From NCBI GenBank assembly GCA_024711125.1, contig JANJTM010000072.1:1-37826 (forward strand): a DNA stretch of 37,826 nucleotides, given 5' to 3'. Both the position numbers and the translations under genes were made by a program. The stretch is from Rhodothermales bacterium. Its GTDB lineage: Bacteria; Bacteroidota; Rhodothermia; Rhodothermales; UBA10348. Of this stretch, positions 1-37,826 are shown piece by piece. Every line of letters begins with the position of its first letter. The first letter of the stretch is position 1. A model generated the notes under the pieces. The model saw only the letters and a list, made by a program, of their open reading frames with translations, was not told the origin of the DNA and searched no databases.

Positions 1-1031
1 TCGACGATGTCGGCTTCGTCGACGGTGCGCAGCATTTCTCCGCGTTTGAAGAGGTGCGCCCGGCCACGGCCGAGGGAGACGCCGAGGTCGGCGCCGGCGG
101 CTTCGCCGGGGCCGTTGACGGCGCAGCCCATGATGGCGACGGAGAGGTCCTTGTCGAATTTGCGCGCGGAGACGGCGGCTTCGACGGCGTCGACGATGGG
201 GAACATGTCGCCGGCGAGGCGGCCGCAGGTCGGGCAGGCGATGATGTTGACGCCGGGGCGGCCGATGCGCAGGGATTTCAGGATCTGGTGTCCGACTTCG
301 ACCTCGTGCACACTGTCGGTGGCCAATGACACGCGAATGGTGTCGCCGATGCCGTCGGCGAGCAGCGCGCCGATTCCGATGGAGCTCTTGATGGTGCCGG
401 TCCTTAGCGATCCGGACTCGGTGACGCCCAGGTGCAGCGGGTAGTCGGTGCGCTCGGCGAGCAGGCGGTAGGCCTGGATCATGTAGTAGACGTCCGAGTG
501 CTTGACCGAGATGATGAGGTCTTCGAAGCCGTTCCGCACGCAGATGTCGACGTGGCGCATGGCGCTTTCGAAGAGGGCCTCGGGCTGCGGATATCCGTAC
601 TTGTCCAGGATGTCCTTCTCGAGCGAGCCCGAATTGACGCCGATGCGGATCGGAATTCCGGCGTCACGCGCGGCGAGCAGCACTTCCCGCTCCCACTCTT
701 CCTTGCCGATGTTGCCAGGGTTGATCCGCACCTTGGCGACGCCCGATTCGATGGCCTTGAGGGCGTACTTGTGGTTGAAGTGGATGTCGGCGACGATGGG
801 GACCGGGCTGCCCTGGACGATGTCGCGCAGGGCGTTGGCGTCTTCGGGGCGCGGAACGGCGACACGGACGATGTCCGCGCCTGCATCGGCCAACCGCGTG
901 ATCTCGGCCAGGGAGGTGGCGACGTCGTGGGTCTTGGACGTCGTCATGGACTGGACGGAAATCGGGGCTCCGCCACCGATGGTGACGGGTCCGACCTGGA
1001 CGGCACGGGCGATTCGACGCGGACGCTGCAT
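1..1031 (-). CDS. ispG: 4-hydroxy-3-methylbut-2-enyl diphosphate synthase IspG (GcpE), 3' end cut by the window
   Basis: IspG is a 4Fe-4S enzyme of the MEP isoprenoid pathway. It converts 2-C-methyl-D-erythritol 2,4-cyclodiphosphate to HMBPP. I translated the minus strand by hand: an open frame runs from the ATG at 1031 off the left edge, about 343 codons. It carries family hallmarks in order: PISVQSMTTSKTHD near residue 24, GADIVRVAVP, VADIHFNHKYALKAIESG, VRINPGNIG, IRIGVNSGSLEKDIL, SAMRHVDICVRNGF, then CPTCGR and MGCAVNGPGEAAGADLG near the cut end. The Cys residues of CPTCGR and MGCAVNGPGE are the known cluster ligands. Only the extreme C-terminus is missing. The start lies 85 nt after the stop of the upstream rhomboid gene on the same strand, so co-transcription is plausible. 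No clear Shine-Dalgarno precedes it. Confidence 0.95.
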   Translation of the reverse strand, partial: MQRPRRIARAVQVGPVTIGGGAPISVQSMTTSKTHDVATSLAEITRLADAGADIVRVAVPRPEDANALRDIVQGSPVPIVADIHFNHKYALKAIESGVAKVRINPGNIGKEEWEREVLLAARDAGIPIRIGVNSGSLEKDILDKYGYPQPEALFESAMRHVDICVRNGFEDLIISVKHSDVYYMIQAYRLLAERTDYPLHLGVTESGSLRTGTIKSSIGIGALLADGIGDTIRVSLATDSVHEVEVGHQILKSLRIGRPGVNIIACPTCGRLAGDMFPIVDAVEAAVSARKFDKDLSVAIMGCAVNGPGEAAGADLGVSLGRGRAHLFKRGEMLRTVDEADIV

Positions 1032-1116
1032 GGGGTAGCCGGATGGGACAGGCGATCCAACCGCGCAGGCCGGACCGGGTTCACGATTGGGAGCGCACCC
1101 GCCCCCTCCCGTTACG

Positions 1117-2010
1117 TCACCGCCGCGAGGCTTCGTCGAGAATCCGCTTTTCCTCGGCGGTGAGGGAGTCGTAGCCGCCGGCGCTGATCTTGTCGAGGAT
1201 GCGGTCGACCTGTTCGGCCGGGTCCGGGGCGGGGTCCTCCTCCTTCTCGAGCACGACCTTTCGCAAGACCGAGGGTTTACGCACGACGGCCTGGACCGGG
1301 CGCGACACCGCCGGGGCCCGGGCCGGCGAACGCCGCGGAGCGAAGAGGGGCCTCGCCCAGGCCGACAGGTCCCACCCGGCCTGCTGCGCCCGCGCGAAGC
1401 CGAAGCCGGTGAGGACGCCGCCGAGGTGGGCGCTGACGCTGGTTCCGCCCGCCGACAGGAACAGGATATCGAGGGCGAGGAAGCCGACGACGACCCAGAT
1501 GAGACGCACGCTTCCGATGAAGAGGAGCATGATTTCCTGCCACGGGTAGAGGAGGGCGACGCCGGCCATGACGCCGAGGACTCCGCCCGAGGCGCCGTGC
1601 ACGAGGCCGGCGAAGTAGGGGACGTTCGGAAGCACCCCGTGAAGCAGGACGGTGAGGATGGCGCCTCCCAGGGCCCCGAGGATGTAGAGGGCGAAGAGGC
1701 GCGCGCTGCCCTGCATCTGCTCGAAATCCCTTCCGATCCAGACCAGCCAGGCCATGTTGAAGAGGATGTGGAGCAGGCCGCCGAAACCCACGCCGAGGTG
1801 CAGGAAGGCGTACGTGAGCACGCGCCACGGCTGGAAGAGCAGCTCCGGCAGGGCGGGGTCGAGCGCGAGGTGAGCCCACACGAATTCGCGGGTCACCTGG
1901 AAGTGCACGAGGAGCAGGTTCCAGGCGAGGTAGGCCGCGACGTTGATCGTCAGCAGCAGGCGGATCGCGGGCGGCTGCGCCCGGTACCAGATCTGGAATC
2001 GGCCGGCCAT
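1117..2010 (-). CDS. Rhomboid family intramembrane serine protease with C-terminal DUF6576 tail
   Basis: This 297-residue protein is a predicted rhomboid protease, which cuts transmembrane substrates inside the inner membrane. The visible catalytic dyad is Ser141 in GASGG (139-143) and His195 in SAHLGG. The HILFN motif at 81-85 matches the conserved HxxxN that stabilises the oxyanion. About six hydrophobic segments span residues 15-205. Residues 210-265 are a Pro/Ala/Arg-rich linker. The last 30 residues (VDRILDKISAGGYDSLTAEE followed by KRIL) match the small DUF6576 domain found on rhomboids of Bacteroidota and relatives; its role is unknown. It begins 4 nt after the stop of a second rhomboid gene, so the two look like an operon. 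The substrate cannot be predicted. Confidence 0.92.
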   Translation of the reverse strand: MAGRFQIWYRAQPPAIRLLLTINVAAYLAWNLLLVHFQVTREFVWAHLALDPALPELLFQPWRVLTYAFLHLGVGFGGLLHILFNMAWLVWIGRDFEQMQGSARLFALYILGALGGAILTVLLHGVLPNVPYFAGLVHGASGGVLGVMAGVALLYPWQEIMLLFIGSVRLIWVVVGFLALDILFLSAGGTSVSAHLGGVLTGFGFARAQQAGWDLSAWARPLFAPRRSPARAPAVSRPVQAVVRKPSVLRKVVLEKEEDPAPDPAEQVDRILDKISAGGYDSLTAEEKRILDEASRR

Positions 2011-2014
2011 CAGG

Positions 2015-2659
2015 CTACCAGTAGAGTCTGCGCTCGGGCTTCCACGGCAGTTTTCCGCGCCAGTAGAGGATCAGGATCCAGCCGAAGAGCATGCCGCCGA
2101 GGTGGGCGAAATGGGCGATGGTCGAGCCTCCGACGACGCCGGCGTAGAGTTCGAGGACGCCGTAGATGATGACGAACCACTTGGCCTTGATCGGAAAGAG
2201 GAAGTAGACGTAGATCGGCTGCTCCGGAAACATCATTCCGAAGGCAAGGAGCACGCCGAAGACGCCGCCGGAGGCGCCGACCGTGGGGGCGACGACGGGG
2301 CTCATCGACGTCACGGCGAGCTGGACGAGGCCCGCGCCGATGACGCAGACGAAGTAGAACAGCGCGAATCGTTGGGATCCCCAGGCGTTCTCGAGTTGCA
2401 CGCCGAACATCCACAGGGCGAGCATATTGAAGAGGATGTGCGTGAGGTTCGCGTGCATGAACGCGTACGTCAGCAGCTGCCAGGGCATGAAGGACGGTCC
2501 CGGCGTGTCGCCCAGGCCGAGCGGCCAGAGGGCGAACCAGCTCGTGAGCAGGTAGTCGGTCGAGGGCACGACCTGCGCCATGAAGACCAGCCCGTTGATG
2601 ATGAGCAGGTTCTTGATGACGGGCGGAAAGACCGAGAACTGGAAGCTCGACTGGTACAT
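2015..2659 (-). CDS. Rhomboid family intramembrane serine protease
   Basis: This 214-residue protein is a compact six-helix rhomboid. It has HILFN at 74-78, the catalytic Ser130 in VGASGG and the catalytic His186 in FAHLGG. It lacks the DUF6576 tail of its downstream neighbour, which begins 4 nt after this stop. The two are clearly related but diverged (for example WRVLTYAFLH against WQLLTYAFMH before helix 2), so they are an old tandem pair and not a recent duplication. The start at 2659 is an ATG and gives a short cytoplasmic N-terminus before the first hydrophobic stretch at 14-32. The gene is divergent from the PBP gene at 2785, with a 125-bp spacer that should hold promoters for both directions. 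Confidence 0.92.
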   Translation of the reverse strand: MYQSSFQFSVFPPVIKNLLIINGLVFMAQVVPSTDYLLTSWFALWPLGLGDTPGPSFMPWQLLTYAFMHANLTHILFNMLALWMFGVQLENAWGSQRFALFYFVCVIGAGLVQLAVTSMSPVVAPTVGASGGVFGVLLAFGMMFPEQPIYVYFLFPIKAKWFVIIYGVLELYAGVVGGSTIAHFAHLGGMLFGWILILYWRGKLPWKPERRLYW

Positions 2660-2708
2660 CGGCTGCGGGGAATGCCGGGGGCGCCGCGCCCACGGGCGTG
2701 AATTCGTC

Positions 2709-2751
2709 GCAGCTTGAAGCTGCTTGATCGAGAAGGCGTTCGAAAGATACG
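2709..2751 (+). promoter_or_regulatory. Candidate promoter of the first PBP gene with an adjacent 15-bp palindrome
   Basis: TTGATC (2724-2729) and GATACG (2746-2751) are separated by 16 bp and resemble -35 and -10 boxes. They lie about 34 nt before the GTG start at 2785. A perfect palindrome, GCAGCTTGAAGCTGC (2709-2723), abuts the -35 box and could be an operator. AGAAGG (2776-2781) is a possible but tightly spaced ribosome binding site. The call rests on pattern only. Confidence 0.35.
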
Positions 2752-2784
2752 TTCTCTTGTTTCACTGACCGTTTCAGAAGGCGG

Positions 2785-5382
2785 GTGGATCCCGGACCCA
2801 GACCCCGTTTGCGTATCCTGTCGGCGCCCTTCATCGCGCTCGACCGTGCCGACGCGCCCGATCCGGAGCGTGCGGATCGGGGTGCGCCCGCACCGCGCGT
2901 CGAGGACCTGCCGGCTTTCCGCCCGCTGGCCGAATTGCTCGGCTCGCCGGCGCCTGCGCCGCTTCGCCGCACGGCGGCTCCGGTAGAGTTGCCCCCGGCG
3001 TCGACCCGACCCTCGGAGCCGCGTCAAACCGGGCCGCGACCTGCGGAGTCGCAACGGACGCCGACGCCTGCCCCGCCGCCGCGGAGGCCCCTCGCACCCT
3101 CGGCACCCCCCGCTGCGCCGCGTCCACCGGCACCGCACCATCCGACGCCGCGCCGAGTTGCGCCTGCCGGGCCGCCGCGTCGGCGCCCGGCGCGACGGGT
3201 GTGGACGTGGGCGCTCGGTGCGATTGCCGGAGTCCTGCTTTCCGGGGTCGTGTACTTCGCCTGGACGCTGCGCTCGCTCGATCCCGAGCTTCCGCCCGTC
3301 TCCCCGACGATCGCCGAGGAGATCCCGACGGCCTCGTTCGTGTACGCGGCCGACGGGACCGAACTGGCGCGATTCGGGGAGGAGAACCGCGTCTGGGTGG
3401 ATCTCGACGAGATCTCGCCGCATGTCGTCGACGCGCTGCTTGCCACCGAGGATCGCGCATTCTACCGACACGGTGGCGTGCACTGGCGTCGCCTTGCCAC
3501 GGCCGCGTGGCGTTCCGTGCGGGGCGAATCCCAGGGCGCGTCGACGCTTACGATGCAGCTCGCGCGAAACCTCTACCCGGAGGTCGCGCGCCACGCGCCC
3601 ATGGATCGCAAGCTGCGCGAGATCCGCATGGCCGGTCGCATCGAGGACGTCTTCACGAAGCGGCAGATCCTCGAGTTGTACCTCAACCGCATGAGTTTCG
3701 GCCACGGCGCGTTCGGCATCGAGGCGGCCGCCCGCACGTTTTTCTCGAAGACGGCGGCCACGCTCGAAATCCACGAGGCGTCGACGCTGGTCGGAATGCT
3801 CAAGGGACCGACCGCCTACGATCCGATGCGCCGTCCGGACCGTGCCCTCGAACGCCGCAATTTCGTCCTGGACAACCTGGTCGCCGTCGGCAAGCTTGCG
3901 CCGGCGACGGCCGGAATGTTGAAGGCGCTGCCGTTGTCGCTCGATCCCGCCCCGCCGGTCAGCTCGACGAATCCGGCCCCCCACTTCACCGACTACGTAC
4001 GGTCCCTCGTGGAAGAATGGGGGCGATCAGAGGGCTACGACCTCTATCGCGACGGACTGCGCGTGTTCACGTCCATCGATCCCTTCCTGCAGGCGTACGC
4101 CCAGGCGGCGGTCGACCGGCAGTCGGAGATGCTGCAGGAAATCGCGGGACGCGAGTGGGCCGCGGGCGGCCTTCCGTTCGACGGATTCTGGCGCTCTGCC
4201 GGCCCGCTCGAGGACACCCTGCTGCGCGCGAGCCGCCGCTTCCGCTCGCTGCGCGCGGGCGGCGCGGACGCCGACGAGGCGGCGATGTCGCTTCGATACG
4301 ACCCTCTCTTCATGGACTCGTTGCGCACGGCGGCCACGCGCCTCGAAACGGGGCTGGTCGCGATCGATCCCCACACCGGGTATGTGCGGGCGTGGATCGG
4401 CGCACGCGACTTCACGGTGGATCAGTTCGACAAGGTCGCCGCCGCCAGGCGGCAACCCGGATCCACGTTCAAGCCGTTTCTCTACGCCGCCGCGCTCGAA
4501 TCCGGTTTCTCACCGACCACGCTCGCCGAAGATGTGGTGCAGACCTACTCGCTTCCGGGCGGAGGGTCGTGGAGCCCGCAGAACGCCGGCGGAGGCGCTT
4601 CGGGCCGTGTCATGACATTGCGGGAGGCGCTGGCCTCCTCGCGCAACACGGTGGCGGCGCGACTCATCCGATCGGTCGGTCCGGAGCAGGTCGCACGAAC
4701 CGCGAGGCGGATGGGCATTCTCTCGGAACTCGTACCCGTACCCTCGTTGGCGCTCGGCACGAGCGAGATCTCCCTCCTCGAACTCACTTCCGGGCTCGGC
4801 ACCCTGGTCTCGGACGGCAACCGCGTTGCGCCGATCGCCGTCACGCGCATCGAGGACGCCGACGGACGGCTGTTGGCGCGCTTCGACCCGGAACCGGTGC
4901 GGGCGCTGTCGGCGGACCACGCCTATACGATGGTGGACATGCTCCGCGACGTGCTCCGCCCGGGCGGAACGGGCTTCTCGGTGCGGGGCGAATTCGGACT
5001 CACGGGTGATCTCGCCGCGAAGACCGGCACGACCCAGGATCACGCCGACGGATGGTTCGTGCTCCTGCATCCGCGTCTCGTGATCGGGGCGTGGGTCGGG
5101 TTCAACCAGCCCTCCGTGCGGTTCCGATCGTCGTATTGGGGGCAGGGCGGCCACAACGCGGCACGCGTCGTATCGGACTTCGCGCGGTCGCTGCTCTCGG
5201 ATCCGACCTCAGGCGTGTCGAACGACCGGTTTCCGGTCCCCCACGGGTACCTTGCGCCGACCGGGGGCCGACTGCGCGGCAACCTCGTCAGCGAGGAGGG
5301 CGTTCGCAGGATGCAGGCGCGCGAATCGGACGAAACGCTCCCCGGCCTCGCGCCCGGCTCCCGCGGGCAGACGGTGTGGTAG
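2785..5382 (+). CDS. Class A penicillin-binding protein (PBP1A type), glycosyltransferase plus transpeptidase
   Basis: This is a bifunctional peptidoglycan synthase: it polymerises lipid II and cross-links stem peptides at the inner membrane. With the GTG start it has 865 residues. Residues 1-138 form an unusually long Pro/Ala/Arg-rich cytoplasmic tail, and one membrane helix follows at about 140-162. The GT51 domain has catalytic Glu222 in ATEDRAFYRHGG and GASTLTMQLARNLY at 251-264. The transpeptidase motifs are S560-T-F-K563 (SxxK), S619-R-N621 (SxN) and K746-TGTT. A long insertion (about 430-530) separates the two catalytic domains and is shared with the paralogue at 6270-8639. No ATG occurs before the helix; an in-frame GTG at 3199 would delete the tail but also remove the basic anchor. 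The candidate promoter near 2750 favours 2785. Confidence 0.93.
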   Translation: MDPGPRPRLRILSAPFIALDRADAPDPERADRGAPAPRVEDLPAFRPLAELLGSPAPAPLRRTAAPVELPPASTRPSEPRQTGPRPAESQRTPTPAPPPRRPLAPSAPPAAPRPPAPHHPTPRRVAPAGPPRRRPARRVWTWALGAIAGVLLSGVVYFAWTLRSLDPELPPVSPTIAEEIPTASFVYAADGTELARFGEENRVWVDLDEISPHVVDALLATEDRAFYRHGGVHWRRLATAAWRSVRGESQGASTLTMQLARNLYPEVARHAPMDRKLREIRMAGRIEDVFTKRQILELYLNRMSFGHGAFGIEAAARTFFSKTAATLEIHEASTLVGMLKGPTAYDPMRRPDRALERRNFVLDNLVAVGKLAPATAGMLKALPLSLDPAPPVSSTNPAPHFTDYVRSLVEEWGRSEGYDLYRDGLRVFTSIDPFLQAYAQAAVDRQSEMLQEIAGREWAAGGLPFDGFWRSAGPLEDTLLRASRRFRSLRAGGADADEAAMSLRYDPLFMDSLRTAATRLETGLVAIDPHTGYVRAWIGARDFTVDQFDKVAAARRQPGSTFKPFLYAAALESGFSPTTLAEDVVQTYSLPGGGSWSPQNAGGGASGRVMTLREALASSRNTVAARLIRSVGPEQVARTARRMGILSELVPVPSLALGTSEISLLELTSGLGTLVSDGNRVAPIAVTRIEDADGRLLARFDPEPVRALSADHAYTMVDMLRDVLRPGGTGFSVRGEFGLTGDLAAKTGTTQDHADGWFVLLHPRLVIGAWVGFNQPSVRFRSSYWGQGGHNAARVVSDFARSLLSDPTSGVSNDRFPVPHGYLAPTGGRLRGNLVSEEGVRRMQARESDETLPGLAPGSRGQTVW

Positions 5383-5455
5383 GATCCGGCGCCGTGCTCC
5401 ACAGTCCACCCGGCGTGCTCCCACAGGACCGCCACCCTGATACCAGCCCCATCCA

Positions 5456-6202
5456 GTGATCTGCCTGGTCGGCGACATCCACTACGACCCGCTGCATCCC
5501 GTCGCGGGGCGCACGGCGGGACCATCGGACGACGCGGCGCTCGCGGCGTGCCTGCGGTCCCTCGAAGACCGGGTGTCGGCGGTCGTGTTGCTGGGGGACG
5601 TCTTCGACGCGTACGTGGAATACCGGCACCTCGTGCCCAAGGGTCCCGTGCGAACGCTGGGACTCCTGGCCTCCTGGACGCATCGAGGCGTACCCGTGCA
5701 CGTGGCCGTGGGCAACCACGACCCGTGGCACCGGGACTGGTTCGAAAGGGAACTGGGGTTCTCGATTCACCGCAGGGCCACGACGCTGGCCGTCGGCGGG
5801 ACCCGTCTGCACGTCGCGCACGGAGATGCCGAGGAGCACGGGAGCATGCGCTTCAAGGATCGTGTGCTCCGCGCGCACTGGGCGCACCGTCTCTGGACGG
5901 CCGTGCTCCCGGGTGACCTGGGGCAGGGGCTCGCAGCGCGGGTGAGCCGTGGCATGCGAAGGCACGAACTGGAAACGCGCACCGTCGAGGCGCTCCGAAC
6001 CGCCGCTGCGCGTGCGCTCGCCGACGGCGCCGACGTGGTGGCCTACGGACACAGCCACGTGGCCGAGCGGCTGGAATTGGCGGGCGGAACGTACGTGAAC
6101 CCCGGGCTGTGGCCGATGACGCGCACCCTGGGAGTCATCGAGCGGGCCGAGACTCGGCTGGTGCGCTGGAACGGCGCTGCGCTCGAAGCCGTAGCCGGCT
6201 GA
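5456..6202 (+). CDS. lpxH: UDP-2,3-diacylglucosamine diphosphatase-like metallophosphoesterase (LpxH type)
   Basis: This 248-residue protein has the full calcineurin-type metal-binding set: D7 and H9 in GDIHYD, D48 in GDVFD, N87 and H88 in GNHD, H122 in AHGD, and H199 and H201 in GHSH. LpxH hydrolyses UDP-2,3-diacylglucosamine to lipid X in lipid A synthesis, acting at the cytoplasmic face of the inner membrane. The length, motif spacing and compact cap region (about 130-185) fit LpxH, but other phosphoesterases share the fold, so the substrate is inferred. The GTG at 5456 is the first possible start after an in-frame stop at 5438. The gene sits 73 nt after one PBP gene and just before another on the same strand, which supports an envelope role. 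Confidence 0.75.
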   Translation: MICLVGDIHYDPLHPVAGRTAGPSDDAALAACLRSLEDRVSAVVLLGDVFDAYVEYRHLVPKGPVRTLGLLASWTHRGVPVHVAVGNHDPWHRDWFERELGFSIHRRATTLAVGGTRLHVAHGDAEEHGSMRFKDRVLRAHWAHRLWTAVLPGDLGQGLAARVSRGMRRHELETRTVEALRTAAARALADGADVVAYGHSHVAERLELAGGTYVNPGLWPMTRTLGVIERAETRLVRWNGAALEAVAG

Positions 6203-6269
6203 GTCCTCCGTGCCCGGCGCGAAACCCCGCGCCCGTTTTCACGTTGCCGTGGGCAGTCACGGCTGCCCC

Positions 6270-8639
6270 ATGTCCGACTGGAATTACAGCGAGGAAGAAC
6301 TCGCGCGGTACTTTTCCGACGCATCGCAACGATCCAACCGCCCGGGCGACCCCTCCCCCACCGGGACTGGCGCGGGTTCCGGGAGCGGATACGGCCGCGG
6401 CGATGCCCCCCGCCGAGGGGGCGATTGGTTCGACCGCCGCTTTCACGACCCGTACAAGGCCGACGGGATACGCGCGCTCGCCGTTGTGGTCGTGCTCGGG
6501 CTCGTCGGTTTCCTCGGGGTCGTCGGCTACATGCTTTCGCTGCGCGATGAGCTGCCGCCGCTCGAGGCGATCGAGAACCCCGAATTCCGCCTTGCGACCA
6601 TCGCATACACCGCCGACGGCGTCGAGCTCGCCCGGTACGCGCGGCAGAACCGGTCGTGGGTGACGTACGCCGAGATTTCTCCGCACGTCATCAATGCGCT
6701 GATCGCAACCGAAGATCACCGGTTCTACGATCATTGGGGCATCGACCTCTTCCGCACACTACAGATACCTTTTCGACTGCTGATCGGCGATCCCCAAGGC
6801 GGGTCGACCATTTCCCAGCAGCTTGCCCGAAACCTGTACAACGAGCAGATCGGATCCGAGAGAACGGTCAGCCGCAAGCTCAAGGAGTGGATCACGGCGG
6901 TGCAGCTCGAGCGGCGCTACACCAAGCCCGAGATCATCGAGATGTACCTGAACACGGTCGAGTTCGGGTACAACGCGTGGGGCATCGAGGCCGCCGCCCG
7001 CACGTTCTTCGCCAAGGAACCCATCGAGCTCGACGAATTGGAGAGCGCGACGCTCGTCGGCATGCTCCAGCGCATCACGTACTTCAACCCGGTCCGCAAT
7101 CCGGAGAACGCACGCCGTCGCCGTAACACGGTGCTGGGACAGATGGTCAAGCGCGGGTTCCTGGCCGCGGATTTCCTCGAGGAGCACCGCGCCGATTCGG
7201 TGCGCACCGACTATCGCTCGTCGGATGTCACCAAGAGCCTCGCGCCGTACTTCGCCGAGCACGTCCGCCAGTGGATGAACCGCTGGTCGGAAGAGAACGG
7301 ATACGACTTCTACGAGGACGGCCTCGTCGTGTACACCACGATCGACTCCCGCACGCAGGCGCTCGCCGAGGCGTCCGTGCAGAAGACCATGCCGTGCCTG
7401 CAGGCGGTCGTGGACTGGGAGTGGAGCAAGGCGCAGGCGTCGGTCTGGAGCACCGATCCGTGCGACTACCTCGAGCTCGACGGGTACACCCCGTTTGCGC
7501 ACTACTGGCGCAGCCAGACCACGTTCGTCGACCAGATGATCCGGGAAACGGAACGCTTCCGCTCGATGCGTCGTGCCGGGACGGGCGCCGACGCGGCCGT
7601 GTCGGAATTGCGCACCGACCGGGCGTTCATGGACTCGCTCCAGACGGTCAAGTCCCGCCTCGAGGCCGGGTTCATCGCCGTCGATCCGAATTCGGGGTAC
7701 GTGAAGGCCTGGGTCGGCGGACGCGACCTCGCCACCGACTGGTTCGACCACGTCGACAAGGCGGCGCGCCAGCCCGGTTCGACGTTCAAGCCCTTCGTGT
7801 ACACGGCGGCCATCGACAACGGTTGGTCCCCGAACTACCAGTTGCTGGACGGCCCTCTGCGCTACGTCGATGCCGCCGGCAACGTCTGGACCCCCGGAAA
7901 CTTCGGCGACATGTCCAACCGCATGCTCACGCTGCGCGAAGGCCTCGCCAACTCGCTCAACACGATCACGGCGCGCCTTATGCTCGAGGTGGGCCCTTCG
8001 GAAGTCGCTTTCGTCGCGCGTCGCATGGGGGTCAAGTCGAAGCTCGACGAGGTGCCGGCCCTCGCCCTCGGCACCAGCGACGTCACGCTGCTCGAGATGG
8101 CGACCGCCTATTCGACGCTCGCCAACGGTGGCCTGCTCTACGAGCCGACGGTCGTGATGCGTATCGAGGACGGCGCGGGCAACGTGCTGTACGAGGCCAA
8201 TCCGGCCCCGCGCGAGGCCCTTTCCGAATACACCGCCTACACGATGGTCGACATGCTTCGGGGGGTCGTGCGAGAAGGCACGGCCGTGCGCATCAACGGC
8301 CAGTACCGCCTGGGCGACTACGACCTCGCCGCCAAGACCGGCACCACGCAGGAGGCCGCCGACGGCTGGTTCATGATGATGCACCCCGACCTCGTCATGG
8401 GCGCGTGGATCGGATTCAACGACCGCCGCGTCACCATCCGCTCGAACTGGTACGGCCAGGGTGCGCACAACGCGCTGTTCGTGGTCGGAGACTTCTTCCG
8501 CGGGCTGGCCGACGAACCCGATTCGCCGGTCGCGCGCGATCGGCGCTTCCCGGATCCGCCGCGACTTTTCGAGGAGGAGGATCCGCTCGTCGACCCCGAA
8601 CGCTTCCAGGATCGGACGGGCGAGCGCATCAACTGGTAA
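6270..8639 (+). CDS. Class A penicillin-binding protein (PBP1A type), second paralogue
   Basis: This is a bifunctional peptidoglycan glycosyltransferase/transpeptidase of 789 residues from the ATG at 6270. An in-frame GTG at 6210 would add 20 residues; I prefer the ATG because the protein then opens with an acidic, polar cytoplasmic segment. A Gly/Ser-rich linker precedes one membrane helix at roughly 70-93. The GT51 catalytic Glu148 lies in ATEDHRFYDHWG, followed by GGSTISQQLARNLY. The transpeptidase motifs are S504-TFK507, S562-L-N564 and K689-TGTT. It shares with the upstream PBP an inserted region before the transpeptidase domain and a matching stretch ending in FMDSL. It lacks the Pro-rich tail. 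Its 3' end overlaps the convergent ispE gene by 11 bp. Confidence 0.94.
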   Translation: MSDWNYSEEELARYFSDASQRSNRPGDPSPTGTGAGSGSGYGRGDAPRRGGDWFDRRFHDPYKADGIRALAVVVVLGLVGFLGVVGYMLSLRDELPPLEAIENPEFRLATIAYTADGVELARYARQNRSWVTYAEISPHVINALIATEDHRFYDHWGIDLFRTLQIPFRLLIGDPQGGSTISQQLARNLYNEQIGSERTVSRKLKEWITAVQLERRYTKPEIIEMYLNTVEFGYNAWGIEAAARTFFAKEPIELDELESATLVGMLQRITYFNPVRNPENARRRRNTVLGQMVKRGFLAADFLEEHRADSVRTDYRSSDVTKSLAPYFAEHVRQWMNRWSEENGYDFYEDGLVVYTTIDSRTQALAEASVQKTMPCLQAVVDWEWSKAQASVWSTDPCDYLELDGYTPFAHYWRSQTTFVDQMIRETERFRSMRRAGTGADAAVSELRTDRAFMDSLQTVKSRLEAGFIAVDPNSGYVKAWVGGRDLATDWFDHVDKAARQPGSTFKPFVYTAAIDNGWSPNYQLLDGPLRYVDAAGNVWTPGNFGDMSNRMLTLREGLANSLNTITARLMLEVGPSEVAFVARRMGVKSKLDEVPALALGTSDVTLLEMATAYSTLANGGLLYEPTVVMRIEDGAGNVLYEANPAPREALSEYTAYTMVDMLRGVVREGTAVRINGQYRLGDYDLAAKTGTTQEAADGWFMMMHPDLVMGAWIGFNDRRVTIRSNWYGQGAHNALFVVGDFFRGLADEPDSPVARDRRFPDPPRLFEEEDPLVDPERFQDRTGERINW

Positions 8640-9477
8640 GGTCGGCCGGCCCCAGCCAGGCCGTGCCGTGGCGGACGCGTTCGTACGCTTCCGTCGCGTT
8701 CTGATGGTCTTCGTAGACGGCGAAGACCGATGAACCGGATCCGCTCAGGCTGACGTAGTCGGCCCCGGTGCCGGCCAGCGTCGACAGGATTTCGGCCACC
8801 TCGGGGTACCGCGCGGCTACCGGCGCCTGGAAATCGTTGACCAACTCGCGCCGCCACCGCTCGAGATCGGCCCCGGCGACCAGCCCGGCGAGATCGGGCC
8901 TGTTGCGATCGTTCGGCGTCACCAACCCGTACGCAGGTCCCGTGGCCACGTGCACGGGCGGAACGACGACCAGCCAATGGAGCCTCGCGAGCGCCGGGGC
9001 GTGGATCGGCTCGAGGATTTCTCCGCGTCCGGTACCGCGGGCCACAGGGTGACCGAGGAAAAACGGGACGTCGCTGCCGAGGGTTGCGGCGATGTCGTGC
9101 AGTCGTGGCGTCGCGGTGGCGTCGATCTGCCAGAGCCGCCGAAGCAGTTCGAGCGTCGTGGCGGCGTCGCTCGATCCGGATCCGAGTCCGGCCCCGTACG
9201 GGACGCGCTTGTCGAGGTGTATGCGGGCGCCCGCCCGGTCGTCGCGGCGGAGGGCCTCGGCGAGGCGTCGCGCCGCCCGCATGCAGAGGTTCCCGTCGTC
9301 GGTCGGAAGCGACGGGTCGCTGCACGTCATTTCCAGCCGGCTTGCCGGCTCGACGGACACCGTGTCGCTCCACGGGATGCGGACGAACACCGTGTCTATG
9401 TCACGGAACCCGTCCGGCCGCACCCGCAGCACATGCAGGCCCAGATTGATTTTTGCCGGGGCGGGAGCGCTTTGCAT
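8629..9477 (-). CDS. ispE: 4-diphosphocytidyl-2-C-methyl-D-erythritol kinase IspE
   Basis: IspE phosphorylates CDP-methylerythritol in the MEP isoprenoid pathway, using ATP in the cytoplasm. It belongs to the GHMP kinase fold. From the ATG at 9477 it has 282 residues. It opens with APAKINLGLHVLRVRPDGFR, containing the conserved Lys9. The ATP-binding glycine loop VPYGAGLGSGSSDAA is at 92-106, with the catalytic Asp104. A third GHMP motif, LSGSGSSVFAVY, lies near the C-terminus. An upstream ATG at 9513 would add 12 residues before the conserved start and is less likely. The gene is alone on its strand, convergent with the PBP gene (11-bp overlap) and divergent from the polysaccharide cluster. 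Confidence 0.95.
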   Translation of the reverse strand: MQSAPAPAKINLGLHVLRVRPDGFRDIDTVFVRIPWSDTVSVEPASRLEMTCSDPSLPTDDGNLCMRAARRLAEALRRDDRAGARIHLDKRVPYGAGLGSGSSDAATTLELLRRLWQIDATATPRLHDIAATLGSDVPFFLGHPVARGTGRGEILEPIHAPALARLHWLVVVPPVHVATGPAYGLVTPNDRNRPDLAGLVAGADLERWRRELVNDFQAPVAARYPEVAEILSTLAGTGADYVSLSGSGSSVFAVYEDHQNATEAYERVRHGTAWLGPADLTS

Positions 9478-9595
9478 GGCGGAACTCTGGGTATGCGGGG
9501 CGCTCAGGATCAAGAGCGCGGGGCGGCGGGCACGGACACGAAGGCGAGCGGCGCGCTCCGGGGCTGCAGCCGGCGGTGCCTCTCTGCAACATCCT

Positions 9596-9665
9596 TACGA
9601 CCAATTTGCATAATTGTCCGCCGGGAGAAATTCTTCCACCTGGGCAATTTCGCAAATTTGTCGTA
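9596..9665. repeat. 70-bp imperfect palindrome upstream of the polysaccharide export gene
   Basis: The dyad centre is between 9630 and 9631. The outer arms are 14 bp each (TACGACCAATTTGC at 9596-9609 and GCAAATTTGTCGTA at 9652-9665) with one mismatch. Inward, AATTG and CC pair, then GGA and AAT around the centre; 26 of 35 pairs match overall. The segment is clearly AT-richer than its surroundings. It could be a large operator, a transcribed hairpin or the remnant of a small mobile repeat. No T-run follows on either strand, so a simple terminator is unlikely. Confidence 0.75.
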
Positions 9666-9897
9666 GGAGCCGTGAATGGGGGGCCATCGTCCGCGTCGCC
9701 GCCCGAGCCGACGGCCTGCAGCCGCCACCGAAGGCCGAACCGCTCGTCTGCCGCCGCCCACAAAGGCCGCAACGTATGCCATACGTCGTCGCGGCGCGTC
9801 AAATCGCGCCCCAAGCGCGACGAATTGCGATGCCGGTCAAGATACCGTAGTTTTTCCGTTCGCAGAGCCAGAGACAGCCCCCGGAGCCACCAAGCGC

Positions 9898-9926
9898 TTG
9901 ACCGCGGCCTATTGCACGTCTGATAC
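9898..9926 (+). promoter_or_regulatory. Promoter-like TTGACC-N17-TGATAC next to the polysaccharide export start
   Basis: TTGACC (9898-9903) and TGATAC (9921-9926) are 17 bp apart, the ideal sigma70 spacing. The -10 box ends one base before the ATG at 9928. If this promoter is real, transcription would start inside the first codons and translation would begin at the in-frame GTG at 9973 or 9982. It may also be a chance match. Confidence 0.3.
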
Positions 9927-9927
9927 G

Positions 9928-11781
9928 ATGAAGACCCGCGGCCGCCGGCCGCTCCCCTTGTCCTCCTCTGCCGTGTTTACCGTGCTCCGTTCCCAGCGCC
10001 GCGCCCGCTTCGCCCTGGCGCTGCTCGCCGCGATTCTCGCCACGGCGACCCCCGCCGCCGCGCAGTCCGCGAACGACCGCGACCAGTCCGGCGGACTGTC
10101 GAACCCCATGGAGGCGCTGCGATCGCGCCTGTCGACTTCGGGGGGCGCCACGACCCCGCTCGAGGGTCCGGTCGACCCCGCCGTCTACCGCGTGGGGCCT
10201 GGTGACGTGTTCGCCATCAGCATCGCCACAGGGGAAGGTACGGCGGCCTCCGTGCCCGTTTCGGCCGACGGGTTGCTCATGCTCCCCGAGTCCGGCAGTG
10301 TCCGCGTCGCGGGACTGACGCTCGCGGCGGCCCGCGACTCGGCCCTGGTCGCGCTGAGGCGTTCGTTCGGGCGCCTTCGCATCGATGTGGCACTCGCCCA
10401 GCCCCGCTCGTTCTGGGTGCACGTATCGGGCGCGGTGCCGGTGCCCGGCCGTTTCCTCGCCGCGCCGGTCGCCCGGGTGTCGTCGGTGCTGGAGGTGGCG
10501 TTCGCCGACACGTCGCGGGCTGCCGTGGCGAATCCGGCCTTCCGCCCGGCGTTACGCAACGTGACCCTCATTCGGCGCGACGGCGGCCAGGTTCTGCTCG
10601 ACATGGCACGCTATTTCGCGACGGGCGCGGTCGATGAAAACCCGTACCTGTCCGACGGCGACGTGATCGTGGTGCCGGGGTATGACCCGGCGTACGCGTC
10701 GGTCCGCGTGGACGGCGCGGTTCCGTTCCCGGGAGCCTACGACGTTCGCGAGGGGGACACGGTGCGCCGCGTGCTCGAAGCGGCCGGACTGGCGGCTTCT
10801 CCCGAACACGCGACCGCGGTCCGCCTCACCCGGTTCGAAGAGGACGGCCTGCACACGATCGAATTGCTGGCTTCGGCGGTTTTCGAGAACGAGACCGGCG
10901 AAACGACCGTGCGGGCGAGGGACCACGTGTCGGTCGTCGCCGACCGCCCGGCCCAGGGCTCCGCGTCGGTCGAGGGCTGGGTGCGGTCTCCCGGCACCTT
11001 TTCGATCGAATCCGGGGTAACCACGGTTCGAGACCTCCTCGAACAGGCGGGCGGAATGCGCGACGGCGCGCTGCTCGATGCCGCCCACGTCGTCCGCGGC
11101 GCGTCGGGAAGACCCGAACAGACGGGGCTCCGCGGCCGACCGAGCCTGACCGGCTTCGTCCGCCCCGACACGCTGGAAGCCCTTCGCAGCCTTCGCCTGA
11201 CCGAATTGGAACTGGCGAGCCGCATGTATTTCGCGCAGGAGTTCGAAGCGACGCGGCGCATTCCGATCGACCCGGACGGCGAACCGGTGGTACTGCAGGA
11301 CGGTGACCGCCTGGTGATCCCACGCGACGAGCGCACGGTGCACGTCTTCGGACAGGTCGTGCGGCCCGGCTACCTGGCCTATGAGCCCGGTCGCGCGGCC
11401 GACTGGTTCGTGGAAGCCGCGGGCGGGCGCGGCGCCAATGCGGGTAGGGTGCTGCACCTTCGTGCCGCCACCGGCGCGGTCGTGACCGAGGCGAATGCCG
11501 AGGTGCGGTCCGGCGACGTGATTTTCGTCGATCGCGCGACGGCGGTGACCGAGTCGTTCGCCCAGCGCACGGCCGATCTGCAGCAGGGGCAACTGGATCT
11601 CTCGCAGCGCCAGGTCGATCTCGCCCATCGCCAGCTCGAGCTCTCCCAACGTCAGCTGGAATCCCAGGAGAGAAACCAGAAGCGGGAGCAGCGCTACCGC
11701 ATCTTCCAGAGTCTCCTCGGCACGGTGAGCACCGTGGCGACGATCATCGTTCTCTTCCGCAGCCTCGAGAACCAGCAATGA
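9928..11781 (+). CDS. Polysaccharide export protein (Wza/OPX family) with SLBB repeats and a C-terminal heptad coil
   Basis: This is a 617-residue outer-membrane polysaccharide export family protein, predicted to help a surface polysaccharide cross the envelope. A signal peptide ends near AAAQS (about residue 47). The polysaccharide export domain starts at YRVGPGDVFAISI (87-99). Three to four SLBB-type beta-grasp repeats follow, each with a V-x-G-x-V-x-x-P-G core (about 164, 260, 346, 472). Residues 554-588 are five near-perfect seven-residue repeats of the type RQLELSQ, and a hydrophobic helix follows at 591-612. That coil and terminal helix are unusual; Wza has only a short C-terminal helix. 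The GTG at 9973 is an alternative start that would leave a more typical 32-residue signal peptide. The stop overlaps the next start (ATGA). Confidence 0.88.
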   Translation: MKTRGRRPLPLSSSAVFTVLRSQRRARFALALLAAILATATPAAAQSANDRDQSGGLSNPMEALRSRLSTSGGATTPLEGPVDPAVYRVGPGDVFAISIATGEGTAASVPVSADGLLMLPESGSVRVAGLTLAAARDSALVALRRSFGRLRIDVALAQPRSFWVHVSGAVPVPGRFLAAPVARVSSVLEVAFADTSRAAVANPAFRPALRNVTLIRRDGGQVLLDMARYFATGAVDENPYLSDGDVIVVPGYDPAYASVRVDGAVPFPGAYDVREGDTVRRVLEAAGLAASPEHATAVRLTRFEEDGLHTIELLASAVFENETGETTVRARDHVSVVADRPAQGSASVEGWVRSPGTFSIESGVTTVRDLLEQAGGMRDGALLDAAHVVRGASGRPEQTGLRGRPSLTGFVRPDTLEALRSLRLTELELASRMYFAQEFEATRRIPIDPDGEPVVLQDGDRLVIPRDERTVHVFGQVVRPGYLAYEPGRAADWFVEAAGGRGANAGRVLHLRAATGAVVTEANAEVRSGDVIFVDRATAVTESFAQRTADLQQGQLDLSQRQVDLAHRQLELSQRQLESQERNQKREQRYRIFQSLLGTVSTVATIIVLFRSLENQQ

Positions 11782-12986
11782 CCGCGCCGACCGAGAACCT
11801 TCCGACGGCCGATGCGCGCCGGCGCGTGGGCGAGGAGAACCTTTGGCGCGTGGTCGGCACCGTGTGGGCGGGCCGGCGCCTGGTCGTGGTACTGACCACC
11901 CTGGCCGCCGTGATCAGCGTCGTGCTGTCGCTGATGATGCCGAACTGGTACCGGGCTTCGGCGCGCGTCCTCATGCCGGAGGGCGGAAGCGGGTTATCGT
12001 CGGCCCTGCTGCGGAATCTTCCGTCGGCGGCGTCGGCGCTCCTCGGCGGCGGCGGGGGCGGCGACTATATGCGGTACCTGTCGATCCTCACCAGCCGGTC
12101 CGTCATGGCGGCGGCCGTCGACAGCTTCGACCTCGTGAAGGTGTACGAACGCGAAGGTTCGCGGGCCCCCTTCGACGATTCGATCGATGATCTGCGGGAC
12201 AACGCCGCGTTCGAGATCGACCTCGAGTACCAGTTTCTCTCGATCTCCGTGTCGGACAAGGACCCGGAGCGCGCGGCGGCGATGGCGAATTTCTTCGTCC
12301 GTCGATTGAACGAGACGAACGCTCGCCTCGCACGGCAGACGGCGGCGAGTTACCGCGCGTACGTCGAGAAGCGGTATCACGAGTCGCTCGGTGCCATGGA
12401 TTCGCTGCTGGCGTCCCTGCAGGGCTTCCAGCAGCAGTACGGCATCTACGACCTGCCGGCTCAGACCGAGAGCTTCTTCCGACAGGTAGCCGAGATGCGT
12501 GGACAGGCGCTGCAGGCCGAGATCCAGGCCGACGTTGCCCGGAGCCGCCTCGGCGAGGAGAATCCGAACGTCGCCAACCTGTCGGAACTGGCCCGCGTCG
12601 CGAACGAGAAATACGAGGCCGCCCTCAGGGGTTCGGAGCGCCTGATGCCGGTGGCGCAGGACGAGGTGCCGTCGGTGGCGCGCACCTACGCGGAACTCGA
12701 GATGCAGCGGCAGATCCAGGTGGCGATCCTCGAGATCCTGGGGCCGATGTACGAACAGGCGCGTCTCCAGGAAGAAAAGGAGAGCGAAGCGGTGCAGGTT
12801 ATCGACTACGCGGTGAAACCCGCCCTCAAGGCGCGTCCGAAGCGTTCGATCATCGTGATCCTGACGACGTTCTCGGTTTTCCTGCTCTCGATCGCCTACC
12901 TGGTCGTGTCGTCCTGGGTGCGTCGAAACGGCGTGCACCTGTTCTCGCGACTGCAGCGCGCCGCCGCCGACGCATCGCGGAGCTGA
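11778..12986 (+). CDS. Wzz/GNVR-type polysaccharide chain-length regulator
   Basis: This 402-residue inner-membrane protein has the classic layout of polysaccharide co-polymerases: a short cytoplasmic N-terminus, a first membrane helix at about 33-54, a long helical periplasmic part, and a second helix at about 359-381. The PMYEQARLQEEKESEAVQVI segment followed by DYAVKP before the second helix is the GNVR-like signature. A Gly-rich loop lies at about 90-95. There is no C-terminal tyrosine-kinase domain, so this is the kinase-less type. Such proteins set polymer length together with Wzy and contact the OPX protein. It overlaps the export gene by 4 nt and is 5 nt from the next gene, consistent with one operon. 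Confidence 0.88.
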   Translation: MTAPTENLPTADARRRVGEENLWRVVGTVWAGRRLVVVLTTLAAVISVVLSLMMPNWYRASARVLMPEGGSGLSSALLRNLPSAASALLGGGGGGDYMRYLSILTSRSVMAAAVDSFDLVKVYEREGSRAPFDDSIDDLRDNAAFEIDLEYQFLSISVSDKDPERAAAMANFFVRRLNETNARLARQTAASYRAYVEKRYHESLGAMDSLLASLQGFQQQYGIYDLPAQTESFFRQVAEMRGQALQAEIQADVARSRLGEENPNVANLSELARVANEKYEAALRGSERLMPVAQDEVPSVARTYAELEMQRQIQVAILEILGPMYEQARLQEEKESEAVQVIDYAVKPALKARPKRSIIVILTTFSVFLLSIAYLVVSSWVRRNGVHLFSRLQRAAADASRS

Positions 12987-12991
12987 CGACC

Positions 12992-14401
12992 GTGGGCGCC
13001 GCGGCGATCGACCCCGTGCGCTGGACCCGCTGGGCGGGAGCGCTCGTGACGCTGGGATTCGCTTTTTCGCTGTTCCTCGTCCTGGCGTTCGCCTGGCTGG
13101 CACCGGCGCTGCTCTGGGTCCCGCCCGCGCTCGTCATCGGCGCGATGGCGCTGGCGTGGCTGTCGGGCGACGAACTGCGTCTCCTGGTGGGCATCCTCGC
13201 GGGATTCGTGGTGGCGGTGGGATACAAGGAGGGATTCCAGCCCGAGGAGGCGCTCTACGGCCTGCTGTACCTGGGCTACCTGGCGTACTGGTTCGTCTCG
13301 CGGCTCTTCTTCTACCGGGATGACATCCTTGCCACGCGGGTCGACCGGGCCCTCTTCGCCTTCCTGGTCTGGATCACCGGTTCGTTCGCATTGACGGCGC
13401 TTTTCCGGGGGAGCTTCTCCACCGCGGTGAGCGAGTGGCTTGCGCTCACGATGCTGGCGTTCTATTTCCCGGTCAAGGAAATGGCGCTTCGGCGACCCGA
13501 AGCGTACCGGCGCATCCTGGGCGCCCTCGCGTTTGTGGCCACGTTCGTGGTCGTACGAAACCTGCTCGAATACCGGGCCGAACAGGCGGGAGCCCAGCAC
13601 CTCTGGCAGATCGCGACCGGCCGCGTGGTGGAGAACGAGCACCTGCTGCTCATGGTGGGATTGATCGCGTTGACGGTCGCGCTCTTCGCCCGGAGGCCCC
13701 GATTGCGATGGGCTGCGGCAGGCGGGTTCCTGCTCTACACGGCCGGCGTCATCATCGGACTGAGCCGGGCGGTCTGGGTATCGTACGTGCTCGGCATCTT
13801 CGTGATCTTCCTGCTCGTCGACCGTCGGCGCCGTGGGCGGCTGGTGTTGTTCGGCCTGGCCGGATTGTCCGGGGTGATGCTCGTCGGGTACCTCGTGTTT
13901 CCCGGCATGTTCGCCCTGATCTTCGCCGGCCTCGTGGACCGCATCTTCTCGCTGGAAACCGCGGCGACGGGCGACATTTCGCTCGTCAACCGGTTTCTCG
14001 AGATGAGCGCGGCCTGGGACCACATCGTGCGCAACCCGATCGTGGGCTACGGCTTCGGCGTTCCGATCAAGTACTACAGCCTGGTCTACGAACTCACGCA
14101 CGAGACCTCGTTCATCCACAACGGCTACGTCGGGGTCTGGTATCGGCACGGCCTGGTCGGATTCCTCCTGCTCTACGGTTTCTACTTCACCTCGATGTGG
14201 CACGCGGTGAAGCTCTCCCGAAGCAACCACGCGGCTTTCGCCCCCATCGGAATCGCGGTCGCGGCCTGCCTCGTCGCGGAAGCACTGCTCGGGAACACGG
14301 AAAATCCGTTCGCCACGAGCGACAAGGTGCTGTTCATCGGCGTGATGGCGGGCCTGGTTGCCGCGGGACGAACCGTCGTCGAAAGGCCCGGGGCCCCATG
14401 A
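12992..14401 (+). CDS. O-antigen ligase/polymerase family membrane protein (Wzy/WaaL-like)
   Basis: This is a 469-residue, very hydrophobic protein with about eleven to twelve predicted membrane segments. Near the C-terminus it has the periplasmic loop features of the Wzy_C family: NPIVGYGFGVP, then a conserved HNGYVGVWYRHGLVGF at about 373-388 leading into a helix. Members either polymerise polysaccharide repeat units or ligate them to lipid A core; the sequence alone does not decide. The position between a chain-length regulator and a flippase favours a Wzy polymerase. The start is a GTG 5 nt after the previous stop. The stop overlaps the start of the flippase gene (ATGA). Confidence 0.82.
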   Translation: MGAAAIDPVRWTRWAGALVTLGFAFSLFLVLAFAWLAPALLWVPPALVIGAMALAWLSGDELRLLVGILAGFVVAVGYKEGFQPEEALYGLLYLGYLAYWFVSRLFFYRDDILATRVDRALFAFLVWITGSFALTALFRGSFSTAVSEWLALTMLAFYFPVKEMALRRPEAYRRILGALAFVATFVVVRNLLEYRAEQAGAQHLWQIATGRVVENEHLLLMVGLIALTVALFARRPRLRWAAAGGFLLYTAGVIIGLSRAVWVSYVLGIFVIFLLVDRRRRGRLVLFGLAGLSGVMLVGYLVFPGMFALIFAGLVDRIFSLETAATGDISLVNRFLEMSAAWDHIVRNPIVGYGFGVPIKYYSLVYELTHETSFIHNGYVGVWYRHGLVGFLLLYGFYFTSMWHAVKLSRSNHAAFAPIGIAVAACLVAEALLGNTENPFATSDKVLFIGVMAGLVAAGRTVVERPGAP

Positions 14402-15675
14402 GCGGCCTCCTGCGCAACATCTCGTGGCTGGGAGCCGCGAACCTGGCCGTCAAGCCGATCTGGTTCCTGTTCGTGACCGCCCTGTGCATGCGCGTCCTGG
14501 GCGTGGAAGGTTACGGTCGCATGACGGCCGCGCTCGCCCTCGCGGGAGTGGCGGCGAACCTGATCGACCTCGGCATGGCGCGCTACACGGTACGCGAGGT
14601 GGCCCGGGACCGCAGCCTAGCGGGGCGCTTCTTCACGAATTTCCTCTCGTTCCGGGGCGTGATGTCCCTGGTAGCCCTCGTGGCCGTCCTGCTGACCGGA
14701 TGGATCCTGGGGTACCGCGACACCGCCCTGCTCGCCGTGCTGTTCGCCGCGGCCTACACCTACACGCTGGAGCTGACGAATTACTGCCGCAGCTTCTACG
14801 AGGCGACCGAGGACCTGCGTCGACAGGCGGCCATGCTCGTGGTCGAGAAGACCCTCGTCGTGGCGGCCGGGGCCGCACTGCTCCTCCTGACGCGCTCTCC
14901 GGAATGGACGCTGGCCGGCATGGCGTTCGGCATGGCCATCACCACGGGGCTCAACGCCGGGTGGATCTCGACCCGGATAGCCCCCTTCCGACCGGCCGAC
15001 CTCGATTGGGGATTCCTGCGTCGTGCCATCCGGATCATGGTGCCGCTGGGGCTCGCCGGAGCGTTCTTCAACCTCTATTTCCGCGTCGGACTCGTCATGG
15101 TCGAGGCGTACCTCGGGGAGACGGCGGCCGGCCAATACGGCGCGGCATTCCGGATCCTGGAGGCGCTGAACGTGCTGCCGAGCGTCATCGTGATCAGCGC
15201 GATCTACCCGAGGCTCTCCCGCCTGCTGCACGAGGGCGAAACGGGGGATTTCCGCCTGCTCTTCCTGCGCAGCCAATGGTCGCTCGCGGCCGTGAGCGTA
15301 GGCATCGCCGTGGGACTCACGGTCTTCAGCTCGGCCGTGATCATGGTGCTCGATCCGGACCCGGCGTTCGCGCCCGCCGCACCCGCGCTGCGGGTTCTTT
15401 CGTGGGCGTTTCCGATCTACTGCGCAAACAGCCTGCTCTACTCTGCCCTCGTTGCCGCCGAGGACGATCGCTTCACCGCGTGGTCACTGGCGGGGGCCGT
15501 CGTGGTGAACATGGGGTTGAACGCCCTGCTCATTCCCGCGTGGGGCATCCAGGGCGCGGCGTATTCGGCGATCGCCCCCGAAGTGGTCCTGGCGATCGTT
15601 TACGGAATTCGATACCGCCGGATCATCGCGCACTATACGCCATCCGGAGGGCGGAATACCGACGGTCGGTTGTAA
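14398..15675 (+). CDS. Wzx-type polysaccharide flippase (MATE/MOP superfamily)
   Basis: This 425-residue membrane protein has about twelve to fourteen hydrophobic segments. The N-terminus (ISWLGAANLAVKPIWFLFVT, then LGVEGYGRMTAALAL) is typical of polysaccharide biosynthesis flippases, which move lipid-linked repeat units across the inner membrane. The frame stays open far upstream of 14398, but that part is an out-of-frame reading of the preceding gene. The ATG at 14398, overlapping the previous stop by 4 nt, is the sensible start. With the export protein, chain-length regulator and polymerase-like protein before it, this completes the set expected of a Wzx/Wzy-dependent pathway. The initiating glycosyltransferase is not in this block. 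Confidence 0.9.
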   Translation: MSGLLRNISWLGAANLAVKPIWFLFVTALCMRVLGVEGYGRMTAALALAGVAANLIDLGMARYTVREVARDRSLAGRFFTNFLSFRGVMSLVALVAVLLTGWILGYRDTALLAVLFAAAYTYTLELTNYCRSFYEATEDLRRQAAMLVVEKTLVVAAGAALLLLTRSPEWTLAGMAFGMAITTGLNAGWISTRIAPFRPADLDWGFLRRAIRIMVPLGLAGAFFNLYFRVGLVMVEAYLGETAAGQYGAAFRILEALNVLPSVIVISAIYPRLSRLLHEGETGDFRLLFLRSQWSLAAVSVGIAVGLTVFSSAVIMVLDPDPAFAPAAPALRVLSWAFPIYCANSLLYSALVAAEDDRFTAWSLAGAVVVNMGLNALLIPAWGIQGAAYSAIAPEVVLAIVYGIRYRRIIAHYTPSGGRNTDGRL

Positions 15676-15735
15676 CACGCCCACCCGCCGGATCGTACTT
15701 CCGGAGATCCCCCGTAACCCGATCCCGGCACAGCG

Positions 15736-17361
15736 ATGGCACGCCGTTCAGCCCTGTTCGCCCTTCTCCTCGGTCTCTTCGCCCCGATCGTGCAGGCCCG
15801 CCAGGAGGCGGCGGTCGCTTCACGGATCGTCGTCGCGCTGGACGGCAAGGCAGCGACGCTTCGCTCGCTGGCCGACCGGGCAGGCGGCGAGTCGGCCGAC
15901 GACCTGCTCAAGGTGGCCGACCGTCTCGATCGCGCGTTGGAGGGTGCGCGTTCGACGGGTTCCGAAGCCACGCTGCGGGTGCGCCTCCGGTTCGTACTCG
16001 ACGACCTGGCCGAGGTCGCCCGATCGCTCGACGGAGAGGATCGGGGCGCGGTGCGCGACGTGCGCGACGCCGTGGAGGAGGCGCTCGACGAGCTCGAGGA
16101 GGAGCGGCGCTCGGCCATTGCGGGAAACCGCAATGACGTGCCGGAACCCGAGTGGAACCTGCGCGACGAGGACCTCGAGGACGACCGGGCCGACAGGCGT
16201 GGCCGGGAGGCCCGCGCGCGGTGGCGCGAGGCACGCAACCGGTTCCGGGAACGCGCCCCGTCGTTCGCCGGCGAATTCGGCGACCGCTGGCCGTACCACG
16301 AAACGGGGGTCTATACGGCCGGTCCGGCGTGGCGGTACAACCGGGTCGAGGGGCTGGTGCTGGGCATCGACCGGGCCCCGCTCGCGTGGGATTCCTACGA
16401 CCGCCTGCGCGTCTACGGACGCGGCGGCTACGCGTTCGGCATGGACGAATGGCGCTTGACCCTGGGCGGAGAAGCCCGCCTGGGACGCGCGTACCGAGAG
16501 GAGAAGGCCGATCTGAAGGTCGGCGCGTCGTACCGCCGCGACACGGCGACCGACGACGCGTGGAAACTCGACCCCACCGAGAACGCCGTCGGGGCCTTCT
16601 TCGTGCGCAGCGACTCCTACGACTGGTACGACGTCGAGGGTTGGTCGGCCCACGCGATGGCCCGCGTTTCGTCGTACGTGCAGGTCGGCGCGGTGTACCG
16701 GTCCGAGGACCATGCGAGCCTCGCCAACCGGGCCCGCTGGTCGCTGTTCGGAGGGAACGACTTCCGCCCGAACCCTGCGATCGACGAGGGGCGCATGCAG
16801 TCGCTCACCTTCGTGGCCGACGGGGGGCTGATCCGCGGCTGGCGGGCCGTGCCCCGCGGTGTGGCGTTCCGCGCCGAGGCCGAGATCGGTTCGGGCCTGG
16901 GCGGCGATTTCGATTTTTCGCGCTTCGTGGGCGACGTGCACGCCTACACGCGAACGGGACCGGCTTCCGGCCTGGCCGTCCGCCTTCGCGCGGGCACATC
17001 GTCGGGCACGCTTCCGCTCCAGAAATCCTTCACGCTGGGCGGAATCGGAACGGTGCGCGGCTACCCGACGAACCGGCTGCGCGGCGAGCGCATGCTGCTG
17101 GCGAACGCGGAGTACACGCTCTACGGCCGGGACGCGTTCGACGGGCTGTTCGAGGACCTCTCGGTGTTCGGTCTCCTCGACGCCGGCTGGACGGACGGCG
17201 GCACGGGGCGCGCGTTCTCCATGGACGACGTGGCGCCGGCGGCGGGCTTCGGCGTGGGCTTCGGCGACCGCGCCATGCGCCTCGAACTCGCTTTCCCGCT
17301 GCGGGACCTCGGAACGGGCATGGAGCCCACGCTCTGGCTGCGTCTCTCCCCGACGCTGTAA
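15736..17361 (+). CDS. Omp85/surface-antigen-type outer-membrane beta-barrel with helical N-terminal region and no visible POTRA
   Basis: This 541-residue protein has a signal peptide ending near VQARQ (about 22). Residues 25-165 are charged and helical, rich in Arg, Asp and Glu, and show no POTRA pattern. From about 170 to the end there are alternating amphipathic strands typical of a 16-strand barrel. The key marker is FTLGGIGTVRGYPTNRLRGE at about 430-449, whose VRGY is the conserved lid-loop motif of BamA, TamA and two-partner-secretion translocators. The protein ends LWLRLSPTL, a plausible barrel signal. It starts 60 nt after the flippase and 51 nt before the adaptor gene, all on one strand. 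It may assemble or secrete an envelope component; the substrate is unknown. Confidence 0.75.
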   Translation: MARRSALFALLLGLFAPIVQARQEAAVASRIVVALDGKAATLRSLADRAGGESADDLLKVADRLDRALEGARSTGSEATLRVRLRFVLDDLAEVARSLDGEDRGAVRDVRDAVEEALDELEEERRSAIAGNRNDVPEPEWNLRDEDLEDDRADRRGREARARWREARNRFRERAPSFAGEFGDRWPYHETGVYTAGPAWRYNRVEGLVLGIDRAPLAWDSYDRLRVYGRGGYAFGMDEWRLTLGGEARLGRAYREEKADLKVGASYRRDTATDDAWKLDPTENAVGAFFVRSDSYDWYDVEGWSAHAMARVSSYVQVGAVYRSEDHASLANRARWSLFGGNDFRPNPAIDEGRMQSLTFVADGGLIRGWRAVPRGVAFRAEAEIGSGLGGDFDFSRFVGDVHAYTRTGPASGLAVRLRAGTSSGTLPLQKSFTLGGIGTVRGYPTNRLRGERMLLANAEYTLYGRDAFDGLFEDLSVFGLLDAGWTDGGTGRAFSMDDVAPAAGFGVGFGDRAMRLELAFPLRDLGTGMEPTLWLRLSPTL

Positions 17362-17412
17362 CCCGACCGTCCGGGCCGACGTAGGCTACGCGGTAGCATC
17401 ACCCCCACCGCC

Positions 17413-18537
17413 ATGAGAAAAGCCGTCGTCATCCCCGTCGTCCTTGTCGCCGCCGCCGCCGTCACGGCCGTCGTTTTCGGACGCGGAAAGGACGAAGAAA
17501 AGGACGTGCGCGCCCACGTCGAGGTCACGCGCGGCGACATCGTCGACAAGGCCCTCGCCGTCGGAACGATCGATCCACGGGTCGAGGTAGAGGTCAAGAG
17601 CCAGGTTTCGGGCGTCGTGAAGCGCCAGTTCGCCGAGGTCGGCGATTTCGTCCAGGCGGGCGCGCCGCTGCTCGAGCTGCAGCCCACCCCGACCCCGCGC
17701 GAACTCATGGACGCCGAGCGGCAGATCGAGGTACGCGAGCTCGAGCTGAACAACCTCAAGGCCGAGTACGAGCGCCAGGAGCAGCTCTTCCAGAAGCAGA
17801 TCATCTCGGCGCAGGATTACGAACGCTCCAAGCGGACTTACGACGAGGCCGCCCTGCACGTTCGCACGTCCCGCGAGCAGCTGCAGCTCCTGCGCGAGGG
17901 CAAGGTGTCGACCCGCAGCGGGAACGTCGAGACGGTCGTGCGCGCCCCCGTGAGCGGGTTCGTGCTCGACAAGATGGTCGAGATCGGCGATCCGATCGTT
18001 CCGCTGACCAGCTACCAGGCGGGCACGGTGCTGATGACGATGGCCGACATGAACGATCTGATCTTCCGTGGAACGGTCGACGAAATCGACGTCGGCCGCC
18101 TCGAGGAGGGCATGCCGGCCGAGATCAAGGTCGGGGCGCTGCCGGGCGCGCACGTGAGCGGACAGCTCGCGCGCATCTGGCTGAAGGCGAAGAAGGAGGA
18201 GAACTCGACGGTCTTTCCGCTCGAGGTCGAGATCACGGGCGCGACCGAACAGGCCGTCGACGATCCGGAGGCCGAAGCGAAGCCGGTGGTGCTGCGCGCG
18301 GGCTATTCCGCCAATACCGAGATCATCATCGAGAAGCACGAGAACGTGCTGCTCGTGCCCGAGCGCGTCGTGACGTTCGCGGGCGATTCGACGCGGGTCG
18401 AGGTGCTGCTGCCCGACAATACGACCGAGGTGCGCCTCATCAGGACCGGCCTTTCCGACGCCATCCACGTCGAAGTGCTCGAAGGGCTTCGCGAGGGCGA
18501 GAAGGTCGCCGAGAAGCCGGCCAAGGTGATCGAATAG
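17413..18537 (+). CDS. MacA/HlyD-type periplasmic adaptor protein
   Basis: This 374-residue membrane-fusion protein has a single N-terminal hydrophobic anchor (about 4-22). The first lipoyl half (KSQVSGVVKRQFAEVGDFVQ followed by AG, about 63-85) is followed by a coiled-coil hairpin (about 100-165) and the second lipoyl half (RAPVSGFVLDKMVEIGD). A beta-barrel domain with TVDEIDVGRLEEGM follows, then a membrane-proximal domain. Such adaptors link an inner-membrane transporter to the outer membrane. The two genes directly downstream encode MacB-type permeases, so this is probably the adaptor of that ABC exporter. The coiled coil is short, as in MacA-like proteins. No export substrate can be deduced. 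Confidence 0.88.
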   Translation: MRKAVVIPVVLVAAAAVTAVVFGRGKDEEKDVRAHVEVTRGDIVDKALAVGTIDPRVEVEVKSQVSGVVKRQFAEVGDFVQAGAPLLELQPTPTPRELMDAERQIEVRELELNNLKAEYERQEQLFQKQIISAQDYERSKRTYDEAALHVRTSREQLQLLREGKVSTRSGNVETVVRAPVSGFVLDKMVEIGDPIVPLTSYQAGTVLMTMADMNDLIFRGTVDEIDVGRLEEGMPAEIKVGALPGAHVSGQLARIWLKAKKEENSTVFPLEVEITGATEQAVDDPEAEAKPVVLRAGYSANTEIIIEKHENVLLVPERVVTFAGDSTRVEVLLPDNTTEVRLIRTGLSDAIHVEVLEGLREGEKVAEKPAKVIE

Positions 18538-18565
18538 CCTCCACCGGCATCGGAGAGCCGTCACC

Positions 18566-19795
18566 ATGGGTATTCTCGATTCCCTCTCCCAGTTCGTGCA
18601 GGACCTGCGGACGCAGCGGCTGCGAACGACCCTCACGATCCTCGGCATCGCCTGGGGTACTGTCGCCGTCGTCGTGCTGCTGGCGTTCGGCGTCGGGCTC
18701 GAGAAGCAGTCCCGCAAGAACATGCACGGCATGGGGAACGGCGTGGTCGTGGTCTTCCCCGGCCGGACGACCAAGCCGTTCGAAGGCTACCCGGACGGAC
18801 GGCCGATCCGCTTCACCGAGCGCGAGGTGCGCACGGTGGCCTCGCAGATCCCGGACATCCGCGAGATCAGCGCAGAGTACACGCGGCGCACGCCGATGCG
18901 GCGCGGCACGGTCAACACGACGCCGACCGTCACCGGCATCTACCCGGTCTACGGCGAGATGCGCAACATCATTCCCGAGCCGGGCGGACGTTTCCTGAAC
19001 GACCTCGACCAGCAGTACCGCCGCCGGGTGGTCGTCCTCGGCGACGAGATCAAGCGCCTGCTCTTCGGCGAAGAGAACGCGGTCGGGCAGCAGGTCTTCG
19101 TCGGCGACACGCCCTTCACCGTCATCGGCGTGATGCAGAAGAAGACGCAGAACTCGTCCTACAATACCCGGGACCAGGACCGCGTCTTCATTCCGGCCTC
19201 CACCCACGCGTCGCTCTTCGGGGACCGGTACCTGAACAACCTGATCTACCGTCCATCCGACCCCGAGCGGGCAGAGGCCATCGAGCAGAGCCTGTACTCG
19301 GTGCTCGGCCGCTCGCTGCGATTCGACGCGACCGACAAGGACGCGATCGGAGTCTGGGACACGAACCAGATGGACAAGTTCATGAAGTACTTCTTCGTGG
19401 GCTTCAACCTGTTCATGGGCATCATCGGTTCGTTCACGCTCACGGTGGGCGGAATCGGCGTCGCCAACATCATGTATGTCGTCGTCAAGGAGCGTACGCG
19501 CGAGATCGGCATCAAGCGCTCGGTCGGCGCGACGCGCGGTCGCATCCTGGCCCAGTTCTTCACCGAGACGTTCGTGATCGTCGGATCGGGCGCGTTGCTC
19601 GGGTTCATCGCCGCGGTGGGCCTGGTCAAGGCCCTCGGCATGCTGCCGGTACAGGACTTCGTCGGCACGCCCGAGATCTCGCCCACGGTCGCGCTGGCGA
19701 CGGTCTCGCTGCTCGCGCTGATCGCGATCCTGGCCGGGTGGTTTCCCGCCCGCCGCGCCTCGAAGCTCGACCCGGTCGAGTGCCTCAGAGCCTGA
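18566..19795 (+). CDS. MacB/FtsX-family ABC transporter permease, first copy
   Basis: This 409-residue permease has the four-helix MacB topology: one helix at about 19-42 (LTILGIAWGTVAVVVLLAFG), a large periplasmic MacB_PCD-like domain to about 270, then three helices in the FtsX domain. The conserved GGIGVANIMYVVVKERTREI then GIKRSVGATR forms the cytoplasmic coupling region that contacts an ATPase. The C-terminal AGWFPARRASKLDPVECLR is also typical. It lacks the N-terminal ATPase domain of MacB itself, so a separate ATP-binding subunit is needed; none is encoded nearby. It begins 28 nt after the adaptor and ends 14 nt before its paralogue. Confidence 0.92.
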   Translation: MGILDSLSQFVQDLRTQRLRTTLTILGIAWGTVAVVVLLAFGVGLEKQSRKNMHGMGNGVVVVFPGRTTKPFEGYPDGRPIRFTEREVRTVASQIPDIREISAEYTRRTPMRRGTVNTTPTVTGIYPVYGEMRNIIPEPGGRFLNDLDQQYRRRVVVLGDEIKRLLFGEENAVGQQVFVGDTPFTVIGVMQKKTQNSSYNTRDQDRVFIPASTHASLFGDRYLNNLIYRPSDPERAEAIEQSLYSVLGRSLRFDATDKDAIGVWDTNQMDKFMKYFFVGFNLFMGIIGSFTLTVGGIGVANIMYVVVKERTREIGIKRSVGATRGRILAQFFTETFVIVGSGALLGFIAAVGLVKALGMLPVQDFVGTPEISPTVALATVSLLALIAILAGWFPARRASKLDPVECLRA

Positions 19796-19809
19796 GTCCG
19801 CGTACCCCC

Positions 19810-21054
19810 ATGTGGCCCATCCTCCTCCGCGAATTCTGGAACGACCTGCGCACGCAGAAGACGCGCGCGTTCCTGACGATGTTCGCCATCTCGTGGGGCA
19901 CGATCTCGGTCGTGCTGCTGCTCGCGTTCGGCGAGGGTCTCGGCAAGACGATGGCTTCGGGACTGCTCAACGCCGGCGACCGCATCTTCATGATCTACGG
20001 CGGCGAGACCAGCAAGGCGCATGACGGGCTTTCGGAAGGACGCCGCATCCGTCTCGCCCGCGAGGATGTCGAACTCCTGCAGGCGTCGATCCCCGGCATC
20101 GACCTCGCGAGCCCGTCGTACGGCCGGTGGGGTGTCGCCCTGCGCGTCGGCGACGTGCGCACGACGACCTACATGGAGGGCGTCGACCCGGCGTTCGAGG
20201 ACATGCGGCGCATGTACCCGGCGCCCGGAGGACGCTTCCTGAGCGACCGGGACAACGAACTGAAGCGCCGCGTCGTCTTCCTCGGCGACGAGATCGCCAC
20301 GCGCCTGTTCGGGGAGCGGGACCCGGTGGGTGGCGAGGTGCTGATCGACGGCCTTCCGTTCACGGTCGTGGGCGTCATGCAGAAGAAGCTGCAGACCTCG
20401 ATGAACAACGGTCCGGATGCCGAGCGCGCCATCATCCCGGCCAAGACGTTCGAGATCGTCTACGGGCACCGGTACCTGAACCACATGCTGATCCGCCCGA
20501 TGAACTCGGCCGTGGCGCCCCAGGTCAAGCAGCAGATCTACGAGGTCCTGGGCCGCCGGCACAAGTTCGCGGCCGACGACCAGCGGGCCCTCGGCCTCTG
20601 GGACATGCTCGAGGCGCTCGAGACCGGCGAAAAGGTCTTCGCCGGGATCCAGCTCTTCCTCGGACTCGTCGGCGGACTCACGCTGTTCCTCGCGGGCGTC
20701 GGCGTGGCCAACATCATGTACGTCACCGTCAAGGAGCGTACCCCGGAGTTCGGCGTGAAATTGGCCTTGGGCGCACGCAAGCGGCATATCAAGGTCCAGG
20801 TGATCTTCGAGGCCCTGCTCATCTCGCTTACTGGTGGAGCGATCGGAATGGCCTTCTCGGCGGCCGTGGTATTCGCCCTGCGCTCGATTCCGAACAAGGA
20901 AGGCGCGATGGAATTCCTGGCCAACCCCGAGATCTCGCCCGCCATCGCGGCCGTCACTGCGCTCACGCTGGCCGGCATCGGCCTCATGGCCGGCTACTTC
21001 CCCGCCCGAAAGGCGGCCCGGCTCGACCCGGTGGAGTCGCTGCGGTACGAGTAG
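19810..21054 (+). CDS. MacB/FtsX-family ABC transporter permease, second copy
   Basis: This 414-residue permease is homologous to the gene just upstream (FLTMFAISWGTISVVLLLAFG against the same region there; GVGVANIMYVTVKERTPEFG against GIGVANIMYVVVKERTREIG). It has one N-terminal helix, a periplasmic domain to about 280, three C-terminal helices and the ending FPARKAARLDPVESLRYE. The ATG at 19810 was chosen because upstream codons in this frame overlap the previous gene and encode no family sequence. Two distinct half-permeases in tandem suggest a heterodimeric membrane unit. It is the last gene of the plus-strand run that starts at 9928, and a hairpin followed by five T residues lies about 235 nt downstream. 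Confidence 0.92.
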   Translation: MWPILLREFWNDLRTQKTRAFLTMFAISWGTISVVLLLAFGEGLGKTMASGLLNAGDRIFMIYGGETSKAHDGLSEGRRIRLAREDVELLQASIPGIDLASPSYGRWGVALRVGDVRTTTYMEGVDPAFEDMRRMYPAPGGRFLSDRDNELKRRVVFLGDEIATRLFGERDPVGGEVLIDGLPFTVVGVMQKKLQTSMNNGPDAERAIIPAKTFEIVYGHRYLNHMLIRPMNSAVAPQVKQQIYEVLGRRHKFAADDQRALGLWDMLEALETGEKVFAGIQLFLGLVGGLTLFLAGVGVANIMYVTVKERTPEFGVKLALGARKRHIKVQVIFEALLISLTGGAIGMAFSAAVVFALRSIPNKEGAMEFLANPEISPAIAAVTALTLAGIGLMAGYFPARKAARLDPVESLRYE

Positions 21055-21089
21055 GGCGCGGGTCGCGGGTGGGCTGCGGGACAGGATGG

Positions 21090-21260
21090 GTGCGGAAGGC
21101 GCCCTAGAGTCCCGAAGGGTGACAGAGGGTTCCGAGAGTGCGGATGGGCGCCCGAGGGTGAGGGTGCCGAAGGGTGCCCGAGGCTGCCGAGAGTGCGGAT
21201 GGGCGCCCGAGGGTGCCGAGGGTGCGGATGGGCGCCCGAGGGTGCCGAGGGTGCGGAAGT
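21090..21260. repeat. 29-bp tandem repeats, about five units, partly degenerate
   Basis: Units begin GTGCGGA at 21090, 21138, 21193, 21222 and 21251. The last intervals are exactly 29 bp; the earlier ones (48 and 55 bp) hold degenerate or partial units. The unit core is GTGCGGATGGGCGCCCGA followed by GGGTGCCGAGG. GGGCGCCC inside it is self-complementary. There are no unique spacers, so this is not a CRISPR array. Confidence 0.8.
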
Positions 21261-21261
21261 G

Positions 21262-21403
21262 GGATTTCGGCCGCTATGCGATGTATTTGGCCCAAAAAGC
21301 GGGGGAATATGTCCTTTTTGGGCCGTTTTTCGATGTTATACCCCCAAAAATCGGGCAAATATGTCGACTTTCGGCCGGTTTTTCCAATCCTACCCCCGAT
21401 GCG
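21262..21403. repeat. 52-bp tandem repeats, about 2.7 diverged units
   Basis: GGCCG recurs at 21269, 21321 and 21373, exactly 52 bp apart. AATATGTC recurs at 21306 and 21358, again 52 bp apart. Each unit pairs a T-rich stretch with a C-run and then A/G-rich sequence. Divergence between units is considerable, so the array is old or under weak constraint. Confidence 0.75.
21289..21330 (+). terminator. Candidate intrinsic terminator after the permease genes
   Basis: GGCCCAAAAAG (21289-21299) and CTTTTTGGGCC (21314-21324) form a perfect 11-bp stem with a 14-nt loop. TTTTT at 21326-21330 follows on the plus strand. It lies about 235 nt after the second permease and inside the 52-bp repeat array. 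The A/T-rich inner stem also allows function on the other strand. Confidence 0.5.
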
Positions 21404-21491
21404 ACAGAAGGGAGCGAGGGCACTTGCATGGTCCCGGGGCCGCCGGGCTGGCACAGAAGGGAGCGAGGGCACATGCCTGGTCCCGGGGCCG
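21404..21491. repeat. 49-bp direct repeat pair
   Basis: A 39-bp segment beginning ACAGAAGGGAGCGAGGGCAC recurs at 21404-21442 and 21453-21491 with two mismatches. The period is 49 bp and the remaining 10 bp are also partly alike. It is unrelated in sequence to the 29- and 52-bp repeats beside it. Confidence 0.8.
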
Positions 21492-21525
21492 TCGCGCTTG
21501 GCTACGAGACGCAGGCCGTAGTTTA

Positions 21526-21640
21526 CCCTGCACATTCCCCCCTTGCATTGTGACCACGACACACCTTGCATTTCAACCACAATCCACCCTGCATTCTAAC
21601 CACGAACGACCTTGCCTTTTAACCACTGCTTGGTTAGAAT
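21526..21640 (+). repeat. Iteron-like array of 23-bp repeats upstream of the AAA/DUF4143 gene
   Basis: Four units start at 21541, 21564, 21587 and 21610, each exactly 23 bp apart. All fit CCTTGCATT-(3)-ACCAC-(6), with the core best seen in the third unit as GCATTCTAACCAC. A truncated unit precedes them at 21526. An inverted core, TGGTTAGAAT (21631-21640), is a perfect 10-bp reverse complement of ATTCTAACCA (21593-21602) in unit three and forms the -10 region of the promoter. The spacing of about two helical turns puts the sites on one DNA face, which suggests cooperative protein binding. Confidence 0.85.
21612..21640 (+). promoter_or_regulatory. Sigma70-like promoter of the AAA/DUF4143 gene embedded in the last repeat
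   Basis: TTGCCT (21612-21617) and TAGAAT (21635-21640) are 17 bp apart. The -35 box is the TTGCAT-like part of the fourth 23-bp repeat. A 6-bp inverted repeat, TAACCA (21620-21625) and TGGTTA (21631-21636), lies in the spacer and -10 box. A start site six or seven bases downstream falls at the ATG (21647), predicting a leaderless mRNA. Confidence 0.6.
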
Positions 21641-21646
21641 TCCGCC

Positions 21647-22885
21647 ATGTACCGGCGACATCTTACCGAACGACTGAGGACAGCACTCGCTGACACGCGC
21701 GTCGTTTTCCTGCAGGGCGCGCGCCAAACGGGCAAATCGACGCTGGTTAGAGGCCTTGTGGAGGAGTTGGGCGGCACATACCTGACGCTCGACGACCCGG
21801 CTGTGCAAGCGACGGCCCGCGAGGACCCCTACTTCTTCGCTTCCAGCACGCGCGGATTGACCGTCATCGACGAAGTGCAGTTCGTGCCCTCCCTGTTCCC
21901 CGCGATCAAGCGCGTAGTGGACAACGATCCGGCACCGGGCCGCTTCCTACTGACCGGATCGGCATCGGTCCATCTGCTTCCGACCATATCAGAGTCGTTG
22001 GCAGGGCGCGTCGAACTGATGCAACTGGGGCCGCTCACGCAGTCCGAAATCGAGGCCACGTCGCCCGAATTCGTGACCCGATTGTTCGATCCGGCCTCCT
22101 GGTCCATCGCGGAATTCCGCCTCGATCGGCGGGACATCTGCTCGCGCATTCTGCGCGGCGGTTTTCCCGAGGCCGTTGCCCGGACGTCGAGCGAACGCCG
22201 CGCCGATTGGTTCGGCAGCTACATCTCGACCATTCTGAGGCGCGACATCCGCGATCTTGCCCAGATCGAGGGGATCGCCGACCTGTCGCGCCTGGTTTCC
22301 CTCCTCGCAGCGCGGGTGGGCGGTCTGATGAACCTCTCGGACCATTCGAGATCCGTCTCCATTCCGTACTCGACCCTGCGCCGGTACCTCGGCCTGCTCG
22401 AAGCAACGTTCATGGTTCAGCCACTCCCGGCGTGGTCGTCGAACCTGGGCAACCGGCTGCTCAAGTCGCCGAAGGGCTACCTGGTGGACTCGGGGCTCGC
22501 AGCTTCCCTACGCGGCGAGACCGACGCCGACGTCCTGGCGTTGTCAAGCTCGCTCGGGCCGCTGCTCGAGAACTTCGTCCTGGCCGAGATCAGGCAGCAA
22601 CTGACGACAAGCGCAGTGCGCGCCGAGGCCTTCCATTTTCGAACCACGGCAAACGCCGAGGTCGATATCGTGCTCGATTCTGCGGCATCGGGTGTGGTCG
22701 GAATCGAAATCAAGGCCTCCTCCTCGGTCGGCCGCAGCGACTTCTCGGGCCTTCGCTCCCTGGCCGACAACGCCCGGGGGCGGTTTACGGGAGGCTACAT
22801 CCTCTACCTCGGTGACCGCGCCCTGCCCTTCGGCGACCGCTATTGGGCGATTCCGGTTTCGGCCCTGTGGGTGGAGCACGACTAG
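21647..22885 (+). CDS. AAA family ATPase with DUF4143 (PD-(D/E)XK-like) C-terminal domain
   Basis: This 412-residue protein belongs to the widespread AAA_14/DUF4143 ATPases, whose biological role is not established. Walker A is GARQTGKS (24-31), Walker B is LTVIDE (71-76), and LLTGSAS (101-107) is the sensor-like segment. DUF4143 follows with GGFPEAV (171-177) and YISTILRRDI (192-201). A helical region with a likely winged-helix character (about 210-260) comes before the C-terminal part, where E309, AEVD340 and E354-I-K356 line up with a PD-(D/E)XK nuclease core. The gene sits between two envelope gene sets, is preceded by a dense repeat island and ends 5 nt before a glycosyltransferase gene. 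The context suggests an inserted unit with its own regulation. Confidence 0.9.
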   Translation: MYRRHLTERLRTALADTRVVFLQGARQTGKSTLVRGLVEELGGTYLTLDDPAVQATAREDPYFFASSTRGLTVIDEVQFVPSLFPAIKRVVDNDPAPGRFLLTGSASVHLLPTISESLAGRVELMQLGPLTQSEIEATSPEFVTRLFDPASWSIAEFRLDRRDICSRILRGGFPEAVARTSSERRADWFGSYISTILRRDIRDLAQIEGIADLSRLVSLLAARVGGLMNLSDHSRSVSIPYSTLRRYLGLLEATFMVQPLPAWSSNLGNRLLKSPKGYLVDSGLAASLRGETDADVLALSSSLGPLLENFVLAEIRQQLTTSAVRAEAFHFRTTANAEVDIVLDSAASGVVGIEIKASSSVGRSDFSGLRSLADNARGRFTGGYILYLGDRALPFGDRYWAIPVSALWVEHD

Positions 22886-22890
22886 CAGCC

Positions 22891-24042
22891 ATGCCCCCCC
22901 GCCCCGTCCTCTACTTCACCCGCTTCGTGCCGGACTACAACGTGCCGGCGCTCGAGCTGTTGAACGAGCGGCTCGGGGGGCGGCTCGTGGTGTGTGCGGG
23001 AGATCCACCCCCTGGCTCCTCGCTGGCCTCCCTGGGCTCGTCGGCCTCGCGCCGCCTGCCGTGGGTGGCACTTCGCAACTACTGGTTCCGCGGTGAAACG
23101 CTGCACTGGCAGCCGTGGGGCCACGCGTTCCTGAAGCATCCCCGCCCCTCGGTGGTGATCGCCGAGGAGTCTCCGCGCAGCCTGTCGCTGCCCGGATTGC
23201 TGCGGGCCGCGCGCCGCTCGGGCGCCGCGACGGCCTTGTGGGGGCACTTTTCGTCGAATCGCCGTGCGTTCGACCCGTCCCGACATCCGCTCGACCGGTA
23301 CCGCGTCCAACTCGCGCGATCGGTGGACGTCTTCGTGGCGTACACCGACGCCGTGGCCGCCTCGGTCGGCGAGTGGATCGATGCGGAACGGGTCTTCGTC
23401 GCGCGGAATACGCTCGACACGCACACACTCTTCGCGCTCGACGACGCCCTGCGGTCCGAGGGCCGCGACGCCGTGCGCGCCCGCCTGGGGCTGCCCTCCG
23501 GAGAACCCGTGCTGTGCTACATCGGTCGGCTCGTCCCGGAGAAGGGCCTCGACCTCCTCCTGCAGACATACGAGCGATTGCGTTCGATGCGACCCGCGCA
23601 TTGCGTCGTGATCGGCGGCGGATCGGGTACGACGCTCGTCGCCGAGGTGGCCCGTCGCGTCGGCGGCATTACCGCGACCGGTCCGCTGACCGCTCTGGCC
23701 GACTCGGCACCGTGGCTGTTTGCGTCGGACCTTGCCTTGTTGCCCGGTTCGCTCGGCCTGTCGGTGAATCACGCGTTCTCGTTCGGCCTTCCCGTCGTTT
23801 CGATTGCCGCCGGTTCCGGCGCCCGGATGCACGGACCCGAGATCGACTACGTGGTCGAGGGAGAGAACGGCCTCCTCGCACCCGCCGACGCGGAATCACT
23901 GGTGTCGGCCGTGGAACGGGTACTGCGCGACCGGGAACGCTTCTCGAGCGCCGCCCGACAGTACGCCCGCACCCACCTCTCGATCGAACGCATGGTGGAG
24001 GGGCTGGAGGCGGCGATCGCCTACGCCGAGGGGTCCCGGTAG
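22891..24042 (+). CDS. GT4-type glycosyltransferase
   Basis: This 383-residue protein has a GT-B layout. The C-terminal Rossmann half shows LCYIGRLVPEKGLDLLLQ (208-225), with R213 and K218 as expected for the nucleotide-sugar diphosphate site, and IGGGSG (241-246). The usual EX7E motif is altered: the segment is PGSLGLSVNHAFSFGLPVV (285-303), with Gly and Asn where Glu is common. It probably transfers a sugar to a lipid-linked or protein acceptor in surface-glycan synthesis; donor and acceptor are unknown. The ATG at 22891 is preferred over an open extension into the ATPase gene. The 3' end overlaps the convergent glycosyltransferase by 22 bp. Confidence 0.85.
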   Translation: MPPRPVLYFTRFVPDYNVPALELLNERLGGRLVVCAGDPPPGSSLASLGSSASRRLPWVALRNYWFRGETLHWQPWGHAFLKHPRPSVVIAEESPRSLSLPGLLRAARRSGAATALWGHFSSNRRAFDPSRHPLDRYRVQLARSVDVFVAYTDAVAASVGEWIDAERVFVARNTLDTHTLFALDDALRSEGRDAVRARLGLPSGEPVLCYIGRLVPEKGLDLLLQTYERLRSMRPAHCVVIGGGSGTTLVAEVARRVGGITATGPLTALADSAPWLFASDLALLPGSLGLSVNHAFSFGLPVVSIAAGSGARMHGPEIDYVVEGENGLLAPADAESLVSAVERVLRDRERFSSAARQYARTHLSIERMVEGLEAAIAYAEGSR

Positions 24043-25004
24043 ACCACGTATTCCAGGAACGCCAGGCGGCGCAGCGAACGTGCCAGGGTCCTCGGCCAGC
24101 GGGCGATCGCGCCGAGGCGCGAGTCGGTGTTGCGGATACGCCCGGCCGAGGTCGATGCGGTAGCGTAGCGTTTCAGCGAGGCGATGTACGGGCGGAACAC
24201 GTGGCGTCGCAGCACGGGTCCGAGTACCGTCATGTAGGCCCCGAAATCGGTCCGGTACAGCCAGGACCGGACCTCCTTGAAGGCCGCGAAGTGGAAGAAG
24301 ACGAGGGGGTGCCCGTCGACCTGCACGTTGCCGTTGAGCACCGAAAACCGGTGATTCGCGGCATTCCACGGCGCCACGTTCGCGCCCCGGTGCTCGATCA
24401 CCCGCACGCCCGCGAAGCGCTCCGGGAACGCGTCGAGGTACTTCTGGTCGGCGTAGCGGTCGGCTTCCACCCGGTCGTAACACCACTCCAGGCAGCGTTC
24501 GCGCCACCAGTCGAGGCACGCCAGGCCGTCGGGGTCGCGTCGGAAGCTCACCCACCCCACGTTGAAGCGTCCGAAACGCGCGTAGGAGCGCACCCGCGGG
24601 TTGAAGCGGTGCTCGATGATTCCGACCGAAGCGCCCTCCAGTTCGGCGTAGATCGGTTCCGGAGAGGAGAAGAACCAGAGGTCGGCGTCGAGATACGTGA
24701 CGAGGTCGACGGCCTCGAAGCGGTCCAGCACGTACCGGCAGAAGGAAGCCGTGCACGTGAAGTAGTACTCGACCCGGTTGCGGGACGCCTTGACGGCGGC
24801 GAGCGCGGGGTCGTGCGCCTCGAGGTCGGCCGCGGAGACGGCCACGAAGGTCGGGTCGCCGAGCGCCGTGACGGCAGCGAGCGCCACCTCGTCGTGGCAG
24901 AGCGCGTACAGGCGGAAGTCGCCCGCCCGCCGCGCAAGCGATTCGTGCAGCGCCCGGGCCCGCGGCAGGTAGAACGCGTCGAAATAGGTGCAGTAGAAGC
25001 GCAT
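24021..25004 (-). CDS. GT-A-fold glycosyltransferase (GT8-like)
   Basis: This 327-residue protein begins MRFYCTYFDAFYLPRARALH, as in GT-A enzymes that open with a short strand after the start. It carries a metal-binding DxD motif in LVTYLDADLWFF (D106-A-D108), followed by a GIIEHRFNP segment and VGWVSFRRD, typical of nucleotide-sugar transferases that retain a GT8-like core. The ADQKYLD segment and FFHFAAFK near the C-terminus also recur in this group. The ATG at 25004 was chosen because the frame upstream of it (to 25073) overlaps the next gene. It ends the minus-strand glycan set 27979 to 24021. The acceptor is unknown. Confidence 0.8.
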   Translation of the reverse strand: MRFYCTYFDAFYLPRARALHESLARRAGDFRLYALCHDEVALAAVTALGDPTFVAVSAADLEAHDPALAAVKASRNRVEYYFTCTASFCRYVLDRFEAVDLVTYLDADLWFFSSPEPIYAELEGASVGIIEHRFNPRVRSYARFGRFNVGWVSFRRDPDGLACLDWWRERCLEWCYDRVEADRYADQKYLDAFPERFAGVRVIEHRGANVAPWNAANHRFSVLNGNVQVDGHPLVFFHFAAFKEVRSWLYRTDFGAYMTVLGPVLRRHVFRPYIASLKRYATASTSAGRIRNTDSRLGAIARWPRTLARSLRRLAFLEYVVYRDPSA

Positions 25005-25012
25005 CGCGCCCC

Positions 25013-26110
25013 TCAGAAGCCGCGCAGCGCTTGGGCGATCGTCTCGACCTGGCCGGCTTCGAGTTCGGGCCACACGGGCAGGCTGAGGATCTCGCGTGCC
25101 GCGCGCTCGGTCGCCGGCAGGCCGCCCGGGCCGAGGCTGACGCGGTCGGCGTAACCCGGCTGGAGGTGGACCGGAACCGGGTACAGGATGGCGGTTCCGA
25201 CGCCGTGGGCGTGCAGGTGGGCCGCCAGCGCGTCCCGCTCCGCGGAACGCACGACGTACTGGTGGTAGACGTGGCCCTCGGCGTCGCGCGGATGCTCGAC
25301 ACGTCCGTTTCCGCGCAGCGCGGCCGCGATGGCCCGTCGCCGGGCGTTGTCGCCCGTGAGGTGCGGAAGCTTGGCCCGCAGGATCGCCGCCTGCACCTCG
25401 TCGAGCCGCGTATTGAGCCCGGGGATGTCGCTGATGTAGCGCTGCTTCCAGCCGTACTGCTTGAGGAGGCGCATCCGGGCGTCGAGATCGGGGTCGCTCG
25501 TCACCGATGCGCCGCCGTCCCCCAGGGCGCCCAGGTTCTTGGTCGGGTAGAAGCTGAAGGAGGCGGCCACCCCGAGCGTGCCCACGTTCCGCCCGCCGAA
25601 GGTGGCCCCGTGGGCCTGCGCGCAGTCCTCGATGACCGGGATGCCGTGGCGCGCCGCGATGCCGAGGATCGCGTCCATGTCGGCCGGTCGGCCGTAGAGG
25701 TGGACCGGGATGATCGCCCGGACCGGCGGGCCGCTCCAGGCCGCGAGCGTGCGCTCGAGGTGGCCCGGATCCATCGTGAAATCGACCGGATCGACGTCCA
25801 CGAGCAGCGGACGGGCCCCGACGAGGTCGATGGCGGTCACGGTGGCGACCGCCGTGTGGGCGACGGTCACGACCGCGTCGCCCGGACCGATGCCCAGCCC
25901 CCGCAGGATGAGTTCGATCGCGTCGGTGCCGTTGCCCACGCTCACGCAGCGCGCCGACCCGACGAACGCGGCGAATTCGCGCTCGAAGGCGTCGACCTCC
26001 GGGCCCATGATGTACCAGCCCGAGTCGAGCGCGCGCCGTACGGCGGCGTCGATCTCGGCCTTTCGGGCACGGTAGGCGGCTCCCGGGTTCGCGACGGGGA
26101 TCGGGGTCAT
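25013..26110 (-). CDS. DegT/DnrJ/EryC1-type sugar aminotransferase (PLP-dependent)
   Basis: This 365-residue aminotransferase converts a keto nucleotide-sugar to an amino sugar, with PLP bound to a lysine. SFYPTKNLGALGDGG (185-199) holds the PLP-binding Lys191. GNGTDAIELILRGLGIGPGD (59-78) is the substrate and cofactor entry segment, and IEDCAQAHGA (160-169) includes the Asp that contacts the pyridine nitrogen. The N-terminal SGWYIMGPEVDAFE is typical of the family. The likely product is an amino-deoxyhexose for the surface glycan; the exact sugar cannot be told. The ATG at 26110 is the sensible start; the longer frame overlaps the epimerase gene. It lies 8 nt before the glycosyltransferase and 25 nt after the epimerase. 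Confidence 0.9.
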   Translation of the reverse strand: MTPIPVANPGAAYRARKAEIDAAVRRALDSGWYIMGPEVDAFEREFAAFVGSARCVSVGNGTDAIELILRGLGIGPGDAVVTVAHTAVATVTAIDLVGARPLLVDVDPVDFTMDPGHLERTLAAWSGPPVRAIIPVHLYGRPADMDAILGIAARHGIPVIEDCAQAHGATFGGRNVGTLGVAASFSFYPTKNLGALGDGGASVTSDPDLDARMRLLKQYGWKQRYISDIPGLNTRLDEVQAAILRAKLPHLTGDNARRRAIAAALRGNGRVEHPRDAEGHVYHQYVVRSAERDALAAHLHAHGVGTAILYPVPVHLQPGYADRVSLGPGGLPATERAAREILSLPVWPELEAGQVETIAQALRGF

Positions 26111-26135
26111 GGCGTGAATCGGTTCGGCGCGGCCG

Positions 26136-27113
26136 TCAGACGTAATGCGGCAGGTGCTCGCGGAAGTACGCGACCGTTCGCAGCAGCGCGTCGCGCAGGT
26201 CAACCCGCTGCCGGACGCCGAGTTCGGCCTCGATGAGCGATGCGTCCGAGTAGTAGTCCCCGATGTCGATCTTCCGGCGGTCGGCCGGAAACTCGCGCAC
26301 GGCGAACGAGCCCTGTCCCGCCACGTCGACGACCAGTTCGGCCAGCTCCCGGAGGCTGACGACCGGTTTGGCCCCGAGGTTGTAGACCTTTCCGGCGGCG
26401 CGCTCGTCCGACGCCGCGGCCAGCATCGCGTCGACGCAGTCGTCGACATACATCAGGTCGCGCAGCTGCTCACCACCCCAGACCTCGAACGGCCGGTCCT
26501 CGATCGCCGCGCGAATCCAGACGCCGAGGAACGTCTGGCGGGCGTCCCGGATGCGCATCCGGGGTCCGAACGTGTTGGTCAGGCGCAGCGCGCAGCACCG
26601 GATCCCGTACACGTTGTGGTAGAGCACGTGGTACCACTCCCCGGCCATCTTGTTGATGCCGTTCACGTCGGTCGGACGCAGCGGGTGCTTCTCGTCGACG
26701 GGCAGATAGTCGGGACGCCCGTAGATCTGGCGCGTACTCGCAAAGACCACGCGGATCCCCGGGTTGAAGTGGCGGCAGGCCTCCAGGATGGACAACTGCG
26801 CCCGCGCATTGATCTCGAGATCGGTGTACGGATCGGTCATCGAGTCCATGTGACTCGTCTGGCCGGCCAGATTGAAGAGGTAGTCCTGGCCCCGCACGAG
26901 GACCTTCATCGAATGCTCGTCCCGCACGTCCGAGATGTTGAGTCGGACCCGGTCGCGGACGTCCTCGAGGTTGAAGAGGTTACCGCCGTACTCCGGCACC
27001 AGGCTGTCGACGAGCGTGACGTGGGCACCGCCCTCGACGAGGGTCCGGGCGAGGTTCGACCCGATGAAACCGGCTCCGCCGGTGACCAGGACGTTCTTGC
27101 CTTGGAAAGCCAT
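26136..27113 (-). CDS. NAD-dependent epimerase/dehydratase (extended SDR), catalytic Tyr position occupied by Asn
   Basis: This 325-residue extended short-chain dehydrogenase acts on a nucleotide sugar. The NAD-binding TGGAGFIGSN is at 11-20, NLAGQTSH at 81-88, and FASTRQIYG at 124-132 holds the Ser/Thr. The usual YxxxK active site reads N151-G-I-N-K155 in RPTDVNGINKMAGEW, so the general-base Tyr is replaced by Asn. The rest of the fold looks intact (LRLTNTFGPRM, RDLMYVDDCVDAM). Either the clade uses another residue or the enzyme has a different role. It lies in the minus-strand glycan set, 8 nt after the methyltransferase stop and 25 nt before the aminotransferase start, so it may supply that enzyme's substrate. 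The ATG at 27113 gives the standard N-terminus. Confidence 0.85.
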   Translation of the reverse strand: MAFQGKNVLVTGGAGFIGSNLARTLVEGGAHVTLVDSLVPEYGGNLFNLEDVRDRVRLNISDVRDEHSMKVLVRGQDYLFNLAGQTSHMDSMTDPYTDLEINARAQLSILEACRHFNPGIRVVFASTRQIYGRPDYLPVDEKHPLRPTDVNGINKMAGEWYHVLYHNVYGIRCCALRLTNTFGPRMRIRDARQTFLGVWIRAAIEDRPFEVWGGEQLRDLMYVDDCVDAMLAAASDERAAGKVYNLGAKPVVSLRELAELVVDVAGQGSFAVREFPADRRKIDIGDYYSDASLIEAELGVRQRVDLRDALLRTVAYFREHLPHYV

Positions 27114-27121
27114 GGGATCGG

Positions 27122-27979
27122 TCACGTTCGGCGGAATAGGAATCCCATGTACACGTTCTGTTCCGGGGCGCCCTTCATACGGGGTCCCACGTGGTTCACG
27201 AACGCGCGATCCAGGCGGGCACCGGCGGCTTCGAATACGGCCGTGAACTCGTCCCTGTTGAAAACCCAGCCGTGGTAGGCCGTCCCGTACTCCGGCACGC
27301 GCTGGAGGGCGACGAACCCCGCGGTGCGGTGCACGAAGGGAAGGCGGGTGACGAAGATCGGGCCGCGGGCACATGAGACCAGGTCCTGCACGGTGCCGCG
27401 CCAGTCCGGCAGGTACTGCAGGGAACTGGACGAAAAGACGAAATCAAACGCAGAGCCCACCCACCCCGCGTCGTCGTGGAAGGTGACCTCGGGATTGAGC
27501 CGGCGACCCAGCTCCGCCATCGCCGGCAACTCGGCGCAGTGCCAATCGAAGGACAAGCCGGGAAGCAGGGCCTTTGCAATCTCGTGGTACGAGCCGATCT
27601 CGCCCCCCCAGTCCAGGACGCGCAGCCGACTGCCCGCCGCCTTCGCGTGCCCGGTGGCCGCCCGCGCCAGCGCGTACGCGAACGCCAGGTGGATCGCCTG
27701 TTGGCCGGTATCGAGGTGGAAGGGACTCTCGAGCGCATCGGGGCCGACCCCGAACGCGTCGACCCCGGCGAGGGATGCCTTGAGGGTGGTCCATTGCCTT
27801 TCGCGGGCGGCGGTGACGCCCTGGGCCTCCCATCCTGCGGTTTCGGGCTCGACGGACGGCCATTCGTGGCCCACGAACTCGAATCCGGCGGGGCGTACCA
27901 CGTCCCTGAGCGCCTTCGCGGCGCGCAGCGCGACGGGCGGAAGCAGGTCGAGGAGGAGTTGACGCCGGGTATCGGCCAT
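27122..27979 (-). CDS. TIGR04325-family putative methyltransferase
   Basis: This 285-residue protein resembles the TIGR04325 (LIC12133-like) methyltransferases found in surface-polysaccharide clusters. The SAM-binding motif is RVLDWGGEIGSY (120-131), with a VxDxGGxxG pattern. FVFSSSSLQYLPDW follows at about 180-195, matching motif IV-like sequence. The N-terminal FEFVGHEWPSVEPETAGWEA and the late YHGWVFNRDEF are also family features. The methyl acceptor is probably a sugar or glycan intermediate; the sequence does not show which. It is the first gene of the tightly packed minus-strand glycan set and is separated from the POT transporter upstream by 78 bp with a strong hairpin. Confidence 0.8.
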   Translation of the reverse strand: MADTRRQLLLDLLPPVALRAAKALRDVVRPAGFEFVGHEWPSVEPETAGWEAQGVTAARERQWTTLKASLAGVDAFGVGPDALESPFHLDTGQQAIHLAFAYALARAATGHAKAAGSRLRVLDWGGEIGSYHEIAKALLPGLSFDWHCAELPAMAELGRRLNPEVTFHDDAGWVGSAFDFVFSSSSLQYLPDWRGTVQDLVSCARGPIFVTRLPFVHRTAGFVALQRVPEYGTAYHGWVFNRDEFTAVFEAAGARLDRAFVNHVGPRMKGAPEQNVYMGFLFRRT

Positions 27980-28002
27980 GGAAACGAGAGCCCGGAACCG
28001 GA

Positions 28003-28034
28003 CCGGGCCCGGCAGGTCGCCCCGCCGGGCCCGG
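28003..28034 (-). terminator. Strong hairpin after the POT transporter gene
   Basis: CCGGGCCCGGC (28003-28013) and GCCGGGCCCGG (28024-28034) form a perfect 11-bp stem with a 10-nt loop. It begins 23 nt after the POT stop codon on the minus strand. No T-run follows, so it may be a Rho-type or processing site and not a simple intrinsic terminator. Confidence 0.45.
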
Positions 28035-28057
28035 AAGACCCCGAAAGGTCGGTTGCG

Positions 28058-29551
28058 TTACTTCACCGAGCCCATGAGCCGCTTCGTCCACGGCACGAGG
28101 ACGAACATCACCAGGGCGGCCGCGGCGCTCGTTCCGAACACCGCCAGGAAGATCTGGCCGAGCGGGAAAGTCTCGAACAGGCCTCCCACGTTGCCGCCGA
28201 TGAAGTTGCCGGTCGCTGCGCCGAGGAACCAGATGCCCATCATCTGGCCGACGATGCGTTCCGGAGCGAGCTTCGTCATGGCGCTGAGACCGACCGGGCT
28301 GAGGCACAGCTCACCGATCGTGTGGAGCAGGTAGACGCCGATGAGCCACTGGATGCCGACGCGCGTGCCTTCACCGCCCGCCGTCAGGATTCCGGCTGCG
28401 GGAACGAGCAGGAGGAAACCGAGACCGACGAAGAGCAACCCGAGCCCGAACTTGACCGGGGTGGACGGCTCGAGGTTGCGGCTGGCGAGCTTGAGCCAGA
28501 TCCATCCGAAGACCGGTGCCAGCGAGATGATGAACAGGGCGTTGATCGACTGCCACCACGTCGACGGGAATTCGTAGCCGAACACGACGTTGTGCGTGAA
28601 TCGGTCGGCGAACAGGTTGAGCGTCGAGCCGGCCTGCTCGAAGGAGCCCCAGAACAGCGCCGCCGCCACGTAGAACACGATGATCGCCGCGATACGGCCC
28701 TTCTCGTCGGCCGTCCATCCCTGCCTGAAGAGCAATCCGAAGTAGACGATCGGCAACGCGACGAAGACGACGGCCATGAAATTGCGAACGTCTTCGACGG
28801 CGATCGCGACCAGCCCGCTCGTGTTGAGCAGGACCGGCACGACGATGAGCGCGGTGAGCGCGGTCAGACCGATCGTGAGCGCCTTCTGGTCCTTGGCCTT
28901 GACGACCGGGTCGGTCGACGGGTGGCGCACGCCGGCGTCGCCGAGGTACTTCGCGCCGAGCTTGTACTGGATGAGACCGAAGATCATGCCGATGCCGACG
29001 GCAAAGAAGCCGAGGCGCCACGCGATGGTCTGGCCCAGGTACCCGGTGACGAACGGAGCGATGAACGCGCCCAGGTTGATGCCCATGTAGAAGATCGAGA
29101 ATCCGGCGTCGCGCCGGACGTCGCCCTTCGAGTACAGGCTTCCGACCATCGTCGAAACGTTGGGCTTCAAGAGGCCGGTGCCGATCGCGATGAAGCCGAG
29201 GCCTACGTAGAAGCCCATGTCATAGGGCAGCGCCAGGCAGAAGTTGCCGATCGCGATGATGATGCCGCCGTAGAAAACCGAGTTGCGCGCACCGAGGAAC
29301 CGGTCGGCAACCCACCCGCCGGGCAGGTTGGTCACGTAGACGAGCGACGTGTACAGCCCGTAGAGCGCGCCGGCTTCGGCCACGGTCATGCCGCGACCGC
29401 CGTTGACGAGCTCGTCCGTCATGTAGAGGATGAGCAGCGCACGACCGCCGTAATACGAGAAACGCTCCCACATCTCGGTGAAGAAGAGCGTCGAAAGCCC
29501 GCGCGGGTGGCCGAAGAACGACTTGTCCCACGCGGAAATGTCCTGAGCCAT
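28058..29551 (-). CDS. POT/PTR-family proton-dependent peptide transporter
   Basis: This 497-residue MFS-type transporter imports di- and tripeptides with protons at the inner membrane. The diagnostic ExxERFxYYG motif is seen as E26-MWERFSYYG35. FYMGINLGAFIAPFVTGYLG and the late LLHTIGELCLSPVGLS match POT signatures (the PTR2 proton and peptide-binding helices). Twelve to fourteen hydrophobic segments are expected. It has the clearest ribosome binding site in the window: GGAGG at 29564-29560, 8 nt before the ATG. A perfect 12-bp palindrome (29575-29586) lies 23 nt upstream of the start. The neighbours, a glycan set and aspS, do not suggest a special role. Confidence 0.93.
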   Translation of the reverse strand: MAQDISAWDKSFFGHPRGLSTLFFTEMWERFSYYGGRALLILYMTDELVNGGRGMTVAEAGALYGLYTSLVYVTNLPGGWVADRFLGARNSVFYGGIIIAIGNFCLALPYDMGFYVGLGFIAIGTGLLKPNVSTMVGSLYSKGDVRRDAGFSIFYMGINLGAFIAPFVTGYLGQTIAWRLGFFAVGIGMIFGLIQYKLGAKYLGDAGVRHPSTDPVVKAKDQKALTIGLTALTALIVVPVLLNTSGLVAIAVEDVRNFMAVVFVALPIVYFGLLFRQGWTADEKGRIAAIIVFYVAAALFWGSFEQAGSTLNLFADRFTHNVVFGYEFPSTWWQSINALFIISLAPVFGWIWLKLASRNLEPSTPVKFGLGLLFVGLGFLLLVPAAGILTAGGEGTRVGIQWLIGVYLLHTIGELCLSPVGLSAMTKLAPERIVGQMMGIWFLGAATGNFIGGNVGGLFETFPLGQIFLAVFGTSAAAALVMFVLVPWTKRLMGSVK

Positions 29552-29559
29552 AGGAGTTG

Positions 29560-29564
29560 CCTCC
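29560..29564 (-). promoter_or_regulatory. Strong Shine-Dalgarno (GGAGG) of the POT gene
   Basis: GGAGG on the minus strand ends 8 nt before the ATG at 29551, ideal spacing. It stands out because most starts in the window have no recognisable Shine-Dalgarno sequence. Confidence 0.7.
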
Positions 29565-29574
29565 GGTGAAAGGG

Positions 29575-29586
29575 TTCGGCGCCGAA
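29575..29586. promoter_or_regulatory. Perfect 12-bp palindrome TTCGGCGCCGAA upstream of the POT gene
   Basis: The palindrome lies 23 bp before the POT start codon and just upstream of its ribosome binding site. It could be a repressor site. In high-GC DNA such GC-rich palindromes also arise by chance. Confidence 0.25.
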
Positions 29587-29668
29587 AATAGGCACCGCGG
29601 GCGTAAGGTCTATACCAATTATTCCATCCGGGCGCCCCCTACCCTTCCGTATATTTCAGGCGTTGCCG

Positions 29669-29689
29669 GGCCCCTGCAGGGGCCTTTTT
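29669..29689 (+). terminator. Intrinsic terminator or attenuator in the aspS leader
   Basis: GGCCCCTGCAGGGGCC (29669-29684) is a perfect palindrome that folds into a 6-bp stem with a TGCA loop, followed by TTTTT (29685-29689). It is oriented like aspS and lies 83 nt before its ATG. No upstream plus-strand gene needs terminating, since the neighbour is divergent. It may attenuate aspS or end a short leader RNA. Confidence 0.6.
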
Positions 29690-29772
29690 CATGGCGGAAG
29701 GCGCCGTGCCGCCCGGGTTGCGCACTCTGCCGCACCGGCGTCCAGCCTCCGCCCGATCCCCACGATCCCGCG

Positions 29773-31626
29773 ATGTCCACGACCCCCACCCGCCCCGTTT
29801 CCGAGGCCGATGTGCACGGCCCTCGCACCTTCACCTGCGGCGCCCTGCGGCCGGAGCACATCGGCCGCGAGGTCGTGCTCAAGGGCTGGGTCGACACGCG
29901 CCGCGACCTGGGCGGCGTGATCTTCGTGGACCTGCGCGACCGGTATGGCCTCACGCAGGTCGTGTTCATGCAGGAGACCAACGCCGCGGCCTTCGCAAAG
30001 GCCGACGGACTGCGGTCGGAATTCGTGATCTCGGTGCGCGGCGTGGTGGATTCGCGCGCTCCCGAGACCGTGAACCCGAAACTCGGAACGGGCCGGGTCG
30101 AGGTCCGCGTGACCGATCTCCTGATCCTGAACCCGTCGGAGCCGGTGCCTTTCCCCATCTCGGCCCACGAGGAGAAGCGACAGAACACGGCCGAGGAGAC
30201 CCGCCTCAAGTACCGGTACCTCGACCTGCGCCGGCCCGAACTGCAGCAGAACCTGGTGCTGCGCTCCAAGCTCTACCAGGCGACGCGTCGCTACTTCGAC
30301 ACCCAGGATTTCGTCGAGATCGAAACGCCGGTGCTGATGAAGTCGACGCCCGAGGGCGCACGCGATTACCTGGTGCCGTCGCGCGTGCATCCCGGGCGTT
30401 TCTACGCCCTTCCGCAGTCGCCGCAGACGTACAAGCAGATCTGCATGGTGGCCGGGCTCGACCGCTACTTCCAGATCGTGAAGTGCTTCCGCGACGAGGA
30501 CCTGCGCGCCGACCGCCAACCCGAGTTCACGCAGATCGACGTCGAGATGACGTTCGCCACGGAGGAAGCCATCTACGGGCTGATCGAGGGGCTCATGGCC
30601 GCGATCTACCGGGAGGTCAAGGGCGTGGAGATCCCCGTGCCGTTCCCGCGCATGTCGTACGACGAGGCGGTCACCCGCTTCGGCTCTGACAAGCCCGACC
30701 TGCGGTTCGGGCTCGAGATCCGGGATCTGTCGAGCGTGTTCCACGAGTCGGGATTCCGCGTGTTCGACCAGGTGACCGCCCAGGGCGGCGCCGTCGTGGC
30801 GATCGTGGTGCCCGGCGAGGGGGACCGCGGACGCGGCGCCATGGACCGCCTCGACAAGGAGGTCGTGCGCAAGCGGATCGGCGCGGGGGGCCTGGTCTAC
30901 TTCAAGCTGCCCTCCGACGGCTCGGAAACGTACTCCAGCGTGAAGTCCGACGTGCTGCCGACGGCCGTCGTGGATCGCGCGATCGAGGCCTGCGGCGCCT
31001 CGAAGGGCGACCTCGTATTGCTGCTCGCCGGCCCCAGGCCCAAGGTGCACCTGCAGATGGGCACCCTGCGGCTCGTGATGGCCGAGGAACTCGGGCTCAT
31101 CCCGCAGGGCGCGGACGGGCCGTGGGAGTTTCTCTGGGTCACCGAGTTTCCGCTCGTGGAGTACGATGAGGACGAGAAGCGCTGGGTGGCCATGCATCAC
31201 CCGTTCACGTCGCCGAGGGAGGCCGACCTGGCGGCGATGTTCGACGACCCGGGCGCCGTTCGCGCGCGTGCCTACGACCTGGTATTGAACGGGTCTGAAA
31301 TCGGCGGAGGCTCGATCCGGATCCACCGGGCCGAGATCCAGCGCCAGATGTTCAACCTGCTCGGCATCGAACCCGACGAGGCCCAGCGCCGGTTCGGCTT
31401 CCTGCTCGACGCGTTCAAGTTCGGCGCTCCTCCGCACGGGGGCATCGCGCTCGGCCTGGACCGCATCGCGATGATCCTCGCAGGCGCCTCGTCGCTGCGT
31501 GACGTGATCGCGTTCCCGAAGACCCAGAGCGCGGTCGAGCCGATGGTGCAGTCGCCGGACGAGGTGGACGCGCGGCAGCTGAAGGAATTGCACATCGCGC
31601 TGGCGCTTCCGCCCGAGAAGGCGTGA
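29773..31626 (+). CDS. aspS: Aspartyl-tRNA synthetase (bacterial type, class II)
   Basis: This 617-residue AspRS charges tRNA-Asp in the cytoplasm. The N-terminal OB-fold anticodon domain (about 15-135) includes VLKGWVDTRRDLGGVIFVDL. Class II motif 2 is visible as CFRDEDLRADRQPEFTQIDV followed by EMTF, and motif 3 as GGIALGLDRIAMIL near the C-terminus. A GAD insertion domain of bacterial size lies at about 300-430. In RRDLGG the Leu occupies the position that is Leu in the discriminating E. coli enzyme and His in the non-discriminating Pseudomonas enzyme, which suggests tRNA-Asp specificity. The ATG at 29773 gives the usual N-terminus. The stop overlaps the next gene's GTG start (GTGA). Confidence 0.96.
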   Translation: MSTTPTRPVSEADVHGPRTFTCGALRPEHIGREVVLKGWVDTRRDLGGVIFVDLRDRYGLTQVVFMQETNAAAFAKADGLRSEFVISVRGVVDSRAPETVNPKLGTGRVEVRVTDLLILNPSEPVPFPISAHEEKRQNTAEETRLKYRYLDLRRPELQQNLVLRSKLYQATRRYFDTQDFVEIETPVLMKSTPEGARDYLVPSRVHPGRFYALPQSPQTYKQICMVAGLDRYFQIVKCFRDEDLRADRQPEFTQIDVEMTFATEEAIYGLIEGLMAAIYREVKGVEIPVPFPRMSYDEAVTRFGSDKPDLRFGLEIRDLSSVFHESGFRVFDQVTAQGGAVVAIVVPGEGDRGRGAMDRLDKEVVRKRIGAGGLVYFKLPSDGSETYSSVKSDVLPTAVVDRAIEACGASKGDLVLLLAGPRPKVHLQMGTLRLVMAEELGLIPQGADGPWEFLWVTEFPLVEYDEDEKRWVAMHHPFTSPREADLAAMFDDPGAVRARAYDLVLNGSEIGGGSIRIHRAEIQRQMFNLLGIEPDEAQRRFGFLLDAFKFGAPPHGGIALGLDRIAMILAGASSLRDVIAFPKTQSAVEPMVQSPDEVDARQLKELHIALALPPEKA

Positions 31627-32012
31627 GCGCCCCGCTCGACCGGCTCGACTGGGAGGGCTGGGAAGCGCTGATCCGCGCGAACGGAATCACGCTGGACCGG
31701 CCGCGCGGCAGCACGCACCCCGCGTTTCCCGAGATCGTATACCCGATCGACTACGGGTACGTGAACGGGACCACGTCGGGGGATGCGCAGGAGGTGGACG
31801 TGTTCGTCGGCACGGCGCCGCCCGGGTCAACCGCTCACGGCCTGGTGGCGGCGATCGTCACCGCGGACCGGCGCAAGGGCGACCGCGAGGTGAAGCTGCT
31901 CTGGAACTGCACCCCCGCCGAGATCTACGTCGTGAACGGGTTCATCAACTTCGACCGCACGCTCATGGAGGGTACGCTGGTGATGCGGCGGGCGATGCGG
32001 GGGTTGTGGTAG
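31623..32012 (+). CDS. Inorganic pyrophosphatase-like protein (short family I form)
   Basis: This 129-residue protein has the family I pyrophosphatase core: RPRGSTHPAFPEIVYPIDYG (26-45) followed by YVNGTTSGDAQEVDVFVG (46-63). The acidic residues D43, D54, E57 and D59 match the metal-binding cluster of YPxDYGY and DGxxxDV. It is shorter than hexameric Ppa (about 175 residues) and resembles the small pyrophosphatase-like proteins seen in several phyla. The WNCTPAEIYVVNGFINFD segment is also typical of that short form. It starts with GTG, overlapping the aspS stop by 4 nt, so it is translationally coupled to an enzyme that releases pyrophosphate. Activity is likely but unproven for the short form. 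Confidence 0.8.
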   Translation: MSAPLDRLDWEGWEALIRANGITLDRPRGSTHPAFPEIVYPIDYGYVNGTTSGDAQEVDVFVGTAPPGSTAHGLVAAIVTADRRKGDREVKLLWNCTPAEIYVVNGFINFDRTLMEGTLVMRRAMRGLW

Positions 32013-32013
32013 C

Positions 32014-35000
32014 TCAGCGCAAAAGAACCATCGCCCGGGCGAAGGTGCCCCGGGGTGTGCGGAGCCGGTAGAGATACAGTCCGCTGGGCAACCCGTCGGC
32101 CTCGAACCGGGCCTCGTGGCGCCCGGCCGTGACCGTTCCGTCCACGAGTACACGGACCTCGCGTCCAGCGGCATCGTGCACCGAAAGGCGGACGGGCGAC
32201 GGGTCGGGCACGTCGAAGCGGAGCGTGGTGCCCGGGTTGAACGGGTTCGGATAGTTCGGACCGAGCGCGAATTCCGCGGGCAGGTCGACCGTCTCGGTCG
32301 CAACCCCCGTGGAGGTGCGCACCTCGATGGTGACCGCCTCCGATACCGCCCACAACGCCCCGTCCGAGGCTATCAGGCGCGCGTGAAGGAGCCTTGGGCC
32401 TCCCGAAGGCGACCGGTCTTCGCTTCGAGATGCGCCACGAACGGCTGACACGAGCCAATCAGCCGTCAATTCCAGGTCTCCCGGTTCCGCCGACGCCCAC
32501 TCCCGGATGACGCGGGTGAAGCCGGCGTCCGGCGCGACCTGGAGGATGTACAGCACGCGGTGACCGTCCGGATCCGTCGACCCGCCCCGGCTGAGCTTCG
32601 CCACCGCATCGGGGCGCGTCACGTCCACCACGGATGGCGCCGACAGGCTGGGGGCGGCCGGCGGGCGGTTTCCGGGCTCGAGCAGCCGTCCGGCGGCCTC
32701 CCCCTCGGGATAGGCCTGCGTGGAAACCACGAGACTGACATCGCCCGAGCGCAGCCGCCGCACGAGGTCGGCGGGATCGGAAATCCACGATGAGAGCGTC
32801 ACGGCGCCCCGGTATTCGGCTGATCGGCCGTCCGGCGAGATGCGAACGGGTACCACGGGAGCGGAGACCGATCCCGGATCGGCCACGCTTCCGAATACCA
32901 CGCGGGCCGAAACCAGGGGAGCGGTGAGCCGGGAGACCTCGAAATCGAACTCGACGAGGCCCCGGGCCTCCACGAGGCGGACTTCGCCGGCTGCGGTCGC
33001 CGTCGTCGGCACCGCCGGCCTCAGGTGGACGCCCGCGAGGACGACCGCGAACCGATCCACCCCATGGACCGCGAGTTCTACAGGCGGCGCTTCGACCCTG
33101 GAGCTGCCGTCGCTTGCGGCCACGATGAACCGGGCAGCGGAAGGCACGGCAGTCCACGTGACCGTGCCGGCGACGGGATCCAGGCTAGCCCCGGGAGGCA
33201 GCAGCACGGGCTCGAACGTGATCGCGTCGCCGTCGACGTCAAAGGCCGACCAATCCAGCGACACGACGTCCCCCTCCCGGACGGTGGAGCCGCCGGGCAC
33301 CGCGTCGAAGCGCGGCGGATCGTTGACGGGTCGCACGGTCACGAATACCCGGGACCGGACGGGGGCGCCCCGTCCGTCGGATACGAACAGCCCGAACTCG
33401 TCAGCCCCGTGAAAATCGGGCGCGGGCTCGTAGCGGACGCGGTTTGCGGATTCGAGCACGACCGTCCCCCGGTTCGGCGGGGAGACCGAGAGCACGGTCA
33501 GTGCGTCCCCGTCGTCATCCCGGTCGTTCGTGAGCGGATCGAACGTCACGGCTCCATCCTCGTCCAGCTCGACCGTATCGGCTGCCGCCGAAGGCGCACG
33601 GTTGGACGTCAGTACGGGCACTCCCGGATCCACGAGAACACCGTTGGCGACAAGATCGTCGTCCCCGCGCGCGCCGTCCCGGAAGTGCAATTCGATGGAC
33701 CCCTGCCGATCGGGCGTTTCGTCGTGGATCAATGCTCCCGTCGTGCCGTCGTACGCGAAGCTGTACCAGTGCGGCTCGGGATCATCGGGGGTCGGTCCGT
33801 ACTTGAGATAATCGATCGCCGTGACCCCGCGCGGAAGCAGGATCGTCACGACCTGGGTCGCGGCCGGCTCGAGGTCGTGGACCTGGAAGGACAGGAATCC
33901 TACCGGGGGTTCGGCACCCGAAGGATAATCGTCCGGAGACGGATTAGAGGCCAGGGAAGCCACCTGCGTGAGGCGGGTTCCGACCGGGGATACGAGGGTC
34001 AGGTATTCTCCGGCCTTCGTTCCGGACGCGATGGGGAGACTCGTCACGTTCTCCTGCAGGGCATCGGGAAGGCCGTCGCCGTTGCCGTCCCCGCCGTTCG
34101 GCGCTCCCGCTTCGGCCGCGGCGGGCACGCCGTCCCGATCCTCGTCCGGTATGACCGTGAGCGTCACCTCGGCAGGCGCGGATTCCAGGACGCCGTCGCC
34201 CGCACGGTACCGGAACCGGTCGGTTCCGACGAACCCGATCGTGGGGGTGTAGACGAACGAGCCGTCGGAGGAGAACGCCAGGGTTCCGTGCGAGACGCCG
34301 GATTCGAGCCGAGCGGCGAGCGCGTCACCCTCCGCGTCCCGGTCGTTGCCGAGCACCGGGGAATCCGACTCGCGAAGAATCGAGTTCTGGAGGACGAAAT
34401 ACGCATCGGGCTGGGCCACCGGCGCATCGTTCACCGGACGGACCGTGATCGTGAACCGGGCCTCGGCGCGATTCACGCCCCCATCGGCGGTCGTGCCGTC
34501 ATCCACGGCGACCACGGTGAGGCCTGCCGACCCGTGACGATCCTGCACCGTCTCGAATTCCAGGGTGCCGGCTTCCGTAAGCGTCGGGTTCGAGACGAAG
34601 AGGGACGGATCGTCCGCCACGATCGATAGCGCCACGCGCTGCGAGGACTCGTCGGCGGGGCCCGGCGAGATCCGGGAGACGAATCCGCCGATCGCCACCG
34701 GCCCGGCGTCCTCGTCTACCGAGACGTCTCCGGAGATCGCGAGGTCCGGCGGATCGTTTACGCATCCCACGAGCACGCGGACCCCGGTGGCGGCCGAAAC
34801 ATGCCCGTCGGCCCCCTGGACCCGGTAGGTGAAGGTGTCGAGCCCGCAGGTATCCGTGTCCGGTGTGTAGGTGATCGTCCCGCCCGGCCCGCCGGGCAAC
34901 GCGACTCCCGTAGCGGGCGCATCGACGATCTCGACGGAACCGGCGTCGACCGGCAGCCCGGCCGCGTCATTGGCCAGCACGTCGAGGTCGATCGGGGTCT

Positions 35001-35631
35001 CTTCGAGCGTCGCACCGTCGTCCTCGGCGGTCGGCAGCGGGACCAGGGTGCGCACGACGTCGATCGCCAGGTCGGCGTCGACCAACTCGACGATGCGACC
35101 ACCGGCATCGATCAGGTGCACGTCAGAGAACGTGATCGGCAGGGGTCCGGCGACGTAGACCGACGCCCGCAGGCGAACCCGGATCAGCGCTCCCGACCCG
35201 CTGACGGCGGCCGACGGGCCTTTCCGGGTGAAGGCGGCCCTGAGGATTCCGCCGTCCTCCGAAGAAAACGAGAGCAGGTCCCCGTCGTCGAGCAGCGCGC
35301 CGGCCTGGACCGATGCGATCGGAAGGGATGCTCCCGCGCCGGACAGATGGGCGGATACGCCGACGACCCCTTCCCGGGGCGTGACCAGCCTCAGGTCGAG
35401 GATGACCTCGTCGCCTGCGAGCAGGCTTCCGAGCGATTCCGTCACCGATCCCGAGGCCCCTGCACCCCCTCCCCCCGCCGGCTTCCCGGCGTCGGAACCC
35501 GGCAGCGCCGCCCGGGCGGTGAGGACGGGGGCCGAAAACCCGCACAGCATCGCCAACAGGATCCGCGCCGCGCCTCGCCACCCGGTCTTTCGGGGACTTG
35601 GAGACGAACGGTCGGTTCCGGGATTCGGCAT
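32014..35631 (-). CDS. Large secreted multidomain protein: cohesin-like module, tandem Ig/cadherin-like repeats, choice-of-anchor U and C-terminal sorting domain
   Basis: From the ATG at 35631 this protein has 1205 residues. A signal peptide spans about 1-42 (ARILLAMLCGFSAPVLTARA). A cohesin-like module follows (DNA about 35460-35060), with GALLDDGDLLSF, AAFTRKG and IRVRLRA. Tandem-95-type repeats occur several times, each with an LxND..GD core (VLANDAAG, VLGNDRDAEGD, LTNDRDDDGD) and YTP...G.D.F.YR. The middle part matches a choice-of-anchor U domain (DYLKYGP, WYSFAYDGTTGALI, RDGARGDDDLVANG). The last 86 residues form a FlgD-like/T9SS-type sorting domain with FALGPNYPNPFNPGTTLRF. A surface or secreted adhesive role is likely. 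No catalytic domain is seen. It is convergent with the pyrophosphatase gene, 1 nt apart. Confidence 0.85.
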   Translation of the reverse strand: MPNPGTDRSSPSPRKTGWRGAARILLAMLCGFSAPVLTARAALPGSDAGKPAGGGGAGASGSVTESLGSLLAGDEVILDLRLVTPREGVVGVSAHLSGAGASLPIASVQAGALLDDGDLLSFSSEDGGILRAAFTRKGPSAAVSGSGALIRVRLRASVYVAGPLPITFSDVHLIDAGGRIVELVDADLAIDVVRTLVPLPTAEDDGATLEETPIDLDVLANDAAGLPVDAGSVEIVDAPATGVALPGGPGGTITYTPDTDTCGLDTFTYRVQGADGHVSAATGVRVLVGCVNDPPDLAISGDVSVDEDAGPVAIGGFVSRISPGPADESSQRVALSIVADDPSLFVSNPTLTEAGTLEFETVQDRHGSAGLTVVAVDDGTTADGGVNRAEARFTITVRPVNDAPVAQPDAYFVLQNSILRESDSPVLGNDRDAEGDALAARLESGVSHGTLAFSSDGSFVYTPTIGFVGTDRFRYRAGDGVLESAPAEVTLTVIPDEDRDGVPAAAEAGAPNGGDGNGDGLPDALQENVTSLPIASGTKAGEYLTLVSPVGTRLTQVASLASNPSPDDYPSGAEPPVGFLSFQVHDLEPAATQVVTILLPRGVTAIDYLKYGPTPDDPEPHWYSFAYDGTTGALIHDETPDRQGSIELHFRDGARGDDDLVANGVLVDPGVPVLTSNRAPSAAADTVELDEDGAVTFDPLTNDRDDDGDALTVLSVSPPNRGTVVLESANRVRYEPAPDFHGADEFGLFVSDGRGAPVRSRVFVTVRPVNDPPRFDAVPGGSTVREGDVVSLDWSAFDVDGDAITFEPVLLPPGASLDPVAGTVTWTAVPSAARFIVAASDGSSRVEAPPVELAVHGVDRFAVVLAGVHLRPAVPTTATAAGEVRLVEARGLVEFDFEVSRLTAPLVSARVVFGSVADPGSVSAPVVPVRISPDGRSAEYRGAVTLSSWISDPADLVRRLRSGDVSLVVSTQAYPEGEAAGRLLEPGNRPPAAPSLSAPSVVDVTRPDAVAKLSRGGSTDPDGHRVLYILQVAPDAGFTRVIREWASAEPGDLELTADWLVSAVRGASRSEDRSPSGGPRLLHARLIASDGALWAVSEAVTIEVRTSTGVATETVDLPAEFALGPNYPNPFNPGTTLRFDVPDPSPVRLSVHDAAGREVRVLVDGTVTAGRHEARFEADGLPSGLYLYRLRTPRGTFARAMVLLR

Positions 35632-35686
35632 GGCGCGTGCAGCGTGGAATACGAGGCGCAGGTCGATCGCGTCGAAGACCGTGAAC

Positions 35687-35723
35687 GGACTCCGGCCCAC
35701 GCGGGGAACGTGGGCCGGAGTCC
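35687..35723 (-). terminator. 14-bp perfect hairpin after the second secreted-protein gene
   Basis: GGACTCCGGCCCAC (35687-35700) and GTGGGCCGGAGTCC (35710-35723) form a 14-bp perfect stem with a 9-nt loop. It begins 28 nt downstream of the stop codon at 35752 on the minus strand. The tract after the hairpin is only mildly T-rich. It separates the two secreted-protein genes. Confidence 0.6.
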
Positions 35724-35751
35724 CTTCGGATCTTCGGGTCGGGACGCGCGA

Positions 35752-37826
35752 CTACTTCACTACCGTGAGCTGGCTCGAGCGGGTGCTCACGCCGGCGCCG
35801 TCTTCGACACGCACGCGCAGCACGTACACGCCTGCGCCCAGGCCGTCGACCTCGATGCGGGCCTCGCGGTCGGCGCCGGCCGAAACCTGTCCGAGCGAGA
35901 CCTGCTTCACCTCGCGACCGAGCACGTCGTAGACGCTGAACGTCACGTCACCGGCCTGCGGGAGATCATAGCGGACCGTCGCCGCCGATCGCACCGGGTT
36001 CGGGTACACGGCATGCAGCGTGAGACCGCTCGGCAGCCCGTTCTCGGGCGTCGTCGCGACCGACGAGGCCACGGACGCCGTGAAATCGGCTGCGGAAACC
36101 GTTGTCTTGGCGCCGCCTACGAAACTGAGCTGGGCGCCCGACACCGATACCACGCCGTGCGCGACGTCGGCGACGGCTCGCACACGGACACGAACGATCT
36201 CACCGGCTCCGTGGGCGGCGCGATCCGCGCCCTTGCGCGTGAAGGCCGCGTCGGTGGTACCGGTACCGGGGTGGGTATAGACCATCGTCAGCAGGTCCCC
36301 GTCATCGAGGAAACTGCCGGCTTCGACGGAGACGAGTTCGAGCGCCGCCCGATCGATCGTGAGCGAGAGCGCGATACCCAGCAGGTCGTTCCACGGTCCC
36401 GTCGAAAGCAGGAGCGAGGCCTCCTGTCCGCGCTGGAGCGACCCCAGGACGAACTCGACGCCCGAGGCGCCCTTTCCGGCGATGGCCCGAGGGGCCGGAG
36501 GGGCCGTGCAGCCCGTAGCGGCCGTGTGGGTCTGGCCGAAGTTGAATCCGACCACCAGGAAGTCCTTCTCGTCGATGAGACCGTCGCCCGTCGCGTCGAC
36601 GAACGACATGGGGAAGTCGGCCGACGACGAAGACCCGCCCCACGGCGAAAAGGCCTTCGCCCCCCACGAAACGTCGAACCCGCCGGCACGCGCGGCACCC
36701 GTCTCCTTCCAGTACGTGCCGAGCGGAAGCACGTCGGCCACGGCGACCGTACAGTTGTTGTCGAGGTCGCCGGGCCAGACCCCGCCGATGACGGTCGTGC
36801 CGCTCGTGTTGGCGAGCGCCGTCCCGGCCCCGCTGCCCTGCAGCGCGAAGAGATCCGACAACGAGAAGGTGACGTCGCCGGGCGTCGCCCCGTCGGCGAC
36901 CGTGAAGTCGAACGCACCGATGATGCCGGTGCCGTCGACGCCGGTCGACGAGGACCGCGCGAAGCCGAACGCGATCGAACCCGTCGGATCCTCCGTCGCG
37001 TTGGGCGCGAGCGTGTTGGCCCCGAGCAGGGCGCCGTTGGCGATCGAACCCGCATCGTATGCGACCCGGTCGTCCTCGTACGCGAGATCGCCGGATAGCC
37101 CCACGAGATCGACCATCGTATTGCCCTGCAGGTTCAGCGTGAACGTGTCGTTCGGCCACACCAGCGTCGATCCGGCCGACGGCACGACCTCCGGGTCGTC
37201 GCTGTTGTCGCCGATGCCGTCGCCGTCCGAATCGGACCATTCGGACGCGTCGTTCGGGAAGGCGTCGGAATTGTCCCCCACCCCGTCACTGTCGGAGTCG
37301 GCCCACTCGGTGTCGTCGTTCGGGAACGCGTCCGAGGCGTCGGGATGCCCGTCGCCGTCGGTGTCGGGCCCGGGGCCGATCTGCGTGCTCTCGGCGCCCC
37401 CGTCTCCGTTCCGGAGGTGGTTGTAGAAGACGTAGATTCCGGTCATGCAGTGGTCGCACCCGGAAGCCCCGGCGTCGTAGATGCGCGCGCCGGTCCCGGG
37501 GCTGGTGAACTGGACCCGGGACTGTTCGGAGTAGGTCCCCGCCACGTCGCCCAGCAGTTCGTTCCAGCCGTTGGCCTCCTCCCACCGTCCGATGCTGACG
37601 GTGAGTGCGTTTCCGGTCGGACCCCAGATCTGCGCGAACGAGGTGGCCGCGCCGGTATTCAGGCCCCACCGGCCGAACTTGAAGTAGTCGGCGTTGGTGA
37701 AGCTGTACGTACCGTTGGGCACACACTCGGCTTCCGGACGGTTCTGGCCGTAGATCAGCTCTTGGGGTGCGTACAGTACGGCTTCACGTGGCATGGTCGC
37801 GACGAGTTGGGCCGTGGCGACCGGCG
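35752..37826 (-). CDS. Secreted protein with thrombospondin type 3-like, cohesin-like and dockerin-like modules and a C-terminal sorting domain, 5' end cut by the window
   Basis: The frame is open from the stop at 35752 to the right edge, about 691 residues, so the true start and signal peptide lie beyond the window. From the N-terminal side there is an unrecognised segment, then Asp-rich repeats of thrombospondin type 3 form (DTDGDGHPDASD, DSDSDGVGDNSD, DSDGDGIGDNSD; DNA 37365-37185). A cohesin-like module follows (37160-36800), then a dockerin-like pair (GDLDNNCTVAVADVL and DATGDGLIDEKDFLVVGFN, 36775-36535). A second cohesin-like module (36460-36070) resembles the one in the neighbouring gene, and a C-terminal sorting domain (VYPNPVRSAATVRYDLP) ends the protein. 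Calcium-dependent folding and surface attachment or secretion are likely. The combination of cohesin- and dockerin-like modules in one chain suggests self-assembly, which is inference. Confidence 0.82.
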   Translation of the reverse strand, partial: PVATAQLVATMPREAVLYAPQELIYGQNRPEAECVPNGTYSFTNADYFKFGRWGLNTGAATSFAQIWGPTGNALTVSIGRWEEANGWNELLGDVAGTYSEQSRVQFTSPGTGARIYDAGASGCDHCMTGIYVFYNHLRNGDGGAESTQIGPGPDTDGDGHPDASDAFPNDDTEWADSDSDGVGDNSDAFPNDASEWSDSDGDGIGDNSDDPEVVPSAGSTLVWPNDTFTLNLQGNTMVDLVGLSGDLAYEDDRVAYDAGSIANGALLGANTLAPNATEDPTGSIAFGFARSSSTGVDGTGIIGAFDFTVADGATPGDVTFSLSDLFALQGSGAGTALANTSGTTVIGGVWPGDLDNNCTVAVADVLPLGTYWKETGAARAGGFDVSWGAKAFSPWGGSSSSADFPMSFVDATGDGLIDEKDFLVVGFNFGQTHTAATGCTAPPAPRAIAGKGASGVEFVLGSLQRGQEASLLLSTGPWNDLLGIALSLTIDRAALELVSVEAGSFLDDGDLLTMVYTHPGTGTTDAAFTRKGADRAAHGAGEIVRVRVRAVADVAHGVVSVSGAQLSFVGGAKTTVSAADFTASVASSVATTPENGLPSGLTLHAVYPNPVRSAATVRYDLPQAGDVTFSVYDVLGREVKQVSLGQVSAGADREARIEVDGLGAGVYVLRVRVEDGAGVSTRSSQLTVVK

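What the first reader, a model, noticed from the sequence alone, without database searches (positions are those of the whole stretch)
21526..21647. 23-bp iteron-like array and inverted operator built into the promoter of an AAA/DUF4143 ATPase
Four direct repeats at exact 23-bp intervals (21541, 21564, 21587, 21610) share a TTGCATT...ACCAC core. The fourth supplies the -35 box of a TTGCCT-N17-TAGAAT promoter, and a perfect 10-bp inverted copy of the core (21631-21640) covers the -10 box. Such an arrangement implies a protein that binds the array and blocks or remodels the promoter. The ATPase itself is the obvious candidate because no other regulator is nearby. DUF4143 ATPases are very common but have no agreed function, and I know of no report of such an array. 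A conserved cis-array would give the family its first functional handle.
Basis: partly seen in the sequence, partly recalled or inferred. Interest (0 to 1): 0.82.

Follow-up and report, generated by a model that had tools for sequence, protein, structure and literature searches.

The report
Self-matched repeat array before DUF4143 gene
One of the commonest but unexplained candidate anti-virus genes of bacteria turns out to carry, right in front of it and over its promoter, a row of 22-23-base repeats that recurs in related genes across several phyla and differs from gene copy to gene copy, so the protein probably reads its own DNA tag to control itself.

Summary
The array is real: four units at exact 23-bp steps (21541-21632), a TTGCCT-17-TAGAAT promoter in register with it, and a perfect inverted half-site over the -10 box. 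It is not local. In 145 non-redundant DUF4143 loci, 58 of 71 members of the main clade carry 22/23-bp arrays next to the start codon. Controls are near zero: downstream, inside genes, shuffled DNA, upstream of 97 other genes. Hosts include Actinomycetota, Pseudomonadota and Bacillota. Cores vary (TTTCAATTGGTCG, TGACAATCAGCCG, TTGCATTnnnACCAC) around TTACAATTAGCCG and follow the protein rather than the host: three paralogues in the window's genome have three different arrays. Spacers are near random. The protein is a candidate defence gene (PADLOC PDC-S01): a STAND/ORC-like ATPase with a winged helix and a PD-(D/E)XK-like nuclease domain. Best reading: the ATPase binds its own array through the winged helix and occludes its own promoter. 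Conservation is shown. Binding and repression are inferred; motif-winged-helix covariation is only suggestive (P about 0.01-0.05). No report of such arrays was found in the held library.

The parts
21541..21563 (+). Array unit 1, CCTTGCATTGTGACCACGACACA
21564..21586 (+). Array unit 2, CCTTGCATTTCAACCACAATCCA
21587..21609 (+). Array unit 3, CCCTGCATTCTAACCACGAACGA
21610..21632 (+). Array unit 4, CCTTGCCTTTTAACCACTGCTTG; contains the -35 hexamer
21612..21617 (+). -35 box TTGCCT
   Evidence: consensus match; not tested
21631..21640 (-). Perfect inverted half-site (reverse complement ATTCTAACCA); with unit 4 forms the palindrome TTTTAACCA-CTGCT-TGGTTAGAA
   Evidence: the same palindromic layout in relatives L006 and L008
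21635..21640 (+). -10 box TAGAAT, 6 nt before the ATG
   Evidence: consensus match only
21647..22885 (+). AAA_14/DUF4143 ATPase gene, PADLOC candidate PDC-S01, 412 aa
   Evidence: Pfam AAA_14 and DUF4143; PDC-S01 at 513.7 bits
21647..22051 (+). ATPase domain, residues 1-135 (Walker A GARQTGKS at 24-31; D75 E76)
22274..22438 (+). Winged helix, residues 210-264 (recognition helix 241-253, wing about 257-264): proposed reader of the array
   Evidence: AlphaFold; covariation peak
22460..22882 (+). C-terminal PD-(D/E)XK-like nuclease domain, residues 272-412; conserved E338, D340, E354 and K356

Best explanation
The array is the autoregulatory operator of the ATPase gene and a standing part of most PDC-S01/DUF4143 loci of the main clade. 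Each ATPase has a private site of about 13 bp repeated 2-9 times at 22-23 bp (about two helical turns) over or beside its promoter, up to the start codon. The protein is proposed to bind the units through its winged helix, with neighbouring ATPase modules interacting, and so to block RNA polymerase; in the window the -35 box and the -10 box are themselves inside sites. Depletion, ATP state or engagement elsewhere would free the promoter and raise expression of this ATPase-nuclease. Shown: the array, its conservation, its matching to the gene rather than the host, its overlap with promoter-like sequence, and the predicted domain folds. Inferred: binding, cooperativity, repression, trigger, and an anti-phage role.
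For: Arrays with period 22-24 or 44-46 in 35.8% of 120 upstream regions against 0.9% downstream, 0% in genes, 0 of 600 shuffles and 0 of 97 other genes; 83% of the main clade by a more sensitive score against 1.2% of shuffles; 58 of 71 with more loci. Core positions agree at 70-92% between units, spacers at 31-55%; spacing only 22 or 23 apart from two skipped units; last core a median 31 bp before the ATG. Promoters with -35 and -10 in array register: window, L113, L127, L140, L011, L012, L109. Three paralogues of one genome have three different arrays, while Alphaproteobacteria L108 and L184 share the core of L011 from the window's order. The motif occurs genome-wide only in arrays in four genomes. 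Neighbour genes differ between loci. The protein has its own winged helix, and motif divergence follows residues 248-265 beyond overall protein divergence, P about 0.01 to 0.01-0.05.
Against: No binding or expression data. The covariation peak is modest, falls when five loci are added, and a second peak of equal size lies at residues 318-337. 13 of 71 main-clade loci show no array by this score, and most loci outside the clade lack one. In L033 and a few weakly matching loci the motif reads on the opposite strand. Two arrays stand without the gene. In STAND proteins the winged helix often serves regulation rather than DNA binding (own knowledge).
Confidence: 0.65

Rival explanations
1. The array is bound by a separate host or neighbour-encoded transcription factor that controls the ATPase gene, as RptR controls a restriction-modification island.
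For: Precedent: RptR binds three direct repeats over the -10 box of a defence promoter (PMC12255303).
Against: No regulator gene recurs beside the loci. Arrays differ between paralogues of one genome and are shared across phyla by related proteins, which a host factor would not give.
Confidence: 0.12
2. The array is mainly a working part of the system and not an operator: a platform on which the ATPase-nuclease assembles, is held inactive, or is licensed, with promoter control as a by-product.
For: The fold is close to STAND/NLR ATPases and Avs5 filaments, which work as oligomers. The copy number reaches 9 units in L022, more than simple repression needs. The nuclease residues are conserved.
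Against: The array is always beside the start codon and in promoter register where a promoter can be recognised. Nothing direct supports a platform.
Confidence: 0.15
3. The array is the end, target or origin-like site of a mobile or replicating element that carries the gene.
For: Many homologues lie on plasmids (342 records) and beside transposases. Iteron-like spacing.
Against: Arrays occur upstream and only about 1-2% downstream, so there is no pair of ends. Many loci are chromosomal. A megablast test of one plasmid locus showed conserved flanking genes but no array-plus-gene cassette in another place; only this one locus was tested.
Confidence: 0.04
4. The repeats act in the mRNA as a leader that controls translation.
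For: Arrays lie next to the start codon; an SD-like sequence is found in only 6 of 54 array loci.
Against: In the window and L037 the -10-like box ends 6 nt before the ATG, so the array would not be transcribed. Folding of the region is only weakly better than shuffles (z -2.0).
Confidence: 0.04

Closest known systems
PADLOC PDC-S01 candidate phage-defence gene (AAA_14 PF13173 + DUF4143 PF13635)
   Same: The window protein scores 513.7 bits against PDLC04790 over its full length, and all 60 aligned relatives match. Described as ATPase fused to PD-(D/E)XK (PMC12988326).
   Different: No cis-array was mentioned in the PDC-S01 passages read or found by the other library searches.
RptR operator of the RRDM defence island (PMC12255303)
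   Same: Direct repeats over the -10 box of a defence promoter, bound cooperatively by a small dimeric regulator that represses its own promoter.
   Different: RptR is a separate small protein with 9-bp repeats; here the proposed reader is the ATPase-nuclease itself, with units at 22-23 bp.
Plasmid iteron and Orc1/Cdc6 origin-recognition arrays
   Same: An initiator with ATPase and winged helix (Orc1/Cdc6) or a Rep protein binds repeated sites near its own gene (own knowledge); ORC/Cdc6 structures are among the fold matches.
   Different: No origin or replicon association is seen; many loci are chromosomal and one host can hold several unlike arrays.
Archaeal ATPases Paby2304 (2qen) and Sso1545 (2fna); STAND/NLR ATPases
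   Same: Nearest solved folds for residues 1-290: Z 16.4 and 15.4, rmsd 4.2-4.3 over 250 residues; NLRs at 13-14.
   Different: 18-19% identity; the C-terminal nuclease-like domain is not covered by those alignments.

Membership tests
PDC-S01 (AAA_14/DUF4143) | Full-length match to the family profiles | tested here: met
   PDLC04790 513.7 bits, residues 1-409; PF13173 and PF13635 above cut-off
PDC-S01 (AAA_14/DUF4143) | ATPase and PD-(D/E)XK nuclease motifs intact | tested here: met
   Walker A G24-K30, D75 E76, E338, D340, E354 and K356 conserved; C-terminal model matches Can2, Card1 and McrC at Z 8-10
PDC-S01 (AAA_14/DUF4143) | Anti-phage activity | not testable with these tools
   Described as unvalidated (PMC12988326)
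Autoregulatory operator array | Repeated sites overlapping the gene's own promoter, conserved in relatives | tested here: met
Autoregulatory operator array | The gene product binds the sites and changes promoter activity | not testable with these tools
   Only indirect: winged helix and covariation P about 0.01-0.05
STAND/NLR-type ATPase | Fold of ATPase, helical and winged-helix parts | tested here: met
   Z 13-14 to NLR and CED-4 structures over about 240 residues; fold only, on a predicted model
STAND/NLR-type ATPase | Signal-triggered oligomerisation | not testable with these tools
   no data
RptR-type regulator | Separate small regulator encoded beside the operator | tested here: inconclusive
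   No recurrent regulator among annotated neighbours, but plasmid annotation is incomplete and the loci shown are short
Plasmid iteron origin | Array belongs to a replicon with an initiator | tested here: inconclusive
   The window array lies in a 37.8-kb contig of a genome assembly of 81 contigs beside permease and glycosyltransferase genes; other loci lie in contigs of megabase size (L011, L012, L004); no origin function was tested

The most novel reading that the evidence does not exclude
PDC-S01 is a two-part system: a STAND-like ATPase-nuclease plus a private DNA array that it must occupy. The array holds the enzyme in an inactive assembly and gauges its free amount; events that pull the protein off (for example phage DNA or loss of ATP) both derepress the gene and release the nuclease. 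This would make a self-addressed cis-array a working component of one of the commonest candidate defence genes.
Probability: 0.15. Interest if true: 0.92.

Novelty: new variant of a known kind. Interest (0 to 1): 0.8.

Why it matters
PDC-S01 is described as the fourth most common defence system across prokaryotes, with 29,494 bacterial and 9,986 archaeal occurrences, and as lacking experimental validation (PMC12988326). A conserved cis-array that differs from one paralogue to the next would give the family a first biochemical handle: a predicted DNA ligand, a ready reporter, and a built-in specificity control.

Tried and rejected
Chance repeats: rejected by shuffles and several kinds of control region. 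Recent tandem duplication: rejected for most arrays, since spacers are near random while cores are kept; L016, L022 and L153 do look recently expanded. Genome-wide regulon: the motif was found essentially only at the arrays; with a broader motif the isolated single sites that were read lie apart from any array and look like chance, several of them inside long reading frames. RNA element: weak folding. Mobile cassette ending at the array: one boundary test gave no support. The single genome-contig scan with one protein found only three relatives. No archaeal locus came up among the plasmid hits listed, so archaea remain untested. A literature search by Pfam number was swamped by unrelated text; the other searches found no report of upstream arrays. 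Covariation on single residues was too noisy to name contact residues. Solved structures by sequence alone gave no good full-length match.

Full report
Observation. The window holds four 23-bp direct repeats at 21541, 21564, 21587 and 21610, a TTGCCT-17-TAGAAT promoter match and an exact inverted half-site over the -10 box. The -10 box ends 6 nt before the ATG of a 412-residue AAA_14/DUF4143 protein, so the transcript is probably leaderless. The array's chain score of 10.5 is not approached by 3,000 dinucleotide shuffles (maximum 4.5). In the whole genome the core occurs only here plus two single sites, which is the background level.

Generality. Homologues from the host's phylum, from plasmids of named organisms and from viral-contig collections were oriented and their upstream DNA compared. 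A gapless period scan of 120 non-redundant loci gave periods 22-24 or 44-46 in 35.8% of upstream regions, against 0.9% downstream, none inside genes, none in 600 shuffles and none upstream of 97 other genes of three plasmids. A unit-chain score finds arrays in 83% of the main clade, against 1.2% of shuffles and 7.3% of downstream regions; other spacings of the same DNA score mostly 1-9% at that threshold, apart from the half-period set, which holds the same signal. With 145 loci the tally is 58 of 71 in the main clade and 12 of 74 outside it. Named hosts with arrays include Planobispora and Mycobacterium (Actinomycetota), Ruminococcus (Bacillota), and Tateyamaria, Sulfitobacter, Rhizobium, Agrobacterium and Rhodoferax (Pseudomonadota). 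Thermus (Deinococcota) loci L104 and L189 have short or palindromic forms.

Anatomy. Arrays have 2-9 units, spaced 22 (94 intervals) or 23 (47), with the last core a median 31 bp before the ATG. Adjacent units agree at 70-92% in a 13-bp core and 31-55% in the spacer. The core is favoured by the way units were chosen, but the spacer's low identity argues against recent duplication. The family consensus is TTACAATTAGCCG, on the gene's strand in 53 of 58 loci. Close relatives of the window gene use palindromic units such as AACCACTGACTGGTTAG (L008), which explains the inverted half-site in the window as the second half of unit 4. In three loci (L113 of Ruminococcus and the viral contigs L127 and L140) a TTGACT-17-TATACT promoter lies inside the array, and L011, L012 and L109 are similar; the 23-bp period equals the distance from the start of -35 to the start of -10. 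Only 6 of 54 array genes have an SD-like sequence, against 11 of 15 control genes of one plasmid.

Who reads it. The window's genome has three DUF4143 paralogues, each with its own array: TTGCATTnnnACCAC, CTGCAAAAGGCCA and ATTGCAnnnGACGG. Conversely TTTCAATTGGTCG is shared by Alphaproteobacteria (L108, L184) and L011 from the window's own order. In four genomes of that order the motif TTTCAATYRGTCG occurs only in arrays. Neighbouring genes on plasmids vary. The AlphaFold model (pLDDT 93.5, pTM 0.93) shows an ATPase domain, a winged helix (helices within 210-253, then a wing) and a C-terminal domain. The nearest solved folds are archaeal ATPases 2qen and 2fna (Z 16.4 and 15.4), then STAND/NLR proteins. 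The C-terminal domain modelled alone (pLDDT 85.5) matches PD-(D/E)XK nucleases Can2, Card1 and McrC (Z 8-10). In a sliding-window partial Mantel test, motif divergence tracks residues 248-265 best, with P about 0.01 under tree-simulated nulls on 52 loci and 0.01-0.05 on 57 loci. An equal second peak at 318-337 keeps this suggestive only. Linked sequence also co-evolves by common descent, which the tree-based null is meant to absorb.

Mechanism. The most economical account is autoregulation: the ATPase binds its private sites through the winged helix, neighbours interact at two-helical-turn spacing, and the promoter is occluded. Binding, cooperativity, repression and trigger are inferred. A role as an assembly or sequestration platform for the nuclease is the main alternative and is not excluded.

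Exceptions. Two arrays stand without the gene. L151 has units closely similar to those of L013 and looks like a relic of gene loss. L153 has at least 8 near-identical units upstream of a gene that looks like a TonB-dependent receptor, by reading its translation only. Most loci outside the main clade lack direct arrays, but several subgroups have inverted repeats at the same place.

Known context. The protein is PADLOC candidate PDC-S01, described as the fourth most common defence system across prokaryotes and unvalidated (PMC12988326). A Thermus DUF4143 gene, TT_P0211, rose 6.6-fold when plasmid and Argonaute were both present (PMC4406477). The nearest regulatory precedent found is RptR, a separate repressor on direct repeats of a defence promoter (PMC12255303). 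No report of DUF4143 upstream arrays was found in the held open-access library, which lacks most subscription journals and all bioRxiv preprints, so novelty is provisional.

Noticed in passing
window 21248-21390: A dispersed repeat of about 140 bp with some 25 or more further copies (68-82% identity) across the contigs of the same genome; it holds the inverted repeat CCCAAAAAG / CTTTTTGGG. It lies just upstream of the array and is unrelated to it.
   Followed up: partly
window 21112-21257 and 21404-21498: A G-rich minisatellite (29- or 55-bp unit) and a pair of 49-bp direct repeats between the permease gene and the array.
   Followed up: no
L153 2951-3097 (G071:C60): An array of at least 8 near-identical 23-bp units without a DUF4143 gene nearby, upstream of a gene that reads like a TonB-dependent receptor; a run of N interrupts the array.
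   Followed up: partly
L151 4455-4489 (G039:C4): A solo array closely similar to that of L013, with no DUF4143 gene left within 7 kb: probably a relic of gene loss.
   Followed up: partly
L024, L028, L029, L068, L070, L071, L073; and L128, L136, L137, L142: DUF4143 genes of other clades carry inverted repeats instead of direct arrays at the same place, such as CGTGAATGATTATCATTCA or CCTTGCAT...ATGCAAGG just before the ATG.
   Followed up: no
L184 1201-3615: In Sulfitobacter the DUF4143 gene with its array sits directly before a restriction endonuclease gene and qatA of a Qat anti-phage system.
   Followed up: no
window 35752-37794 (-): A 680-aa protein with a Por secretion C-terminal sorting domain, which hints that the host belongs to or near the Bacteroidota; the host was not otherwise identified.
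   Followed up: no
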